This document shows, one piece after another, positions 1 through 64,000 of a stretch of 64,000 nucleotides of DNA. The notes under the pieces were generated by a model. That model saw nothing but the letters and a program-made list of their open reading frames with translations. It was not told where the DNA came from and did no database searches. The DNA is from Anaerolineaceae bacterium (lineage in GTDB: Bacteria; Chloroflexota; Anaerolineae; Anaerolineales; Anaerolineaceae), in NCBI GenBank assembly GCA_002702705.1, contig PABH01000020.1, positions 124,001-188,000 of the forward strand, given 5' to 3'. A program made the position numbers and the translations under genes. The stretch's first letter is position 1. Every line of letters begins with the position of its first letter.

Positions 1-1137
1 AAACCAAAAATCCTGTTTCTTTTTTCTGATACAGGAGGGGGACATCGTAGTGCTTCTGAAGCAATCATTGAGGCACTTAATTTAGAATTTCCGGATCAAT
101 TTGAAACAGAAATGATTGATATTTTTCGAGAATATGCGCCCCTACCGCTTAATTACGCACCGGAAATTTATCCAAAATTATCCAAAATGCCAAAAATGTG
201 GGGCATCGGTTATAAAGTCAGCGATGGTTTAAGACAGACGAAAATGATCTATAAGGCTTTGATGCCGTATGTGCGCCTGTCATTACAGCGTTTATTATAT
301 GACCACCCTAGTGATTTGATTGTTTCCGTTCACCAATTGGTAAATATCCCATTGGTGAATGTGAAGGAAATCGATTATCCGCGTTTTGTAACGGTGGTTA
401 CCGATTTGGTCTCCACACATGTGGCCTGGTATGATAATGGCGCGGATTTTATAATCGTGCCAACCATTAAAGCGGCAGAAAAAGCCATTTCTTTGGGGGT
501 GAGCCCGGATAAAGTAAAAGTGATCGGTCAGCCGATTGCAGAAAAATATACCTTACCACCTCAAGATGAGGATTTGTTACGGGAAAAATTCGGATGGAAA
601 AAGAATATCCCTACCATCTTAATGGTTGGAGGTGGGGAGGGAATGGGCCCACTGGCTGAGCATGCTTTTGCAATTAATCGCGCCAAATTGGATGTGCAGT
701 TAATCATTGTGGCCGGACGAAACGAAGAATTAAAACATCACCTGGAAACTCATCAATGGAATATTCCGGTAACAGTTTATGGGTTTGTGAAGGATATGCC
801 GGAATTCATGCAGGCTTCCAATGTGTTAATTACCAAAGCCGGACCAGGGACGATTAGTGAAGCGTTTATTGCAGGACTGCCTTTGATTCTGTATAGTAAA
901 ATGCCTGGGCAGGAAGACGGGAACGTAACCTATGTAGTCGAAAAAAATGCTGGTGTGTGGGCACCTGAACCATCACAGGTTGTATCTACGTTAAGGGAAT
1001 GGTTAAGTGATCCAAACATGATGGCATTGGTTTCTGAAAATTCAAAAAAATTAGCGAACCCCAAAGCTACAAGAATGATTGCTAAAGAATTAGCATATCA
1101 GATAGAATTATCATTAAAAGCCAAACCTAATAAGTGA
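1..1137 (+). CDS. MGDG-synthase/processive-type glycosyltransferase (GT28), 5' partial
   Basis: The reading frame is open from base 1, so the gene begins before the window. The first visible residues carry the GT28/MGDG synthase N-terminal motif SDTGGGHRSAS (codons 10-20), where the nucleotide-sugar enzyme meets its lipid acceptor. The C-terminal half has the donor-binding Rossmann part (MVGGGEGMG) and a GPGTISEA motif typical of MurG/MGDG synthases. The family moves a hexose from a UDP-sugar to diacylglycerol or a related lipid at the cytoplasmic membrane face. The donor and acceptor cannot be read from sequence. A second family member lies at 39421-40641. The next gene (tsaE) begins within about 12 bases of the stop, so co-transcription is likely. 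Confidence 0.85.
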   Translation, partial: KPKILFLFSDTGGGHRSASEAIIEALNLEFPDQFETEMIDIFREYAPLPLNYAPEIYPKLSKMPKMWGIGYKVSDGLRQTKMIYKALMPYVRLSLQRLLYDHPSDLIVSVHQLVNIPLVNVKEIDYPRFVTVVTDLVSTHVAWYDNGADFIIVPTIKAAEKAISLGVSPDKVKVIGQPIAEKYTLPPQDEDLLREKFGWKKNIPTILMVGGGEGMGPLAEHAFAINRAKLDVQLIIVAGRNEELKHHLETHQWNIPVTVYGFVKDMPEFMQASNVLITKAGPGTISEAFIAGLPLILYSKMPGQEDGNVTYVVEKNAGVWAPEPSQVVSTLREWLSDPNMMALVSENSKKLANPKATRMIAKELAYQIELSLKAKPNK

Positions 1138-1148
1138 GTGGAATCGCC

Positions 1149-1643
1149 ATGCCAATTTTAGATCAATACAGTCTGGAATTTTTCAGTAAGAGTGCCGAAC
1201 AAACCAAACGGTTAGGTACACGCTTAGGTGCATTATTAAAAATTGGGGATGTGGTGTGTTTATCCGGAGATTTGGGAGCTGGAAAAACGACCTTTGTTCA
1301 AGGTATTGCCCGCGGGTGGGGTTCTTTGGACAGCGTTACCAGCCCTACTTTTGTGATTGTTAACCAATATCGAAGACCAGAAGGTACCATTTTGCATCAT
1401 ATGGATGCCTATCGTTTGATGGGTGCTGAAGATGCATATAATTTGGACATGGATGAGATGTACCATACTGGGGCTTTGGTGATGGAGTGGCCGGAACAGA
1501 TTAAAGAAGCACTGCCGGAAACCTATTTATGGGTGAATTTGATTTGGGTAGATGAAAATCAGCGGCGAATGGTTTTTCTTCCAAAAGGGGAATATTACCA
1601 AAAATTAATATCAAATTTTCGACAAAAAACGTTTGGAGGATAA
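1149..1643 (+). CDS. tsaE: tRNA threonylcarbamoyladenosine biosynthesis ATPase TsaE
   Basis: TsaE is the small P-loop ATPase that works with TsaB and TsaD to make t6A at position 37 of ANN-decoding tRNAs. The sequence shows the Walker A motif GDLGAGKTT near residues 40-48, followed by the family motif SPTFVIVNQY and the conserved HMDAYRL block. The length of about 164 residues is normal for the family. I chose the ATG at 1149. A GTG at 1134 that overlaps the upstream stop is in frame and would add five residues; neither has a strong ribosome binding site. The gene sits directly before tsaB, which supports the assignment. Confidence 0.93.
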   Translation: MPILDQYSLEFFSKSAEQTKRLGTRLGALLKIGDVVCLSGDLGAGKTTFVQGIARGWGSLDSVTSPTFVIVNQYRRPEGTILHHMDAYRLMGAEDAYNLDMDEMYHTGALVMEWPEQIKEALPETYLWVNLIWVDENQRRMVFLPKGEYYQKLISNFRQKTFGG

Positions 1644-1648
1644 TTATC

Positions 1649-2317
1649 ATGCTTTTAGCCGTAGACACTTCCACACAGCAAGTTGGTTTAGCTTTATATG
1701 ATGGGGCACAGGTAATTGGAGAAATGAATTGGCGGTCAAAAAACCATCATACCGTTGAAGTGGCAGAAGCGATCGACGAACTATTTAATAGGACGGGTGT
1801 AAAACGAGATGAATTAACAGGCTTGGCCGTTGCTTTGGGTCCTGGTTCATTTACCAGTTTGCGCATTGGTATGGCTTTGGTGAAAGGTTTGGCCTTATCG
1901 TTACATATTCCTGTGGTTGGCATTGCCACTCATGATATATTGGCTAGTATTCAACCTCTCAGCCAATATCCATTGTGTGCTGTTATTCAAGCGGGTAGAA
2001 CACGTCTGGCAGCGGGTTGGTACAAAAATGAAAAATTTACCTGGGTTAAAAATGGAGAACCATTGGTTTTAAAGGTGAATGAATTGGCTGAGATGATTCA
2101 AGAACCGACCATTGTTGTGGGTGAATTGTCCCCAGAGGAAAGACAGATTTTATCCAGGAAACGCAAAAATATCATTCTCTCTTCACCGGTTTTATCAGTT
2201 AGGCGTTCAGCCCAACTGGCGGACCTGGCTTGGAAACGGATTCGTAAAAACGATTTGGACGATGTGGTCACGATCTCCCCAATCTACTTACATGTTGGTG
2301 ACCCCATTCCGGAATAA
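1649..2317 (+). CDS. tsaB: tRNA threonylcarbamoyladenosine biosynthesis protein TsaB
   Basis: TsaB is the inactive ASKHA-fold paralogue of TsaD that scaffolds the TsaBDE complex for t6A synthesis. It starts with the typical LLAVDTSTQ phosphate-1-like motif and carries the family block GPGSFTSLRIG around residues 70-80. The start is well supported by a GGAGG site eight to nine bases upstream of the ATG. The 222-residue length is usual. It lies 5 bp after tsaE and 5 bp before a rimI-type acetyltransferase, the common bacterial order tsaE-tsaB-rimI. Confidence 0.93.
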   Translation: MLLAVDTSTQQVGLALYDGAQVIGEMNWRSKNHHTVEVAEAIDELFNRTGVKRDELTGLAVALGPGSFTSLRIGMALVKGLALSLHIPVVGIATHDILASIQPLSQYPLCAVIQAGRTRLAAGWYKNEKFTWVKNGEPLVLKVNELAEMIQEPTIVVGELSPEERQILSRKRKNIILSSPVLSVRRSAQLADLAWKRIRKNDLDDVVTISPIYLHVGDPIPE

Positions 2318-2322
2318 TTCCC

Positions 2323-2784
2323 TTGAATAAACAGCCCATTATTCGTTTTATGACGAATGAAGACATTGATCAAGTTATCCAGATTGATGAAGAATCGTTT
2401 CCCAATCCCTGGCCTAAACATTCATATTTTTATGAAATTAATGAAAATACGAATTCAAGAGCCTGGGTTATGGAAATTGATTCTGGAGATAAAAAAGAAA
2501 TCATTGCGATGGCTGTATTATGGCTGGTTTTAGACGAAGTTCATATCGGAACAATTGCAGTTCATCCGAATTATCGGGGCATCGGAATGGGGAAAATATT
2601 TCTTTCAGAAATTTTGGAAAACGCCTTTGAAGAAGGGGTTATTAAAGCTTATTTAGAAGTAAGGAAATCGAATGAGGTAGCGATTCATTTGTATGAAAGC
2701 ATGGGATTCCAGATCGATGGTGTTCGAAAAGAATATTATCGCGATAACCGAGAAGATGCACTTATGATGAGCTGCGAAATCTAA
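2323..2784 (+). CDS. rimI: Ribosomal protein bS18-alanine N-acetyltransferase RimI-like GNAT
   Basis: This is a GNAT-fold acetyltransferase of 153 residues. The acetyl-CoA binding segment YRGIGMGKIFL is clear near residues 86-96, followed by the LEVRKSNEVAIHLYESMGF block typical of RimI. RimI acetylates the N-terminal alanine of ribosomal protein S18. The position directly after tsaB is the classical one for rimI, which is the main reason to prefer this name over a generic GNAT. The start appears to be a TTG at 2323; an internal ATG at 2350 would remove the first nine residues. A paralogue lies at 30904-31341. Confidence 0.85.
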   Translation: MNKQPIIRFMTNEDIDQVIQIDEESFPNPWPKHSYFYEINENTNSRAWVMEIDSGDKKEIIAMAVLWLVLDEVHIGTIAVHPNYRGIGMGKIFLSEILENAFEEGVIKAYLEVRKSNEVAIHLYESMGFQIDGVRKEYYRDNREDALMMSCEI

Positions 2785-2837
2785 ATTGGATGTATACTAA
2801 TTCTTAAAATAAAAATTTTTTAATCAGGAGGAGCGTT

Positions 2838-3485
2838 ATGGAAACAGTGAAAATGTTGGAAAAAATTCGTAACGAAGTCGCTGTTTGTGAAGCATGTTCC
2901 TTGCATTTTTCTCGAATTAATGCAGTGTCCGGTGAAGGGCCTCCTGATGCAAAAATTATGTTTATAGGAGAAGGACCAGGTTTCCATGAAAACCAGCAAG
3001 GTAAACCATTTGTGGGTGCTGCTGGTAAATTTTTTGACGAATTGTTGAAAAGCGCCAATCTAAACCGGAATGAAGTGTTTGTGACCAATGTGGTCAAATG
3101 TAGGCCGCCAGGAAATCGAGATCCTGAACCGGAAGAAGTTGAGTCTTGCTCTCATTTTTTGGACTTACAAATTGACTTAATAAACCCTACTGTAATTGTC
3201 ACATTGGGGCGTTTTTCGATGGCAAAATATTTTAAGAATGAAAAAATCAGCCAAATTCATGGACAGGCTAAACAGATTGATGGTCGATTGGTGATTGCAA
3301 TGTACCATCCTGCAGCCGCTTTGCACCAACAATCTTTAAAACCAATAGTTTTGCAAGATTTTGCACTACTAAAACAATTTGTTCAAAAACAAAAAAAAGG
3401 GGATATCCCAATGGATGAAATTGGTATAAAAATAATTCAAGAAGAAAAAAATGACCCTGAGCCAAAACAACTTTCTTTATTTTGA
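2838..3485 (+). CDS. Type-4 uracil-DNA glycosylase with a 4Fe-4S cluster
   Basis: The enzyme removes uracil from DNA to start base excision repair. Four cysteines sit in the family spacing: C17 and C20 (CxxC), C88 in the VVKCRPPGNRDP block, and C104, the expected ligands of the structural 4Fe-4S cluster. The active-site motif GEGPG (residues 44-48) and the C-terminal MYHPAA motif with its histidine are present. The C-terminal tail after residue 175 is lysine- and glutamate-rich and not conserved in the family. A strong AGGAGG site precedes the ATG. The gene ends the first gene group; about 140 bp without a gene follow. Confidence 0.93.
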   Translation: METVKMLEKIRNEVAVCEACSLHFSRINAVSGEGPPDAKIMFIGEGPGFHENQQGKPFVGAAGKFFDELLKSANLNRNEVFVTNVVKCRPPGNRDPEPEEVESCSHFLDLQIDLINPTVIVTLGRFSMAKYFKNEKISQIHGQAKQIDGRLVIAMYHPAAALHQQSLKPIVLQDFALLKQFVQKQKKGDIPMDEIGIKIIQEEKNDPEPKQLSLF

Positions 3486-3626
3486 TCTACCGAGCTTCTT
3501 AATAAATTAAACAATAAGTAACCCGATAATTCTTAATGTGTATTTATAAAAAATAAATTCAAACTGGAATTAAAATCCAAAGAAAGATAAAATTGTTCTG
3601 GTAAATTCTTTTACAAAGGAAATAAT

Positions 3627-4943
3627 ATGACAACAAAAGATCATTTAATTAAAAAATTGGAAAATAAATCAGCAAAAATTGGTATTTTGGGCATGGGGTA
3701 TGTTGGTTTACCTTTAGCTGTTGTTTTTGCCGAAGCTGGTTTTGATGTAATAGGTATTGATCCAATTCAAGAAAAAATGGATATGTTAAATAAAGGCGAA
3801 TCTTATATTTTGGATATTCCCACACCTCAATTATCAAAACTGGTAAAAAGCGGAAAAATCAAAGGGACTACGGATTATTCGGTTTTGAATGAAATTGATG
3901 CCGTTAGCATTTGTGTACCAACGCCGCTTAGAAAGACTGGTGATCCGGACCTTTCTTTTATTGTTTCTGCGACAGATTCATTATCTTCGTATATTCATAA
4001 GGGAATGGTGGTTGTTCTGGAATCATCCACTTACCCTGGAACTACGAGAGAAATGGTATTGCCTCTTTTGGAAGAATGCTGTGACCTCGTTGTGGGAGAA
4101 GATTTTTTCCTGGCATTCTCTCCAGAACGGGTAGACCCAGGCCGTGAAGATTGGACGACTGTAAATACTCCAAAGGTAATTGGGGGGATTACAGAAGCAT
4201 GCTCTGAAGTTGCCGCTAAATGGTATGACCAGGCTTTGGATACTGTGGTTGAGGTTTCGACGACAGAAGTGGCGGAAATGGCAAAATTACTGGAAAATAC
4301 ATTCCGAATGATTAATATTGGCTTGGTAAATGAATTGGCATTAATGTGTGACCGGCTTAAGGTGGATGTGTGGGAAGTAATTGAAGCAGCGGCTACGAAA
4401 CCATTTGGATTTATGAAATTTACTCCAGGACCAGGCTTAGGTGGACATTGTATTCCGATCGATCCACTATATTTATCCTGGAAACTCAAATCTCTTAATT
4501 ACAATGCAAGGTTTATTGAACTGGCATCAGAGATTAATACCAATATGCCACGTTATGTTGTGAGTAAAGTGCAGGATGCACTTAATCTTCATCAAAAATC
4601 AGTAAATGGAAGCAAAATTCTGATTTTGGGTGTGGCATACAAACCGGATATAGATGATATTCGTGAATCACCGGCGTTGGATATCATTCACCTGTTAGAA
4701 GAAAAAGGGGCAGAGATTGAATATCATGATCCATTTATTAAAAAAATCGATCATGAAGGATGGTTGTTTGAATCCATCACTGATCTTAAAGCTCACGTAA
4801 TCGCTGCAGATTGTGTTGTCATCGTAACAAATCACAGCCAATATGATTATCCGCAGATCTTGGAAGATTCCAAATTAATCGTGGACACAAGGAATGCACT
4901 TGGTCTTAAAAGCAGAAATAACCCGAAAGTAGTCAGGCTTTAA
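3627..4943 (+). CDS. Nucleotide-sugar dehydrogenase (UDP-GlcNAc/UDP-ManNAc 6-dehydrogenase type)
   Basis: This enzyme oxidises the C6 hydroxyl of a UDP-sugar to the uronic acid with two NAD+. Visible are the Rossmann motif GMGYVG (residues 22-27), the SSTYPGTT block and the catalytic cysteine C275 inside GGHCIPIDP. The central and C-terminal domains are complete (438 residues). The overall pattern is closer to WbpA/WecC-type UDP-HexNAc dehydrogenases than to UDP-glucose dehydrogenase, but substrate is an inference. It is the first gene of the polysaccharide locus, overlaps the following epimerase by one base (TAATG), and probably provides its substrate. Confidence 0.9.
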   Translation: MTTKDHLIKKLENKSAKIGILGMGYVGLPLAVVFAEAGFDVIGIDPIQEKMDMLNKGESYILDIPTPQLSKLVKSGKIKGTTDYSVLNEIDAVSICVPTPLRKTGDPDLSFIVSATDSLSSYIHKGMVVVLESSTYPGTTREMVLPLLEECCDLVVGEDFFLAFSPERVDPGREDWTTVNTPKVIGGITEACSEVAAKWYDQALDTVVEVSTTEVAEMAKLLENTFRMINIGLVNELALMCDRLKVDVWEVIEAAATKPFGFMKFTPGPGLGGHCIPIDPLYLSWKLKSLNYNARFIELASEINTNMPRYVVSKVQDALNLHQKSVNGSKILILGVAYKPDIDDIRESPALDIIHLLEEKGAEIEYHDPFIKKIDHEGWLFESITDLKAHVIAADCVVIVTNHSQYDYPQILEDSKLIVDTRNALGLKSRNNPKVVRL

Positions 4944-5923
4944 TGGGTTGTTATCTCGTTGCAGGAACAGCCGGTTTTATTGGGCACCGTGTTTCCGAAT
5001 TTTTATTGGCAGATGGTCATATTGTTTTAGGGCTTGATGATCTTAACGATGCTTATGATGTGCGCGTTAAAGAATGGCGTTTAAACCGTTTATTGAAGTA
5101 CCCCAATTTTGTTTTCGAAAGATTGGATATATCAAAGTACAACGAATTAAAAAAGTGGATTAAAAAACAAAAAGTTGAGATTGACGCGATTTTTAATCTT
5201 GCTGCCAGGGCTGGGGTAACTCAATCGGTGACTAACCCCTGGATTTATGTTGATACGAATATGACTGGCAATTTGAATCTCCTAGAAATTGCAAGGCATA
5301 ACGGCATAAAAAAATTCGTTCTGGCATCTACTTCTAGTTTATATGGAATGAATCCTCCTATTCCAACTCCTGAAAGTGCTGATAGTGACCATCCAATGCA
5401 GCCTTATGCCTCAAGTAAAAAAGGGGCGGAGTCAATGTGTCACAGTTATCATTATTTGTATAATCTGGACGTGACGGTATTACGATATTTTACCGTTTAT
5501 GGCCCGGCGGGAAGACCAGATATGGTCATGTTCCGTTTTGCCAAATGGATTTTGGAGGACAAACCAGTCGAGTTGACTGGTGATGGTTCCCAGTCACGAG
5601 GTTTCACCTATCTGGACGACATCGCTCGTGGAACAATTTTGGCGTTAAAACCAGTTGGATTCGAATTGATCAATCTGGGTGGCCATGAAGTTATTTCGAT
5701 TAATGAAATGTTGGCTATCTTAGAGAAAAAAATTGGTAAAAAAGCCAAAATTGAATACATTGACCGGCATAAAGCTGACATCACCGCAAGCCTGGCTGAT
5801 GTAACCAAGGCGAAACGGATTCTTGGTTGGAATCCACAGGTTAATCTGGACCAAGGTATTTCCAATATGGTGCAGTGGTTTATTGAAGAAAAAGATTGGA
5901 TTCAGCAGGTAATATTGCCATGA
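4943..5923 (+). CDS. NAD-dependent UDP-sugar epimerase (UDP-uronate 4-epimerase-like)
   Basis: A short-chain dehydrogenase-type extended SDR. It has the NAD-binding GTAGFIG motif (residues 8-14), STSSLYG around residues 129-135, and the catalytic Y155xxxK159 pair. The N-terminal YDVRVKEWRLNRL segment is characteristic of UDP-glucuronate or UDP-GlcNAcA 4-epimerases. Following directly on a UDP-sugar dehydrogenase, it likely interconverts a UDP-uronic acid, for example to UDP-galacturonate or UDP-GalNAcA. The exact sugar is not decidable. It overlaps the downstream flippase start by four bases (ATGA). Confidence 0.88.
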   Translation: MGCYLVAGTAGFIGHRVSEFLLADGHIVLGLDDLNDAYDVRVKEWRLNRLLKYPNFVFERLDISKYNELKKWIKKQKVEIDAIFNLAARAGVTQSVTNPWIYVDTNMTGNLNLLEIARHNGIKKFVLASTSSLYGMNPPIPTPESADSDHPMQPYASSKKGAESMCHSYHYLYNLDVTVLRYFTVYGPAGRPDMVMFRFAKWILEDKPVELTGDGSQSRGFTYLDDIARGTILALKPVGFELINLGGHEVISINEMLAILEKKIGKKAKIEYIDRHKADITASLADVTKAKRILGWNPQVNLDQGISNMVQWFIEEKDWIQQVILP

Positions 5924-7257
5924 TCCGGTTCAGAAGAATTATGGATGAATGGTCTCAAGATAAATCGTTGGGGACGGTTCTTCGTAATTCCAGGTTTTTA
6001 TTTTCAAGCAAATCTGCTACCTTTATTTTTTCAAATATACAGGGATTATTAACACCGCTAATTCTCGGCGTAGGTGAGTATGGTGTGCTGGGAATCATAA
6101 CAACTTACTCGATGAATGTTAATCGTTTTTTTTCTTTTCGAATGAGCGATTTGGTTGTGAAGTATGCGGGTGATGCCATTGAAGAAACAAATTTTGAAAG
6201 AGCTTCAGCATTAATTAAATTTGCAATTTTGATTGAAACCATTACATCAGTGTTAGCGTTTATTACCTTATGGTTAATTGCACCGCTTGCGCCAACAGTA
6301 ATGAATAACCCACAAATAATTTCGATGATTTATATATTTAGTTTCGCTCTTTTGGCTAATTTTAGTTTTGAATCCTTTAACTCCGTTTTGCGAATCCTGA
6401 ATAAATTTGATCAAATTGCGAAGATAAATTTTGCCCAAGGTTTTGTGACAGCGATTTTGATCGTTATTCTCTTTTTTCTCAAGGGGAATTTACTCCAAGT
6501 TTTGTTGGCTTATTTGGTTGGCAAGGTTGTTTATGGCCTATCAACTTCGTTTCTGGGTTTTCGAGCAGTTAATCAAGCATTAGGAAGTCAATGGTGGAAA
6601 GTTTCCATTCACAGACTGGAAAACAAATCCCAATTAATTAAGTTTGCCATCAGCACCAATTTATCCCAAACCATGAATCTCATATTCCGTGATAGTGAAT
6701 TATTACTAGTTGGTTATTTTACATCCAGTGTCTATGCCGGATATTATAAATTGGCAATTGCACTCATTGGGCCTGTGATGCTGCCAATTGATGCATTGAA
6801 TTCGACAGTTTTTCCCGAAATCAACAAAGCTATTTTATTAAAAAAATGGGATTCACTTAAGTATTTACTTCGAAGAACTTCAATGATTGCTTTTGGATGG
6901 ATGACATTAATATTTGTTGGTGTCGCATTATTGGGGCGTTTATTTTTTCAAATTTACAAAAATGGAGAATATTTACCTACCCTGGTTATATTATTAATAT
7001 TAATAGGGGGGTATTTTGTGGCAAATATTTTCTTTTGGAATCGGGATTTGTTGTTGTCCTTTCATAAGCCTGATATACCTTTAATGGTTATGGCGGTTAT
7101 TGGGATTATAAAAACCGGACTTCTATTTTGGCTGGTGCCAATTTATGGTGTTCAAATGCAAGCTGCATTATTAAGCGGCTATCTTGCGGTTACTGTAAGT
7201 GTTTTGGCGCTAATGGGGATCATCCAAATAAAACTTCATGAAAAAAAGATGGGATAA
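5920..7257 (+). CDS. Polysaccharide flippase (Wzx/MATE-like) membrane protein
   Basis: A 445-residue polytopic membrane protein with about 12 hydrophobic segments and the layout of the oligosaccharide flippase family of the MVF/MATE superfamily. Such proteins move undecaprenyl-linked repeat units across the inner membrane. I used the ATG at 5920, which overlaps the upstream stop as ATGA; a start 24 bases earlier is possible but less natural. A Wzm/Wzt ABC exporter is also encoded in the locus, so two transport routes may be present. Its neighbours are sugar-nucleotide enzymes upstream and glycosyltransferases downstream. Confidence 0.82.
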   Translation: MIRFRRIMDEWSQDKSLGTVLRNSRFLFSSKSATFIFSNIQGLLTPLILGVGEYGVLGIITTYSMNVNRFFSFRMSDLVVKYAGDAIEETNFERASALIKFAILIETITSVLAFITLWLIAPLAPTVMNNPQIISMIYIFSFALLANFSFESFNSVLRILNKFDQIAKINFAQGFVTAILIVILFFLKGNLLQVLLAYLVGKVVYGLSTSFLGFRAVNQALGSQWWKVSIHRLENKSQLIKFAISTNLSQTMNLIFRDSELLLVGYFTSSVYAGYYKLAIALIGPVMLPIDALNSTVFPEINKAILLKKWDSLKYLLRRTSMIAFGWMTLIFVGVALLGRLFFQIYKNGEYLPTLVILLILIGGYFVANIFFWNRDLLLSFHKPDIPLMVMAVIGIIKTGLLFWLVPIYGVQMQAALLSGYLAVTVSVLALMGIIQIKLHEKKMG

Positions 7258-7265
7258 GTTTTTAT

Positions 7266-8399
7266 ATGAAAATTGCGATTATTTCAACCAGTAAAATCCC
7301 ATCCACAACGGCAAATAGTATTCAAGTAATGAAGGTATGTCAATCGTATCGGCAATTGGGGCATGAGGTAATTTTGTTTGTACCAGGTCAAAAAAATTCT
7401 AAATTTTCTGAAATCAAAACACATTACGGATTAACTGAAGAATTTGAAATTCAATGGATAAAATCAATCCGCAGCCTGAGCCGGTATGATTTCGTAATTA
7501 AATCCCTTTTAAAAGCAAAAAATTGGGGCTGTGATTTAATTCATACTTGGACACCACAAGCGGCATGGTTTGCCTCATTGATAAAGATTCCTTATCTAAT
7601 GGAACTACATGAACTGCCCTCCGGTAAATTTGGCCCGATGATTATGATGCGGGTCATCAAAAACAAAGCGAAAAAAAGATTTTTGATTATTACCAGCGCT
7701 TTAAAAACTCGTTATGAGGCTTATTACCAATTTAAATTCCCTGAAAAAGAAGTTGTGATTGCTCCGGATGGTGTAGATTTGGAACGATATGTTAATTTGC
7801 CTGATCCTAAGGAAGCCAGAAAACAATTAAATTTACCAGATAAAAAAACCGCAATGTACACGGGTCATTTATACCCTGGCCGTGGGATGGAAATATTAAT
7901 CACCCTGGCGGAGAAGTTTCCTAAAATCCAATTTTTATGGGTTGGTGGAAGACCTGATGATGTATCATTTTGGAAAGCTGAAATTGATAAACACGGATTT
8001 GAAAATATCATTTTAACCGGATTTGTAGAAAACCAAAAAATTCCGTTGTATCAGGCTGCGGGAGATATTTTACTCATGCCTTATGAAACTAGTGTTTCCG
8101 GCAGCAGTGGTGGAAACACAGTGGATATATGCAGCCCAATGAAAATGTTTGAATATATGGCTGCGAAACGAGCTATTCTTAGCAGTAATTTACCGGTGCT
8201 GCACGAGGTCTTAACCAAAGAAATGGCGGTATTTTGTTCACCGGATCAACTGGAAGAATGGATTAAAGGGTTTTCAGAGTTGCTTGAAAACGAATATTTA
8301 CGTGTTTGGTTGGCAGAAAATGCGTTTTCAGCTGTAAAAAAATACTCCTGGATTAATAGAGCTAAATCCGGGATGACGGAGTTTTTTAATGAAAATTAA
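7266..8399 (+). CDS. Glycosyltransferase family 4 (GT-B) enzyme
   Basis: A 377-residue GT-B fold enzyme. The N-terminal half starts with a beta strand MKIAIIST and the acceptor-side segment; the C-terminal half shows the GT4 hallmarks: IAPDGVDLERY, YTGHLYPGRGMEIL, FVENQKIPLYQAA and the acidic donor-binding region around MKMFEYMAAKRAIL. It would transfer a sugar from a nucleotide donor during repeat-unit assembly at the cytoplasmic membrane face. Its end overlaps the next gene by 11 bases. Linkage and donor are not predictable. Confidence 0.87.
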   Translation: MKIAIISTSKIPSTTANSIQVMKVCQSYRQLGHEVILFVPGQKNSKFSEIKTHYGLTEEFEIQWIKSIRSLSRYDFVIKSLLKAKNWGCDLIHTWTPQAAWFASLIKIPYLMELHELPSGKFGPMIMMRVIKNKAKKRFLIITSALKTRYEAYYQFKFPEKEVVIAPDGVDLERYVNLPDPKEARKQLNLPDKKTAMYTGHLYPGRGMEILITLAEKFPKIQFLWVGGRPDDVSFWKAEIDKHGFENIILTGFVENQKIPLYQAAGDILLMPYETSVSGSSGGNTVDICSPMKMFEYMAAKRAILSSNLPVLHEVLTKEMAVFCSPDQLEEWIKGFSELLENEYLRVWLAENAFSAVKKYSWINRAKSGMTEFFNEN

Positions 8400-9900
8400 A
8401 TGGAAAAACCTGTTATTAGGTGTTATAGGCGCATTATTTTTATCATTAACAATGGTGGTTCTATTTCCTAAAGATTATGACCTTTACATTGTTGGCTTTT
8501 TTATTTTATCCTCACTCTCGATCCTGACCATGATCTGGTTATTCCGTTGGGCGGGTGGTGAACGTTTCCTGGCAATTATTGTTTCTTTGGCTTTTTTATT
8601 AAGATTTGGGGTTGGATTATTTTTTACGCAGGCTTTGCCTTTGGTGGGGTATCCTGAAGAAGCTCAACAAGCAGGATATTTATTTGCAGATGCTTATCAA
8701 CGGGATACACAGGCTTGGGAATTAGCTGCATCTGACAGTTCCATATTTTCAGCATTTTCCGGAGAGACGTTTTTTAGTGATCAATATGGGGGATTATTAG
8801 CCTTAAGTGCTGTAGTATATCGGGTCTTTTCACCAGGAATCCACTTTAAAGCGAATATTTTATTATTAATGGCTTTTATGAGTACCCTAACAATTCTTTT
8901 TATGTGGAAAGCATTAAAACAACAATCGACCTTTATCCAAAAAACAGTGGTTTTTTTAATTGCTTTTTATCCTGATATTATTTTGTATAGTGCATCCGAA
9001 ATGCGGGAAGGGATTATTTTAGGGTTATCAGCCATCTTGTTTTATCTGGTGAATAAACCCACTTTAAAAAATCTTAAAACGGTCATAATTTCCCTTTTTG
9101 TAATTTTTGCATTGATTTTGATTAATTTAAAAGTCGCAATTTTTATTGTGTTTGCGATTGGTGTCTGGTACTTATTATTTAATAATCAAGATTTTTCATT
9201 TATCAAATCGAAACGATGGTTAACAATCCTAATTATTTTGGGTGTGATTGGAATTGGCCTGTTTAGTGTGCAGTGGTTAGCCAAAAGCAGCCAATGGGAT
9301 TCTGCCTTGCTGGTCATGGAATCAGGATGGGTCGAGACGATAATTCATCAAATTGGGAAACGATACAGACTTCCCTTTGCAACCATGTATGGTTTTTTCC
9401 GCCCATTGTTACCTGCGGCGATCATTGAGACATCGATTCCAATTTGGAAAATAACAACCATAATTCGGTCAATTAGCTGGTATATGGTGATGCCGGTTTT
9501 ATTGTATGGTTTTGTGTTTGGAATAAGAACCTTCAAGAAGGATAAAGGAAAACATTTGATTTTTTGGGTCTTAATTATGGTGTGGATTTTGTTATCCTCA
9601 CTGAGAGCGGGGGGAGATCAGTGGGATAATCCCCGTTACCGGATTAATCTTTTTGTGCTAATTGCTGTTTATTTGGCGGAAACCTTGGATTATCTGATCC
9701 TTCATAAAGATCACTGGTTTACACGGATCGTAATCGCAATTTTTGTGTTTATCGCCTTTTTCTTATACTGGTATATTAATCGGTATATTAATACATTTGC
9801 ACAGATTAATTTTTATATTATGGTTGGGTTGATTTTAATCAGTGCGGTTACCCTTTTTATTTCAGGTTTAATACATGAATATCGAATCCAAAAAAAGTAA
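8389..9900 (+). CDS. Polytopic membrane protein, GT-C/Wzy-like, function unknown
   Basis: A 503-residue protein with roughly 11 to 12 hydrophobic segments. A large loop after the third segment is rich in acidic and aromatic residues (QRDTQAWELAASD, SDQYGG), which resembles the first extracytoplasmic loop of GT-C glycosyltransferases, where an acidic residue is catalytic. A YPDIILYSASEMREG loop follows in the middle. In this setting it could be a lipid-linked sugar transferase or a repeat-unit polymerase. I see no diagnostic motif for either. It overlaps both neighbours slightly, suggesting translational coupling. Confidence 0.6.
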   Translation: MKIKWKNLLLGVIGALFLSLTMVVLFPKDYDLYIVGFFILSSLSILTMIWLFRWAGGERFLAIIVSLAFLLRFGVGLFFTQALPLVGYPEEAQQAGYLFADAYQRDTQAWELAASDSSIFSAFSGETFFSDQYGGLLALSAVVYRVFSPGIHFKANILLLMAFMSTLTILFMWKALKQQSTFIQKTVVFLIAFYPDIILYSASEMREGIILGLSAILFYLVNKPTLKNLKTVIISLFVIFALILINLKVAIFIVFAIGVWYLLFNNQDFSFIKSKRWLTILIILGVIGIGLFSVQWLAKSSQWDSALLVMESGWVETIIHQIGKRYRLPFATMYGFFRPLLPAAIIETSIPIWKITTIIRSISWYMVMPVLLYGFVFGIRTFKKDKGKHLIFWVLIMVWILLSSLRAGGDQWDNPRYRINLFVLIAVYLAETLDYLILHKDHWFTRIVIAIFVFIAFFLYWYINRYINTFAQINFYIMVGLILISAVTLFISGLIHEYRIQKK

Positions 9901-11845
9901 TCTTATCCATTTTTTTATTTTTGCGATATTACTAATTACTTCGATTTTTACGAATCTGGAAGTTCAGAAAATCGCGCTCACCGAAGAATTAATGGAATTG
10001 TCATTAAAATGGAGAATATTTCAATATATTTCCTGGCTGATTCCCACCTTTTTTTTGTTGGTCCTTCTGTTTGGCAATCGGTTAAAATTCTCGTTTTTGT
10101 CTAATCCATTTTTGCGGAAAACAACAGCCGTAATATTGTTTTTTATGGGATTATTCTTTCTGTTGTTTTTATATACTGGCGCTGGAAGTTATCAGCGCTT
10201 TTTCACTTATTTTGTTACAAAAGCCTTTCTGGCTTGGGTTGGTATCATCCTAATCTATTATGCGGTTTATTTGATTACATCTCAAAATAACATATTTTAT
10301 TTGTTTCTTAATACCATAGTAGTTGTAGGATTTATTTTTATAATTCTCAGATTGGCAGAGACTATTGCCTCCACACCGTTTTCGTTGGCCTGGTCGGAAG
10401 GCAGTTTCATATATTTAGCCTCAACTTACTTTTCAAAGCGGATTTATGGTATTGAAACAAGTATCCCTTACATTATGTCCACCCGCCATCTGTTAGAAGG
10501 TATTCCCTTTTTACTCGGAAATTTTTCGATCACTTTTCACCGTGCTTGGTTAGTCTTTTTAAATCTTTTTTCCGTAATATTTTTTGCGCTTTCCGTAATA
10601 AAAAGATTTAATATTACAAAAAAATGGCGGATGTTAATTTTTTTCTGGAGTATTTTATACGTTTTTCAGGGAGTGATTTATTACAATATTTTATTATCAG
10701 CGACCATTGTTATATGGGGATTTAATAAAGATCATAAACTGCGTTCGTTTTTTATTGTTTTGTTGGCAAGTTTGTTTGGTGGGATGAATCGAATTAACTG
10801 GGCTTTTACACCACCTTTGTTGGCAGTTTTAATTTATTTACTTGAAAATGAAGAGACCTTACCTTCTTTAAGGGATAAGATAAAGTTTCTACTTTACCCG
10901 ATTTACCTATTTGTTTTTGGATCATTAATTGGTTTAGCCGGCTTATTTGGTTATTATGTTGGTATTGGTGGTTATTCATTCAATACATTTTTAGCTCGAA
11001 TGCAGGCTGATTCCCTTTTATCCCGTCTATTACCCAGTGATACATTTCCTTTAGGTGTAATTCTTGCTTCTTTATTGGTCACAAGTGCCTTATGGTATTT
11101 TATTATTCGAGGTTGGATTAAATCGGATAATAAAAATATATTTACTTTTGGCCTGGTGTTGTTGATCAATCTGGTTTTATTTGCGGGAAGTTTGTTGGTT
11201 AGTGCAAAAATTGGGGGCGGGGCTGATTTACACAATATGGATGCTTATCTCGTAAGTGTTCTTATTACCTTTTGTTATTTTCTTTTTCCTTCTATTCAAA
11301 AAACAGAAAATTCAATAGCCTTCTCGCATTGGCGGGATAATTTTGTTTTGATCGTACTATTTTTGATCCCTGTATTTTGGCAGGTAAATTATATAAATCC
11401 CTATAAAATCCGTAGCTATTCGCAAGAAGTAACATTTCTTAATGAATTACAAACCATACTTGACCATTACCAAACCTTTGACGATCGACCGATTTTGTTT
11501 GTTACCCAAAGACAACTATTAACTTTTAACGCTATCAAAAACGTAGAATTGGTTCCCGAATATGAGTTGGTGGATACTTTTGAGATGGTGATGGCTGATA
11601 ATCAAGCTTATCTTGACCAATTAAGACAGGATATAAAGAACGAAACATTCTCCTTGATTATTATTGATCCCCAGCCCAAAGAAACTGTTTATGGCCGGAT
11701 TTTTAATGAGGAGTCAAATAAATGGTATGCCCAAGTGACAAACACCTTGTATGATTATTATGATTTGGTTTATGAAATAAAATTACCAGCTTCTCCTATT
11801 CAGATTTACGGGGCGAAAGATATAAGTACTGATACACAGCACTAA
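9875..11845 (+). CDS. Large polytopic membrane protein, possible GT-C glycosyltransferase
   Basis: A 656-residue protein with about 13 hydrophobic segments and a soluble C-terminal region of about 130 residues (from about residue 525) with an alpha/beta character. The start overlaps the upstream gene by 26 bases. I recognise no family motif with certainty; size, topology and place suggest a membrane-embedded sugar transferase acting on lipid-linked substrates. The last 50 bases overlap the 3' end of the convergent ligase/polymerase gene, so both C-termini are encoded on opposite strands of the same DNA. Confidence 0.6.
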   Translation: MNIESKKSNLIHFFIFAILLITSIFTNLEVQKIALTEELMELSLKWRIFQYISWLIPTFFLLVLLFGNRLKFSFLSNPFLRKTTAVILFFMGLFFLLFLYTGAGSYQRFFTYFVTKAFLAWVGIILIYYAVYLITSQNNIFYLFLNTIVVVGFIFIILRLAETIASTPFSLAWSEGSFIYLASTYFSKRIYGIETSIPYIMSTRHLLEGIPFLLGNFSITFHRAWLVFLNLFSVIFFALSVIKRFNITKKWRMLIFFWSILYVFQGVIYYNILLSATIVIWGFNKDHKLRSFFIVLLASLFGGMNRINWAFTPPLLAVLIYLLENEETLPSLRDKIKFLLYPIYLFVFGSLIGLAGLFGYYVGIGGYSFNTFLARMQADSLLSRLLPSDTFPLGVILASLLVTSALWYFIIRGWIKSDNKNIFTFGLVLLINLVLFAGSLLVSAKIGGGADLHNMDAYLVSVLITFCYFLFPSIQKTENSIAFSHWRDNFVLIVLFLIPVFWQVNYINPYKIRSYSQEVTFLNELQTILDHYQTFDDRPILFVTQRQLLTFNAIKNVELVPEYELVDTFEMVMADNQAYLDQLRQDIKNETFSLIIIDPQPKETVYGRIFNEESNKWYAQVTNTLYDYYDLVYEIKLPASPIQIYGAKDISTDTQH

Positions 11846-13241
11846 CGAATCCAGCGATTAACCAATAATAGGGTAGGGCAAAACTATCTATGCTAAACCC
11901 TTCAAATACAAAGGCAATTATTGCAAATAAGCCAGCATATCCAATGCTTTGGTAAAGAGGGTTAGTGTCCCGTTTTAACAAGTTTGCTTGGCTCCAAATA
12001 AGAACTAACCAAATAAAAAACATTGAAAAACCAGTAACTCCAGTTTCGGATAGAATCTTTGTCCATAAATTTTTATTGTTGGGCAAATAATCTTCACGAT
12101 AAAAAATATTCCTTGGTTCATCTAATGCCCAGGTAAAGGAAGATAATTTTTCTTCAAAGAAAAAACCAGAATTACCTAATCCAACGCCAAGAATAGGGTA
12201 GTCATTAAACACTCGCCAGCCAGCTTGCCAATACATGACGCGTTCTGCTACTTGAAACTCGTTTGCAATGGAGGAAAATTGTTGGTTTTGATAGGTCGCT
12301 GGATTTAATAAGTTTTCCATACGTTTGTCGAATTTGCTGATAAAGAAAATTGAAGTAACAAGTCCAACGATATATATGATTACGAGTATGCCTGAAATAT
12401 AAAAATTTGAAAGGTTAACTTTGAAGGAGTGAAGAACTAATTTTTTACCTTGTTTGATTAAAACTGCATGAATCTTGATCATCAAATAGACCGACATAAA
12501 GGCAAGGCTAACCAACCCAATTCTGGACTTTGTAAAAATTAAAAAAATTATGGAAAAAAATAATAAAATATTTTCAAAACTTATTTTTAAGATTTTATTA
12601 TGAAAAACTGAAATGTTTTGAATGGATAAGCCTAACCACAGGGGAATATAAAAAATTGTCAATGTATGGGCAAACCAAGAAGGTTCAAAAGCGAAACCAG
12701 TAATCCTGCCACGATATAAATTTCCTGAAGTTGATAATAAAGATTGGATATTTAATAAAGTATCTGAATAAGCTCCAAAAACCATCCAGCTAACTAATTG
12801 GATAGCAGACCAGATAAAGAGAGGTATCATTGAAATTGCAATTATTTGAATTGTCTTTATTAAAATACGATCTGTTGTAATAAAATTTGAGATAATGATA
12901 AAGAATCCAAACCCGATAAAAAGAGTGATCAAACCTTCTGTCTGAGTGTGAATTAGAGAAAGGTTTTTTTGAAGGGGAATATCCAAAAAATAAGCTGTGA
13001 ATGAGGACAAAATAGAAAAAACGAGAAACAGAAATAATGGTTTGGAAAAATACAGGTTTTTTTGCTTAAGAATTCTTGGAACCAACCAAAAAACCAATAA
13101 GAAACCCATCAAAATTATCGATGGGGCTGCAACCATGGATGATCTTAATAACTTGGCCGTTAACGGTAAACTGGTAATAGGTAAAAGAAATAAAAGCAGA
13201 CCCCAAAAAAGATAATTTATTTTATGGATTTGGTTTTTCAT
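11796..13241 (-). CDS. O-antigen ligase/polymerase-like membrane protein (Wzy_C type)
   Basis: A 481-residue protein with about 12 hydrophobic segments. Towards the C-terminus, after a long extracytoplasmic loop, it has the segment DYPILGVGLGNSGFFFEE, which matches the typical PxxGxGxxxF pattern of O-antigen ligase/Wzy_C proteins. These act on the outer side of the inner membrane, polymerising or transferring undecaprenyl-linked glycans. It is on the minus strand, downstream of and overlapping by 20 bases a Wzz-like gene, which fits a polymerase and chain-length pair. Its 3' end overlaps the convergent gene by 50 bp. Confidence 0.75.
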   Translation of the reverse strand: MKNQIHKINYLFWGLLLFLLPITSLPLTAKLLRSSMVAAPSIILMGFLLVFWLVPRILKQKNLYFSKPLFLFLVFSILSSFTAYFLDIPLQKNLSLIHTQTEGLITLFIGFGFFIIISNFITTDRILIKTIQIIAISMIPLFIWSAIQLVSWMVFGAYSDTLLNIQSLLSTSGNLYRGRITGFAFEPSWFAHTLTIFYIPLWLGLSIQNISVFHNKILKISFENILLFFSIIFLIFTKSRIGLVSLAFMSVYLMIKIHAVLIKQGKKLVLHSFKVNLSNFYISGILVIIYIVGLVTSIFFISKFDKRMENLLNPATYQNQQFSSIANEFQVAERVMYWQAGWRVFNDYPILGVGLGNSGFFFEEKLSSFTWALDEPRNIFYREDYLPNNKNLWTKILSETGVTGFSMFFIWLVLIWSQANLLKRDTNPLYQSIGYAGLFAIIAFVFEGFSIDSFALPYYWLIAGFVSAVYQYLYLSPRKSE

Positions 13242-14007
13242 TTGTAGACGGCCGTTTTTTTACTAACAAGATTTTAATCAATGCGAGGATAAATCCAATA
13301 AAAAAGCCTGCTAATACCAAATTATTTGTATGAAACCGTGTGACTTGCGGAACAGAACCTTCTTGATTAACTAAATAAAAGGTTAATCCCGGAAATAAAC
13401 CATTACTTAAGAACTTTTCTTCCATGATGGTTTCGGAAGAAGGGAGTTGGTTCGATATAGATTCGCATAGAGAAGGCGCAGGTAAAATTACCGAGTTTTC
13501 AATACAACGGAGATAGCTGTTTTGGAAATCAACAAAAGTTTGGTATTTAAGTGCGTGTTCATAAGAATCTGATAGTTTATCAAAGGCATTCTGAGCCCAG
13601 GTGGTAACAATGATCTGAGGTAACGTTTGATCTTGTGATGTGTACTTAAGAATTATCAGGTTCGCTTTTCTCTCTACTGATCGATTATTCACAAATTCTT
13701 CTTTGGACAACACAATTTGATCTGATTGCAGTGATTGCAAGGTGGATTCCATTACATCATCGGACAAAAATAAGGCTTCTACTAAGCCAATATATTGATC
13801 TTGATCATACTGGGAGATATGTCCAATTTCTTTAAAATTGATCCCAACGGATATTTGTGAAGACGAAATATAGACTGGTTTGATGATGAAAGAAGCAATT
13901 AGGAATGAGACAATCGCACCTGAAAGCGCAATTAATAATAAAAACAACCAATGATCAATGATCTCAGAAAATAATTCAGAAGAAGTGAGCGTAGGGTTTG
14001 TTTTCAT
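13222..14007 (-). CDS. Wzz-like chain-length determinant / polysaccharide co-polymerase
   Basis: A 261-residue protein with the classic co-polymerase topology: a transmembrane segment near residues 17-40, a large extracytoplasmic region of about 180 residues, and a second transmembrane segment near residues 228-250 followed by a short basic tail. The membrane-proximal SSSQISVG segment is like Wzz domains. There is no tyrosine kinase domain. It would set glycan chain length together with the polymerase-like protein encoded next on the same strand. Sequence conservation in this family is low, so the call rests on topology and context. Confidence 0.7.
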   Translation of the reverse strand: MKTNPTLTSSELFSEIIDHWLFLLLIALSGAIVSFLIASFIIKPVYISSSQISVGINFKEIGHISQYDQDQYIGLVEALFLSDDVMESTLQSLQSDQIVLSKEEFVNNRSVERKANLIILKYTSQDQTLPQIIVTTWAQNAFDKLSDSYEHALKYQTFVDFQNSYLRCIENSVILPAPSLCESISNQLPSSETIMEEKFLSNGLFPGLTFYLVNQEGSVPQVTRFHTNNLVLAGFFIGFILALIKILLVKKRPSTNEKPNP

Positions 14008-14076
14008 ATTATTTTTTGAAGTATATCATAAGGGAATTTTGATTTCTAACATTTTTCAATCAGGATTAACTTCGAT

Positions 14077-14082
14077 TATAAT
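14077..14082 (+). promoter_or_regulatory. Candidate -10 element close to the start codon of the 14089 gene
   Basis: A perfect TATAAT lies only six bases before the ATG at 14089, with a TTCAAT sixteen bases further upstream as a weak -35. Transcription would start at or near the A of the ATG, giving a leaderless message. The 81-bp region between the divergent Wzz-like gene and this gene holds nothing else clear. Confidence 0.45.
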
Positions 14083-14088
14083 CAAGCC

Positions 14089-16551
14089 ATGAATTCTAAA
14101 AAGACTCAAATGATTGTGAAATTATTTTTTGGGATTTTACTCACAATTAATTTAGTTTCCCTAATAAGTATTTTTCAAATTTCACCTGACCCAAAAAATG
14201 CTTTCTTATGGGGTTATTCATTAGCACGATGGGGTCTAATAGCCCTTGAAGTAATTTCATTAATTGCCATCTTGTTTCTTTTGATAAGAAGTTTTAATCA
14301 AGGTTTTTTTGTAAATATTTTTGGTTATGGTGAAAAATTTATTACCAATCATAAATGGGTATCTGGTACGATATTATTTTTTACATTGGTTCTTGTTTTG
14401 TCTCCACCTTACCGATTTGGGCTATATGCAGCAGTATTCGAAAGGTTAAACCCACTGATCGATTTTCTTGGAATTGCTTTATTTATATATTTATTTTTTG
14501 TTTTTGTCTGTTGGGAGAATATTAATTCATCGATAAAAATTGATAAAAAATTGCTTCGATTTGGTCTATTTATATATGCGTTTTTATTAATATTATGGCT
14601 TTTTATATTTTTAACAAGGATTGGTTTAGAAATTGATTATTTCCATTGGGGTGGAGCGGCAACACCGGTCTTATTTTCAACCATAGTTATTGCTGCATAC
14701 TTAACCTTTAATTTTACTTTTTTAATTAAGAGAATTAATAATAAAAAAATAGTTTATTTATTAATTCCGATTATCTTATATTTTGGAACATATATCTTAT
14801 GGCAGTCTCAGCCGTTTACTCCCAGCTTTTTTGCACCAGAGCCGGTAGCTCCAAATTACGAATTTTATCCATATTCTGATGCACATTATTATGCGATGAC
14901 TTCTCAATCCTTATTGGTGGGCGAGGGATATATGAACCGAGGAGTCGTACAAAAACCGATTTATGGCTTTTTAATTTATCTTTTTAGTCTTCTTGGTGGC
15001 CAGGATTATTTTTCAATAATCAATCTCCAAATACTATTTTTTGCGGTTTTTCCCGTTTTGATTTATTTATTGGGTAAACATATTAATGGGCCAAATTTTG
15101 GTATATTTATTGCTTTAATCGCAATAATTCGAGAGATAACCGCTTATCGAACAACGCCATTTATTGAAGTAATTCATTCAAAGCTGTTAATGACCGATTT
15201 TTTTGCAGCTATATTTGCTGTTTGGATAAGTTTATTATTAATTAGGATTGTCAAAAGTAAAAAAAATGTAGAAATTAATATTGTTTTTCTGGGTGTTGTT
15301 ACCGGAATGGGGTTAATGGTTCGATTTAATATTTTGTTTCTCATTTTTCCTATTGTTTTTACATTATTATTCTTAACCCAACACCAATTTAAGAAAAAAA
15401 TAATCCATTCCGTTATTTTTGCAATATCTTGTTTCTTGATTCTACTTCCCTGGATGATAAGGAATTATTACTATATTGGCGAATTCGGTGTTGAAAATTC
15501 AAAAATAAGAGCGGTGATTGATACTCGATTTGAGGAAAATGAAAAAACCCAACCAACACCCAATCCATCGAATCCAAAACCGGATCTAATGGTAATAAAT
15601 GATCACAACAAAGGTGGGATTGACTTGGTTGGCATTATTAAATTTACAAGTGCAAATTTTTTACATAATGAAATTCATTCCATATTGATTTTGCCAAACA
15701 CATTTGAATTGGTAAATGTTGAGCATCTAATTAATGAGAACGAGTATTTTTATGAAACGTGGGAAGGCAATGTAAATTTTAAATTAATTATTTTTACATT
15801 TATTAATTTATTTATTTTATCAATTGGTTTAATCATCGCTTTAAGAAAAATCGGACCATCTGGCCTTCTCCCTTTTGTGATTCACATTTTTTATAATCTC
15901 TCAAACGGATTGGGAAGGGTATCCGGTTGGCGTTATGTTCTTGTTACAGATTGGGTTATATATTTATATTACGTTTTGGCCTTATTCTCTGCAATTCTCT
16001 GGTTGGGTCGAAAGTTAAAACTTATTAATCAAAAACCTAATGAAGTCACTCAACAAGAATTTGTTTCATCAAAGAGATTACCTATTCTTGGAACTCTTAT
16101 TTTTGTTTTATTTTCTATTGGGATGATACTTCCAGAAGCTATGATAAAACCAATGTATCCTGGTTATATTAGTTGTGAACAGTCTCTTAAATTAGCATCT
16201 AACCCTAATTATTCAAATATGCTTACTGAACTTGATCCCTGTGATAATACTGATAAAATTATTCTTTATGAAAAGGCCTTATATCCCAAATATTATCCAG
16301 CAAATAAAGGTGAACCAGGCGTTGGATTGCCGTGGTTAAATCCACAGAAAAGTGACCATTTGGGATTTTCGATTGTTGGCCCTGTCATTTCCGGGGTAGT
16401 ATTAGAAGCACAGGGCAAACCGCCCAGAATAACGAATAGCCAAGAAGTAATCATTATCGGAAGTTGGAACAATAGTGTACAGGATTATCCTTATATTGAT
16501 GCTGATGTTGTGTTTTTTCTGGAAGATAATCTGTTGCTAAAAAGAAAATGA
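14089..16551 (+). CDS. Very large polytopic membrane protein, GT-C (PMT/ArnT-like) glycosyltransferase candidate
   Basis: An 820-residue protein with about 14 or more hydrophobic segments and a soluble C-terminal part of about 150 residues. The loop near residues 258-275 contains FYPYSDAHYYAMTSQSLL, which resembles the acidic, aromatic first loop of GT-C enzymes, and a downstream QKPIYGFLIYLFSLLGG segment resembles the PxxP/PPLY region of that superfamily. It probably uses a polyprenyl-phosphate sugar outside the membrane. The coding sequence is distinctly AT-rich. There is no visible ribosome binding site; see the promoter entry. Confidence 0.62.
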   Translation: MNSKKTQMIVKLFFGILLTINLVSLISIFQISPDPKNAFLWGYSLARWGLIALEVISLIAILFLLIRSFNQGFFVNIFGYGEKFITNHKWVSGTILFFTLVLVLSPPYRFGLYAAVFERLNPLIDFLGIALFIYLFFVFVCWENINSSIKIDKKLLRFGLFIYAFLLILWLFIFLTRIGLEIDYFHWGGAATPVLFSTIVIAAYLTFNFTFLIKRINNKKIVYLLIPIILYFGTYILWQSQPFTPSFFAPEPVAPNYEFYPYSDAHYYAMTSQSLLVGEGYMNRGVVQKPIYGFLIYLFSLLGGQDYFSIINLQILFFAVFPVLIYLLGKHINGPNFGIFIALIAIIREITAYRTTPFIEVIHSKLLMTDFFAAIFAVWISLLLIRIVKSKKNVEINIVFLGVVTGMGLMVRFNILFLIFPIVFTLLFLTQHQFKKKIIHSVIFAISCFLILLPWMIRNYYYIGEFGVENSKIRAVIDTRFEENEKTQPTPNPSNPKPDLMVINDHNKGGIDLVGIIKFTSANFLHNEIHSILILPNTFELVNVEHLINENEYFYETWEGNVNFKLIIFTFINLFILSIGLIIALRKIGPSGLLPFVIHIFYNLSNGLGRVSGWRYVLVTDWVIYLYYVLALFSAILWLGRKLKLINQKPNEVTQQEFVSSKRLPILGTLIFVLFSIGMILPEAMIKPMYPGYISCEQSLKLASNPNYSNMLTELDPCDNTDKIILYEKALYPKYYPANKGEPGVGLPWLNPQKSDHLGFSIVGPVISGVVLEAQGKPPRITNSQEVIIIGSWNNSVQDYPYIDADVVFFLEDNLLLKRK

Positions 16552-16585
16552 GTCAAAAATTCAAGAAACAAGGTGAATAAAAAAA

Positions 16586-17410
16586 TTGGAAAAATATCGT
16601 TATGTTTTTGATGCGAAGGTTAAGACTCAGCGTCCACTAGAAGAAATTAAGCAAGTTTATCGTTACCGATACTTGATTCTACAGCTGTTACGCCGTGACA
16701 TTGTAACAAGGTACAAAAGATCTTTTTTGGGTGTAGCATGGACAATGTTAAACCCATTGGGCACAATGATTGTGTTGTCAATTGCATTTTCTCAGGTTTT
16801 TGGCATTGTGGAAAGATATCCAGCTTATATCTTGAGCGGTTTGATGGCTTGGAATTTCTTCTCACAAACAACGAATGCTAGTATGGTGAACTTGGTCTGG
16901 GGTGGAGGGTTGCTAAAAAGAATTTATATGCCTAGAACTGCATTTGCAATTTCTGCTATAGGTACAGGGCTTGTAAATTTAGTATTATCATTAGTTCCAT
17001 TAGTGATCGTGATGTTGGCAACCGGAGTCAGGATTCGATGGACGGTTGTATTCCTACCGCTTCCTATATTATGTTTAATCATGTTTTCGCTTGGCTTTGG
17101 ATTAATATTAAGCGCTTTTGCAGTTTATTTTCCGGATGTTGCTGAGATGTATAATATTGGTATTACAGCCTGGATGTATCTAACTCCAATTATCTACCCG
17201 GTGGATATCTTGCCCGACCTTGCAAGGAAATTAATTTCCACCTTAAATCCAATGTATAGCATCGTAAATTTATTTAGAATTCCAATTTATGATGGCAAAA
17301 TCCCTACATTACCAGAGATATTAATTCCTTTTTCAATTTCGCTGGTGTTCTTAATTGTGGGTTGGTGGTTTTTCTCAAATCGATCAGATGAATTTGCATA
17401 TCGGATATAA
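16586..17410 (+). CDS. wzm: Polysaccharide ABC transporter permease (Wzm/TagG-like)
   Basis: A 274-residue permease of the ABC-2 family with six hydrophobic segments. The N-terminal amphipathic part has the family hallmark LRRDIVTRYKRSFLGVAWTM, where the protein binds the ATPase. It forms the channel for export of lipid-linked polysaccharide or teichoic-acid-like polymer. The start is a TTG at 16586. It is immediately followed by the matching ATPase gene, which settles the role. The sugar chain exported may contain rhamnose, because rml genes follow. Confidence 0.9.
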   Translation: MEKYRYVFDAKVKTQRPLEEIKQVYRYRYLILQLLRRDIVTRYKRSFLGVAWTMLNPLGTMIVLSIAFSQVFGIVERYPAYILSGLMAWNFFSQTTNASMVNLVWGGGLLKRIYMPRTAFAISAIGTGLVNLVLSLVPLVIVMLATGVRIRWTVVFLPLPILCLIMFSLGFGLILSAFAVYFPDVAEMYNIGITAWMYLTPIIYPVDILPDLARKLISTLNPMYSIVNLFRIPIYDGKIPTLPEILIPFSISLVFLIVGWWFFSNRSDEFAYRI

Positions 17411-17414
17411 ATTT

Positions 17415-18164
17415 ATGAATAAAACACAATCCATTAAATTAGAAAATGTTTCAGTAAAGTATCGTGTTCCTAATGAACGGATAGGGACTTTTAAGGAATA
17501 TATCATCCGTAGTTTACAAGGAAAAATATTTCATGAAAAATTTTATGCTTTAAAAGACATAAATCTTGAAGTAGGCGAGGGTGAAATATTTGGTCTTATT
17601 GGTCATAATGGGGCTGGAAAAAGCACAATGTTAAAATTAATTGCCAGAGTGCTAACACCATCTGAAGGTAGGATTGAAGTATGTGGTAGCGTTTCGCCAT
17701 TGTTAGAACTTGGTGCAGGTTTTCATCCTGAAATGTCTGGCCGTGAGAATGTTTACTTGAATGGGGCGTTGTTGGGTTTTAGTAAAAAAGAAATGGATGA
17801 AAAGTATCGTCGAATTGTTGAGTTTGCTGGTTTAGAAGATTTTATTGAAGCACCCATGCGTACTTATTCTTCTGGTATGTGGGCAAGATTAGGATTTGCG
17901 GTTGCTACCGATACGAGGCCTGATATATTATTGGTTGATGAGATTCTTGCTGTGGGTGATGAAGCCTTTCAAAAGAAATGTTTTGATCGAATTAATGAAT
18001 TTCAAAAATCCGGAACGACAATTTTTATTGTCGCTCATGGCATGGATATAATCCAATCGATGTGTCAACGTGTATGTTGGATCAATCAAGGTAATTTAAT
18101 GTACATTGGTGATCCAGAAACTGCAATTGAAAAATACCGAGATGGTTTCAGAAAAGATCAATAG
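17415..18164 (+). CDS. wzt: Polysaccharide ABC transporter ATPase (Wzt/TagH-like)
   Basis: A 249-residue ABC ATPase. Walker A GHNGAGKST, signature region YSSGMWARLGFA, Walker B DILLVDEIL and the H-loop histidine (FIVAHGMD) are all present. The segment SPLLELGAGFHPEMSGREN is typical of polysaccharide/teichoic acid exporters. It ends right after the nucleotide-binding domain and lacks the carbohydrate-binding C-terminal domain found in O9a-type Wzt. I chose the ATG at 17415; upstream in-frame starts would overlap the permease gene. It partners the permease at 16586-17410. Confidence 0.92.
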   Translation: MNKTQSIKLENVSVKYRVPNERIGTFKEYIIRSLQGKIFHEKFYALKDINLEVGEGEIFGLIGHNGAGKSTMLKLIARVLTPSEGRIEVCGSVSPLLELGAGFHPEMSGRENVYLNGALLGFSKKEMDEKYRRIVEFAGLEDFIEAPMRTYSSGMWARLGFAVATDTRPDILLVDEILAVGDEAFQKKCFDRINEFQKSGTTIFIVAHGMDIIQSMCQRVCWINQGNLMYIGDPETAIEKYRDGFRKDQ

Positions 18165-18174
18165 AGGGAGATTA

Positions 18175-18723
18175 ATGAAATTTACTCAGTCAAAAATTCC
18201 AGATGTTGTAATAGTTGAACCGACTGTTTTTGGCGACCACCGTGGATATTTTATGGAAACCTTTCATATTGAAAAATTTAAACAAGCTGGGTTACCTACT
18301 TCTTTTTTGCAGCAAAACCAATCCGGATCCACAAAAGGGATATTAAGAGGATTGCATTATCAAATTCAACATGCCCAAGGAAAATTGGTAAGGGTGCTGA
18401 ATGGAGAAATTTTTGATGTGGCAGTAGATTTACGGAAGAAATCCGCCACGTTTGGGCAATGGGTCGGCGAAATTTTATCTGGGGAAAATAAAAAAATGTT
18501 ATGGGTTCCCCCTGGATTTGCTCACGGGTTCCTCGTTCTTAGTGATATGGCGGAAGTATTCTATAATGCCACTGATGTTTATGCACCGCAGTATGAAAGA
18601 ACCTTATTATGGAATGATCCTGATATTGGTATTCAATGGCCAATGGATAAAATCAAAGAACCAATATTGTCTGATAAAGATAAAAATGGAAAATTAATTA
18701 AGGAAGTGGAAATTTATGAATAA
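18175..18723 (+). CDS. rfbC: dTDP-4-dehydrorhamnose 3,5-epimerase
   Basis: RmlC epimerises dTDP-4-keto-6-deoxyglucose at C3 and C5, the third step of dTDP-L-rhamnose synthesis. The sequence has the cupin-type family pattern: DHRGYFMETF, QNQSGSTKGILRGLHYQ with catalytic H61, and VFYNATDVYAPQYER with Y130. Length 182 is normal. The ATG at 18175 has a GAGGGAG site just upstream; longer starts would run into the wzt gene. It overlaps rmlB by eight bases. The order here is rmlC-B-A-D. Confidence 0.95.
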   Translation: MKFTQSKIPDVVIVEPTVFGDHRGYFMETFHIEKFKQAGLPTSFLQQNQSGSTKGILRGLHYQIQHAQGKLVRVLNGEIFDVAVDLRKKSATFGQWVGEILSGENKKMLWVPPGFAHGFLVLSDMAEVFYNATDVYAPQYERTLLWNDPDIGIQWPMDKIKEPILSDKDKNGKLIKEVEIYE

Positions 18724-19810
18724 AAAACCTTTGAAGAATATATTGGTAACTGGCGGAGCTGGATTTATTGGTTCAAATTTTATTCATTATTTGTTAAAAA
18801 CGAATGAAAATTGTCAGGTAGTAAATCTTGACTCATTAACTTATGCGGGTTATTTGGAAAATCTTCGTTCAGTTCAGAATAACCCTAATTATACATTTCT
18901 AAAGCAAGATATTTGTGATTTTGATGCATTGAAGGCAGTATTTATTGATTACAAAATTGATACGGTAGTGCATTTTGCGGCCGAATCTCATGTAGATCGT
19001 TCAATCGCTAACCCGGGACAATTTATTCAAACCAATATTGTAGGCACATATAATTTATTAGAAATTGCGCGCAGTGTTTGGTCTGAAAATGGTGGTTTTG
19101 ATGGGAAGCATTTTCATCATGTGTCTACGGATGAAGTGTACGGTATGTTAATGATGGGTGATCCTGCTTTTACAGAAACAACACCCTATTCGCCAAATTC
19201 TCCCTATGCTGCCTCAAAAGCATCTAGTGATCATATTGTCCGTGCTTATTATCACACATTTAATTTACCCGTCACGATTACAAATTGTTCAAATAATTAC
19301 GGTCCAAATCAATATCCTGAAAAACTAATCCCATTAATAATATTAAATGCTGTTTCCGGTAAGCCATTGCCTATATATGGTGATGGTTTACAAATACGAG
19401 ATTGGTTGTATGTTGAAGACCATTGCGAAGCAATCCTTAAGGTGATTAAAGAAGGGACACTTGGTGAAACTTATAATGTAGGTGGTGGTAATCAGTTTCC
19501 AAATATTAAAATCGTAAAACAAATTTGTGCATTTTTAGATAAGGAACTACCAACCTCACCTTTCGTTCCACACGAAAATTTAATAACCTTTGTTAAAGAT
19601 CGTCCAGGTCATGATTTTCGCTATGATATAAATTTTGAGAAGATAAAACATGAGTTAAATTGGCAGCCTAAATTCAATTTAAATGAAGGCTTAATTTCAA
19701 CTGTAAAATGGTATTTAAGTAATCGAGATTGGATTGAGTCTGTTACGGGCAAACCCATATTCCAAGAATGGATTAATAATAATTATTCTGATCGAAAGGT
19801 GGCGAAATGA
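18716..19810 (+). CDS. rfbB: dTDP-glucose 4,6-dehydratase
   Basis: RmlB converts dTDP-glucose to dTDP-4-keto-6-deoxyglucose. The NAD motif GGAGFIG stands near residues 13-19, the STDEVYG motif with catalytic Asp-Glu near residue 139, and the [10 protein letters not shown] block holds the YxxxK pair. A C-terminal [10 protein letters not shown] motif is characteristic of the family. Length 364 is typical. It overlaps rmlC by eight bases and rmlA by four (ATGA). Confidence 0.96.
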
Positions 19811-20679
19811 AAGGTATTATTTTAGCAGGTGGGAAAGGAACTCGTTTATATCCCTTAACTCAAGTTATCAGTAAACAATTGTTACCCGTCTATGACAAAC
19901 CTATGGTGTACTACCCTTTATCGATGTTAATGTTAGCCGGGATAACTGAAATTTTGTTGATAAGCACACCGGAAGATTTACCATTGTTTGAAAGATTATT
20001 AAAAGATGGGGCTCAGTGGGGTCTTAATATAACTTACAAGGAACAAACTTATCCGCGTGGTTTAGCTGAAGCCTTTATTCTTGGAAAAGAATTTATTGGT
20101 AATGATTCCGTTGCTTTAATTTTAGGGGATAATATATTTTATGGTCGTGGAATAGCAAAATTATTACAAGCATCTGCTCAACGAAAACAAGGTGCGACTA
20201 TCTTTGCTTACCCGGTTCGCGATCCGGAACGATACGGAGTGGTTGAATTTGATGAATCAGGAATCGCCATTAGTATAGAAGAAAAACCCTCTATTCCAAA
20301 ATCACATTTTGCCGTACCGGGTATTTATTTTTATGATAATTCGATTGTTTCTTTGGCGGAAAATTTAAAACCTTCGCCACGTGGCGAATTAGAAATCACT
20401 GATATTAATCAAATTTATTTAGAGAAAAAAGAATTGTTTGTTGAAGTTTTAGGGCGTGGTGTTGCCTGGCTTGATGCTGGAAAACATGATTCTTTATTAC
20501 AAGCAGCTACTTTTGTCCAAACAGTTCAAGACAGACAGGGTATGATGATATCTTGTCCAGAAGAAATTGCTTACCGGATGGGTTTTATTACGAAAGAGGA
20601 ACTTTGGGAACTGGCACAAATTTATGCCTCAAATGATTATGGTCAATATTTGCTTGATTTGGTTAAAAACGGACTATGA
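19807..20679 (+). CDS. rfbA: Glucose-1-phosphate thymidylyltransferase
   Basis: RmlA makes dTDP-glucose from dTTP and glucose-1-phosphate, the first committed step of dTDP-rhamnose synthesis. The nucleotidyltransferase signature [11 protein letters not shown] stands at residues 8-18, followed by [18 protein letters not shown], and the LGDNIFYG metal-binding motif near residue 108. The length of 290 residues is normal for the short RmlA form. ATGA overlaps at both ends show tight coupling with rmlB and rmlD. Confidence 0.96.
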
Positions 20680-21566
20680 TACAAAAGAAAATTCTTCTTC
20701 TTGGATCGAATGGGCAATTGGGATGGGAAGCACATCGACATTTAATAGGTTTTTCTGATGTTGTCGCAGTGGATTATCCGGATATTGATTTTTCGGAACC
20801 TGAACAAGTTTTAACAACGATTAAAGCAGTGAAACCTGATTTAATCTTTAATGCAGTGGCTTATACAGCAGTAGACTTAGCTGAAGATAAAAAAGACCTA
20901 GCCTATAAAATCAATGCATATACACCTGGTGAAATTGGAACGTATTGCAAAACTGCGAACATCCCTTTAATTCATTTTTCCACTGATTATGTTTTTGATG
21001 GAAAAAAAGGTAGCGATTATACTGAATTAGATGAACCAAATCCGTTGAATATTTATGGAAAATCAAAACTACTGGGGGAAGAATTGATTAGAGAAAGTGA
21101 ATGTCTCTTTTGGACTATCAGAACGAGCTGGGTATACAGCAACCGTGAAGGTGGGTTTTTAAAAAAAGCTTTACATTGGGCGAAAACAAACGAAGAATTA
21201 AAAATCGTTGATGATCAAATTGGAAATCCTACTTGGTGTCGAGCACTTGCAAATGCAGTTTCTATTGTTCTTGCACAAAATTCACAAACTTGGGATCAAT
21301 TATTTTTCGATACACAAGGTTTGTATCATCTAGCAGGCTGGGGAAGTGCTTCACGATTTGATTGGACACAACAAATAATGAATGTTTCCCGAAAAAAACA
21401 TGATTTGATGGTGAAAAATATTATTCCCGTAAAAACAAACGAATTTCCAGCACCGGCGGAACGTCCAACGCATTCAGCATTAAATTGTGAAAAGTTTGAA
21501 AAAACCTTCAATTTAAAGCTGCCAGATTGGCGCGATGCGGTTCGTTTGGTAATGGAAGAGATTTAA
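20676..21566 (+). CDS. rfbD: dTDP-4-dehydrorhamnose reductase
   Basis: RmlD reduces dTDP-4-keto-L-rhamnose to dTDP-L-rhamnose. The SDR nucleotide-binding motif GSNGQLGWE is at the N-terminus; the family segments [26 protein letters not shown] and YGKSKLLGE (YxxxK) follow in order, and [16 protein letters not shown] closes the protein. Length 296 is typical. It overlaps rmlA (ATGA) and the following glycosyltransferase (TAATG). Confidence 0.95.
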
Positions 21567-22738
21567 TGTTTAATAAATATTTTGGATTAAAAAAAATAAG
21601 TATAGGTAAGAATAAAAATGTTTTTGTTGAGGAAAAAAGCATTAACGATTACCGAAATTTAATTTTCAGTATCCAAAATATACCATCTAAAAATTCAGCA
21701 GAACCAGTTGATTTGGGTCAAAAATTTAAAAATTTAGTCTCTATTGTTTTGGTTACTTATAATAGTGAAATATGGTTAGACTCATTAATTAAAAGTATAA
21801 ATGAATCCGAATACTTCATTAAAGAAGTGGTTATTGTTGATAATGGCTCAAGGGATCAAACGATTGAGATTATTCGTGAAGAAATACCAAACGCGAAATT
21901 GATCGTAAATGAAAATGGTCGTTCTCTGGCGAGTGCAATCAATTTAGGGATCCATCATTCCTCTGCCAAATTTTTATTTATCATTAATCCGGATGTAACA
22001 TTTTCTAAAAAGTCATTACTTTATTTATTAAAAAAAGCAGCTACCGATAAGGGTGCCAGAATAGTATCACCCAAGTTAATGCTAATGGATAATCCTCAAT
22101 TTATTAATGGTGTTGGAAATTTTGTTGGACCGTTTTATTGGGGCTATGATTGTGGTTTAGGACATTTGGATGTAGGACAGTTTGATGAGATAAAAACACT
22201 CAGATCCGGTTGTTTTGCAGCAATTATGGTTCCAAGAGAAATAATCGATTCAGTTGGTTTGGTTGATGAAGCATATGAGTTATATTATGAAGATGTAGAT
22301 TGGTGTTTACGCGCAAGAGATCTGGGTCATGAGCTGTTTTTTGAACCAAATGCGATTGTTTACCATGCTTATATTGGGCATCAGGCAGCGAAAAATATTA
22401 TTACTCCAAACAAACTTTTAAATGTAACGTATGGGCGTTTAAGATTAATAAAAAAAATGGGTGATAAACAGACTTTTATCCGTTTTTTGGTGTCTTATTT
22501 TATATTTGATTTGTTATATTGTGGTTATTCACTGGTTGTCTTTCGATTTAAGAATATTAAATCGATCATTAAGGGATGGAAAAAATTTCTTTCTGAGTAT
22601 AAAGAAATTTTTTCCAATCCAAAAATAAATAATAAAGAAAATCTTTTTGGGAAGCATGAGAAGCGATTTTTTCCAAGAGTCAAGAATGGTTTACCCGTTC
22701 TTACAAGTGCAATGATAAAAGAGGGGAAATATCAATGA
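21566..22738 (+). CDS. Glycosyltransferase family 2, rhamnosyltransferase-like
   Basis: A 390-residue GT-A enzyme. After a leader of about 50 residues, the GT2 core shows SIVLVTYNSE, VVIVDNGSRDQT (nucleotide-binding aspartates), NPDV (DxD-equivalent), and YELYYEDVDWCLRARDLG with the catalytic ED pair common in rhamnosyltransferases. The C-terminal part has one hydrophobic segment. Its position right after rmlCBAD makes dTDP-rhamnose a reasonable donor, but this is inference. I chose the ATG at 21566, which overlaps the rmlD stop as TAATG. Confidence 0.86.
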   Translation: MFNKYFGLKKISIGKNKNVFVEEKSINDYRNLIFSIQNIPSKNSAEPVDLGQKFKNLVSIVLVTYNSEIWLDSLIKSINESEYFIKEVVIVDNGSRDQTIEIIREEIPNAKLIVNENGRSLASAINLGIHHSSAKFLFIINPDVTFSKKSLLYLLKKAATDKGARIVSPKLMLMDNPQFINGVGNFVGPFYWGYDCGLGHLDVGQFDEIKTLRSGCFAAIMVPREIIDSVGLVDEAYELYYEDVDWCLRARDLGHELFFEPNAIVYHAYIGHQAAKNIITPNKLLNVTYGRLRLIKKMGDKQTFIRFLVSYFIFDLLYCGYSLVVFRFKNIKSIIKGWKKFLSEYKEIFSNPKINNKENLFGKHEKRFFPRVKNGLPVLTSAMIKEGKYQ

Positions 22739-24057
22739 ATCGTATTCTCATTATCAGTATCGATTCAATTGGAACAATGATGTCGGGGGCTGGATTACGG
22801 TATTTGTCTTTGGCTCAAGAATTATCGAAATCCATTGATGTAACTTTAGCTGTGCCGAATGACAACCCGCCTAAAATTGACGGTATTAGTGTGTTTTCAT
22901 TTAATCCCGATCATCTGAAAGATTTAAATGATATATTAAATGATTTTGAGAATGTACTTGTTTCTGGTATCTTTGCTTTGCGTTTAAAAGGTATAGAAAA
23001 AACCAAGGCAAAAATTATTGTTGATTTATATGATCCGATTATTTTAGAAAATTTATTTTACGAAAATAAACATTCAATAAAGAAAAAAATTTTTAATCAT
23101 TTCCGTTCCATTCAATTAACGAATCATCTTGCAAAAATCGGCGATTTTTTTATTTGCGGCAGTGAGCGTCAGCGTGATTTTTGGTTGGGCGTTTTGGCGG
23201 CTAATGGAAGGATCAACCCTGTAAATTTTGAGTTAAGTTCAGATTTCAGAAATTTAATAGATGTGGTAGGTTTTGGGTTAACCGAAACTAAGTTTGAATC
23301 AGACCATTTTTTACGAAAACTTTATCCTCAAATCGAGGTGGACGCAAAAATTGTTTTGTGGGGTGGGGGTGTATGGGATTGGTTAAATCCAATACCGTTA
23401 ATAAAAATTTGGAAAAATATATTAGCTGAAGAACCTAAGGCAAAACTAGTTTTTTTAGGGATTGAACATCCTAATCCCAGTGTGCCCAAACATAAAATTG
23501 TTGATGAATTGATTTCTGAGGCTAAATTAATTGGCGAATTTGAAAAAAGTATTTTCTTTATCAATTGGCTTTCTTTAGATGATCGTAAAAAACTTCTTTC
23601 CGAATCAAAAGTGGGTGTCACTTTACATAAAAATCACATTGAAACACACTTTTCAATTCGCACACGGGTTATTGATTATATTTGGGCGAGAATTCCTATT
23701 TTAATTAGTGAAGGTGATATCACGAGCGAATGGGTAAAAAAATATAATCTTGGTGAAGTGGTACCTTTTGATGATGAAAATCAACTTGAAAAGGCAATGA
23801 TAAAATTATTGTCTTTTGATAAAAACGATTTTTACCATAATTTTGATGAAATAAGGACATTATTGTTTTGGGATCAGCAAATTAAACCGCTGAAGAATTT
23901 TTGTAAAGATGGTAAAAAAACCTTAGATAAGCAATACAATCAAAGTTTTTTTTATGGAAATATTTCCAGAAATAATATAAACTATCTTTTAACGGCAATT
24001 AAACTTGGTCAAACCGGAGATTTAATAAATAAAATTAGAAAGCGCTTTAAAATATGA
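22735..24057 (+). CDS. Glycosyltransferase, GT4-like (GT-B fold)
   Basis: A 440-residue protein with GT-B character. The N-terminus reads MNRILIISID with a GAGLRYLSLAQELS acceptor-side helix, the middle has a donor-side strand KIVLWGGGVWDWLNP, and later FINWLSLDDRKKLLSESKVGV and the ETHFSIRTRVIDYIWARIPI segment that replaces the usual GT4 E-x7-E region. It overlaps both neighbours as ATGA. Donor and acceptor are unknown. The gene is longer and less canonical than other GT4 genes in the locus. Confidence 0.75.
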   Translation: MNRILIISIDSIGTMMSGAGLRYLSLAQELSKSIDVTLAVPNDNPPKIDGISVFSFNPDHLKDLNDILNDFENVLVSGIFALRLKGIEKTKAKIIVDLYDPIILENLFYENKHSIKKKIFNHFRSIQLTNHLAKIGDFFICGSERQRDFWLGVLAANGRINPVNFELSSDFRNLIDVVGFGLTETKFESDHFLRKLYPQIEVDAKIVLWGGGVWDWLNPIPLIKIWKNILAEEPKAKLVFLGIEHPNPSVPKHKIVDELISEAKLIGEFEKSIFFINWLSLDDRKKLLSESKVGVTLHKNHIETHFSIRTRVIDYIWARIPILISEGDITSEWVKKYNLGEVVPFDDENQLEKAMIKLLSFDKNDFYHNFDEIRTLLFWDQQIKPLKNFCKDGKKTLDKQYNQSFFYGNISRNNINYLLTAIKLGQTGDLINKIRKRFKI

Positions 24058-25199
24058 GTAACTGCCGGCCAAAAATTGTGATTGACGCGACCGCTTTGCC
24101 TAAAAAACCGGTAGGTGCGGGTAGATATATCATTAATCTTATTCATCAAATTCTTACAATTAATGAAGAATTTGATATTAAAGTGATAGCTCATGAAGAT
24201 GACTTTGATTTATTTGATTTAAATTCAGACAAAAAGCAACACTTCATTTTTATCAAAGATTTCGGTAGGGCTTACCGGCTGATTTGGGAACAAATAGAGT
24301 TGCCCTTTTTATTACTCAAAGAAAAGGCTGATTGTTATCATGGTTTACATTATAGCCGACCAATTCTTACGCCTTGTCCAACGATTACAACAATTCACGA
24401 TATGACTTTTTTTGTTATGCCTGAAAAGCATATTTGGTTAAAAAGATTTTATTTTCGTTTTTTTATTATTTATAGCAATTGGTTTTCCAGATTGTTGTTA
24501 AGTGTTTCCGAAAACACAAAAAAAGATTTAAAAAAGTTTTTAAATGTATCAAATGAAAAAATTATAGTTACACCCCTTGGGGTTTCTGAAAAATACAAAA
24601 GAATAAATGATGATTATTTGCTTGATTCCACCCGTGAAAAATATCATCTTCCTGATCAATTCTTGTTATTTGTGGGTTTGATTGAACCACGAAAAAATGT
24701 TCCCCTATTACTGGAATCCTACGCAGAAATTGTAAAAGACAATCAAAATAAAGATTTAAAATTAGTAATTGCTGGACGCTTGGGTTGGGGCTCTGATAAT
24801 ATTAATCAATTGGTCGATAAATTAGAAATAAATGATGATGTTTTTTTTCCAGGCTATATTGACGAGGAAGATTTACCTGCATTATTAAGTTTGGCAGATA
24901 TTTTTGTCTATCCGTCTGCATACGAAGGTTTTGGATTACCGGTATTGGAAGCAATGGCTTGTGGTACGCCTGTTATCACTACAAATGTATCATCTATGCC
25001 TGAGTTTGTTGGAGAGAATGGAATTTTGGTTCCTCCGAATGATAAGCCTGAGTTGGTAAAAGCCATTAAAACTATGATCAATCAAAAAAATGATGTAAGG
25101 TTTCAATCAGAGAGTTTAATTAATCAGGCAAAACAATTTACTTGGAAAAAAACAGCTGAGTTAACCTTGGCAGCATACTCTGAAGTAGTAAAAAAATAA
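24054..25199 (+). CDS. Glycosyltransferase family 4, mannosyltransferase-like
   Basis: A canonical 381-residue GT4 enzyme: GAGRYIINLIHQ near the N-terminus, TIHDMTF, SVSENTKKDL, LFVGLIEPRKNVPLLLESY, and the donor-binding segment YPSAYEGFGLPVLEAMACGTP containing the E-x7-E motif. Such enzymes are often mannosyl- or rhamnosyltransferases in surface polysaccharide loci. It starts by ATGA overlap with the preceding glycosyltransferase and is followed by a GT2 gene 11 bases later. Confidence 0.9.
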   Translation: MSNCRPKIVIDATALPKKPVGAGRYIINLIHQILTINEEFDIKVIAHEDDFDLFDLNSDKKQHFIFIKDFGRAYRLIWEQIELPFLLLKEKADCYHGLHYSRPILTPCPTITTIHDMTFFVMPEKHIWLKRFYFRFFIIYSNWFSRLLLSVSENTKKDLKKFLNVSNEKIIVTPLGVSEKYKRINDDYLLDSTREKYHLPDQFLLFVGLIEPRKNVPLLLESYAEIVKDNQNKDLKLVIAGRLGWGSDNINQLVDKLEINDDVFFPGYIDEEDLPALLSLADIFVYPSAYEGFGLPVLEAMACGTPVITTNVSSMPEFVGENGILVPPNDKPELVKAIKTMINQKNDVRFQSESLINQAKQFTWKKTAELTLAAYSEVVKK

Positions 25200-25210
25200 A
25201 AAGGGGAAAA

Positions 25211-26107
25211 ATGGATATATCTTTTTGTATTGTCTCATACAATTCTGCAGAAATCATTAAAAAATGTTTAGATGCATTATTAACTTCTGATTTTCAAGGA
25301 TTAAAGATCGAAGTAATCGTCGCAGATAATGGTTCATCTGACCAATCTGTGGAAATTTTAACCCAAGAGTTTCCTGAAGTTTTCATCATACAAAATGATG
25401 AAAATCTTGGTTACACAAAAGCAATGAACTTGTGTATTAAAAAAGCTACTGGAAAATATGTTGTACAGTTAAATCCAGATACAATTTCTCTAAAAGATAC
25501 ATTTATTAAATTATTTCAATGGATGGAAACCAATCCTGATATTGGAATCTGTACACCAAAAATATTAAATAGAGACGGAACACTTCAAAAGCAATGCCGT
25601 AGGAGTTTTGCAAAACCCTGGGATGTTTTAACTTATTTTTTGCATCTAGATCGGGTCTTTCCGAAGTCAAAATTATTTGGTCGATATTTGCTTACTTATC
25701 GTTCAAATGATGAAATATTTGATGTGGATGCGGTTTCAGGTTCGTGTATGTTTATTCGCAGTAAAGTCTTTACGGATGTAGGCTTATTGGATGAAAGATT
25801 TTTCGCTTACCAAGAAGATGCTGATTTTTGTTTCCGAACAAAACAAAAAGGTTGGCGTACCGTATTTTATCCGTATGCTGAAATTTTTCATTGGGGCGGC
25901 TTGGGTGGATCACGGCATCGTCCATACAGGGCAATTTATGAGTGGCATAAATCTTATTTTTTGTATTATCAAAAAAACCTGGCAAAAGATTATTTTTTTA
26001 TCATAAATTGGTTTATGTATTTTGCTATGTTAATTAAACTAATCTTTTCCATGATAGGTGCGGCAATTGCCAAAGACAAAATTGTGGGAACTAAAAAACC
26101 CATGTAA
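25211..26107 (+). CDS. Glycosyltransferase family 2
   Basis: A 298-residue GT-A enzyme. It shows SFCIVSYNSAEI, VIVADNGSSDQS, LNPDT (DxD equivalent), SGSCMFIRSKVF and the late motif FFAYQEDADFCFRTKQKGW with a catalytic acidic cluster. One hydrophobic segment near the C-terminus may anchor it to the membrane. It is the last gene of the polysaccharide locus and is followed by a strong bidirectional terminator. A GGGGAA ribosome binding site precedes the ATG. Confidence 0.88.
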   Translation: MDISFCIVSYNSAEIIKKCLDALLTSDFQGLKIEVIVADNGSSDQSVEILTQEFPEVFIIQNDENLGYTKAMNLCIKKATGKYVVQLNPDTISLKDTFIKLFQWMETNPDIGICTPKILNRDGTLQKQCRRSFAKPWDVLTYFLHLDRVFPKSKLFGRYLLTYRSNDEIFDVDAVSGSCMFIRSKVFTDVGLLDERFFAYQEDADFCFRTKQKGWRTVFYPYAEIFHWGGLGGSRHRPYRAIYEWHKSYFLYYQKNLAKDYFFIINWFMYFAMLIKLIFSMIGAAIAKDKIVGTKKPM

Positions 26108-26124
26108 TTCAAAAAATTATAGAA

Positions 26125-26160
26125 AAAAGAGCTTGACTCGGAATGAAATCAAGCTCTTTT
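26125..26160. terminator. Bidirectional rho-independent terminator between the polysaccharide locus and metG
   Basis: A perfect 12-bp inverted repeat, AAAAGAGCTTGA and TCAAGCTCTTTT, with a 12-base loop. It sits between the convergent ends of the last glycosyltransferase gene and metG, with U-tracts in both directions. Confidence 0.9.
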
Positions 26161-26165
26161 AGAAT

Positions 26166-27947
26166 CTAACCCAAGCGATTACGCTCTTCTTCAACAATAG
26201 AAGGATCTAGCTTTTTGAATAAAGGTAGTGGTTTTTGGAAAAGATGACCTGGTTGTAATTTGCTTGGTTCCCAACGCCCTGTTGCTTCAGTAGAATCATA
26301 TCTTAATATGGTATGGGTTCCCAAGTTGTCATTTTCCTCAGTTAGGTACTGTTTTCCAAATAATTTGCCAGGATAGCCTAAATACTCATGCAGGTTTTCA
26401 CTTGTGAATGGGATAAAAGGTGAAAACAAAACTTTTAAGGAATCTATGGCCCGCATAGCGGTATAAATTGCCCTTGCAGCTGCAGGTTTGTCTGTTTTTA
26501 TAGTCACCCAAGGGGCAGTTTGGTCTAGATATTTATTTACCTCTGAGGCAATTCGCATTGCTTCTTGTAAAGCAGCTCTTAATCGAACAGCTTCTATTTC
26601 TTTTCCAACACTATCAAATCCTGCCTCAACTGTATTTATCAAATCAAGATCCATTTGTGTGTGTTCGCCTGGATCAGGTACAATACCTTCCCAATGTTTG
26701 TAGGCGAAAGATAATACACGATTTGCCAAATTACCCCATGTGGCAACCAATTCATCATTGTTCCTGTGGTAAAAATCATTCCAATCCCAGTCCGCATCCC
26801 TTGATTCCGGCATCGTCACAGTTAAATAGTATCGAAGAGGATCGGGGTCATATCGAGAAAGAAAATCCCGACCATAAACTGCCCAGTTCCGTGATCCTGA
26901 TATTTTTTGACCTTCCAGATTCAGAAACTCATTAGCAGGAACGTCGTAAGGTAATACGAGTGGTTTTGGCTCTGCAGCACCCATCATTTCATCAAAGGTT
27001 GTTGATAAACCTAATAACTCTGCTGGCCAAATAATTGCATGGAAAGGAATATTGTCTTTTCCGATAAAGTAAAATGATTTGGTTTCTTGATTAGTCCACC
27101 AATCTCGCCAAGCATCTGAATCATTAGTTAGTTTTCCAAATTCAATTGCAGCAGATAAATAACCGATGACTGCTTCAAACCAAACATATAGGCATTTTCC
27201 TTCTTGACCTTTTATTGGAACAGGAATACCCCAATCCAAATCGCGGGTAATTGGACGCCCTCGCAAACCATCCGTTTGAATTTGTCCTAGCGATTGACGT
27301 AAAACATTCTGACGCCAATAAGATTCGCGCTCTGTTAAGAACTTTTCGATTTCCGGTTCTAATTTCCCCAAATCCAGGAAAAAGTGTTCCGTTTCCTTTA
27401 ACATGGGGGTTGAATTGTCGATTTTTGACCTTGGGTTGATAAGTTTCCCGGGTTCTAGTAAATTGCCGCATTTGTCGCATTGGTCACTCCGGGCATTATC
27501 ATAACCACAAATATAACAGGTACCTTCCACATATCGATCAGGGAGAAACCTATTTTGAGCTGGAGAATACCATTGTTCCTGTGTTTGTTGATACATAAAC
27601 CCGTTTTGTTTCAGGGCTAAGAATATTTTTTGTGCCACATCAAAATGATTTTCAGTGTGTGTACTCGTAAACACATCGTATGTTAATCCAAGTTGTTGAA
27701 ATAGATCTAAAAATCCTTCGTGAAATCGCTGATAAACTGCTAAGGGAGTTGTGTTTTCTGCATCAGCACGAACGGTTATCGGTGTGCCATGTGCATCAGA
27801 ACCAGAAACCATGAGTACTTTCCGACCCTTTAATCGATGGTACCTTGCTGCAATATCCGCGGGTAAATAGGAGCCTGTAAGATTGCCTACATGAATCTCA
27901 GCATTTGCATAAGGCCATGCAACTGCAATGAGTACGGTTTCTGACAT
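26166..27947 (-). CDS. metG: Methionyl-tRNA synthetase
   Basis: Charges tRNA-Met with methionine. The class I HIGH motif appears as HVGN in PYANAEIHVGNL, the zinc knuckle as CYICG followed by CDKC, and the KMSKS loop as KISGS. Length 593 matches the form without the C-terminal dimerisation/tRNA-binding domain. The ATG at 27947 has a GAGGTG site; an upstream in-frame start would add 18 unconserved residues. It stands alone, convergent with the polysaccharide locus, and is divergent from a small promoter unit. I see no T-box in the 5' region. Confidence 0.96.
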   Translation of the reverse strand: MSETVLIAVAWPYANAEIHVGNLTGSYLPADIAARYHRLKGRKVLMVSGSDAHGTPITVRADAENTTPLAVYQRFHEGFLDLFQQLGLTYDVFTSTHTENHFDVAQKIFLALKQNGFMYQQTQEQWYSPAQNRFLPDRYVEGTCYICGYDNARSDQCDKCGNLLEPGKLINPRSKIDNSTPMLKETEHFFLDLGKLEPEIEKFLTERESYWRQNVLRQSLGQIQTDGLRGRPITRDLDWGIPVPIKGQEGKCLYVWFEAVIGYLSAAIEFGKLTNDSDAWRDWWTNQETKSFYFIGKDNIPFHAIIWPAELLGLSTTFDEMMGAAEPKPLVLPYDVPANEFLNLEGQKISGSRNWAVYGRDFLSRYDPDPLRYYLTVTMPESRDADWDWNDFYHRNNDELVATWGNLANRVLSFAYKHWEGIVPDPGEHTQMDLDLINTVEAGFDSVGKEIEAVRLRAALQEAMRIASEVNKYLDQTAPWVTIKTDKPAAARAIYTAMRAIDSLKVLFSPFIPFTSENLHEYLGYPGKLFGKQYLTEENDNLGTHTILRYDSTEATGRWEPSKLQPGHLFQKPLPLFKKLDPSIVEEERNRLG

Positions 27948-28028
27948 ATAATCACCTCTATAATCCTGTGTTTTTATTGTAAAAATTTTATCATGTTTCA
28001 AAATTTAAGTGGAGTTCCATTAAAAAAC

Positions 28029-28058
28029 TTGACATAGAGGTCAATCAATGTGTAGAAT
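28029..28058 (+). promoter_or_regulatory. Sigma-70-type promoter for the small transcription unit
   Basis: A perfect TTGACA at 28029-28034 and TAGAAT at 28053-28058 with an 18-base spacer. It points to the short ORF at 28108 and the ABC ATPase gene beyond. Confidence 0.65.
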
Positions 28059-28107
28059 CATTATTATGAAACCATGTAATTTTGTTAAAAAGGAGATAAA
28101 TAACCTT

Positions 28108-28260
28108 ATGGTGTCTGAAGACACTGATGGTGGATCTGAAAGCGTACCTCCCAGTAGACGTAGCTTTAATCCATTATCAACAAACCAAATAAATCAATCT
28201 ATTGCGGAGAATAATATTCTCCAAAATCGGTATAGGTTTCAAGGAGTCAGCAGCTTTTAA
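28108..28260 (+). CDS. Small ORF, 50 residues, function unknown (possible leader peptide)
   Basis: An AAGGAG site precedes this 50-codon frame by 12 bases, which is a little long. The same frame can be read from an ATG at 28048. The peptide is hydrophilic and rich in serine and asparagine, with no signal or membrane segment, and ends in NRYRFQGVSSF. It sits between a good promoter and a stable hairpin, before the atypical ABC ATPase at 28358. It may be a real small protein, a leader peptide, or chance. The last residues faintly recall the start of bacterial Ser/Thr kinase domains, but no kinase follows. The 410-bp stretch between metG and the ABC gene holds this ORF, its promoter and the hairpins. 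Confidence 0.4.
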   Translation: MVSEDTDGGSESVPPSRRSFNPLSTNQINQSIAENNILQNRYRFQGVSSF

Positions 28261-28293
28261 GGTGATATTTCAACACCTTGTTTAGGTAATTAT

Positions 28294-28326
28294 CCGGCTG
28301 GCTTCTTAACCAGCCGGTGTTTGTTT
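28294..28326 (+). terminator. Hairpin terminator or attenuator before the ABC ATPase gene
   Basis: CCGGCTGG and CCAGCCGG form a perfect 8-bp GC-rich stem with an 8-base loop (28294-28317), followed by a broken T-run TGTTTGTTT. A smaller hairpin GGTG/CACC at 28261-28277 precedes it. The AACACC arm at 28272-28277 could pair instead with GGTGTT at 28316-28321, an arrangement that would compete with both hairpins. Confidence 0.6.
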
Positions 28327-28357
28327 AAAAAGTACCTGAACAGGAAGGAGACCTGCT

Positions 28358-29248
28358 ATGCGGTTTTTAACATTACGTGTTGAAAATGTCTCAAAAATTT
28401 ATGGTGAGAATTTTCGTTTACAAAATCTGGTTTTAAATGTTGAGCCCGGTGAAATTATTGGTTTATTAGGTTCGAAAGGATCTGGAAAAACATCCTTTCT
28501 AAACTTGATTATTGGAAAACAAAAACCATCTTCGGGAACAATTTTGGTCTCTGGTAAAGATGTTCACCAAGGTCGGAAAAAAATCAAAAAAAATATTGGC
28601 TACTTATTGCCAGTCCATAAAAATTTGTTATTTTTGCGAGGATGGCATTATTTATGGGTAATATGCAAGCTGTATTCACGACCGTTTGATATAACACAAA
28701 TTGAACTACTGGCACAACGATTCCAGATCGATCTACACCAAGCTGTTAAATCATACACATTGGAAGAGCTTCAAGCGTTTCGTTTGATTTTTGCTTTTAT
28801 TGAACCGGTTGATTTAATTGTTTTGGATGAACCAGTCTTGAATTTATCGCTAAATGGTTTAGATTGGTATCATCGATATATTAAAATTGCGCGAGCGAAA
28901 GGTACGTCTATCCTCTTCACGACTGAAAATATTTCAGAAGTAGAACGTGTATGTGATTGGGTTGTTTTAATAAACAATGGAAGAATTATTTCACAAGAAC
29001 GTGGAGTTCAATTCCGTGCCAGGTCTATGCGGAAAATTGAAATGCGGTTTGCAAAACCTGTAAAAAAAGATCAATTTGCTGAATTACCAAATATTCAAGA
29101 ACTGTATTTTGAAGGAAACAAAATGCGATGTATGCTAACAGGAGATCCGGATTTGTTGATCAAAACAGCAAGTAAGCTGCGCGTAACTGATTTTATTAGT
29201 ACTCCTCCAACTTTGGACGAAACATTAGCGATCTATAACACGATTTAA
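28358..29248 (+). CDS. Atypical ABC-transporter-type ATPase with degenerate signature motif
   Basis: A 296-residue protein with one ABC ATPase domain. Walker A (GSKGSGKT) near residue 41 and Walker B (LIVLDEP) near residue 150 are intact. The ABC signature LSGGQ is replaced by YTLEEL, and the H-loop histidine after Walker B is absent (TTENISEVE). A C-terminal domain of about 80 residues follows, as in ABC-2 drug/antibiotic exporters. No permease gene is adjacent. It may be a regulatory or inactive relative that pairs with a distant permease. A GGAAGGAG ribosome binding site precedes the ATG. Confidence 0.75.
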   Translation: MRFLTLRVENVSKIYGENFRLQNLVLNVEPGEIIGLLGSKGSGKTSFLNLIIGKQKPSSGTILVSGKDVHQGRKKIKKNIGYLLPVHKNLLFLRGWHYLWVICKLYSRPFDITQIELLAQRFQIDLHQAVKSYTLEELQAFRLIFAFIEPVDLIVLDEPVLNLSLNGLDWYHRYIKIARAKGTSILFTTENISEVERVCDWVVLINNGRIISQERGVQFRARSMRKIEMRFAKPVKKDQFAELPNIQELYFEGNKMRCMLTGDPDLLIKTASKLRVTDFISTPPTLDETLAIYNTI

Positions 29249-29286
29249 TTGATTTTGCAAAATACAAACAACTTCACTTAAGTCGC

Positions 29287-29316
29287 TTGTTGTAGCTGTT
29301 TGCATTCATGTATAAT
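29287..29316 (+). promoter_or_regulatory. Candidate promoter of the NfeD-slipin operon
   Basis: TTGTTG at 29287-29292 and a perfect TATAAT at 29311-29316 with an 18-base spacer. The leader to the ATG at 29344 would be about 20 bases. Confidence 0.55.
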
Positions 29317-29343
29317 TATTAAAAACCGAATGGATATAACAAG

Positions 29344-29949
29344 ATGCCAATTTTAGACCCGAATTTAGCATATGTCTTGCTTGTGGGCGGATTCATTTTA
29401 TCGGTGTTAGCGCTGTTAACTCCCGGAACAGGGGTGGTTGAAATTGGCGGTTTGTTTGCTTTGGTTTTGGCAGGATATGGCATTATTTCTAGCCCCACTA
29501 ATTATTGGGCTCTTGTTTTTTTGATACCTGTACTTCCATTCTTGTTTTTATATCGAAAGTCAAAAAAGAATTATTGGTTAGTTTTATTAATCTTGTTCTT
29601 AAACATTGGTTCATTTGCAATTTTTAAATCTGAAGACCAGTATTTTTCAGTTTCTCCTGTATTGGCGATTATTGTTACGATTATTGATACTATCTTGTTG
29701 TGGTTCGTTATTAAGAAATTAATTGAGGCTATTGATCAAAAGCCAGCCTTTGATCCACAATCTATTATTGGCAAAATTGGTGAAGCTCGTACCCGAATTT
29801 CTGGTGAAGGTACTGTATATGTGGATGGAGAAGAATGGTCCGCCCGGAGCAGTCAGGTTATACCAAAAGAAGCAAAAATTCGTGTCATAAATAAAAATGG
29901 ATTGATTTTAGATGTGCTTTTATTAGAACAGGAAGAAGAAGGAGTCTAA
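29344..29949 (+). CDS. NfeD-like membrane protein with C-terminal OB domain
   Basis: A 201-residue protein. About four hydrophobic segments fill residues 8-130, starting with VLLVGGFILSVLALLTPGTG, a pattern typical of NfeD (the GxG after a proline). The last 60 residues form a soluble beta-rich NfeD OB-fold domain (IGKIGEARTRISGEGTVYVDGEEW). NfeD proteins act with slipin/stomatin partners in membrane-microdomain organisation. The slipin gene follows after two bases, confirming the pair. Confidence 0.9.
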   Translation: MPILDPNLAYVLLVGGFILSVLALLTPGTGVVEIGGLFALVLAGYGIISSPTNYWALVFLIPVLPFLFLYRKSKKNYWLVLLILFLNIGSFAIFKSEDQYFSVSPVLAIIVTIIDTILLWFVIKKLIEAIDQKPAFDPQSIIGKIGEARTRISGEGTVYVDGEEWSARSSQVIPKEAKIRVINKNGLILDVLLLEQEEEGV

Positions 29950-29951
29950 TC

Positions 29952-30848
29952 ATGGATACTACGTTTTTGTTATGTTTGATCGGTGCGGTTGTTGTTTTAG
30001 GGTTTATGTTCCTTTGGACTGCGATCAAAATTGTACCTGAATATCAACGGTTGGTTGTTTTTCGATTAGGGCGTTGTATTGGTTCAAAAGGACCTGGCCT
30101 GGTGTTATTGATTCCGTTTATTGACCGTGCTGTTCGGGTTGATTTACGTGAACAGGTTCGTGAAATACCGGTTCAAACTTCCATTACAAATGATAACGCT
30201 CCAATTTCCATTGACTTTTTATGGTACTACAAAGTAATTGATCCAATTCAATCCGTTTTACAGGTTGGTGATTTTGAATTGGCCGCCCAAGGAATTGCAA
30301 CGACAACTTTACGTTCAGTTATAGGCGGTATTATGCTTGATGGTGTTTTATCAGAACGAGAGCGAATTAATACTGCTTTGAGACAACGGTTAGACGAAGT
30401 GACTGAGCGCTGGGGTGTTAAAGTAACCAATGTTGAGATCAGGGAGATTTTGCCCCCACGAGAAGTGCAAGACTCGATGAACCGACAATTAACCGCTGAG
30501 AGAACCCGTCGAGCTGTTGTGACTGAGTCGGTTGGTACTAGAGAAGCTGCTATTAACGTAGCTCAAGGTGAAAAGCAAGCCGCCATCTTGCGTGCAGAAG
30601 GTGAGAAACAAAGCAATATCTTACGAGCAGAGGGTGAAAGAAAAGCCCAAGAACTTCGGGCAATTGGATATTCAGCGGCTTTGGAGAAGATTTTTGCGGT
30701 AGCTCAAAATGTTGATCCCCAAACTATGACATTGCAATACTTTGAAACATTAAAATCAATGGCAGAAAATCCATCCACTAAATATATTTTCCCAATGGAG
30801 TTTACAAGTTTAATTTCCAATTTCGTTGAGAAAAATAAAAACTCCTAG
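29952..30848 (+). CDS. Slipin/stomatin-like SPFH (band 7) protein
   Basis: A 298-residue protein with an N-terminal membrane segment (residues 5-25), the SPFH start IVPEYQRLVVFRLGR, and the stomatin block GPGLVLLIPFIDRAVRVDLR. After the SPFH domain comes a coiled-coil stretch with the repeat ILRAEGEKQ / ILRAEGERK around residues 215-235. Such proteins form oligomeric scaffolds in lipid microdomains. It is coupled to the NfeD gene upstream. A stable terminator follows. A second SPFH-type gene, of the prohibitin kind, lies at 63462-64000. Confidence 0.93.
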   Translation: MDTTFLLCLIGAVVVLGFMFLWTAIKIVPEYQRLVVFRLGRCIGSKGPGLVLLIPFIDRAVRVDLREQVREIPVQTSITNDNAPISIDFLWYYKVIDPIQSVLQVGDFELAAQGIATTTLRSVIGGIMLDGVLSERERINTALRQRLDEVTERWGVKVTNVEIREILPPREVQDSMNRQLTAERTRRAVVTESVGTREAAINVAQGEKQAAILRAEGEKQSNILRAEGERKAQELRAIGYSAALEKIFAVAQNVDPQTMTLQYFETLKSMAENPSTKYIFPMEFTSLISNFVEKNKNS

Positions 30849-30859
30849 AAAAGGTCAAA

Positions 30860-30898
30860 CAACCGGCTGCATATAAGGATGTAGCCGGTTGATATCTT
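30860..30898 (+). terminator. Rho-independent terminator after slipin gene
   Basis: CAACCGGCTGCAT and ATGTAGCCGGTTG form a 13-bp stem with one G-U pair and a 6-base loop (30860-30891), followed by the weak U-rich stretch ATATCTTGTTT. Confidence 0.75.
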
Positions 30899-30903
30899 GT
30901 TTC

Positions 30904-31341
30904 ATGAATATTGAAATACAAAACGCTGGGTTAAAAGATTTAAGTAGTTTGAGACAATTAGAAGAAATCTGTTTTCCATTGGATCAATGGCCATTAATCG
31001 ATTTGATTGGTGTTCTTACATTACCTGGCATTATCCGAAAAAAAGCAGTTCAAGGAGAGCGATTTATTGGTTTTATTGCTGGAGATGTTCGTAAACGTGA
31101 AGGTGTAGGATGGATAACAACCATTGCAGTATCTCCTGATTATAGAGGCTTAGGCATTGGAAAAAAACTATTGTCCATTTGTGAAGTTGAAATGAATATT
31201 CCAAAAATCCTATTATCCGTTCGAAAAAGTAACCAGGCTGCAATTAATATGTATTTAAATTCAGGTTATTATCAAAAAGAAATATGGGAAAGTTATTATA
31301 ATGGGGGAGAAGATGGGATTGTTTTTGAAAAAAGACGTTGA
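30904..31341 (+). CDS. GNAT N-acetyltransferase, RimI-like
   Basis: A 145-residue GNAT with the acetyl-CoA loop YRGLGIGKKLL near residues 81-91 and the late segment LLSVRKSNQAAINMYLNSGYYQKE, both similar to RimI. Because a better candidate for RimI stands next to tsaB at 2323, this one probably acetylates another substrate. The ATG at 30904 directly follows the slipin terminator, and there is no obvious ribosome binding site. A promoter for the next gene begins inside its stop region. Confidence 0.8.
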   Translation: MNIEIQNAGLKDLSSLRQLEEICFPLDQWPLIDLIGVLTLPGIIRKKAVQGERFIGFIAGDVRKREGVGWITTIAVSPDYRGLGIGKKLLSICEVEMNIPKILLSVRKSNQAAINMYLNSGYYQKEIWESYYNGGEDGIVFEKRR

Positions 31342-31366
31342 CTTTTTTACAAATCATTCGTATTAT
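31338..31366 (+). promoter_or_regulatory. Sigma-70-type promoter before the SWIM gene
   Basis: TTGACT at 31338-31343 and TATTAT at 31361-31366 with an exact 17-base spacer. It overlaps the stop codon of the GNAT gene and would start transcription near 31373. Confidence 0.6.
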
Positions 31367-31419
31367 TGTTTAATGATTGTTTTAACTGTTTTCACAAAAA
31401 TTTTAAATGGTGATTTAGG

Positions 31420-31447
31420 ATGACACGCGTGCACACGTGTCATTTTT
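31420..31447 (+). terminator. Hairpin with T-run in the region between GNAT and SWIM genes
   Basis: ATGACACG and CGTGTCAT form a perfect 8-bp stem (31420-31443) around an 8-base loop and are followed by TTTTC. It looks like a rho-independent terminator of the GNAT gene. Since a promoter at 31338-31366 lies upstream of it, it could also end a transcript of about 75 bases or attenuate the SWIM gene. Confidence 0.65.
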
Positions 31448-31490
31448 CTTAATAAGATTTATACAATAAACTGAAAGGAGAAAATATTAA

Positions 31491-31736
31491 ATGGATTACA
31501 GTATGATCGGAAAAATAGAAAAAGCTAAAAGATATGCAGAGGAACGGGAACGGTTCGAAGTCAAAAGTTTATCAGTTATCGTTGGTGGAGCCAATAACCC
31601 GCACGCTGTTCAATATGATGCCGGTGAGTGGAATTGTGATTGTGAATTTTTCAAATCACGCGGACGTTGCAGCCATACGATGGCATTGGAAATTATCCTT
31701 GAGGGTATGGTAAAAGAAGCACCTCTTGAAGTTTAA
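31491..31736 (+). CDS. Small SWIM-type zinc-finger protein
   Basis: An 81-residue protein. The first half is charged and helical; the second half holds a compact SWIM zinc-finger pattern: C49-x-C51 (NCDCEFF) and, after about ten residues, C-x-H in GRCSHTMA. SWIM domains bind DNA or protein partners and usually sit in larger proteins such as SWI2/SNF2 ATPases or MULE transposases. Here the domain stands nearly alone. The start has a strong AAAGGAG site. A terminator follows at once, so the gene is probably monocistronic. Its partner is unknown. Confidence 0.8.
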   Translation: MDYSMIGKIEKAKRYAEERERFEVKSLSVIVGGANNPHAVQYDAGEWNCDCEFFKSRGRCSHTMALEIILEGMVKEAPLEV

Positions 31737-31748
31737 ATTAATTTGCTA

Positions 31749-31795
31749 AAACAAAGAGGCCAGCACTTTGCTTGCTGGCCTCTTTGTTTTTTTAG
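31749..31795. terminator. Bidirectional terminator between SWIM gene and tRNA-Ser
   Basis: AAACAAAGAGGCCAGCA and TGCTGGCCTCTTTGTTT form a perfect 17-bp stem with a 7-base loop (31749-31789), and T-runs lie on both sides. It serves the SWIM gene on the plus strand and the tRNA on the minus strand. Confidence 0.93.
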
Positions 31796-31884
31796 CGGAG
31801 AGAGTGGGATTCGAACCCACGGTGGCCCATACAGACCACAACGGTTTTCGAGACCGCCCCGTTCAACCACTCCGGCATCTCTCC
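31796..31884 (-). tRNA. tRNA-Ser (anticodon CGA)
   Basis: An 89-base class II tRNA. The acceptor stem GGAGAGA/TCTCTCC, the anticodon stem-loop with CGA (31848-31850 on the complement), a long variable arm with GTGG/CCAC, and the TTCGAAT T-loop with GTGGG/CCCAC stem are all visible. No CCA is encoded. A TATAAT on the minus strand at 31901-31896 lies 12 bases upstream and is a likely -10 element. It reads UCG codons. Confidence 0.97.
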
Positions 31885-31913
31885 AACAACAGCGTATTAT
31901 AGCAGATGAACCA

Positions 31914-33308
31914 TTATAATTCCACAGTTTCATTTCTTTGAGGGTAGTGAACGTTACTAAACCCTTCTTTTTCTAAAGCTTCCATTAATGGAATTGCTGA
32001 CTTAGGTTCACCATGAACTAAGTAGATATCTTTAATAGTTTTCTGGGTCGCTTTTGCATATTTTAACAACATAGATTGTCCTGCGTGTGCAGACAAACCG
32101 CCAATCGTACATACTTCAGCGTTTCTTTCGAAGATTTGACCATAAATGCGGACAATTTTTTCTTGTTCGGCTAATTTTCTTCCTAATGTGTGGGGGGCTT
32201 GCCAGCCAACAATCATTATTGTGTTGTTAGGATTCTCAATATTGTTTCTTAAATGATGCAAAATTCGACCTGTTTCAGCCATGCCGGAAGCGGAAATTAT
32301 TACACAGGGTTCAGTGATATGATTAATCGCTTTCGATTCTTCTACCGATCGAGTGAAATGTAAGTTTTTAAAATTTAGTGCTTTGTGTTTTCCGTTTTTA
32401 ATAAATTCTTTTGTTTCTTGATCGAATAAATCAGCATGTTCTCTGAATATTTCAGAAGCATTTATTGCTAAGGGGCTGTCAACAAAAACTGGAATGCTTG
32501 GAATAACCTGGTTCGTGATCATCTGGTTTAAAAAGTAGATAATTTCTTGGGTTCTACCAACAGCAAAAGCAGGAATAATAATTTTTCCACGCCGGTCAAT
32601 TGTCCTTTTAACAACTTTTGAAAACTCTTCAAAGGCTAAATCTGCATCTCGATGGGGTTTATCACCATATGTGCTTTCCATGATCAAATAATCAACATTG
32701 GATGGGAAGACAGGATCCTCTAACAATGGTAATTTTTCTCGGCCAATATCGCCAGAAAACCATAATCTTTGTGTGTTTCCATTCTCAGTTATATCTAATT
32801 GGATGCTGGCTGAACCTAAAATATGTCCAGCGTCATGAAATGTGGCTTTAATTCCCTCTACTGGCTCAAAAACTTGTTCATATGGAAGCCCAACGAATAA
32901 CTCAACTGCCTGCTCTGCATCTTCAATTGTGTATAAAGGTTCTATAGGCAATTCGCCTCGTTTTTTACGACGTTTATTTACATACTTAACATCAGCTTCT
33001 TGGATATGACCAGAATCTCTTAACATTATATTTGCTAAACTGGTTGTTGCTTTTGTGGCATAGATATTTTTTCGGTAACCGCTTTTTACCAGATTTGGTA
33101 TGTTCCCACTATGGTCTATATGAGCATGGGATAATAAAACAGCATCTAGTTTTTTGGGGTCAAACGTAAAATTCTGATTACATTGATAACATTCTGATCT
33201 GCGACCTTGAAACAGACCACAATCCAGCAATATTTTTGACCCATTGGCTTCAATTAAGATTTGGGAACCTGTTACCGTTTGAGCCGCACCTTTAAAATGA
33301 ACCTTCAT
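31914..33308 (-). CDS. Metallo-beta-lactamase/beta-CASP RNase (RNA-processing exonuclease-like)
   Basis: A 464-residue protein. The MBL core shows the metal motif HAHIDH (H61, H63, D65, H66), a second histidine in DAGHILGSAS, and aspartate in WFSGDIG. The beta-CASP insertion follows (IIIPAFAVGRTQEI, VDSPLA, CVIISASGMAETGR) and a late histidine in VHGEP. This is the YSH1/CPSF73-like group that processes or degrades RNA. Its start overlaps the stop of RNase D (TAATG), suggesting a shared operon for RNA turnover. tRNA-Ser begins 30 bases downstream on the same strand. Confidence 0.9.
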   Translation of the reverse strand: MKVHFKGAAQTVTGSQILIEANGSKILLDCGLFQGRRSECYQCNQNFTFDPKKLDAVLLSHAHIDHSGNIPNLVKSGYRKNIYATKATTSLANIMLRDSGHIQEADVKYVNKRRKKRGELPIEPLYTIEDAEQAVELFVGLPYEQVFEPVEGIKATFHDAGHILGSASIQLDITENGNTQRLWFSGDIGREKLPLLEDPVFPSNVDYLIMESTYGDKPHRDADLAFEEFSKVVKRTIDRRGKIIIPAFAVGRTQEIIYFLNQMITNQVIPSIPVFVDSPLAINASEIFREHADLFDQETKEFIKNGKHKALNFKNLHFTRSVEESKAINHITEPCVIISASGMAETGRILHHLRNNIENPNNTIMIVGWQAPHTLGRKLAEQEKIVRIYGQIFERNAEVCTIGGLSAHAGQSMLLKYAKATQKTIKDIYLVHGEPKSAIPLMEALEKEGFSNVHYPQRNETVEL

Positions 33309-34447
33309 TAATCCTCCATTGGTTTTAAGACATTCAATATTTCTTCACCAAACTGAGAATAACGATATGGTACTTCTTGCATCACTTTTTTAAGTTCTTC
33401 TAAGTTATTGGGTTGAGTTTGTGAAATTGATTCCAAAATATCCTTCGGCAAAATAATATCCGATTCAACATTTAATCGATCACCAGTTTCTTTTCTCCAT
33501 CTTTTTAGAATATCGTAATATCGTAGAAAGGTGGAAGAAGGTTTTGGTTTGAATTTTTTGTATACTGGTTTTTTTGTTTTTGCCGTTTCTACAATTTCCA
33601 GAATGTCTCTTCCGTATTTATTAATAATTTTAGGGGAAATCCCTTGTATCGACTTTAATTCGTCTAAGGTAGTGGGTTCTTCTTCAATGATTTTTTGAAT
33701 GATTTGATTGCCAAAAACTTTGAATGGAGGGCGATTAAGTTTTTCCGCCAGATTTTCCCGATAATAATATAAATCACACAACAAAGCGGTTTGTTGCAGA
33801 CTGATATGGTTTCCCTTTAAGATTTTCCAACAATGATCATCACTTTTTTCATTGGTATTTGGTTCAACCAGGCTCATCCGATGAAAATCCTCTTTTGCAA
33901 TTTCACTCTTATTGTGTGTTTTTAATTCTTTTTCAAGAATTCCTCTTAATTGAATTAAATAGTGTGAATCTTGTCTTGCATAATCCAACATCTCATCTGA
34001 TAAAGGACGTATCCCCCAGTTTGCTCTTTGAAATTTTTTGTTTACTTTGATCTGAAAGTAGGTCTCTAATAAAGCAGATAAACCAATTGCTTTTTTCCCC
34101 AATATCCGACTGGCGATCATGGTATCAAAAATGTTATTAATTTCAAAATTATAATCACGCTTTAAACAAATAATGTCGTATTCAGCCGCGTGAAAAATTT
34201 TTTCTATGTTTGGTTGCTTAAATATTTCGTTCAAGGGAGATAAATCATTAATATTTAATGGATCTATCAGATAGTCACGATCAGGTGTGCTAATTTGAAT
34301 TAAACATACTTTTTCCTTATATACATATAGACTATCTGATTCTGTATCAACACCGATGGATTGGTGATTTTTTAGGTCTCCAATCATATCCATTAACTTT
34401 TGATTTGTGTCCACCCAAACAAGGGGTGTTCTGTAATGTGTATTCAT
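33308..34447 (-). CDS. rnd: Ribonuclease D-like 3'-5' exonuclease with two HRDC domains
   Basis: RNase D trims the 3' ends of tRNA precursors and other small RNAs. The DEDDy exonuclease shows D34-x-E36, D91 within HAAEYD, and Y156xxxD160. Two HRDC domains follow, around residues 205-290 and 308-378, the usual nucleic-acid-binding arrangement. Length 379 is typical. It precedes the beta-CASP RNase gene with a one-base overlap. A TATAAT on the minus strand (34460-34455) lies seven bases before the ATG, so the message may be leaderless. Confidence 0.92.
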   Translation of the reverse strand: MNTHYRTPLVWVDTNQKLMDMIGDLKNHQSIGVDTESDSLYVYKEKVCLIQISTPDRDYLIDPLNINDLSPLNEIFKQPNIEKIFHAAEYDIICLKRDYNFEINNIFDTMIASRILGKKAIGLSALLETYFQIKVNKKFQRANWGIRPLSDEMLDYARQDSHYLIQLRGILEKELKTHNKSEIAKEDFHRMSLVEPNTNEKSDDHCWKILKGNHISLQQTALLCDLYYYRENLAEKLNRPPFKVFGNQIIQKIIEEEPTTLDELKSIQGISPKIINKYGRDILEIVETAKTKKPVYKKFKPKPSSTFLRYYDILKRWRKETGDRLNVESDIILPKDILESISQTQPNNLEELKKVMQEVPYRYSQFGEEILNVLKPMED

Positions 34448-34562
34448 AGCTAAAATTATAATGCATGATACCCGATCCTTTTATCTTTTCTTGGGATGAT
34501 CTATAATAAATGGGAAGAATAATTGGAACCGAGAAAAAATCCAGAGCCGAAGGAGAAGTCTG

Positions 34563-35243
34563 ATGAATGAGCGGATATTAATTATTGAGGATGATCAGGC
34601 GATTGTCAGGGTGTTAAAGCGAAGTTTAACATATGAAGGATATCAGGTTGATGCTGCTTACGATGGTGAAGAAGGCATTACTCTTTATAAACGAATTAAA
34701 CCTGATTTATTAATCTTGGACTGGATGCTTCCTGGAATGGATGGATTAGAAGTATGCGATAGATTACGTGCTTCAGAAGAAAATGTTCCGATTTTAATGC
34801 TAACAGCAAAAGACAATACTCAGGATCGGGTCTTTGGTTTGGACGCTGGCGTTGATGATTATATGGTGAAGCCATTCGAGTTGGAAGAATTAACTGCGAG
34901 AGTCCGTGCTTTACTACGCAGGACAAAAGCAGATCGTTCTACTATACTTGAATTTGGCGACTTAAAATTAAACACCTCAACAAGAATGGCTGATCGACAA
35001 GGACGAATAATTTCTTTAACTGCAAAAGAATATGATCTTTTGGAACTTTTCCTCCGTCATCCACGTCAAGTATTAACTCGGGAAGTTATTTTTGATCGAG
35101 TATGGGGATATGATTTCGGTGGGGAAAGTAATGTTTTGGATGTCTACATTCGTTATTTACGGCAGAAATTAGAAGAAAACGGGGAACCAAGACTGATTTA
35201 TACGGCGAGGGGGGTTGGATACGTTCTTCGAGAAACGCCATAA
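34563..35243 (+). CDS. OmpR/PhoB-family response regulator
   Basis: A 226-residue two-component regulator. The receiver domain has the acidic pair E9/D10/D11, phosphoacceptor D53 in [13 protein letters not shown]81 and K103 (VKPF). The C-terminal winged helix-turn-helix shows the usual [24 protein letters not shown] hallmark in two parts and ends with [10 protein letters not shown]. It would bind DNA after phosphorylation by the kinase encoded 3 bp downstream. A candidate TATAAT stands at 34502-34507, and GGAG precedes the ATG. Confidence 0.95.
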
Positions 35244-35246
35244 CCC

Positions 35247-36608
35247 ATGTCATTAAGAAAAAAACTTACGCTTGTTTTTTCTATATTAATTGGTGTTACC
35301 TTGCTTGTGGTTGGGGCGCTGGTTTACAGCCTAGTCAATGTTATATTAATTGATCAAATTGATCAGCGCCTTATTACGGTTTCTGACCAGATTATTCAGC
35401 GATTAACGATTGCTCCCAATAACACGATTTATACGCGGGGATTGTTGGAATTCGCACCACGAGATGGTCAAATATTTCAAATCTGGAATAATTCAACTGA
35501 TTTGATTTTTTCAAGACCATTTGTATTATCCAGTTCTTTAGATTTGGTTGGACTGCAGGAGGGAGAAACTGTTTTTCGCAGCGTGTTAATTAATGGCCAG
35601 CGATATCGGGTTATGTCTGTGCCACTCTCTACGAACCGGGGTTTAACTGGTGTTCTTCAAATTGGAATGGATATGGGGCTGGTCGAATTAACAACTCAGA
35701 CATTAGGTTGGGTTCTGATCATCATGTTATCACTGGCTGTAATTCTGGCAGCTATAATAACAAATATTGTCGTTGAACAAAATTTGGCTACTTTGATTGG
35801 GGTTACTTCAACCGCTAAAGAAATAACAGATAACAATGATTTGTCACGGCGGATTCCTAAACAAGAAAAAAGTAGTCCTGAAATTGACCAAATTGTTGAT
35901 TCCTTTAACGAAACGTTAGAGCAATTAGATTGGTTATTAAATTCTCAGAAAAGATTATTGGCAGATGTTAGCCATGAATTGAGAACTCCTTTAACGGTAA
36001 TTAAAGGCGAAGTAGGCTTCATTCGAAAATACAAACAGATTGACGAAGATTCAATAGCAGCCATTGAATCAGAAGTGGACCGCTTAACGAGATTGGTTGG
36101 AAATTTATTAATGTTAGCACAGGCTGAAAGTGGGGATCTGCCAATGGAATTTTCTGAATTTCAACTGGACGAGTTGGTATGTGAGGTCTTTCAACATATG
36201 CGCACACTTGCAGCAGATCGAGTTGAAATTTGTTTAGATAATTTGGATCAGGTCACATTGGTTGGTGATCGAGATCGAATAAAACAAGTTATGTTAAATT
36301 TGGTTGGCAATGCAATTCAATATACCCGCGATAATGGTAAAGTATGTATTTCATTAATGAAAGAGAATGAAAATGCAACGATTGTAGTGACTGATAATGG
36401 GCTAGGCATTAATAAGGAAGATTTGGTTAATATATTTGACCGTTTTTATCGTGGTGAGAAATCAAGAACTCGAAGCAAACAATCTGGTTTTGGGTTAGGT
36501 TTATCTATTTCAAAGTTTATTGTTGACCAGCATCAAGGAGAGATTAAAGTGACCTCGGAATCGGGGAAGGGAACAGTATTTACCGTGTATTTGCCACTTA
36601 AAAGATAA
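35247..36608 (+). CDS. Two-component sensor histidine kinase
   Basis: A 453-residue membrane kinase. Two transmembrane segments (residues 8-35 and 153-178) flank an extracytoplasmic sensor of about 115 residues. A HAMP domain follows (residues 176-230), then the HisKA box DVSHELRTPL with H243 and the ATP-binding domain with N-box (NLVGNAIQYT), G1 (DNGLGI), F and G2 (GFGLGLSISKFI) motifs. It phosphorylates the response regulator encoded just upstream. The signal is unknown. Confidence 0.95.
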   Translation: MSLRKKLTLVFSILIGVTLLVVGALVYSLVNVILIDQIDQRLITVSDQIIQRLTIAPNNTIYTRGLLEFAPRDGQIFQIWNNSTDLIFSRPFVLSSSLDLVGLQEGETVFRSVLINGQRYRVMSVPLSTNRGLTGVLQIGMDMGLVELTTQTLGWVLIIMLSLAVILAAIITNIVVEQNLATLIGVTSTAKEITDNNDLSRRIPKQEKSSPEIDQIVDSFNETLEQLDWLLNSQKRLLADVSHELRTPLTVIKGEVGFIRKYKQIDEDSIAAIESEVDRLTRLVGNLLMLAQAESGDLPMEFSEFQLDELVCEVFQHMRTLAADRVEICLDNLDQVTLVGDRDRIKQVMLNLVGNAIQYTRDNGKVCISLMKENENATIVVTDNGLGINKEDLVNIFDRFYRGEKSRTRSKQSGFGLGLSISKFIVDQHQGEIKVTSESGKGTVFTVYLPLKR

Positions 36609-36639
36609 AAAACCGGGATATATTTATCACCGGTTTTTT
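36607..36639. terminator. Bidirectional terminator after the histidine kinase gene
   Basis: AAAAAACCGG and CCGGTTTTTT form a perfect 10-bp stem with a 13-base loop, between the convergent kinase gene and the minus-strand membrane protein gene. Confidence 0.9.
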
Positions 36640-36650
36640 AGGAATACAAG

Positions 36651-37385
36651 TTAGAGTTTGCGGGTAGGTGGATTAATTTTACTCCGGCTGGAATAACTAT
36701 GGTATGTTGGTTCTACCCTGTTTGATGATGGGCGTGGTTCAACCGTTGCGTTCATCCGTGTAGAAGAAGTTGCTTGTCTGGTTGAAAATGTTGCCGGGGT
36801 GGTTCGAAAACCTCGGTTTTGGATAGGTTGCTGTGCTTTTTGTGCCACAGGTTTTACTGACTGTTTCGCAATATTATTAAATATTTTGTCTCCAGCCATC
36901 GAAAGTGATCCGATTATTAAAATTCGGATTACCCAAACCATAATCGCAACAAAAACGGGAACTACTGTATATAAAATTTCCGGATCAATTACAGATGCAC
37001 TCTGGATTGTATGAGTTGCGATTGCCATTGAAATGCCCCACCAAGTTAATGCGGCATTCATCGTGGCAGCTAATAACCATGCGCCAAAAAGAAACCAGGT
37101 TTCTTTTGGTTCATCTGATCCTTGTTCTGGTGTAAACAATCTGGCAATTCCTGCAAAGTCAATTCCACAAAAAGCAATGGATAATATTGTAGCCCAGCGG
37201 ATACCGGCAAATTTCAATTCGCCAAGCAAATCTCTTAGAGCAAAATCAGTCGTACTATAGTTAAATATTTCAAAAGCAATTAATGCACTTATTATAATGA
37301 TGGCATAAATTGCCCCTGATTTGATTTGAATATTTCCAAACTTGTCTGAGAATTTCCATGATGATTGTGCTTTACTGTAATTCAT
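36651..37385 (-). CDS. Membrane protein with basic, disordered C-terminal tail; function unknown
   Basis: A 244-residue protein. Four hydrophobic segments can be seen (about residues 26-45, 62-80, 98-122, 140-165), including a WWGISMAIATH stretch. The last 75 residues are rich in Ser, Thr, Arg, Pro and Gln with few hydrophobics and are likely disordered. I recognise no family. I chose the ATG at 37385, which has GGAG six bases upstream. A near-consensus promoter precedes it, so the gene is probably well expressed and monocistronic. Confidence 0.75.
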   Translation of the reverse strand: MNYSKAQSSWKFSDKFGNIQIKSGAIYAIIIISALIAFEIFNYSTTDFALRDLLGELKFAGIRWATILSIAFCGIDFAGIARLFTPEQGSDEPKETWFLFGAWLLAATMNAALTWWGISMAIATHTIQSASVIDPEILYTVVPVFVAIMVWVIRILIIGSLSMAGDKIFNNIAKQSVKPVAQKAQQPIQNRGFRTTPATFSTRQATSSTRMNATVEPRPSSNRVEPTYHSYSSRSKINPPTRKL

Positions 37386-37422
37386 ACCCAACTCCTTTTA
37401 TAGAACAAATGTTTATAAAAAG

Positions 37423-37451
37423 ATTATAGAACTGAAATTCTAAAAAGTCAA
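37423..37451 (-). promoter_or_regulatory. Near-consensus promoter of the 36651-37385 gene
   Basis: On the minus strand TTGACT (37451-37446) and TATAAT (37428-37423) are separated by exactly 17 bases. Confidence 0.75.
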
Positions 37452-37504
37452 CAATCAATATTGATTAAATCAGGGCTATTCGCAAGGTGAACCTTTTAAG
37501 GAGA

Positions 37505-38749
37505 TTAGGGAAATAACTTGTTGATTAAATGGGGATTCGTAGTCTTCACTAACTCATAAGATATCGAATTGTTTTGAAGAATATTTTTATAAACGTCATT
37601 AGTAATTCTCTTCGGGTGTTGAGATTGCGAAGTGTTTTTATTAAACAAACCGGTTGGCAAATCGAAATATTTGTCCCATTCAAATCCATCCACAAGTGAA
37701 TGATACAAGAAACCTCTCATGTGGGGATTTATATTCGCTGTTTTCCAGATGGTATGTAAACAGGTCAATAAATATGTTGCATCATGTGGATTTAGATTTG
37801 AACTTAAAATATAAACCGGCTTTTTAAATGAAAGTGCCCAAGTTAATAATTTTTTTAATCCCTTTGCTGTTTGGAGGTTAAGGGTTTGCATAGGTTTATT
37901 GAAACTGGCTTTAATCTCTTGGTCACCATAAAAACTTGCCAACATAAAATCAAACAACGGCTTGTTGTTTTTGAGAGGACTGATTTTAGAAAAAATATTT
38001 TTTTGATTGTTGTTAAATGAAAATAAGTGATTATAAAAAGAGTTAAATACTGAGGAAATTAGTTTGTCAAGTAAATTACGATGCCTGGCAGGAAAATAAT
38101 TTTGAAAATTTGGACTAAGAGTGACATTTGATTCCAATTGGATTTGGTGAATAATTTTATAAGCTTCATTGTGTGCCATTCGAATATTTTTATAAACTTT
38201 TCCGGCAGAAGAAATGGAACCTGATCCAGGAGGGTATTTTTTATATAAATGGGCATTTAAAATATACTGGTTTGGTTCAAAAAAAGTTATCCAATAAGAG
38301 CAATGTTCTTTTAAAGCAGAAACCATTTTTTTAACATATTCTAAATAGTAAGTGATCGCAACTTTATTATTCCAGCCTCCCTGCTCAAAGAACCAAATTG
38401 GTTCACTAAAGTGTTGGAGAATGATAATTGGTTGAATTTTTTTTTCTTGTAAATTGATAACCATTTTTCGATAGGTTTCGACAATATATTCATTCCACTG
38501 GTTTTGAAGTGGCTGTACTAGAGACCAATCAATCGTTAATAAGATTGTATTAAGTCCAAGCGATTTTCCTTTTTCAAAATCCTCTTTCCATCCTGTGCCT
38601 AAAGGCTTTTGGATCGTTGTTTGAAGTGGAGAGATATTAACCCAATTTTCCCAATTGTTATTTACAATTTGGTGTGGTGTTAGGTATAGTGGATAGGAAG
38701 CTCCCCAAAAAAAATCCTTTGAAAAATGAAATGTGGCTTTTGGCAGCAT
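37505..38749 (-). CDS. Glycoside hydrolase family 1-like protein lacking the catalytic nucleophile
   Basis: A 414-residue protein with the (beta/alpha)8 pattern of GH1 beta-glucosidases. It keeps the FFWGASYP start, LQHFSEPIWFFEQGGW (residues 111-126), the acid/base segment TFFEPNQY with E158, and the late GFLYHSLVDGFEWDKYFDLPTGLF block (346-369). The nucleophile motif normally reading ITENG is ILSSN (314-318), so the nucleophilic Glu is replaced by Ser316. The protein is somewhat short for GH1 because inserts are lost. It is probably not a retaining glycosidase; a binding or pseudoenzyme role is possible. No signal peptide is visible. Confidence 0.8.
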   Translation of the reverse strand: MLPKATFHFSKDFFWGASYPLYLTPHQIVNNNWENWVNISPLQTTIQKPLGTGWKEDFEKGKSLGLNTILLTIDWSLVQPLQNQWNEYIVETYRKMVINLQEKKIQPIIILQHFSEPIWFFEQGGWNNKVAITYYLEYVKKMVSALKEHCSYWITFFEPNQYILNAHLYKKYPPGSGSISSAGKVYKNIRMAHNEAYKIIHQIQLESNVTLSPNFQNYFPARHRNLLDKLISSVFNSFYNHLFSFNNNQKNIFSKISPLKNNKPLFDFMLASFYGDQEIKASFNKPMQTLNLQTAKGLKKLLTWALSFKKPVYILSSNLNPHDATYLLTCLHTIWKTANINPHMRGFLYHSLVDGFEWDKYFDLPTGLFNKNTSQSQHPKRITNDVYKNILQNNSISYELVKTTNPHLINKLFP

Positions 38750-38873
38750 AAGTTTTTTTACCTTTGATTCGTTGGCTTGATTTTATTTGAGATTTCTAAA
38801 TTCCAATATGTTTCATTATAAAATAGAATGTTTGCTTTACAATTAAAGGTGAAATTAAAATATAATAAATTGA

Positions 38874-39407
38874 ATGGAGAAAAACTTTTTGGAAAATTCA
38901 ATAGAATTTGAAATTAAAGAACCATTAATTAAACAAAATTTGTTTGTTGTAAGTGCAGAATCTTGCACTGGAGGTTTGTTAAGTCATTTAATCACCAATG
39001 TACCAGGTTCATCTGCCTACTATGTGGGTGGGGTAAGTACATATGCATATGAAGCCAAACGTGGATTATTAAAAGTGAAACCTGAAACACTTGAAAAATA
39101 TGGTGCTGTGAGTGGTGAGACAGTTGTTGAAATGGCGAAAGGTGTTAGAAGTCTGTTTGCAGGGGAAATTCCTATTGAGAAAATCGTTGGTATCTCAATA
39201 AGCGGTATTGCTGGACCTGGTGGTGGTATGCCGGGAAAACCAGTAGGACTGGTTTGGTTTGGTTTATCAACACCAGCGGGAACTTGGGCTTGGAAAAAAT
39301 TTTGGGATGGAGATCGAATTAAGAATAAAGAATTATCAGCTGAATTTGGGCTTTATTTAATTAAACAATTTTTAAATAATGACTTACCGAAAGAGGATTA
39401 TTCATAA
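38874..39407 (+). CDS. pncC: Nicotinamide-nucleotide amidohydrolase (CinA C-terminal domain, PncC)
   Basis: A 177-residue stand-alone CinA-C protein that hydrolyses NMN to nicotinate mononucleotide. It shows the family motif SAESCTGGLLSHLIT (catalytic Ser near the N-terminus), STYAYEAKRGLL, GAVSGETVVEMA and SISGIAGPGGG. There is no N-terminal MoaB-like domain. Start is uncertain: the ATG at 38874 lies seven bases behind a TATAAT (38861-38866), which would make the mRNA leaderless; a TTG at 38889 with GGAG upstream is an alternative. It is followed by the GT28 gene. Confidence 0.92.
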   Translation: MEKNFLENSIEFEIKEPLIKQNLFVVSAESCTGGLLSHLITNVPGSSAYYVGGVSTYAYEAKRGLLKVKPETLEKYGAVSGETVVEMAKGVRSLFAGEIPIEKIVGISISGIAGPGGGMPGKPVGLVWFGLSTPAGTWAWKKFWDGDRIKNKELSAEFGLYLIKQFLNNDLPKEDYS

Positions 39408-39420
39408 AGGGAAGGAAAAA

Positions 39421-40641
39421 ATGGACGACGATGCAAAAAAAAGAGTGTTGATCTTAACTGCTGATGCTGGATTTGGTCACCGTAGTGTAGCGATTGCCAT
39501 AAAAAAAGCCCTTGAGCTTTCGTATGAAGATAAAGTATTTGTAGAGATCCGAAATCCGCTTGATGATTCAGATGCACCTGCATTGTTGAGGGAATCCCAA
39601 TCAGATTACGACCGTGTTGTAAAAGAATCCCCAGAATTGTACCGGTTGGGTTATGAAGCTAGTGATGCCAACATTCCTACCACATTAATGGAATCGGTAT
39701 TAACGATTTTATTGTATGAAGTAATTCGAGAAAATCTAAAAGAATTTAAGCCGGATGTTATTGTCTCCACTTATCCGATGTATCTTGCTCCGTTGGATTC
39801 TGTATTAACCCTTCAACGTAAGAAAATCCCTGTGATTTCTGTTATCACAGATTTAGCATCCGTACACCAAATTTGGTTTAAAAAAGATGTAGATGTATGT
39901 ATCGTTCCGAATGATATTGTGAAAAATTTGGCATATTCAAATGGGCTTAAGGCAAGTCAAATTGAAGTATGCGGGATTCCCGTACATCCGGATTTCTCAG
40001 TCATTAAGGCAAGTAAAAAAGAGTTGCGTAAAAGTTTAACTTGGAATGAGAAATTACCAACCATACTTGTCGTTGGCAGCAGTCGAAGCGAACAGATGAT
40101 TAATAAATTAAATATTATTAATCATTCCGGTTTTGATTTTCAATTGATATTGGTTGCTGGAAATGATAAAAAACTGTTTGATCAATTTAATAAGATTGAT
40201 TGGCATCATCCAGTTAAAATTTATGAATTTGTTTCGGAAATGCCTAAATTTTTAAAAGCAGCTGACCTAAATCTTTGTAAAGCAGGGGGTTTAATTATCA
40301 CTGAATCCCTAGCAAGCGGCTTGCCAATGCTACTTACCGATGTTATTCCGGGTCAAGAAGTTGGAAATGCAAAATATGTAGAGGATCACACAAGCGGTTT
40401 TCAGATCCGTTCTGACCAGGATCTGGTGGAAAAATTTTACCATTTGATGGTCAACAACCAAGATAAACTGAAAGAATTACAAAAAAACGCAAAAAAAATA
40501 GGAAAACCAGATTCTGCGTTTGAAGCGGCAAAAATTATCTGGAAACTGGCGGATTTTGGACAGCTTGAAAACATAAAAAACAAAGAAAAACAAACTTCAA
40601 TTATCGGTCTGTTACAAAAGTTCAATATTAATGTGGAGTAA
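39421..40641 (+). CDS. MGDG-synthase/processive-type glycosyltransferase (GT28), paralogue of the gene at 1
   Basis: A 406-residue GT28-type enzyme. The N-terminal motif TADAGFGHRSVAIAI corresponds to the GGGHRSAS loop of the family, and the C-terminal half shows LVVGSSRSEQM and KAGGLIITESLASGLP, the donor-side motif. It probably transfers a sugar to a lipid acceptor at the membrane. The ATG at 39421 has a GGAAGG site and lies 13 bases after pncC. Compared with the gene at 1-1137, the N-loop reads AGFGHRS instead of GGGHRS, hinting at a different specificity. Exact substrates are unknown. Confidence 0.87.
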   Translation: MDDDAKKRVLILTADAGFGHRSVAIAIKKALELSYEDKVFVEIRNPLDDSDAPALLRESQSDYDRVVKESPELYRLGYEASDANIPTTLMESVLTILLYEVIRENLKEFKPDVIVSTYPMYLAPLDSVLTLQRKKIPVISVITDLASVHQIWFKKDVDVCIVPNDIVKNLAYSNGLKASQIEVCGIPVHPDFSVIKASKKELRKSLTWNEKLPTILVVGSSRSEQMINKLNIINHSGFDFQLILVAGNDKKLFDQFNKIDWHHPVKIYEFVSEMPKFLKAADLNLCKAGGLIITESLASGLPMLLTDVIPGQEVGNAKYVEDHTSGFQIRSDQDLVEKFYHLMVNNQDKLKELQKNAKKIGKPDSAFEAAKIIWKLADFGQLENIKNKEKQTSIIGLLQKFNINVE

Positions 40642-40694
40642 AATTAGTATTAAACTGTACAATTCAGTTACTGTTGAATGTGACAGTCAGATGA

Positions 40695-40700
40695 TATAAT
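40695..40700 (+). promoter_or_regulatory. Extended -10 promoter element for the ccm operon
   Basis: TGATATAAT contains a perfect TATAAT with an upstream TG at the extended -10 position. A TTGAAT at 40674-40679 is a possible but closely spaced -35 (15 bases). The leader to ccmE would be about 115 bases and shows no clear structure. Confidence 0.5.
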
Positions 40701-40821
40701 TCCGGAAAATCTACCGAATAGACTGAAATTTATCAGATTATAAAAATTAACCCTTATTTAATCTATGTGTGGCAGAATAATAGGTAAATCAATAAAGGTT
40801 AAATCATAACCAGGAGGATCC

Positions 40822-41337
40822 ATGGACGAAGTAAATGTTTTAAACGAAACGCCGAAAAAAGGTGGTCAAATTAAATTTCTTATTGGCGGTGCATTAATTA
40901 TTGCAGCGATTGTTCTTTTAATATTTACGAATACCAAAGCAGGGGCTCAATACTTCTTAACGGTAGATGAATTGATTGATCGGCAAGATGAGATGATGGG
41001 GAAAGAAGTCCGAATTTCTGGTGCAGTGCTTGGTGATTCAATTGACTATAATACGGATACCTTAGTATTACATTTTTCAGTTGCCCATGTTCCCGGAGAC
41101 AATAAGGATATTGAAGCAGCGGGTGGTCTTGCATTTGTTTTACATCAGGCTGTCAATGATCCTAGTTTAAATAGAATACCGGTTGAATATGTTGGTGTAA
41201 TGCCTGATTTATTACGAGATGAGGCGCAGGCCATTATGACAGGTAAGATGGGTGATGATGGTGTGTTTTATGCTGAAGAATTATTATTAAAATGCCCAAC
41301 CAAATACGAAGAAGCTGTTCCGGAACAATCTTCCTAA
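40822..41337 (+). CDS. ccmE: Cytochrome c maturation heme chaperone CcmE (CxxxY type)
   Basis: CcmE binds heme covalently in the periplasm and hands it to CcmF/H. One N-terminal transmembrane anchor (residues 17-36) is followed by the OB-fold domain (YFLTVDELIDR, VRISGAVL, VEYVGVMPDLL). The heme-binding site is C158-x-x-x-Y162 (KCPTKY) and not the HxxxY of E. coli; this variant is known from archaea and some sulfate reducers. AGGAGG precedes the ATG. It is the first gene of the ccm operon. Confidence 0.94.
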   Translation: MDEVNVLNETPKKGGQIKFLIGGALIIAAIVLLIFTNTKAGAQYFLTVDELIDRQDEMMGKEVRISGAVLGDSIDYNTDTLVLHFSVAHVPGDNKDIEAAGGLAFVLHQAVNDPSLNRIPVEYVGVMPDLLRDEAQAIMTGKMGDDGVFYAEELLLKCPTKYEEAVPEQSS

Positions 41338-41374
41338 ACAAATATTTGTAAAATCCTATATTGATGGAGCAACT

Positions 41375-43447
41375 ATGATATCAAACCTTGGTTTTGGCGC
41401 GTTAATTATCGCGTTTATTGTCAGTTTATACGGTATAGTCACAGCAATTCTTGGACAGCGGAAAAACAACTTTCAACTTGTTGAAAGTGCACGTTCAGCA
41501 ATGCAACTTACATTTCCGCTTATTACAATAACAGCGATAAGCATTATCATTTTACTTGTGCGTGGAAATTATGAAGTGCAGTATGTTTATAATGTAACCA
41601 GTAACGCAATGCCAACTTACTTAAAAATCACAGCATTATGGGGAGGACAATCTGGTTCATTAGTATTTTGGGCTTGGTTAATGTCCGCTTTTGCAACCGC
41701 AGTTACTTTACGAAAATGGGATCGAGATCGTGATCTTTTGCCTTGGGTGATTGTTGTATCTTTGATTACTTTGGCTTTTTTCTTAATAATGATTATTGGT
41801 TTTGAAAATCCATTCCGACGATTTTGGTTTTCAGCTGATGGGCAGGAAATGGTAGCCATGTTTCAGCCAGCCGGTAGTCAATTAATAACACCTCAAGACG
41901 GGCGTGGTTTAAATCCTTTACTTCGCCACCCCGGTATGATTATTCATCCACCGATGTTATACCTCGGTTTTGTTTCATTTGTTATTCCATTTGCATTTGG
42001 GATGGCAGCTTTAATTACAGGCCGAAAAGATGACCGCTGGATTCGTTTAACACGACGTTGGACATTAGTAGCATGGATGTTCTTATCAATTGGTTTGGTT
42101 TTAGGCAGTCGTTGGGCTTATGATGTTTTAGGGTGGGGCGGTTATTGGGCTTGGGACCCTGTCGAAAACGCGGCCTTTATGCCGTGGTTAACCGGAACCG
42201 CATTTTTGCATTCTGTAATGATTCAAGAAAAACGTGGACTTTTTAAACGTTGGAATGTGATCCTAATTATCATGACTTATTTATTAGTGATTTTAGGAAC
42301 CTTCTTGACCCGATCCGGTGTGCTTTCCTCGGTGCATGCTTTTGCCCAAAGCGCCATCGGTCCGCTATTTTTTGTTTTTATTGCAATAACAATGTTAGTT
42401 TCTATTGCTTTGTTAATTACCCGTTGGGGTGATCTTGCTTCCGAAGGACAAATGACATCGCTCTTATCGAGGGAATCCCTATTTCTTATCAATAACTTGT
42501 TGTTCGTGGGCATTTTGGCTGTTGTATTTTGGGGAACGGTCTATCCGTTAATCTCAGAATTACTTACCGGTCAGAAAGTAACAGTTGGCCCACCATTTTA
42601 TGAACGTTCTACCGGTCCACTTTTTGCCGGGCTTCTTTTATTAATGGGTGTTGCTCCTCTATCTGCGTGGGGGCATTCCACATGGAAAACACTTGGCAAA
42701 GCCATGTGGAAACCTGCAATTGCAACGTTGGTGGTGTTAATTGGAATGGCGATCGGTGGCGTCCGAAACCCTGGTGCATTTTTAGGATTAGGACTTTCCG
42801 CATTTGTAATTTTTATTACTTTATATGAATTTTGGCGTGGTATGCGCGCTCGTCATAAACGAAGTGGTGAAAATTATCTGGAAGCTCTCATCAAATTGGC
42901 AGGAAGAAATCGTAGACGATATGGCGGTTATATCATTCACTTAAGCGTAGTTTTAATGGCGATTGGTATTTTGGGAATTGAAGTATTCCAAACTGAAACG
43001 CAAGCCAAATTAGCACAAGGCGAAAGTGTTTCATTAGGTGGGTATACCGTCATGTATAAAAGCCTGGCTGAGTTTGATGTTAATGACGGCCGAAATGTCG
43101 CTCGCGCGGTTGTGGATGTTTACAAAGATGGAAAATATTTAGGTGAGTTAAATCCTCGGCGAGATTATTATTACGACAGCCAACAGCCCATGACGATCCC
43201 TGGTGTAAGATCTACGCTGGAAGATGATCTATACATTATTTTGGTAAATTGGGAACAAATCTCCAGTCGTGGTGCAACATTTAAAATTTTCCATAATCCG
43301 CTCATTAACTGGTTATGGATTGGTGGTATTGTTTTAATCCTGGGATCATTTATTGCTGCCTGGCCAGATGCTGAAAAAGAAGTTCCAGTGGCTGTAAGTA
43401 ATAAACGAAAGAACCAAAAAACGCAAACTGCAGCGAGCACAGATTAA
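41375..43447 (+). CDS. ccmF: Cytochrome c heme lyase subunit CcmF
   Basis: A 690-residue integral membrane protein with about 14 to 15 hydrophobic segments. The WWD heme-handling motif WGGYWAWDPVENA is present near residue 255, with flanking histidines in HPPMLY and AFLHS. A periplasmic domain before the last transmembrane helix (residues 535-640) is typical. CcmF with CcmH ligates heme to CxxCH motifs of apocytochromes. It lies between ccmE and ccmH. Confidence 0.96.
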   Translation: MISNLGFGALIIAFIVSLYGIVTAILGQRKNNFQLVESARSAMQLTFPLITITAISIIILLVRGNYEVQYVYNVTSNAMPTYLKITALWGGQSGSLVFWAWLMSAFATAVTLRKWDRDRDLLPWVIVVSLITLAFFLIMIIGFENPFRRFWFSADGQEMVAMFQPAGSQLITPQDGRGLNPLLRHPGMIIHPPMLYLGFVSFVIPFAFGMAALITGRKDDRWIRLTRRWTLVAWMFLSIGLVLGSRWAYDVLGWGGYWAWDPVENAAFMPWLTGTAFLHSVMIQEKRGLFKRWNVILIIMTYLLVILGTFLTRSGVLSSVHAFAQSAIGPLFFVFIAITMLVSIALLITRWGDLASEGQMTSLLSRESLFLINNLLFVGILAVVFWGTVYPLISELLTGQKVTVGPPFYERSTGPLFAGLLLLMGVAPLSAWGHSTWKTLGKAMWKPAIATLVVLIGMAIGGVRNPGAFLGLGLSAFVIFITLYEFWRGMRARHKRSGENYLEALIKLAGRNRRRYGGYIIHLSVVLMAIGILGIEVFQTETQAKLAQGESVSLGGYTVMYKSLAEFDVNDGRNVARAVVDVYKDGKYLGELNPRRDYYYDSQQPMTIPGVRSTLEDDLYIILVNWEQISSRGATFKIFHNPLINWLWIGGIVLILGSFIAAWPDAEKEVPVAVSNKRKNQKTQTAASTD

Positions 43448-43467
43448 CTAACATGGAAGGATGGAAT

Positions 43468-43986
43468 ATGTACAATCATTCCGGTTTTCACTTTGTAAAA
43501 AAAATCACAATCTTAGGCTTGTTAATTTTGGTTTTATTTTTCATACCAACCATGAATGTACTTGCTCAATCTGGCAATCCACCGACGGCAGATGATGTAA
43601 ATGCAGTTGCGAAACAACTATATTGTCCGGTTTGTGAGAATATTCCTTTGGATGTTTGTCCAACCCAGGCTTGTGCACAATGGCGGGAGACAATTCGTGA
43701 AAAATTAATCGCTGGTTGGTCTGAAGAACAAATTAAACAGTACTTTGTGGATCAGTATGGTGACCGCGTGTTGGCAGAACCACCTCGAACAGGATTAAAT
43801 TGGCTGGTTTATATTTTGCCTCCGGTTGTATTTTTGGTTGGTGTGTTTTTTGTCTATCGAAATTTGACGAAGTTAAAAAGATCATCACCTAACCCAGAAA
43901 ATATCGAAGAACCGAAAACCAGCGATCCTTATTATTCGCAGGTTGAAGATGCGTTAAAGTCGCTCGTGGAAGCAGAAAAAGATTAA
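43468..43986 (+). CDS. ccmH: Cytochrome c maturation thiol oxidoreductase CcmH (CycL)
   Basis: A 172-residue membrane-anchored protein. A signal/anchor segment (residues 12-33) precedes the redox motif LYCPVC with C53 and C56, then an EQIKQYFVDQYGDRVLAEPP segment and a second transmembrane helix near residues 112-130. It reduces the CxxCH thiols of apocytochrome c before heme attachment. Extra cysteines C64 and C69 shortly after the motif are not in E. coli CcmH. I chose the ATG at 43468 because GGAAGG stands correctly upstream; an ATG 15 bases earlier is in frame. Confidence 0.92.
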   Translation: MYNHSGFHFVKKITILGLLILVLFFIPTMNVLAQSGNPPTADDVNAVAKQLYCPVCENIPLDVCPTQACAQWRETIREKLIAGWSEEQIKQYFVDQYGDRVLAEPPRTGLNWLVYILPPVVFLVGVFFVYRNLTKLKRSSPNPENIEEPKTSDPYYSQVEDALKSLVEAEKD

Positions 43987-44000
43987 GATAAGGATAAACT

Positions 44001-44561
44001 ATGCAAAATCCAAGTTCCGAAGAGAATACCCAAAAAAGAAGTTTACCCACTGGTGTGGTTACAATTGTTTTTGCAATTGTTTTAGGTTTTTTGGCATTAT
44101 TAGCTTGGGGATTAAATAATGCCCAGAAAGGTCCAATTCAGGTTGGTAAATCTGTACCTCCATTTACATTAACCAGCTTTTCCGGAGATGTTTACGATAC
44201 GGCTGAACTACAAGGGAAAGTAATTGTTGTTAATTTTTGGGCTTCTTGGTGTAAACCTTGTGAACAAGAAGCTGCTGAAATGGAACAAGCTTGGAAAGAA
44301 TACCAACCTACTGGAGAAGTTATCTTCTTAGGTGTGGACTATGTCGATACCGAAACAGAGGCATTGGCTTATCTCGACAAGTTTAATATCACGTATCCAA
44401 ATGGACCTGATTTGAGAACAAAAATTTCTCAGTTATTTCGAATTCGTGGGGTACCTGAAACTTACATAATTGACAAAGAAGGTAAGTTGGCTGGTGTAAA
44501 AATTGGTCCTTATACTTCTATTGGTGAAATAAAAATGATGATTGATCCCTTGTTGGATTAA
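44001..44561 (+). CDS. ccmG: Membrane-anchored thioredoxin-like CcmG/ResA protein
   Basis: A 186-residue TlpA-family thioredoxin. A transmembrane anchor at residues 18-38 is followed by the domain with the active site WASWCKPC (C84, C87) and the cis-proline loop RGVPETYIID. It keeps CcmH or apocytochrome cysteines reduced on the outer side of the membrane. The next gene begins 17 bases later in the same operon. Confidence 0.93.
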   Translation: MQNPSSEENTQKRSLPTGVVTIVFAIVLGFLALLAWGLNNAQKGPIQVGKSVPPFTLTSFSGDVYDTAELQGKVIVVNFWASWCKPCEQEAAEMEQAWKEYQPTGEVIFLGVDYVDTETEALAYLDKFNITYPNGPDLRTKISQLFRIRGVPETYIIDKEGKLAGVKIGPYTSIGEIKMMIDPLLD

Positions 44562-44577
44562 TGGGAGAGAATAAATA

Positions 44578-45105
44578 ATGGATTTGGGATCTATATTTTT
44601 AATTTTGGGGTTGGCAATTTTCGTTGCGATTTTTATTTTCAGACCTTTTTTTGAAATTCCTAATCAAAAGAAATTAATCACTTCTTCTGTACCCGTTTCC
44701 GAAAATGATCAACAACGATCTATTTTATTAGCAGAGCGTGACCGAGTCTTGCGTGCTCTCCAAGAGTTGGATTTTGACCAGGCTTTAGGAAAAATCCCCG
44801 AAGAAGATTATCCGATTCAGCGTAAATACTTATTGCAAAAAGGTGCGCAAATACTAAAGTCTTTAGATGAATTATCCGGAAACAGTGGAAATTTTGACCA
44901 GGAAGCAGTGATCGAAGCCGCGGTAGCAGCCCGCCGTGCTGATGGTGTGGTTCAAATTGAAAAGAATAGTGATGTGGAAGCGTTAATAAATGCCCGTAAG
45001 CGCCAACAAAAAAACGAATCAGCGGGTTTCTGCCCAAAATGCGGCAATGCGGTTAAGCAAAACGATCAATTTTGTGCACGCTGCGGCTTTACCTTATCAG
45101 ACTAA
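44578..45105 (+). CDS. CcmI-like membrane-anchored protein with C-terminal zinc ribbon
   Basis: A 175-residue protein. One N-terminal transmembrane helix (residues 5-22) is followed by a helical segment LLAERDRVLRALQELDFDQALGKIPEEDY that resembles the N-terminal part of CcmI. The C-terminus is a zinc ribbon, CPKCG and CARCG, separated by about 12 residues. The TPR region of proteobacterial CcmI is missing. Its place after ccmG fits a role in the heme ligation module, but the zinc ribbon is an unusual addition. Confidence 0.75.
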   Translation: MDLGSIFLILGLAIFVAIFIFRPFFEIPNQKKLITSSVPVSENDQQRSILLAERDRVLRALQELDFDQALGKIPEEDYPIQRKYLLQKGAQILKSLDELSGNSGNFDQEAVIEAAVAARRADGVVQIEKNSDVEALINARKRQQKNESAGFCPKCGNAVKQNDQFCARCGFTLSD

Positions 45106-45121
45106 TTGGAAGAAGGTTTTT

Positions 45122-46969
45122 ATGAAAAAATTTCATTGGTTGATTTTCAGCTTAATGATTTTTAGTTTATCCGCTTGCGGCGTTTCACTCGCATCCGATA
45201 TTACCCCACCCCCGAATTATCAAGCTCCTGTTAATCCGGAACCTATTGTTCAATCAACAACCAGTCCATTGGTCCCACCGAATCTCCTAAATGGAAAAGT
45301 AATCTATGCTGATAAATGTGTAGATTGCCATGGGCCATCCGGAATGGGAGATGGTGCGCAAGCTGATCAACTTCCAGTTCCCGTTGCACCGATTGGTAAT
45401 TCCGAATTTGCCAAAAATGCTAAACCATCCGACTGGTACCAAATTGTCACTGTTGGTAATTTGGATAAGTTTATGCCTGGTTTTACCAGTTTAAGTGACC
45501 GAGAACGATGGGATGTGGCATCATATGCTTTGTCTTTATCGATTTCCGATGAAGATCTCGAACTTGGAAAGATGATTTTTTCAGAATCCTGTACTGAGTG
45601 TCATGCTCAAAATAACGCAGAAGGGATTGTTGACTTTACCAACCCAGAAGATTTAATTAACCTTTCATTAGCAGAAATTATTTCCTTCATCCAAAATGGA
45701 AATGGTTCAACAATGAGTGGCTTTCAAGAGATATTAACCGCGGATGAGATATCAGCAGCAGCGGCTTATGTTCGGAGTTTGAGTTTTACCGATTCCGGTG
45801 AACTGCCAGCAGCAGAGAACAATACCGAATCTAATCCATCAGCAGAAAACCCAGCTGGTGAGGTTGTCGCCGTTGAACAATTTTCAGTAAGCGGTGAGTT
45901 AGAAAATTTGGAGCCTATTCCTGCGGATCAAACGGTTTTATTGGTTGGATATGATGGCATGAATCAAGCAATTCAACTCGAAGCGCCAGTTAATTCAAAT
46001 GGTCAATATCAGTTTTTGGACTTGGATTATGTGGAAGGCAGGGTTTATCAAATAATTGCCATCATTGATGGTGTGCAACATGCTTCAGAAGTATTTCATA
46101 ACCCAGTTATGGATGAAAATGGCTTTGTTAACATTCCTGTCGTAGTGATGGAATCAACAACAGATGCCAGTAAACTGTACGCAGAAAGAATGCATGTCTT
46201 TTTTGAATTTATTGATGCGGATACACTGCAGGTAGTTGAGTTATTAATTATCCAAAATCCATCTAATCAGGTAGTTGTTCCTGAAGATCCTAATACACCA
46301 GTAATTCGTTATCAATTACCAGAGGGTGCAACAAATTTACAGTTCGAAGAAGGTGCAATTGGTGACCGCTATATCCTAACAGATAACGGATTTGGAGATT
46401 TGGAACCGGTTGAACCAAATATTCCAAAACAATTTTTATTTGCTTATAATATTCCTTACGAAAACAAAATGACTTTGGGTATTGATTTGCCGATGGATGT
46501 AGACGCATCGATTGTGATGCTGCCGGCGGATATGGGTGTTGAAATTAAGAGTGATCAATTAAGCTTTACCGGTGAACAATCCATGCAGGGTGCCGCCATT
46601 CAAACTTATTCATCAGGAAAACTCTCTAACGATACAAACCTAACATTAAATTTCCAGGGAAAATATAAATCCAATACAGAAATAACTGGCATTGGAACAA
46701 CGGATACCGTTGGGATTGTGATCGGCATTGTTGTGCTTCTGGGAGCAATTGTAGCTGGCGTTGTAATTTTACGTGGAAAAAAGTCAAATCCCACCGAAGA
46801 AGAATGGGTTGAACCGGTTGATTCTAGTGAGGAAACCGATATTAATGATCTGCTTGATTCGGTTATCGCTTTGGATGATGCTTTTGCAAAAGGTGACCTC
46901 CCAGAAGAGGCATATCAAAACCGGCGGCAAGAAATTATTCAACAAATCACCAAACTGCAGGGAGAATAA
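45122..46969 (+). CDS. Diheme c-type cytochrome lipoprotein inside the ccm operon
   Basis: A 615-residue protein starting with a lipoprotein signal (LSAC, C19). Two cytochrome c domains follow: CVDCH at residues 66-70 with a possible Met118 ligand (KFMPGF), and CTECH at residues 157-161 with Met in TMSGF. The remaining 380 residues are beta-rich with no heme motif, then a transmembrane helix near residues 532-555 and a short acidic cytoplasmic helix of SHOCT type. It may be both a client of the maturation system and part of an electron-transfer chain. The ATG at 45122 is preceded by GGAAG. Confidence 0.88.
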   Translation: MKKFHWLIFSLMIFSLSACGVSLASDITPPPNYQAPVNPEPIVQSTTSPLVPPNLLNGKVIYADKCVDCHGPSGMGDGAQADQLPVPVAPIGNSEFAKNAKPSDWYQIVTVGNLDKFMPGFTSLSDRERWDVASYALSLSISDEDLELGKMIFSESCTECHAQNNAEGIVDFTNPEDLINLSLAEIISFIQNGNGSTMSGFQEILTADEISAAAAYVRSLSFTDSGELPAAENNTESNPSAENPAGEVVAVEQFSVSGELENLEPIPADQTVLLVGYDGMNQAIQLEAPVNSNGQYQFLDLDYVEGRVYQIIAIIDGVQHASEVFHNPVMDENGFVNIPVVVMESTTDASKLYAERMHVFFEFIDADTLQVVELLIIQNPSNQVVVPEDPNTPVIRYQLPEGATNLQFEEGAIGDRYILTDNGFGDLEPVEPNIPKQFLFAYNIPYENKMTLGIDLPMDVDASIVMLPADMGVEIKSDQLSFTGEQSMQGAAIQTYSSGKLSNDTNLTLNFQGKYKSNTEITGIGTTDTVGIVIGIVVLLGAIVAGVVILRGKKSNPTEEEWVEPVDSSEETDINDLLDSVIALDDAFAKGDLPEEAYQNRRQEIIQQITKLQGE

Positions 46970-46978
46970 TTAAAAACA

Positions 46979-47707
46979 GTGACCGAAGTAATCACAGCTT
47001 CTACAATCATTAAACGATTCGGGCATAAACAGGTGTTAAGAAAACTGGATTTTTCTGTTCAGCAGGGTGAGTTTGTTGCTTTTTTAGGACCAAATGGAGC
47101 AGGAAAAACCACTTTTTTGCGAATTCTTTCCTCTTTGTCAAAACCTAATTACGGTATTGTTAAAATTGCGGGTTTTGTACTCCCTACACAGGCTGCATCT
47201 GTTCGTCAAAAATTAGGTGTTGTTTCACACCAACCACTATTGTATGGTGATTTGAGCGCAGAAGAGAATTTAAATTTTTATGCGAAATTATATGGTGTGA
47301 TCGATCGAAGTGAACGAATCAGTCAGATTTTAAAGATGGTAGGCCTGGAAAAACGCCGCCGAGATCTCGTTCGCACATTTTCACGTGGAATGCAGCAGCG
47401 CCTGGCTATCGGACGATCGATCATTCATGACCCGGAAGTTCTGTTACTTGATGAACCACATACCGGTCTGGACCAGGATGCTTCAAATATGCTGGATGAA
47501 ATTCTTACACGCGTGGCAACTCAGGGGAGAACGGTTGTTATGACCTCACACGATCTTCCACGTGTTGCTAATTTGGCTTCACGGTTCGATGTGTTAGCCA
47601 GAGGAAAAATAATGGGTTCTATTCAAGCCAGTGATTTACCGAAGCATGGTTTGTTATCTTTTTATGAGTCCGTGATCAATCAGAATGAGGTGAAAAATGA
47701 AATCTAA
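46979..47707 (+). CDS. ccmA: Heme ABC exporter ATP-binding protein CcmA
   Basis: A 242-residue ABC ATPase. Walker A GPNGAGKTT, signature FSRGMQQRLAIGRS, Walker B VLLLDEPHTGLD and the H-loop TSHD are intact. Together with CcmB and CcmC it drives release of holo-CcmE. The start is a GTG at 46979. It overlaps ccmB by 11 bases. Confidence 0.94.
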   Translation: MTEVITASTIIKRFGHKQVLRKLDFSVQQGEFVAFLGPNGAGKTTFLRILSSLSKPNYGIVKIAGFVLPTQAASVRQKLGVVSHQPLLYGDLSAEENLNFYAKLYGVIDRSERISQILKMVGLEKRRRDLVRTFSRGMQQRLAIGRSIIHDPEVLLLDEPHTGLDQDASNMLDEILTRVATQGRTVVMTSHDLPRVANLASRFDVLARGKIMGSIQASDLPKHGLLSFYESVINQNEVKNEI

Positions 47708-48380
47708 AACCTCATTTTTTAAGGCGTTATCAGCAGTAGTATGGAAGGACCTGGTTGCAGAATTGCGCGGAAAAGAAATGTTAAGCGCAATGATGGTGTT
47801 TGCACTGCTTGTAATTTTTATCTTTAATTTTGCGCTTGAACTGGACCCTAAAACACGCAATGCGTTAACGGCCGGGATCATCTGGGTAACACTGACTTTT
47901 TCGGGCACATTGGGGTTAAATCGTTCCATGGCAGTTGAAAAAGATCGGGGCTGTTTGGATGGTTTGTTGTTAGCTCCTGTAGACCGGACGGCGATTTATT
48001 TTGGCAAAAGTATCGCCAATTGGGTATTTATGTTAATTACCGCAGCAATTTTGTTACCTGTTTACAGCATTTTATATAACACGAATTTATTTTCATGGGG
48101 ATTGGTATTGGTAATTTTACTGGGATCAGAAGGATATGTCGCTGTAGGTACGTTATTATCCAGTATGTCTATCCAGGCAAGAACTAGAGATATTTTATTG
48201 CCAATTCTTTTATTTCCGGTCATTATTCCGGTGTTAATTGCGGCGGTAAAAGCGACAGGTGGTTTTTTGGCGGGAGAAACTTTTTCCTCGCTGACAACCT
48301 GGATTTATTTATTAATTGGGTATGATGTAATATTTACATCGGTTGCCTTTATGGTTTTTGATGCTGTTGTAGAAGAATAA
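47697..48380 (+). CDS. ccmB: Heme ABC exporter permease CcmB
   Basis: A 227-residue protein with six hydrophobic segments. The family segments VWKDLVAELRGKEMLSAM at the N-terminus and EKDRGCLDGLLLAPVDR in the first cytoplasmic loop are typical of CcmB. It forms the membrane part of the CcmABCD complex. It overlaps ccmA and is followed by ccmC after ten bases. Confidence 0.94.
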   Translation: MKSKTSFFKALSAVVWKDLVAELRGKEMLSAMMVFALLVIFIFNFALELDPKTRNALTAGIIWVTLTFSGTLGLNRSMAVEKDRGCLDGLLLAPVDRTAIYFGKSIANWVFMLITAAILLPVYSILYNTNLFSWGLVLVILLGSEGYVAVGTLLSSMSIQARTRDILLPILLFPVIIPVLIAAVKATGGFLAGETFSSLTTWIYLLIGYDVIFTSVAFMVFDAVVEE

Positions 48381-48390
48381 AGGAGAAAGA

Positions 48391-49089
48391 ATGAAGGATA
48401 AACCAAAATTATTAACTGTTCTTGACGGAGTTACATTGGTTACATTTTTGGCCGCAACTGCGATGGTTTTCTTTTATGCACCAACAGAGCGTGTAATGGG
48501 TGCGGTTCAAAAAGTATTTTATTTCCATGTGGCTGCTGGATGGGTAGGTATGGTCTCGTTTTTTGTGGCGGCTGTAGTGGGTGTGATTTATCTCATTAAA
48601 AAAAGCCCTAATATGGATTTAATTGGGATTGCGGCCGTTGAGATTGGTATCATTTTCACCTTAATAAATATTGTGACCGGTGCAATCTGGGCCCGACCGA
48701 TTTGGAATGCATGGTGGACATGGGATCCAAGGTTAACCACAGCCACGATTATGGAATTGGTATATATTGCTTATCTCATGCTGCGCCAGGGAATTGATGA
48801 TCCTGAACGTCGGGCTCGATTTGGTGCAGTTTATGCCATTGTTGGTTTTTTGAGTGTGCCCTTAACTTTCTTTTCCATTCGTATTTTCCGCACAATTCAT
48901 CCCGTTGTGATTGGCGGCAGTGATCCCAGTGCAGTCGGTGCTTTTGATATGACTCCGAAAATGTTTCAAACATTGATGTTCAGCATTGTTGTCTTTTCGA
49001 TCTTATTTATTGATTTGATCTGGCATCGAGTTCGATTGGGAAAATTCCAGAACTATTTGGAAGAATTAAAAATTAAACTTCAGGTTTAG
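48391..49089 (+). CDS. ccmC: Heme-handling protein CcmC
   Basis: A 232-residue protein with six transmembrane segments. The WWD motif is complete (WNAWWTWDPRLTT), flanked by the two histidine ligand regions FYFHVAAGW and IRTIHPVV... of the family. CcmC loads heme onto CcmE. GGAG precedes the ATG at 48391. A small ccmD-like gene follows after 20 bases. Confidence 0.94.
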   Translation: MKDKPKLLTVLDGVTLVTFLAATAMVFFYAPTERVMGAVQKVFYFHVAAGWVGMVSFFVAAVVGVIYLIKKSPNMDLIGIAAVEIGIIFTLINIVTGAIWARPIWNAWWTWDPRLTTATIMELVYIAYLMLRQGIDDPERRARFGAVYAIVGFLSVPLTFFSIRIFRTIHPVVIGGSDPSAVGAFDMTPKMFQTLMFSIVVFSILFIDLIWHRVRLGKFQNYLEELKIKLQV

Positions 49090-49109
49090 ATCTATCAATT
49101 GGAGTAAAA

Positions 49110-49253
49110 ATGGAAGAAACATTAAATACGATTAATTATGCACTTGCCGGTTTTGTGGTCATTTTCGGGTCTATTCTGGGATATATCGCGAGTCTTTTTA
49201 TCCGTTTTAATAATTTAAAAAAGGACGAAGAGATTTTATCTGATCAAGATTGA
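49110..49253 (+). CDS. ccmD: CcmD-like small membrane protein (47 residues)
   Basis: A 47-residue frame preceded by GGAG seven bases from the ATG. It has one hydrophobic helix (about residues 10-30, YALAGFVVIFGSILGYIASL) followed by a basic-then-acidic tail, exactly the size and topology of CcmD. CcmD helps release holo-CcmE from CcmABC. The gene lies 20 bases after ccmC, its standard place. CcmD sequences are poorly conserved, so the call depends on position and topology. Confidence 0.75.
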   Translation: MEETLNTINYALAGFVVIFGSILGYIASLFIRFNNLKKDEEILSDQD

Positions 49254-49310
49254 GTGTGAAACGGTTAGTCCATTGACATAAAAATGATGTGAGATTCATT
49301 CTTCATCGAA

Positions 49311-49360
49311 ATCCCCCAGGAAGTTAGTTTTATACAAGAAAACTTTCCGGGGGATATTTT
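49311..49360 (+). terminator. Rho-independent terminator after the ccm operon
   Basis: ATCCCCC and GGGGGAT flank an inner AGGAAGTT/AACTTTCC pairing (49311-49355), followed by ATTTTTAA. The 227-bp region to the next gene holds this hairpin and a GGGAGG ribosome binding site; I see no convincing promoter. Confidence 0.85.
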
Positions 49361-49480
49361 TAACTTGGGTTATCCTGTATTTTACAAACTTATTTGTTAC
49401 AATATGATTAAATTATGTTTGGGGGAAATTACGAAACCCAACAAAATGCAGCAACTTTAAAATCATTGGGAGGATAACAC

Positions 49481-51268
49481 ATGATTACATCAAAATACGG
49501 TTTCCAGAATAAAACTCAACTTTTGAGTCTGGTTCTGATGGCTTCATTGTTGGTAACCATGTTGGCGGCTTGCTCACCCCCGTTGGAAACCGGCCTGCCT
49601 GAACCCTCTTTCGGTCCCCCGAGTTTTGCAGAACCGACCCTGACGCCTATTCCTACCCTACCTCCCTTTGATGAGACGTCGGTTGTATTTGAAGAAGAGC
49701 GGCATACCCGAACTGAATTTTGTGCACGCACATTTGACATGCATAAAACCAGTTATGGTGCGCTTACCATCAGCATTGCGGACAATCTTGTCGAGCCTCA
49801 GGATACTAAACAGCTTGCCGTCGGGGTGGAGAAAAGGTACACCGAGTTATCCATCCGCTTTCCAGAATTTATGCAACATCCTGTGACAGTATTCATCCTC
49901 TCCAACCCTGCGGTGGGGGAATGTTATTCCAGATATCAGTATGTATTTGTTGATCCAGATGAACTTGATTCGAGAAAAATTTTGGAAGATTTGTTGGGGG
50001 CCGGGTCAGGCACCAGCGAATATTGGGTGCGTTCCGGGCTGGCTTCCCTTGTGTTAGGCGAAGAACCGGATCAGGCAGTTTTACAAACCTGGTATGAAAC
50101 AACCGATGACTTGGATATGACTGGTTTATTTTATGCCCGTTTTCTGGAAGATTGGGCAACAGAAGAAGAACTGGAAATTGCTCGTATGTCAGCGGCTTCA
50201 TTGGTGCGGTATGCGATGGAGGTGGAGTCGATCTCACCTGACAAGTTTGTTGAGCAGGTCAATAATAATGTGCGCACACGCTGGCTGGCTTCTCTGGGTG
50301 TCGATCGAGAGGTTACCTATCCATATGATGGACGTTTTACTGGGTTTGTTTATTCCCAACGTAGCGACTGTTCGCTGCTCGTTCAGACGCTTAATATCCA
50401 ATATTGCCTGAACAGGATGGTTGATCAGGAATATTTTGATGAATTATCCGAGGCTGAATTCTTAATCGACCATGTCTATTATGGTCGAAAAGCGCTTGTA
50501 GAATATCTCTTGGCCGAAGCACCATCTATCGATCACTTGATTGACCCTGAAGAAAAGATAATTATTGAAGTGAAGGAAACCAGTCGTTTTCTGGGTAATA
50601 CAAGTGGTAATATCATAACGATACAACGTAGTGCTGTCTATTATTACGTCCTCCACGAAATCGTGCATACCTTTAATTGGGGCGATATTTGGGAATTTAA
50701 CACGCTTTGGCTCAACGAAGGTTTTGCCGAATATTTAGGAAAACTTTTGCCTATTTATCAACAAACGGCCAAACGTTGTATCTATCAAGACTTTAATAGA
50801 TTTTTCCATGATGAGGAAATGAATACTGATCCGACAATATCCTCCTGGTATTTTCTCGATGCTGAACAGTTCGAGTCAGCTCAGCTATGGTACCGGGCAA
50901 ATGGGGGAGAGATGGATAACGAAGAATCCATTAATCCCCGTCTATACACAGATGCGGTTGCCTTTGCGACCATGTATCGGGATGCTCATGGCGGGTCAAG
51001 GAGAATCCCAATCGGTTTGAAGTATTCTGTCCTCAGTCCAAATAATAATTTGGAAGGTCAGAAAGGATTGGAACTGAGTTATACCCAGGCCGCGGCATTT
51101 ATAGGTTGGCTTTGTGATACTTATACCCTTGATAGAGTGCTGGATGTATATGTGAACAATGCTGAAGGTGGAAAGCTGGATGGTAAAAGTTATGAAGAAT
51201 TAAAAACCGACTGGCAGGATTATTTAATCTCCAGAGGTGAGGGAATCACGATTCCGGGACAACCTTAA
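49481..51268 (+). CDS. Lipoprotein metallopeptidase, gluzincin (peptidase MA-like)
   Basis: A 595-residue secreted lipoprotein: signal with lipobox MLAAC (C31), then a proline-rich linker. The zinc site is H392-E393-x-x-H396 with the downstream glutamate in WLNEGFAEYLG (residues 410-420), the gluzincin pattern of MA-type peptidases. The region around residues 180-250 (YWVRSGLASLVLGE, AASLVRYAME) looks like a second, degenerate copy of the same fold without metal ligands. The gene appears more GC-rich by eye than its neighbours. It lies alone between the ccm terminator and the convergent folP. Substrate unknown. Confidence 0.82.
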   Translation: MITSKYGFQNKTQLLSLVLMASLLVTMLAACSPPLETGLPEPSFGPPSFAEPTLTPIPTLPPFDETSVVFEEERHTRTEFCARTFDMHKTSYGALTISIADNLVEPQDTKQLAVGVEKRYTELSIRFPEFMQHPVTVFILSNPAVGECYSRYQYVFVDPDELDSRKILEDLLGAGSGTSEYWVRSGLASLVLGEEPDQAVLQTWYETTDDLDMTGLFYARFLEDWATEEELEIARMSAASLVRYAMEVESISPDKFVEQVNNNVRTRWLASLGVDREVTYPYDGRFTGFVYSQRSDCSLLVQTLNIQYCLNRMVDQEYFDELSEAEFLIDHVYYGRKALVEYLLAEAPSIDHLIDPEEKIIIEVKETSRFLGNTSGNIITIQRSAVYYYVLHEIVHTFNWGDIWEFNTLWLNEGFAEYLGKLLPIYQQTAKRCIYQDFNRFFHDEEMNTDPTISSWYFLDAEQFESAQLWYRANGGEMDNEESINPRLYTDAVAFATMYRDAHGGSRRIPIGLKYSVLSPNNNLEGQKGLELSYTQAAAFIGWLCDTYTLDRVLDVYVNNAEGGKLDGKSYEELKTDWQDYLISRGEGITIPGQP

Positions 51269-51283
51269 AACCAGATTATTGTA

Positions 51284-52126
51284 TTAACTGGCTTGTACTG
51301 ATTCGGCGAAGCGGATTGCCCGAAAGATGGCTTCAACATCATGAACACGAATGATATCTGCACCATTTAAGAAGCCGATTACTGCGGCTGCGATGGTCCC
51401 TTCCAAACGTTCACTTGGTAATAAATTAAGCGTGTAGCCAACAAAGGATTTTCGAGAAGGTCCGATCAATAGGGGAAACCCTAAGGATTTAAAAGCTGAT
51501 AAGTCTTTTAATACCCTCAAATTTTGTTCTACCGTTTTACCAAACCCGATTCCGGGATCGATGATGATTTTATCTTTATCTAAACCAGCTTCCAGCGCCA
51601 AGTTAACCGAAAGCATTAATTCGGATTTAATATTCTCGATTAAATTACTATATTTAACGCCGATATAATGGCCCCCTAAGTTTTTTTCGATTTTGGTATT
51701 GTTAGGAGTGGATCGATTGTGCATTAAAATCGAAGGTGCTTGAAACGCGGCAGCAACATGTTTCATCTCGGGGTCCGCTCGAAAACCCCAAACATCATTA
51801 ATCCAATTCGCGCCTGCTTTTAATGCAGCCTCAGCTACACTAGCCTTGTATGTATCAATTGAGATGGTGATCTTGGGAAAGGCATTTCGGATAGTTTGAA
51901 CGGCAGGGATAACCCGCTTTAATTCTTCTTCTTCATCAACGGGAGAGGCGCCGGGGCGTGTACTTTCTGCACCGATATCCAGAATCGTTGCCCCTTGTTC
52001 AATGAAGTGCCCAGCTTGCTCCAGAGCGGATAAAGCCGGATCTTTTTGGATTAATAAGCCATCTCCTGAGAAGCTGTCCGGAGTCAAATTAATAATGCCC
52101 ATAATTTCTGTTTTGTTAAATTTCAT
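51284..52126 (-). CDS. folP: Dihydropteroate synthase
   Basis: FolP condenses p-aminobenzoate with the pterin pyrophosphate in folate synthesis. The sequence has IMGIINLTPDSFSGDG at the N-terminus (pterin-binding loop), DIGAESTRPGA, DPGIGFGKT and GPSRKSFVG in the expected order of the TIM barrel. Length 280 is typical. The start overlaps folK by 11 bases. It is the last gene of the minus-strand operon that begins at 57256. Confidence 0.96.
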   Translation of the reverse strand: MKFNKTEIMGIINLTPDSFSGDGLLIQKDPALSALEQAGHFIEQGATILDIGAESTRPGASPVDEEEELKRVIPAVQTIRNAFPKITISIDTYKASVAEAALKAGANWINDVWGFRADPEMKHVAAAFQAPSILMHNRSTPNNTKIEKNLGGHYIGVKYSNLIENIKSELMLSVNLALEAGLDKDKIIIDPGIGFGKTVEQNLRVLKDLSAFKSLGFPLLIGPSRKSFVGYTLNLLPSERLEGTIAAAVIGFLNGADIIRVHDVEAIFRAIRFAESVQAS

Positions 52127-52706
52127 GATTTGCCTTTTTTGAATTTATTGCTTGTAGATAATTGGAAAGTGAAGGTGGATTAAGAATTAAATTCCTTAAT
52201 AAGGACGATTCAATTTCAGGATAATCCGCTAAAAAGATATTACTTAGCGGTAATGCTTTCAACATAGCGGATGTGGATTTTTGAAATAATGGATGTTCTA
52301 AATCCGGTGCGATTTCACATAGAGGAAATAATACAAAATCCCGGTTTTGCATTTCAGGATGGGGGATTATTAATTTTGGTGTTTTCACAATTTGCTGATC
52401 GTAGAAAAGAATATCCATATCAATAACACGCGGCCCATAATGAAAGGTTGGGCTTCGTCCTAATTGAATCTCTAAAGACTTAATTTTTTTTAACAATATG
52501 GTGGGGGGATGAATCGAACTGCCTTTAATGACCATATTTAAGAATGAATCTTGGTCCAGATAACCCCACGGTTCCGTTTCATAAATATGAGATGGCTGAT
52601 CAATTTGAAAAATTTTCTTCTCTTCTAAAGCGGATAATGCGTTATTTAAGTTGTTTCTTCGATTGCCAATATTTGTTCCCAATGCAATAAAAATGTTATT
52701 TGTCAT
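52116..52706 (-). CDS. folK: 2-amino-4-hydroxy-6-hydroxymethyldihydropteridine pyrophosphokinase
   Basis: FolK transfers pyrophosphate from ATP to hydroxymethyl-dihydropterin, the step before FolP. It begins FIALGTNIGNRRNNL, has ETEPWGYLDQDSFLNM and the ATP/Mg motif GPRVIDMDILFY, then PHPEMQNRDFVLFPL. I chose the ATG at 52706; the longer frame upstream would run into the preceding gene. Length 196 is slightly longer than usual because of a C-terminal extension of about 35 residues. It overlaps folP by 11 bases. Confidence 0.94.
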   Translation of the reverse strand: MTNNIFIALGTNIGNRRNNLNNALSALEEKKIFQIDQPSHIYETEPWGYLDQDSFLNMVIKGSSIHPPTILLKKIKSLEIQLGRSPTFHYGPRVIDMDILFYDQQIVKTPKLIIPHPEMQNRDFVLFPLCEIAPDLEHPLFQKSTSAMLKALPLSNIFLADYPEIESSLLRNLILNPPSLSNYLQAINSKKANHEI

Positions 52707-52710
52707 GTGT

Positions 52711-53298
52711 TTATATTCTTTCAATCGTGATGTAAGCATTACTATTTTCATTCGGGGAATTAAATAACCAGGATGCTGGGGTCTGTGGTTTCTCTTTTGC
52801 CATAAGGAATGCATGTAAAAGGGAGCTGGCTTTGGTTCCATTTGAAAGAGGATGACTGGGAGCTCTATTTGTTTCAACTGTAATTATTTTTGGTTTTGGT
52901 TCGCTCTTTTTTAACCAGTCCGAAAAGGAGGTTTGCGAAAGCCAGCCACTGGTTTGAATCTCGAATTCAGGTGGAAGATTATATCTTCCTACCAGGGCTG
53001 CTTTTCCCAAAAGCCCAAAAACGATGTTGTTATTTATTTCTTCAAAGATTAACATGCTTTCTAAATTTGTACCTAACATTCGATTGATTAACAAAAGGGT
53101 GGTATCAAAGAAAGCATTTGGAGAAATCCAATACTTGATATTTTCTTGTGCAGCAATAATTAACTTTGATTCAGTAAGTGAATTATAGTGAATTTCAGCG
53201 ATAGATTTCAACGGCAACTGTAAGTACTTTTCCCATTGTGTGTATGCGCCATCCTCAATTGATAAAAGTTTTCCTAGAAACCAAAAAACATCATTCAT
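52711..53298 (-). CDS. Protein of unknown function between homoserine dehydrogenase and folK
   Basis: A 195-residue soluble protein that I do not recognise. It has no signal peptide, membrane segment or cysteine-rich motif. The first half is mixed alpha/beta with many asparagines; the second half contains a Pro/Lys-rich stretch (KKSEPKPKIITVE) and the C-terminal part is polar. Start and stop overlap or abut the neighbours (8 bases into the homoserine dehydrogenase gene, 4 bases before folK), so it is an integral operon member. It may be lineage-specific. Confidence 0.7.
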   Translation of the reverse strand: MNDVFWFLGKLLSIEDGAYTQWEKYLQLPLKSIAEIHYNSLTESKLIIAAQENIKYWISPNAFFDTTLLLINRMLGTNLESMLIFEEINNNIVFGLLGKAALVGRYNLPPEFEIQTSGWLSQTSFSDWLKKSEPKPKIITVETNRAPSHPLSNGTKASSLLHAFLMAKEKPQTPASWLFNSPNENSNAYITIERI

Positions 53299-54334
53299 TT
53301 GGATACCGTTTTAAAATGTTTAGAATATCAGCCAACAATCCATAGGCAGTAGTTTCTGGTCCTGGGTCAGTTTCTGTAATACCTAAGCCGGGTAAAACGT
53401 CACTGGAAAATTGCACATAAGAACTTGTACCATCAATATTGTATAAAGACGAGCTCGAAGAAACCATAACTGGTTTTACGGAGGCTTCCGTTAGCTGATT
53501 CCCTCTCCGTACAGCTTTACAAACCAGTTTCCAACGTTTTCCTTCATTGGCTGCTTCTTGAATTTTTTGTGGGGTGATGCTTCGAATCCCTTCACGGTTG
53601 ACTTCTTGCGGTGTCAGTGGGATACCCAAAAGAACCGTGCTTATGGCTGCCAATTTGATGGAAGCGTCCCAGCCATCAATATCCGCTGATGGGTCCGTTT
53701 CTGTTATCCCAATTGATTGGGCCTTGGTGACTGCTTCATCAAAACTTAAACCAGTTTCCATCAGCCCAAGTAAATAATTTGTACATGAGTTTAATATGCC
53801 TTCAAAACCATTAATTTCCATTAAGGGAAGTGCTTCTCGAAAAACCGAAAAAATCGGTGCGCCATCCATCACAGCAGATTCAAAAAAATATTGTTTTCCA
53901 TGATCTTCAGCAAGTTGCGTAAGTTCTTGAAAACCAAACACAACGGGGCCTTTGTTTGCAGAAACAACATGCATGCCCCGATGTAAGGCAGTTTTTATAT
54001 AATTTAACGCGGGTAATCCGTCATATTGGTTCAATGGTGTGGATTCCACCAAAAAATCAGCTGAGCAGGCATGAATAAAGTTCTCACCGGTAGGGGAATC
54101 CTGCCGTTCACTCAGTGTTTGGAGGTTTTCTCCATTTTTTATGAGTTCCAAAGCTCTGGTCAAATTGACCCCTGCCGAATTAATGGCCGAACCATGCCGC
54201 CCAGTGGATAAACCAGAAACAATAAAGTTTATCCCATATTTTTCCTTTAATTCCATTTCTTTTTTTGTAATTAACCGAATAAAAGCCTGGCCTACATTGC
54301 CAAACCCCATCAAAGCTAAGGAAATTTGCTGCAT
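53291..54334 (-). CDS. hom: Homoserine dehydrogenase
   Basis: Reduces aspartate semialdehyde to homoserine in the threonine/methionine pathway. The Rossmann motif GFGNVGQAF is at residues 11-19, NKGPVV and the catalytic region ESAVMDGAPIFS, LNSCTNYLLGLMETG and DPSADIDGWDASIKLA are present in order. The protein ends after 347 residues without a C-terminal ACT domain, so feedback control by threonine may be absent. It shares an operon with murI and folate genes; no other threonine gene is adjacent. Confidence 0.95.
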   Translation of the reverse strand: MQQISLALMGFGNVGQAFIRLITKKEMELKEKYGINFIVSGLSTGRHGSAINSAGVNLTRALELIKNGENLQTLSERQDSPTGENFIHACSADFLVESTPLNQYDGLPALNYIKTALHRGMHVVSANKGPVVFGFQELTQLAEDHGKQYFFESAVMDGAPIFSVFREALPLMEINGFEGILNSCTNYLLGLMETGLSFDEAVTKAQSIGITETDPSADIDGWDASIKLAAISTVLLGIPLTPQEVNREGIRSITPQKIQEAANEGKRWKLVCKAVRRGNQLTEASVKPVMVSSSSSLYNIDGTSSYVQFSSDVLPGLGITETDPGPETTAYGLLADILNILKRYPNE

Positions 54335-54350
54335 TTTGCCTCCAAATGAA

Positions 54351-55085
54351 TTATATTAACGGCCACGGATAAGACCGACGAGTTTCTTCTGGTTTTGGAA
54401 ATTTTGGATTGTTTAAAAGTTCGACGATCCTACTTGATAATGCGTCACGTTCTTCCACTGATAATAGTTTCTGTAATTTTATCAAGAGCGGATGAGAATT
54501 GGAAAGGAATTTTTCATGCAAACTTTGCAGGTCGTTTAATAACGGTTTAGGAATGGTTTCTCCGGCATAATCCCAAATAACCGTTCTTAACTTAAATTCT
54601 TTGCTAAAACTTAATCCATGATCAATTAACCAAAGTTTTTGATTTTCATCCTGAATGAGGTGCCCACCTTTGCGGTCTGCATTATTAATCAAATAATCAA
54701 ACAAGATAATTTTTTGAATGGTGTCCTTTGGTTTGTTAACCAAATTAAAATAATGGATATTGGGGTCATGCGGTATGAATAATTGTAATGAGCCTGGGCC
54801 ATATGGTGCATTTTTTTGCCGATATACGGTTGGTGGTACAAGATCCCAAGAAAGGAGATTGGAAACAACAAAAGCTGCCACCTCACGTTTTGAAAGTGAA
54901 TATCGTGGAAAATCCCAAAGCGGACGCTCTCCTTGGTTTGGTTTATATATGGCCTGAACATCATGATCCTGGCTGGTAACACGAACCAGTAAGGTGATAT
55001 TTGAACCTAAAACAACCTGGCCAACCAATTGGATCTGACCGGTTTGCAGTAACTGAATGTCTGAAATAACAGAAAATTCATTCAA
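54351..55085 (-). CDS. SCO1664-family protein (PI3/4-kinase-like fold)
   Basis: A 244-residue protein of the SCO1664 family. It shows a lysine in AIYKPNQGERPLWDFP corresponding to the ATP-binding Lys of kinase-like folds, YLINNADRKGGHLI as the catalytic loop, and LIDHGLSFS as the metal-binding DxG-like motif. The family is found with DUF3090 proteins in Actinobacteria and some Chloroflexi. The DUF3090 gene is directly upstream here. The substrate is not known; autophosphorylating or protein/lipid kinase activity is possible but unproved. Confidence 0.85.
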   Translation of the reverse strand: MNEFSVISDIQLLQTGQIQLVGQVVLGSNITLLVRVTSQDHDVQAIYKPNQGERPLWDFPRYSLSKREVAAFVVSNLLSWDLVPPTVYRQKNAPYGPGSLQLFIPHDPNIHYFNLVNKPKDTIQKIILFDYLINNADRKGGHLIQDENQKLWLIDHGLSFSKEFKLRTVIWDYAGETIPKPLLNDLQSLHEKFLSNSHPLLIKLQKLLSVEERDALSSRIVELLNNPKFPKPEETRRSYPWPLI

Positions 55086-55105
55086 AACAATTCACAAATT
55101 AATGT

Positions 55106-55627
55106 TTACTGTGTCCATTTTTTTTTCGGACAGAAATGTCCATCTGGATTAATGGGTTCACCACATAACGGACAGATTGGACGCCCTTTTTGTACCAAGT
55201 CCAATCCCCAAATTGCCAGAGATTTTAATTGTTCTCGAGTACACCAATAACGTACTTCGTCTTGTTGTTTTTCATCTTCAGTTTCTGCTTCTAATTGTAT
55301 TTCTTTTGCAATTAAGCAAGCCAGATCTCTATCGATATCATACGCTAATCCAATTTCACCTACTCGGAACAAGGGATCAACTGGTGGTGTTATTTTCATC
55401 TGGTCTTCGTTATACTGCCCAGATGGTTTACTCATATCAGGGTTACGTTCAATTAACTCCTCGAGAAAACGTAAAATTCCGGCTGCCAGGGTTTGAATTT
55501 GAATTTTTTCAATTAATAATGTTAAGGTGGTATCTTCCGTTTTTCCTTGTATATAAAAAACTCTTTGACCTGGTTTTCCAATTGCGTCAACTGTAATGAA
55601 TGTGCAGGGCAATAAATCGTATTCCAT
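55106..55627 (-). CDS. DUF3090-family protein with C-terminal zinc-binding motif
   Basis: A 173-residue protein of the DUF3090 family: IGKPGQRVFYIQG near the N-terminus, LLIEKIQIQTLAAGILRFL, and PLFRVGEIGLAYDIDRDL. The C-terminus carries CPLCGEP and HFCP, likely a zinc site. Its biochemical role is unknown. It precedes and probably works with the SCO1664-family gene. I chose the ATG at 55627, which has a GGTGG site; a frame open further upstream lacks one. Confidence 0.88.
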   Translation of the reverse strand: MEYDLLPCTFITVDAIGKPGQRVFYIQGKTEDTTLTLLIEKIQIQTLAAGILRFLEELIERNPDMSKPSGQYNEDQMKITPPVDPLFRVGEIGLAYDIDRDLACLIAKEIQLEAETEDEKQQDEVRYWCTREQLKSLAIWGLDLVQKGRPICPLCGEPINPDGHFCPKKKWTQ

Positions 55628-55664
55628 GTTTAACCACCTTGTTTTTAAGTTATTTAAAAGTATA

Positions 55665-56546
55665 TCAAACTTTAAAATCCTCATTTGAGGGCTGTGTAAT
55701 GTTCAATCTTTGGTTTTGTTCTTCCCATTTTGCGGATAATAACTGTATGTAAGGAATTTTTAAAGAAATTATAGTTTGTTTAAATTTATCGAAATTTCCA
55801 CTGGAAATTAATGTTACTTCAGGCGAAGAGATGAGGTTGGGCTGTTTCTCCAAGTTTAAGGCAATTTTAAGGGTTTGTTTGGCGACTGCGGGCGCTGGGT
55901 CAATAATGCGTACTTTTTCTCCTGTAATTGCCTGAATAACGGGGATAACAAAAGGATAGTGTGTACAACCTAAGACGACTGTATCAATTCCTTCAATCAT
56001 CATAGGGAGTAAAGCATCATTTAAAATCCTTTGGGTAGTATCACCGGTTAAGTTTCCTGCTTCAATTTCTTGAACTAAACCAGGACAAGTGTTTTGATAA
56101 ATAATGACATCTTTTGCAAACCGTTCTACCACCGAAGTATACAATTTCCCCTGGAAGGTAGCTGGTGTTGCCAAAACGCCAACCCGACCAGAATGCGTGG
56201 TTTCAGCCGCTGGTTTCACAGCGGGTTCCATGCCAACAAATTGAATATGGGGAAATTTTTTACGGAGTGGATGTAATGCAGCAGCTGAAGCTGTATTACA
56301 AGCTACCACGATAACCTGCGCACCTTGTTGAATTAAAAACTCAGCGATAACAAAGGAAAACTCTCTGATCTCTTCAATTGTTCGTGGCCCATACGGAACA
56401 TGTTGTTGATCCGCAAAATAAAATACTGGGAAACCCGGATTGATTTCCTGAAAAGATTTTAGAACGGATAAGCCGCCTATCCCAGAATCAAAAATTCCGA
56501 TAGCAGTTGGTTCGAGTGATTTATTTTTTAAAATGGTACCTTTCAT
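55665..56546 (-). CDS. murI: Glutamate racemase
   Basis: MurI makes D-glutamate for peptidoglycan. Both catalytic cysteine regions are present, VACNTASAA and LGCTHYPFV, together with the N-terminal GIFDSGIGGLSVL and FADQQHVPYGPR. Length 293 includes a C-terminal tail of about 30 residues beyond the core. The ATG at 56546 overlaps the upstream stop as ATGA. It shows that the organism can make the D-Glu of peptidoglycan, a useful point because cell walls vary among Chloroflexota. Confidence 0.95.
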   Translation of the reverse strand: MKGTILKNKSLEPTAIGIFDSGIGGLSVLKSFQEINPGFPVFYFADQQHVPYGPRTIEEIREFSFVIAEFLIQQGAQVIVVACNTASAAALHPLRKKFPHIQFVGMEPAVKPAAETTHSGRVGVLATPATFQGKLYTSVVERFAKDVIIYQNTCPGLVQEIEAGNLTGDTTQRILNDALLPMMIEGIDTVVLGCTHYPFVIPVIQAITGEKVRIIDPAPAVAKQTLKIALNLEKQPNLISSPEVTLISSGNFDKFKQTIISLKIPYIQLLSAKWEEQNQRLNITQPSNEDFKV

Positions 56547-57256
56547 AAGCAGGTTTCCACAAAACAACCAAATAAATTTTTCATCGCTGGACTGCCAACC
56601 ATCCATTCAGGATGCCACTGTACACCAATCAAAAAAGGATGATCCGGTTTTTCAACTGATTCAATCACTCCATCAGGTGCGAGGGCAGTAACAACTAATT
56701 TCGGTGCTAAATCCTTAATGGATTGGTGGTGTAGACTGTTTACGGAAACCTCTGAACCACCCAGATAATCCTTAAGTTTTGCGTGAGGATCGATCGTGAT
56801 GGAGTGAGGTGTATAATCCCTGGCGATATAGGGATACCAATCATGACGGCTGGCTTGGGGTAGTTGGCTGGGGATATCTGTATACAAAGATCCACCAAAA
56901 GCTACATTGATGATCTGATGCCCGCGACAGATACCCAAACAAGGTTTTTTTGCAAGATCGGCTGCTAATACTAAATTTATTTCAAGCTCATCTCTTTGGG
57001 GATCAACCCCGGATATTTTTGGGTGGGGGTGGCCTTGATAGTGTTGAGGGTCTATATCCCCACCACCAGTGATTAACACGCCATCTATTTTTTTTATTAA
57101 TGTTTTTACCTGATGAGATTTTAAACCTGGAGGAAAAATAATTGGTGTACCGCCAGCATTCAGAATTGCTTTAACATAATGTTCCGGTACATTGATTTTG
57201 GAAAACTGCTCATTTCCAATTTCTCTGCCAGCAGATATGCCGATTAATGGGTTCAT
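56543..57256 (-). CDS. Class I glutamine amidotransferase-like hydrolase (PuuD/peptidase C26)
   Basis: A 237-residue enzyme of the gamma-glutamyl-GABA hydrolase family. The catalytic cysteine lies in LGICRGHQ, and the His-Glu pair in QWHPEW. GGGDIDPQHY forms the family's N-terminal signature. It likely removes gamma-linked glutamate from a small amine or peptide. It is the first gene of the operon with murI; glutamate metabolism is a shared theme, and a gamma-glutamyltransferase lies at 60057-61679. Confidence 0.88.
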   Translation of the reverse strand: MNPLIGISAGREIGNEQFSKINVPEHYVKAILNAGGTPIIFPPGLKSHQVKTLIKKIDGVLITGGGDIDPQHYQGHPHPKISGVDPQRDELEINLVLAADLAKKPCLGICRGHQIINVAFGGSLYTDIPSQLPQASRHDWYPYIARDYTPHSITIDPHAKLKDYLGGSEVSVNSLHHQSIKDLAPKLVVTALAPDGVIESVEKPDHPFLIGVQWHPEWMVGSPAMKNLFGCFVETCL

Positions 57257-57265
57257 TGTGAGCTC

Positions 57266-57300
57266 CCAAAAAAAAATAGTGCAGCAAATGCCGCACTATT
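57266..57300 (-). terminator. Rho-independent terminator of rplS
   Basis: On the minus strand, AATAGTGC and GCACTATT pair (57300-57275) with an inner GGC/GCT element, followed by a run of nine or more T (57276-57268). It ends the rplS message just before the PuuD-like gene. Confidence 0.9.
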
Positions 57301-57324
57301 AATTTTAACACAATAAAAATTTGA

Positions 57325-57672
57325 TTAGTCGAATTTTTGTTTAAGTCTTGCGCTTTTACCAGTAAGTTCGCGTAAGTAATAAAGTTTTGATTGGCGAACG
57401 CGGCTGTGGCGTTCCACCACGACTTTTTCAAGACGGGGAGAGCGGGTTAAGAACGTACGTTCAACGCCAATTCCATTCGTGGCAACACGACGAACTGTGA
57501 ACGTTGAGTTTGTGCCGTTATTGTGTTTATAAAGAACGGTTCCTTTGAATACCTGAATACGTTCGCGGTTACCTTCTTTAATTTTCACATGAACACTGAC
57601 TACATCACCGGCACGTAAATCCGGGATATTTGGGTTGACTGGAGCTTCGAGTGATTTTAAGATTTGATCCAT
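57325..57672 (-). CDS. rplS: 50S ribosomal protein L19 (bL19)
   Basis: Ribosomal protein at the 30S-50S interface. The family pattern is clear: PNIPDLRAGDVVSVHVKI, GNRERIQVFKGTVL, FTVRRVATNGIGVERTF and a C-terminal RVRQSKLYYLRELTGKSARLK. The ATG at 57672 gives 115 residues, the normal length, and has an AAGGA site; an upstream start would add 11 residues. It has its own promoter, 5' hairpin and terminator and stands apart from the usual rpsP-rimM-trmD cluster. Confidence 0.96.
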   Translation of the reverse strand: MDQILKSLEAPVNPNIPDLRAGDVVSVHVKIKEGNRERIQVFKGTVLYKHNNGTNSTFTVRRVATNGIGVERTFLTRSPRLEKVVVERHSRVRQSKLYYLRELTGKSARLKQKFD

Positions 57673-57721
57673 TGTTGCATTCCTTACCAAATGGTTTAAT
57701 TTCAATAATTACACACAAAAT

Positions 57722-57773
57722 CGCCCTCTCATGGGCGAATGCGGATTATAACATGAAGTGTTACCTACGTAAA
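57722..57773 (-). promoter_or_regulatory. rplS promoter and 5' leader hairpin
   Basis: On the minus strand TTTACG (57773-57768) and a perfect TATAAT (57750-57745) are 17 bases apart. Transcription would start near 57738, directly at a hairpin CGCCC/GGGCG (57737-57722) that would sit at the 5' end of a leader of about 65 bases. It may protect the mRNA or allow autogenous control by L19. Confidence 0.65.
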
Positions 57774-57798
57774 GGAATTTATCCTAGATAGGAAGTGA

Positions 57799-58191
57799 TT
57801 ATAATCCACTGGTTGAAGCCCTTCTTTTTGCTGCGGTACGAATTGCCATTTTTAATTCATCAAAATTGATGGGTTTAAAAACGTATCCATCGGCTCCCAA
57901 ACGAATGGCTTTTTCAACCTGGGTTTCTTCGCTTTCGGATGATACCATGATTATGATTATTTTGCTCCACCGGTCTTTTTCGCGGACAAATTTTAAGAAT
58001 TCAAAGCCGCTGACGCCTGGCATGTTGATATCTAAAAAAATCAATTTCGGGCTGCTGCCAGAGAGAAGTGCCTGACCTGCTTTGGTAGGTGAGTCAAAGG
58101 GCAGTGTTTCATAACCAAGAATAGTACACATGGCCGTTAAAGCTTCGCGGATTTCCGCATCGTCATCAATAATCCAAAAATTAGGGGACAT
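57799..58191 (-). CDS. Single-domain response regulator (CheY-like receiver)
   Basis: A 130-residue receiver domain without an output domain. Acidic residues D9-D11, phosphoacceptor D54 in IFLDINMPG, S84 and K106 (FKPI) are all present, so it should be phosphorylatable. No kinase gene is near; the orphan lies two bases after uvrC and ends the minus-strand operon that begins with selD. It may report on a distant kinase or act in protein-protein signalling. Confidence 0.92.
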   Translation of the reverse strand: MSPNFWIIDDDAEIREALTAMCTILGYETLPFDSPTKAGQALLSGSSPKLIFLDINMPGVSGFEFLKFVREKDRWSKIIIIMVSSESEETQVEKAIRLGADGYVFKPINFDELKMAIRTAAKRRASTSGL

Positions 58192-58193
58192 CG

Positions 58194-60056
58194 TTACTCC
58201 AAATGATCTCGTAGTGAGGCAAGGATTTCCATCGTGATGCCGGGAATTTTAAGGATTTCTTCATCCTCAGCGTCACGAATCCCGTCAATCGATCCAAAAT
58301 GGGATAAGAGGGTTTTTCTTCGTGCAGGTCCGATACCGGGAATTTGATCCAACTGTGAAGCCAGTCCGATTTTTGATCTTCGTTTCCGGTGGGCTGTAAT
58401 TGCAAAACGATGGGCTTCATCCCGAATGCGTTGAATTAAATATAATCCTTGTGAGTTTCGCTTTAGCAGAATTGAGTTTGGCCGGTTTGGCAAAAAGATT
58501 TCTTCTTCTTGTTTTGCTAATCCGGCGACAACAAATTTGCCGCTAAGATTAAATTGTTCGACAACCTTTACGGCTCGGCTTAGCTGTCCTTTTCCACCAT
58601 CAACAAGTAAAATATCCGGTAAAAATGCGAAGGATTCATCCACTTTTTTTCCGACCATTTGTAACTCCTGGCTGGCTTGCCATCGGTTAAAACGGCGAAT
58701 TAAGACTTCTTCCATACTCGCAAAATCATCGGGGCCTTGCACTGTTTTGATATTAAATTTACGATACAATTTTTTATCGGGTGTGCCTTGGGTAAACACA
58801 ACCATACTGCCCACAGATGCAGTTCCTTGTGTATTGGATATATCGTAACACTCAATTCGATTGGGTGGTTCGGGCATTTCTAAAGCATCCTGCAATTCTT
58901 TTAATGCGGTTGACTGGCGATTGGTATCCATTTCCCATTGCGCTCTAAGTGCTTTTAGGGTTTCTGAGGCGTTTTCGGATGCCATTTTTACCAGGTCCTT
59001 ATTTGTTCCCCGATGTGGAACACTCAATTCCACTTTTGATCCGCCGCGTTTTGTATTGAGCCATTGTTTGATAATGTTTGCCTCTTCGATTTCTTGGGGT
59101 AAAAGAACTTTGGAGGGAATGTTTGCCGCTTCGGCATAAAATTGCTTAATAAATTCCTCAATTACTTCATTATCTTTGGCTTCTTCTGCGCCTTCCAGAA
59201 TAAAATATTCTCGGCCAATTAATTTTCCACCGCGGATAAAGAAGATTTGGATACAAGCCTCTCCATCTTCTCTGGCTAATGCAATCACATCCGAATTTGT
59301 TTGTTTACTGGATATGACTTTTTGTTTTTCCACAATTTGATCAATAGCCCTTAACTGATCACGAATGGCAGCTGCTTTTTCAAACTTTAAGGTTTCTGAT
59401 GCGGCGAGCATATCAGCTTGCAGACGTTTAACGATGGGTTCCGTTTTTCCTTGAAGAAACTTGCATAGATCATCTATCATTTGGCGATAGCCTTCTTTAC
59501 CTATTGCCCCAATACAAGGTGCAGTGCAAAGTTTGATATCAAAGTATAAACAGGCACGACTGTCCAATCCGGTAATGTCCCTGTCACAAGTAAGGTAAGG
59601 GAAGATCCTTCGTAAAACATCCAGGGTTTGATGTACTGCCCAAACAGATGTGTATGGTCCAAAATACCGAGCGCCATCATCAACCATACGGCGGGTAACT
59701 GTAACCTTTGGAAAATCATCTTGCCAATGAACCTTGATATAAGGATACCGTTTGTCATCTTTTAAACGGATATTAAAAAATGGGCGGTGTTTTTTAATCA
59801 GGTTCATTTCCAGGATAAGCGCTTCCAATTCGGATCCCACCACGATCCACTCTATATCCCGAATTTTTTGAACCATTTGACGGGTACGTGGGTGGTGGTC
59901 TGCACTCTCGTGAAAATATGATCGTACACGGCTGCGTAAATTAATTGCCTTACCAATATAAATAATTCGACCGGTTTCATCTTTCATGATGTAACAACCC
60001 GGTTTAGAAGGCAAGGTGTCTAAAATTTGAGTCAGGTTATTTTGATCGTTTTCCAT
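58194..60056 (-). CDS. uvrC: Excinuclease ABC subunit C
   Basis: UvrC makes both incisions in nucleotide excision repair. The N-terminal GIY-YIG nuclease (KPGCYIMKDE, IIYIGKAINLRSRVRSYF) comes first, then a UVR motif around residues 200-235, the RNase H-like endonuclease region with YDISNTQGTASVGSMVVF and LLVDGGKGQL, and two HhH motifs at the C-terminus (IPGIGPARRKTLLSHFGS). Length 620 is typical. It follows ggt without a gap and precedes the CheY-like gene. Confidence 0.97.
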   Translation of the reverse strand: MENDQNNLTQILDTLPSKPGCYIMKDETGRIIYIGKAINLRSRVRSYFHESADHHPRTRQMVQKIRDIEWIVVGSELEALILEMNLIKKHRPFFNIRLKDDKRYPYIKVHWQDDFPKVTVTRRMVDDGARYFGPYTSVWAVHQTLDVLRRIFPYLTCDRDITGLDSRACLYFDIKLCTAPCIGAIGKEGYRQMIDDLCKFLQGKTEPIVKRLQADMLAASETLKFEKAAAIRDQLRAIDQIVEKQKVISSKQTNSDVIALAREDGEACIQIFFIRGGKLIGREYFILEGAEEAKDNEVIEEFIKQFYAEAANIPSKVLLPQEIEEANIIKQWLNTKRGGSKVELSVPHRGTNKDLVKMASENASETLKALRAQWEMDTNRQSTALKELQDALEMPEPPNRIECYDISNTQGTASVGSMVVFTQGTPDKKLYRKFNIKTVQGPDDFASMEEVLIRRFNRWQASQELQMVGKKVDESFAFLPDILLVDGGKGQLSRAVKVVEQFNLSGKFVVAGLAKQEEEIFLPNRPNSILLKRNSQGLYLIQRIRDEAHRFAITAHRKRRSKIGLASQLDQIPGIGPARRKTLLSHFGSIDGIRDAEDEEILKIPGITMEILASLRDHLE

Positions 60057-61679
60057 TTATAAATAGGTCATCGCGCAACCATCCGCTCGGGGATCGCTAG
60101 CACCAATTAAAGTTTTGTATTCTCTGTTATTCATTATAATTTGACCCCGCCCGAAAACAGCACGATTCATACCACTGATAGGCCGAATGGAATGTCCCAT
60201 TGCAGTTAATTGGGCAGCCAGTTCAAAGGAAAATCCCTCTTCTAAAGCAATACTGTGCGGTTCGATCGCTGGTTCAATACAAAAGCGGGGTAAATCTAAA
60301 ACAGTTTGTGGGTCAAACCCATCAAGCAGCATGGATACAACCACCTGCATATGTCCTTGTGGCTGCATAAAACCACCCATTACACCAAAGGGGGCGAATA
60401 GTTCTCCCGTATCAGCATACGTTGCCATTGCTGGAATGATGGTGTGGTAAGGACGCTTTTTGGGGGCAAGTGCATTGGGGTGATTGGGATCCAGACTAAA
60501 GTTATGTCCACGGTTTTGCAGGGTAAACCCAAAACCCTTTGGGACAATGCCGGTTCCAAACCCCATATAGTTACTATTGATGAATGAACAAGCATTACCT
60601 TCGCTATCAACGGTGCAGCAGTAAACGGTGTCCGATATAGCAGGAGGAGTGCCATGAAGAATTCCTGAGGCAGCTTTTGAACGCTGTATTGAAGCCGCTC
60701 GTTTTTTCGCGTAGTCACTAGATAAAAGCCATTCGATTGGAGCAGGATTTGTTTTCGGGTCTGCAATATACTGCCATCCATCTGCAAAGGCAAAACGCAT
60801 GGCCTCAATTTGCAAGTGAAGTCGTTCTGCTGAGAGAGCTTTTGTGGATTTTAAATCCAGTTCCTTTAAAATATTTAATGCAATTAATGCTGCCAAACCC
60901 TGTCCATTGGGAGGGCATTCATATATATATTTTCCTTCATATTCGATCCGGATCGGTGTTTCCCAGGTCGACGTGTGATCTTGTAAATCTGCTTGTTTTA
61001 AACAACCACCAGCGTTCTGTACCACGGACACGATAGCATCTGCAATTTCACCTTGATAGAATATATCTTTTCCAAACTCGGCAATTAAACGGAAGGTTTT
61101 GGCAAGTCCTGGATTTTTAAAATGCTGCCCAACTTGGGGTGCTTTTCCGTCTAATAACAATTCATTTCCATGTACGGTTCGAGAAAGCTGTTTCTCAGCA
61201 CCGGGTTGCCAAAAATATGCCGTGATTGGCGCAACAGGAAAGCCTTTTTCTGATAATTCTATGGCAGGGGTAAGGATATCGGTCATGGATAATCTGCCAA
61301 ATTTTTCATTTAAATCACACCATGCAGCACAAGCACCTGGAACTGTGATTGTGTAAGGGTGATAAGGTGGTAAGTTTGTGAAACCATCTTTATTTAGTCG
61401 ATGTAATGATAAATCGGCTGGGGCTCTTCCCGATCCATTTAATGCATATACCTGACGGGTTTTATTTTCATAATATAAAACAAAGACATCACCCCCAATA
61501 CCCGTTGAAGTTGGTTCGGTTACATTTAGTGCTGCGGCAGCTGCTAGGGCTGCATCAACTGCATTTCCTCCATTTTGCATTATTTTTAATCCCGCAGCAG
61601 TTGCTAATGGTTGCGATGTAGCCACGATTCCATTTTGGCTATAAATTGGTGAGCGGTGAGAGTTAAAATTAAAATCCAT
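60057..61679 (-). CDS. Gamma-glutamyltransferase family protein
   Basis: A 540-residue Ntn-hydrolase of the GGT family. The family features GGNAVDAALAAAAALNVTEPTSTGIGGD (in two pieces) and RAPADL lie in the N-terminal half. The predicted self-cleavage site is at T351, in the segment SDTVYCCTVD, which is the YwrD-like form of the usual TTHxSVVD motif. No signal peptide is seen, unlike classic periplasmic GGT, so it may act in the cytoplasm on gamma-glutamyl or cephalosporin-like amides. The ATG at 61679 has an AAGGA site and overlaps the stop of the deaminase gene. Confidence 0.9.
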   Translation of the reverse strand: MDFNFNSHRSPIYSQNGIVATSQPLATAAGLKIMQNGGNAVDAALAAAAALNVTEPTSTGIGGDVFVLYYENKTRQVYALNGSGRAPADLSLHRLNKDGFTNLPPYHPYTITVPGACAAWCDLNEKFGRLSMTDILTPAIELSEKGFPVAPITAYFWQPGAEKQLSRTVHGNELLLDGKAPQVGQHFKNPGLAKTFRLIAEFGKDIFYQGEIADAIVSVVQNAGGCLKQADLQDHTSTWETPIRIEYEGKYIYECPPNGQGLAALIALNILKELDLKSTKALSAERLHLQIEAMRFAFADGWQYIADPKTNPAPIEWLLSSDYAKKRAASIQRSKAASGILHGTPPAISDTVYCCTVDSEGNACSFINSNYMGFGTGIVPKGFGFTLQNRGHNFSLDPNHPNALAPKKRPYHTIIPAMATYADTGELFAPFGVMGGFMQPQGHMQVVVSMLLDGFDPQTVLDLPRFCIEPAIEPHSIALEEGFSFELAAQLTAMGHSIRPISGMNRAVFGRGQIIMNNREYKTLIGASDPRADGCAMTYL

Positions 61680-62317
61680 TATATCCTTTCGGAAATTTCG
61701 CATAGGTGATTGTAAAGTTCATTAATATTTGATGTATTTATGTTATTCCAGAGATAGGTAAAAAATTGTTCATTTAATCCCAGATTCACATAATCCTTAA
61801 AAACTTCGTTCCATTGATCCAGCACTAAATTTTGTCCAGATCCATCACGTTTTTTGATATAGGCTGTATGAATGGCAATTAAGATTTTTTCAAAATCGTT
61901 GTTTTCAAAATGGGTAACTTGAATAGGTTTTCTTTGAAGATAAGGCGTCGTTCCAAGTAGATTGGTCGAACCGGCATAGGGATCTCTGCATGCGAAATGG
62001 ATTGATCGTATCCCCGCCATATAAATGGTTGATAAACACATCGGACAAGGCTCACAGGTTGTGTATATCCTATAGTTTTTACATTGAAAACGTTTAGGAC
62101 TTAATTGTAATAACGCGTTCATCTCGGCGTGAGCCAAAATCGAATCACAAATTTGTGGGGGATCTGCTGATTTGTCAAAAATGTGATTTCGGCCTATTGA
62201 TTTGATAATCCCATTTTCATCTGTTATTACGGCACTAATCGGGACAGATCCATGTTGCAGTGCTAAAAAAGCTTCCGAAAATGCAGTTTGCCAAATGGGA
62301 TCAAGGTCATTCCACAT
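61679..62317 (-). CDS. Cytidine/deoxycytidylate deaminase-family zinc hydrolase (guanine deaminase/TadA-like)
   Basis: A 212-residue protein. The zinc deaminase motifs are intact: HAEMNAL with H63 and E65, and PCPMC with C91 and C94. The sequence is closest in pattern to guanine deaminase/tRNA-adenosine deaminase-like nucleoside deaminases. The catalytic domain ends near residue 150; a C-terminal helical extension of about 60 residues is not typical of TadA. The ATG at 62317 overlaps the selD stop by 11 bases, so translation is coupled to selD. Substrate is unknown. Confidence 0.85.
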   Translation of the reverse strand: MWNDLDPIWQTAFSEAFLALQHGSVPISAVITDENGIIKSIGRNHIFDKSADPPQICDSILAHAEMNALLQLSPKRFQCKNYRIYTTCEPCPMCLSTIYMAGIRSIHFACRDPYAGSTNLLGTTPYLQRKPIQVTHFENNDFEKILIAIHTAYIKKRDGSGQNLVLDQWNEVFKDYVNLGLNEQFFTYLWNNINTSNINELYNHLCEISERI

Positions 62318-63374
62318 GAATATTACTGCCTACCTCTGCATTGCCAATAATCCAAATAGGCTGGTTATTTTGTTTTGCCAATTCCTTAAATTGTTCAATT
62401 TTCTCTTTTGGACAGGCTATTAATAATCCACCCGATGTTTGGGGATCAAAAAGTAACATTTCCATTACTTCATCTATAGATTTATCAAATTGAATAAATT
62501 TACTGTAATGCATTCGGTTATCTGCAGCACCACCTGCAAAATAACCGGCTTCTCCGTACTTTCTTGCTTGTGACAAAAAGGGAATATCATTAGCAAAAAT
62601 ATTTATTCTTACTCCTGAAGATGATGCCATTTCATAAGCATGGCCGAGTAATGAAAACCCTGTAATATCAGTAGCTGCCTTTAATTGCAAGTCTACTGCG
62701 ATTTCGCTGGCTGTATTGTTTAGGTTCTTCATCCATTTTTTTGCTTCAGTAATTGACGCAACATCTGCTTTTTCTCTTTTGATAGCCGTTGTCGTCACGC
62801 CGACCCCTAGTGGTTTGGTGAGAATTAAAAGATCACCCGGTTGGACAGCAGATTTTTTCAACAATTTATCAGGGTGGACCAGCCCAATCACTATCAGCCC
62901 AAACTTGGGTTCCTTATCCTGTACCGTATGACCTCCAGCGATTAGAATACCTGCTTCCATGGCTTTATCCGCTGCACCTCGGATAATTTCAGAGAGAATC
63001 TGGGGAGGAATATTTGTAGGTAAAGCAGCGACATTTAAAGCAAAGATTGGTTTAGCACCCATTGCATAAATATCGGATAAGCTGTTTGCAGCAGAAATTG
63101 CACCATAGTCATAAGGTTCATCCACAACCGGTGTGAAAAAGTCGGTTGTTACGACTATAGCCGAGTCGTCATCCAATTTCCAGACAGCAGCATCATCCGG
63201 ATCATCCAGTCCCAACATTAAATTAGGGGATGTTTTTCCGGCATACATACTTCTTAACGGGAGCAAAACTTGCTCCAGTGCTTCCGCACTTAATTTGGAT
63301 GCTCAACCCGCACAGCTAGAAAGTGTGGTCAGCCGAATTTGTTTTCCTGAAGTTGCTTGTATGTTATTTTCCAT
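62307..63374 (-). CDS. selD: Selenophosphate synthetase, itself a selenoprotein (Sec at codon 24)
   Basis: SelD makes selenophosphate from selenide and ATP, the selenium donor for Sec-tRNA and selenouridine. The gene is open from the ATG at 63374 to the stop at 62307 (355 residues) if the in-frame UGA at 63305-63303 is read as selenocysteine. The N-terminus then reads LTTLSSCAGUASK, which aligns Sec24 with the catalytic Cys of E. coli SelD (GAGCGCK) and keeps the essential Lys27. Downstream are DDPDDAAVW, VVTTDFFTPVVD, GGHTVQD and DPQTSGGLL. Starting at the first methionine after the UGA (codon 37) would lose the active site. A SECIS-like hairpin follows the UGA. The gene begins a five-gene operon. 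Confidence 0.93.
63277..63305 (-). promoter_or_regulatory. UGA codon with bacterial SECIS-like hairpin in selD
   Basis: The UGA is at 63305-63303. Beginning 13 bases behind it, AGUGC/GCACU forms a 5-bp stem with a GGAA loop (63290-63277); the loop starts 17 bases after the UGA and has G in its first two places, as in bacterial SECIS elements. A second perfect 7-bp hairpin, GGAGCAA/UUGCUCC with loop GUU, follows at 63276-63260. Confidence 0.75.
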
Positions 63375-63405
63375 GTGCCTAATTATAAGGTTTTAATAAC
63401 CATAA

Positions 63406-63443
63406 AAAAAGGCATTTTGGGAAGTTTCGCAAAATGCCTTTTT
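63406..63443. terminator. Terminator between the SPFH gene and selD
   Basis: AAAAAGGCATTTTG and CAAAATGCCTTTTT form a perfect 14-bp stem with a 10-base loop. On the minus strand it ends the SPFH gene's transcript and so separates it from selD. Confidence 0.92.
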
Positions 63444-63461
63444 GAATTCTTTGCTCAAAAT

Positions 63462-64000
63462 TTAGGGAGCAGGTTCTTCCACCGGTGGGATAATGGTTGT
63501 TGTGGGTGGGGCGACGGTAGTTGATGTAGTAGCTGGCTGCATCTCCGGTAATGGGAATAAGAATGGCGAATTGCTTGGCAGTAACATCGTCTGAATACTC
63601 GGGGTTAACTTGGTAATGTATTGATAGGTTAATAATTCAGGCTTATCTTGCAATGCATCTGCTATCAAATTAAGTGCATTGGCTTCTGCTTCCGCTTCAA
63701 TCACACGGGCTTCTGCTTCACCTTTGGCTTTAATGACGGCGGCATCTGCTAAACCTTGGGCTCTTTGGCGCTCTTGTTCCGCTTCTTGTTTTCTTTGTTC
63801 CACTACAAAAACAGCTTGTTGGGCGGTCTGTTCAGCAATTTGTTTTTGTTCTACAGAAGCGGCATATTCTTCGGAAAAAGTGATATTTCTGAGCAGAAAT
63901 TGGTCCAATACCAATCCGTTTTCTTCTAAGCGAAGAATAAGGAATTTGGTAATCTCTTCGGTGAGCCGGTCACGTTGAGAGGAATATACTTCTTCTACCC
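63462..64000 (-). CDS. SPFH/prohibitin-family protein, N-terminus outside the window
   Basis: The frame is open to the window edge, so about 178 C-terminal residues are visible. They include the end of the SPFH domain (LVLDQFLLRNITFSEEY), a long Glu/Gln/Ala-rich coiled coil with QKQIAEQTAQQA and EAEARVIEAEAEANAL, and the prohibitin-like ending LTYQYITKLTPSIQTMLLPS. The last 35 residues are a Pro/Thr-rich tail, unusual for the family. Such proteins form membrane scaffolds. A terminator follows. Confidence 0.88.
   Translation of the reverse strand, partial: VEEVYSSQRDRLTEEITKFLILRLEENGLVLDQFLLRNITFSEEYAASVEQKQIAEQTAQQAVFVVEQRKQEAEQERQRAQGLADAAVIKAKGEAEARVIEAEAEANALNLIADALQDKPELLTYQYITKLTPSIQTMLLPSNSPFLFPLPEMQPATTSTTVAPPTTTIIPPVEEPAP

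Follow-up and report, generated by a model that had tools for sequence, protein, structure and literature searches.

RESULTS

Genes and features of the locus

The window, i.e., the whole stretch of 64,000 nucleotides of Anaerolineaceae DNA analyzed here, contains an ABC ATPase gene that is preceded by a promoter, a short leader ORF and several hairpins. The features are as follows.

28029 to 28058, + strand: promoter TTGACA-18-TAGAAT, 11 of 12 consensus matches, top site within 4 kb
28090 to 28095, + strand: Shine-Dalgarno sequence AAGGAG of the leader ORF
28108 to 28260, + strand: leader ORF of 50 codons (MVSEDTDGGSESVPPSRRSF...GVSSF), very probably the remnant of a MarR-type regulator gene
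28108 to 28155, + strand: acidic, proline-containing N-terminal stretch with 4 D/E in residues 2 to 16, proposed ribosome-destabilizing element
28125 to 28179, + strand: hairpin H1 inside the leader ORF, an extended stem in the window and a possible pause hairpin
28241 to 28251, + strand: putative antiterminator strand A (AAGGAGUCAGC) within the final codons of the leader ORF, 11 bp with strand B (P = 0.004)
28258 to 28280, + strand: hairpin H2, spanning the stop codon and beyond (TAAGGTG/CACCTTG, 28258-28264/28274-28280), enclosed by the predicted antiterminator
28297 to 28307, + strand: strand B of the putative antiterminator (GCUGGCUUCUU), situated in the 5' arm and loop of H3
28294 to 28327, + strand: intrinsic-terminator-like hairpin H3 (CCGGCTGG/CCAGCCGG, stem 28294-28301/28310-28317, z = −4.9) with a T-rich tail
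28343 to 28350, + strand: Shine-Dalgarno sequence of the ABC gene
28358 to 29248, + strand: ABC ATPase gene (PF00005, 3.1e−16)

An initial annotation had described a near-consensus promoter, a 50-residue ORF, a small GGTG/CACC hairpin (H2; P = 0.054 against shuffles) and a GC-rich stem (H3), and all of these are present. Within 4 kb, 11 promoter-like sites were found and 12.2 were expected, i.e., their count is not above chance; visual inspection showed a similar promoter at the equivalent position in the relatives with upstream sequence. The stretch from 28065 to 28360, taken as a transcript, gives a better fold than 200 of 200 shuffles (z = −4.4). At the Rfam gathering score, the whole window returned one tRNA only and nothing at the leader stretch, and no Rfam family matched in six member loci. 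Further downstream, the window has a tRNA-Ser (cga) gene on the minus strand (31795 to 31884) and, after the stomatin gene, a strong terminator-like hairpin of 13 pairs (30860 to 30891) that also contains CCGGCTG.

The ABC ATPase is unusual. In the alignment Walker A and B are kept and the canonical signature motif is missing, and its end branch is the longest in the tree (1.49 versus a median of 0.09). Because of this long branch and an unusual letter make-up, its placement in the tree is unsure. It matches the GldA and DrrA models well under their cut-offs. In the window no permease gene lies beside it, the next ORF being nfeD, which leaves it without the adjacent ABC-2 permease by which we recognize an ABC exporter. 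By a simple ORF criterion, a permease-like hydrophobic ORF directly follows the ATPase gene in 13 of 31 genomes; the one such ORF tested gave an ABC2_membrane_2 match below the cut-off. Comparison of the protein with named genomes returned 12 weak matches with 24 to 29% identity, which we judged to be non-orthologous. Nothing links the ATPase of the window to Mg2+ directly.

A profile search over 147 genomes of the family identified an ortholog of the ATPase at an E-value of ≤1e−110 in 31 of them, the next family match being at 5e−81; in a sample of the order, the next-best ATPase matches came from three genomes (1e−95 to 1e−99) that lack this leader. A full regulator of about 170 residues precedes the ABC gene in 16 of the 31 genomes. 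It is also present in G048, where the contig stops in the first codons of the ABC gene and which was left out of the tree, bringing the number to 17. The other 15 genomes, the window's included, have a short ORF of 43 to 63 codons instead, and none of the 15 has a regulator match at an E-value of 0.001. The comparisons below cover these 32 homologous loci (17 full-regulator and 15 short-ORF members).

Three relatives (L095 to L097) share the window's gene order of metG, regulator, ABC gene, nfeD and stomatin gene, and in the window the leader ORF occupies the place of their intact regulators, between metG and the ABC gene; in L095 a permease-like ORF separates the ABC gene from nfeD, which is not the case in L096 and L097. 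Each of the seven congeneric genomes has metG and nfeD as direct neighbors, 122 to 230 nt apart, and lacks the unit between them. The window carries CATGTATAAT upstream of nfeD (29307 to 29316), a sequence that by eye is common to 6 of these 7 genomes; given this conservation, a separate promoter may drive nfeD, whose expression would then not have to rely on the attenuated transcript. The leader and ABC genes of G088 (L126) and G130 (L128) are nearly identical despite different genus codes, reflecting either a recent transfer or an assembly or contamination artefact; G130 has two copies on one contig, in opposite orientation.

The leader ORF as a probable remnant of a regulator gene

Compared with a profile built from the N-termini of the other 31 members, the N-terminus of the window's leader ORF reached 21.6 bits, and the best of 1,000 shuffles reached 8.5 bits. 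When the profile was restricted to the N-termini of the full-length forms, 15 of 15 short ORFs exceeded all 1,000 shuffles (window, 11.0 bits; best shuffle, 8.1 bits). The match to the whole-length regulator profile is weak (3.7 bits, E-value of 0.04 for 15 sequences); on this profile alone the homology of the window ORF would be unconvincing, and with the N-terminal profiles it appears clear. Two full-length relatives were compared with the MarR_2 model, and one scored above the cut-off (31.3 versus 27 bits) and the other just under it (26.8 bits). We presume that these MarR-type regulators are GbsR-like. Pfam found no winged helix-turn-helix domain in the window ORF (zero families), which makes it a remnant and not a member of the MarR-type regulators.

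The full forms with upstream sequence, 16 of 16, carry a palindrome, ATTTCAGTCTTGACAGAAAT, over the −35 region with 13 to 16 of 16 positions matching (G008, with 36 nt upstream only, was omitted from the count). This palindrome is probably the operator of the full-length regulator. In all 15 short forms, the window among them, only 8 to 10 of the 16 positions match, which is the level of shuffles. The short forms have lost the DNA-binding core and the palindrome and have kept the acidic N-terminus, the pairing strand and the terminator. The −35 region of the window (28029 to 28044) has a different palindrome, TTGACATAGAGGTCAA, at this place, which may be due to chance or be the site of another regulator. 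In the congeneric genome G005 (L052), a regulator paralogue is preceded by TTTCAGTATTGACTGAA, which resembles the palindrome of the full forms.

How often did the shortening occur? On the best ATPase tree the short form requires four changes, and the starred branches alone force two; G018 (short) clusters with G011 (full) with a support of 95/96. A single origin of the short form was rejected (AU test, P = 0.0115), and hence more than one event removed the DNA-binding core together with the palindrome. We infer that the full form is ancestral. Six more distant paralogues that we read have neither the acidic, proline-containing tail nor the strand A end. Within the full regulators, the same codon is used for the same residue at a frequency of 0.60 to 0.75 in the first 40 alignment columns and 0.29 to 0.64 in most of the rest, which would be expected from selection acting on the RNA in the full regulators too. 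Taken together, the N-terminal profiles and the position of the ORF indicate that the window's leader very probably descends from a regulator gene.

This descent could reflect plain decay, in which the regulator core was lost and the stump, promoter and intercistronic terminator persist without regulation. The missing palindrome and DNA-binding core, the very long branch of the window's ATPase and the absence of the whole unit from all seven congeneric genomes would fit such a history. However, short ORFs of more than one origin have remained open as far as the end region, and in 13 of the 15 short forms the ORF end pairs significantly with its own terminator. We consider decay very improbable.

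A predicted antiterminator/terminator switch

In the window, strands A and B can form 11 bp, including two G-U pairs, around H2, and the folds of relatives indicate that this pairing excludes H3. The last nucleotide of the stop codon lies 9 nt beyond the 3' end of strand A. The antiterminator has a calculated energy of −21.4 kcal/mol before the 3' arm of H3 exists, and the form with H2 plus H3 reaches −24.5 kcal/mol afterwards and is slightly more stable. The antiterminator was calculated to be less stable than H3 in G015 and G043; in the other members the comparison favors the antiterminator, partly because H2 is counted in it. The core of H3, CCGGCTGG or a close variant, is found in 32 of 32 members, and 29 of 32 have at least 5 T among the first 8 bases of the tail (the exceptions are G139, G015 and G018, the automatically chosen stem in the last not being H3).

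The search for strand A was confined to the final 33 nt of each ORF. In 27 of 32 members this ORF end forms a stronger pairing with the arm plus loop of its own H3 than shuffles do (P ≤ 0.05; window, P = 0.004); G015 (P = 0.50), G052, G047, G088 and G130 show no significant pairing. Fisher's method gave P = 4e−26 over 21 representatives, hand-chosen to thin near relatives, and P = 1.8e−14 over the 10 short representatives, and own pairs are more stable than cross-genome pairs (means of −20.75 and −16.7 kcal/mol; permutation P = 5e−5 over the same 21), these Fisher and permutation values overstating independence since the members are related by descent. The arm-plus-loop test was chosen after the folds of relatives had been seen, and six held-out loci, described below, serve as a check. 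An earlier test with the 8-nt H3 arm only had given P = 0.23 for the full and P = 0.014 for the short forms, and adding the loop revealed the signal.

The preference for the own partner is centered on the ORF end, with an own-versus-cross z of −7.6, and falls to −2.2 for the segment shifted 12 nt upstream, which still overlaps it. Seven segments further upstream (24 to 96 nt) gave z values of +0.1 to +1.3, and the stretch after the stop codon gave +1.0. Two segments near the ORF start gave −1.0 and −1.7, the latter (nt 31 to 63) being a weak own-pair signal (P = 0.047). On the side of the terminator, the H3 loop alone reached −4.8 and the 6-nt arm alone −0.1, compared with −4.3 for the terminator itself as the positive control. 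In a gapless alignment of the two strands, 83.2% of the cells are paired, compared with 28 to 52% in slid registers, and 33 two-sided compensatory changes were counted versus 14.4 in shuffles, a number reached in 0 of 500 shuffles; G015, G052 and G071 fit the gapless register poorly and thereby reduce these counts. One of the five pair measures, the count of pairs that show a two-sided change, is at chance level (7 versus 5.8, 119 of 500 shuffles).

These observations bear on what is conserved at the locus. The initial annotation had set the conservation of the ORF against that of the hairpins, and the answer is divided: the N-terminus of the peptide is kept and its middle is not, and the paired RNA strands are kept. 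By reading, strand A lies in a different reading frame in G000, G071, G074 and G089 than in the full regulators, so that in these genomes the RNA, and not the peptide, is conserved. A small-protein gene with its own terminator had been offered as another possibility; the 50-residue product would then be functional, for example through an acidic tail that works in trans, and the hairpin would do no more than terminate its transcript. The N-terminal tail is indeed recognizable in all 32 members and in seven leaders of Mg2+-transporter operons, and the suggestion may hold for the peptide as such. However, it leaves unexplained the covarying antiterminator, which is independent of frame in several genomes, the peptide middle is not conserved, and conservation lies in the paired RNA strands instead. 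We give the small protein a very low probability, the lowest among the readings that we weighed.

At this locus an intrinsic-terminator-like hairpin lies between the leader and the gene, a mutually exclusive antiterminator appears to be under selection (27 of 32 members, own-versus-cross comparison, covariation and held-out loci), and translation of the leader ORF would cover one strand of the switch. A translation-coupled transcription attenuator is well supported by these comparisons, and we hold it to be highly probable. The attenuator with a leader peptide proposed in the initial annotation remains the best reading, with a different conserved competitor, namely, the ORF end pairing with the 5' arm and loop of H3 in place of the AACACC/GGTGTT pairing.

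Other hairpins and pairings

The AACACC (28272 to 28277) and GGTGTT (28316 to 28321) sequences are complementary and had been thought to compete with both hairpins. A 6-nt match of this kind arises in 46 of 300 shuffles of the window and is found at the corresponding regions of only 4 of the 32 loci (the window, G072, G089 and G074); this competition is at chance level and not conserved, and we dropped it. The GGTG/CACC hairpin had been assigned the role of a competitor as well, and it rather sits inside the predicted antiterminator. Over representatives, H2 gave Fisher P values of 6e−5 (10 short) and 0.005 (11 full).

H1 forms an extended stem in the window (fold z = −3.88). At the homologous place, over the early proline codons, 29 of 32 members have a stem of at least 5 bp, and the window has only 4 bp by that test. 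The energy of the whole region compared with synonymous shuffles gave P = 0.012 for the full and 0.26 for the short forms, and a test focused on the stem gave 3e−4 and 0.007, respectively. In a sliding control no other of 21 windows stood out in the full forms, i.e., the signal is position specific there; in the short forms an offset of +21 codons reached a similar value (P = 0.0074). We have moderate confidence that H1 is a conserved hairpin.

Could strand A or H3 instead control the translation of the ABC gene, by sequestration of its ribosome-binding site? Folds of the window pair this site partly with the ORF end (P = 0.03). Over representatives, however, such a pairing was not significant (P = 0.57 for the full and 0.10 for the short forms), nor was a pseudoknot between the H3 loop and the Shine-Dalgarno sequence of the ABC gene (P = 0.10 and 0.14), and the T-rich tail of H3, kept in 29 of 32 members, speaks for a terminator. 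Both pairings were rejected, and we regard control of translation in place of transcription as very unlikely.

Leaders upstream of Mg2+-transporter operons

A covariance model spanning strand A to H3 was searched over the 147 genomes of the family. It recovered the members and six new leader loci outside the training set, all with genus code g8, at E-values of 1e−10 to 2e−9 (G150, G159, G162 and G153), 7e−7 (G152) and 6e−4 (G158). A seventh locus with the same genus code, G155, came from an upstream scan (pairing of ORF end and terminator, P = 0.002) and was the only one looked at among the matches with E-values between 0.0018 and 0.1. A match in G012, at the end of a 227-aa gene without such a leader, was taken as chance. 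At the level of the order (E-value of 0.001), the search returned one match beyond the family, to the terminator part alone (G249, 9.9e−4).

The leaders of g8 have 37 or 62 codons, begin with M.LEE.G.SKDVPPLS... and precede genes for an MgtE_N/CBS protein and an Nramp protein; Pfam confirmed two MgtE_N proteins and one Nramp protein. The ORF ends of the six held-out loci, which represent one genus only, fit their own terminators, with 10 of 720 permutations being as good and single P values of 0.001 to 0.034; for G159 the value rose from 0.034 to 0.068 when another version of the test was applied.

Homologues of MgtE_N occur in 62 of the 147 family genomes, and no match to the MgtE_N protein was obtained in the genome of the window at an E-value of 1e−30. 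Thirty MgtE_N loci were fetched, of which 7 have the leader described here and 9 have other short acidic ORFs; in the remaining 14 either no leader was found or the upstream sequence was not readable. The nine acidic ORFs (G068, G066, G055, G134, G019, G106, G128, G113 and G109) are without visible similarity to this leader, as exemplified by ...DLDPDPNRR... in G134. A terminator was found for four of them, with pairing P values of 0.004, 0.016, 0.124 and 0.303, and the other five have no terminator by the criteria used. Dissimilar short acidic ORFs precede MgtE_N/Nramp operons in other genera (L190, L192 to L196 and L199 to L201). The data suggest that acidic leaders before such operons arose independently several times. 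No riboswitch reached the Rfam gathering score in 20 MgtE_N loci, some of which were cut by contig ends, and in seven MgtE_N loci the ORF-based switch stands in the riboswitch's stead. According to an excerpt of the published account, Mg2+ is transported elsewhere by an Nramp-related importer that an Mg2+ riboswitch controls (PMC4072509).

DISCUSSION

Proposed mechanism and signal

Our favored explanation is an attenuator whose leader ORF was left behind by a lost regulator gene, which would operate in the cell and respond to ribosome stability. We give this whole explanation a probability of about 60%. Its parts differ in strength.

We propose that transcription starts at the promoter (28029 to 28058) and that ribosomes translate the 50-codon ORF. 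A ribosome at the ORF end would cover strand A and leave strand B in H3, and transcription would terminate before the ABC gene. When ribosomes stop short of the ORF end, strand A would pair with strand B around H2, H3 would not form and the ABC gene would be transcribed. The condition that makes ribosomes drop off early, at the acidic, proline-containing N-terminus, would most likely be low Mg2+, and H1 might act as a pause hairpin holding RNA polymerase and ribosome in step. In the relatives with a full regulator, the same attenuator would follow a gene that is probably autorepressed through the palindrome, and the window would have kept the attenuator layer alone. The sequence comparisons support the homology, the terminator and the covarying antiterminator with its first strand in the ORF end, and the attenuator probably operates in the cell.

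Why Mg2+? All 38 leaders (32 members and the six new loci) begin with an acidic, proline-containing stretch, with 3 to 6 D/E in residues 2 to 16 and a P in residues 9 to 20. The mean number of acidic residues in positions 2 to 16 is 4.0, compared with 2.44 in windows elsewhere in the full regulators, a difference to be read in the light of acidic N-termini being common in general. The downstream gene is an MgtE_N/Nramp operon in seven relatives and the ABC ATPase in the window and 30 other genomes. In MgtL, as far as the excerpt goes, ribosomes dissociate at EPDP at low Mg2+ and mgtA is then transcribed (PMC11282234), and Asp2 and Glu5 of mgtQ promote the production of an Mg2+ transporter (PMC8092293, likewise an excerpt). 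By analogy with MgtL and mgtQ, strand A should become free at low Mg2+, which would switch on the gene, and we somewhat favor Mg2+ or ribosome stability as the signal.

The same attenuator could respond to another signal, namely, a general slowing of translation by antibiotics or starvation, or stalling at Pro-Pro upon a shortage of EF-P, and it would then control a drug-export-like ABC protein. The precedent is bmrB-bmrCD, described in the available part of the source as a 53-aa leader with terminator and antiterminator upstream of an ABC transporter that is induced by ribosome-targeting antibiotics (PMC4191407). PP occurs within residues 9 to 20 in 32 of 38 leaders, and the ATPase matches the GldA and DrrA models, if well below their cut-offs. 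However, the identical type of leader stands before an MgtE_N/Nramp operon in seven relatives, dissimilar short acidic ORFs do so in other genera, and a permease-like ORF right after the ATPase gene in just 13 of 31 genomes does not favor drug export. We regard a signal of this kind as unlikely, if still a serious alternative to Mg2+. In bmrB, according to the same partial source, abolishing translation lowered read-through (PMC4191407), which argues against the simplest form of our own model.

If low Mg2+ is the signal, a transcription factor gene would have served as the sensory leader of its own operon, and repeated deletion of its middle would have turned it into a pure sensor of ribosome stability. 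The ABC ATPase may then be no transporter and may help against destabilized ribosomes or membranes at low Mg2+. We put forward this extended scenario tentatively and consider it doubtful.

The locus documents a possible route by which leader ORFs of attenuators arise, the hollowing-out of a regulator gene that already bears the switch at its ends. It provides a short candidate sensor of Mg2+ or ribosome stability, and it ties an orphan family of ABC ATPases to the same putative control as an Mg2+-transporter operon. Judging by the dissimilar short acidic ORFs that precede Nramp-type operons in other genera, acidic sensors of ribosome stability may be more widespread. MgtL has been described in enteric species, which are far from the bacteria studied here.

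Comparison with known systems

Attenuators before ABC genes have been described in general, as stated in an excerpt of PMC2965389. Among the matches listed for the open-licence literature (titles and the starts of abstracts) on regulator-derived or degenerate leaders, on MarR-linked or Anaerolineae attenuators and on ribosome destabilization in connection with Nramp or Chloroflexi, there was no account of an arrangement like the present one. The leader of the window would work like the bmrB and MgtL leaders, a likeness by analogy that places it in neither group.

Like full-length MarR-type regulators, the locus has relatives with a MarR_2 match and, in the full forms, a palindrome over the −35 region, whereas the window ORF is without a helix-turn-helix. 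With M-box control of Nramp-related Mg2+ importers (PMC4072509, in excerpt) it would share an Mg2+-linked RNA control of Nramp-related genes; unlike there, the MgtE_N loci have the ORF-based switch (seven loci) and no riboswitch at the Rfam gathering score (20 loci). The mgtL leader of mgtA (PMC11282234, in excerpt) also has an acidic, proline-containing start, and a drop-off of ribosomes favors downstream expression there, as we propose here; Mg2+-transport genes lie downstream, as they do in seven relatives. The terminator of mgtL is, by that excerpt, Rho dependent, whereas here it is intrinsic and follows a leader of 37 to 63 codons or a whole regulator gene. In mgtQ of mgtCBRU, Asp and Glu early in a short ORF likewise promote the production of an Mg2+ transporter via alternative stem-loops, but this ORF has 8 codons and, as described in the part of the source available, acts on the translation of mgtB (PMC8092293).

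The nearest working analogue of the proposed switch is bmrB-bmrCD of Bacillus subtilis. It has a translated leader of 53 aa, an intrinsic terminator that competes with an antiterminator and an ABC gene downstream, and efficient translation was proposed to prevent the antiterminator, according to the accessible part of the source, which also places the terminator inside bmrB and gives antibiotics as the signal (PMC4191407). In the window, in contrast, strand A is provided by the ORF end, the stop codon precedes the terminator and the leader very probably goes back to a regulator gene, and in relatives this type of leader also precedes an Mg2+-transporter operon.
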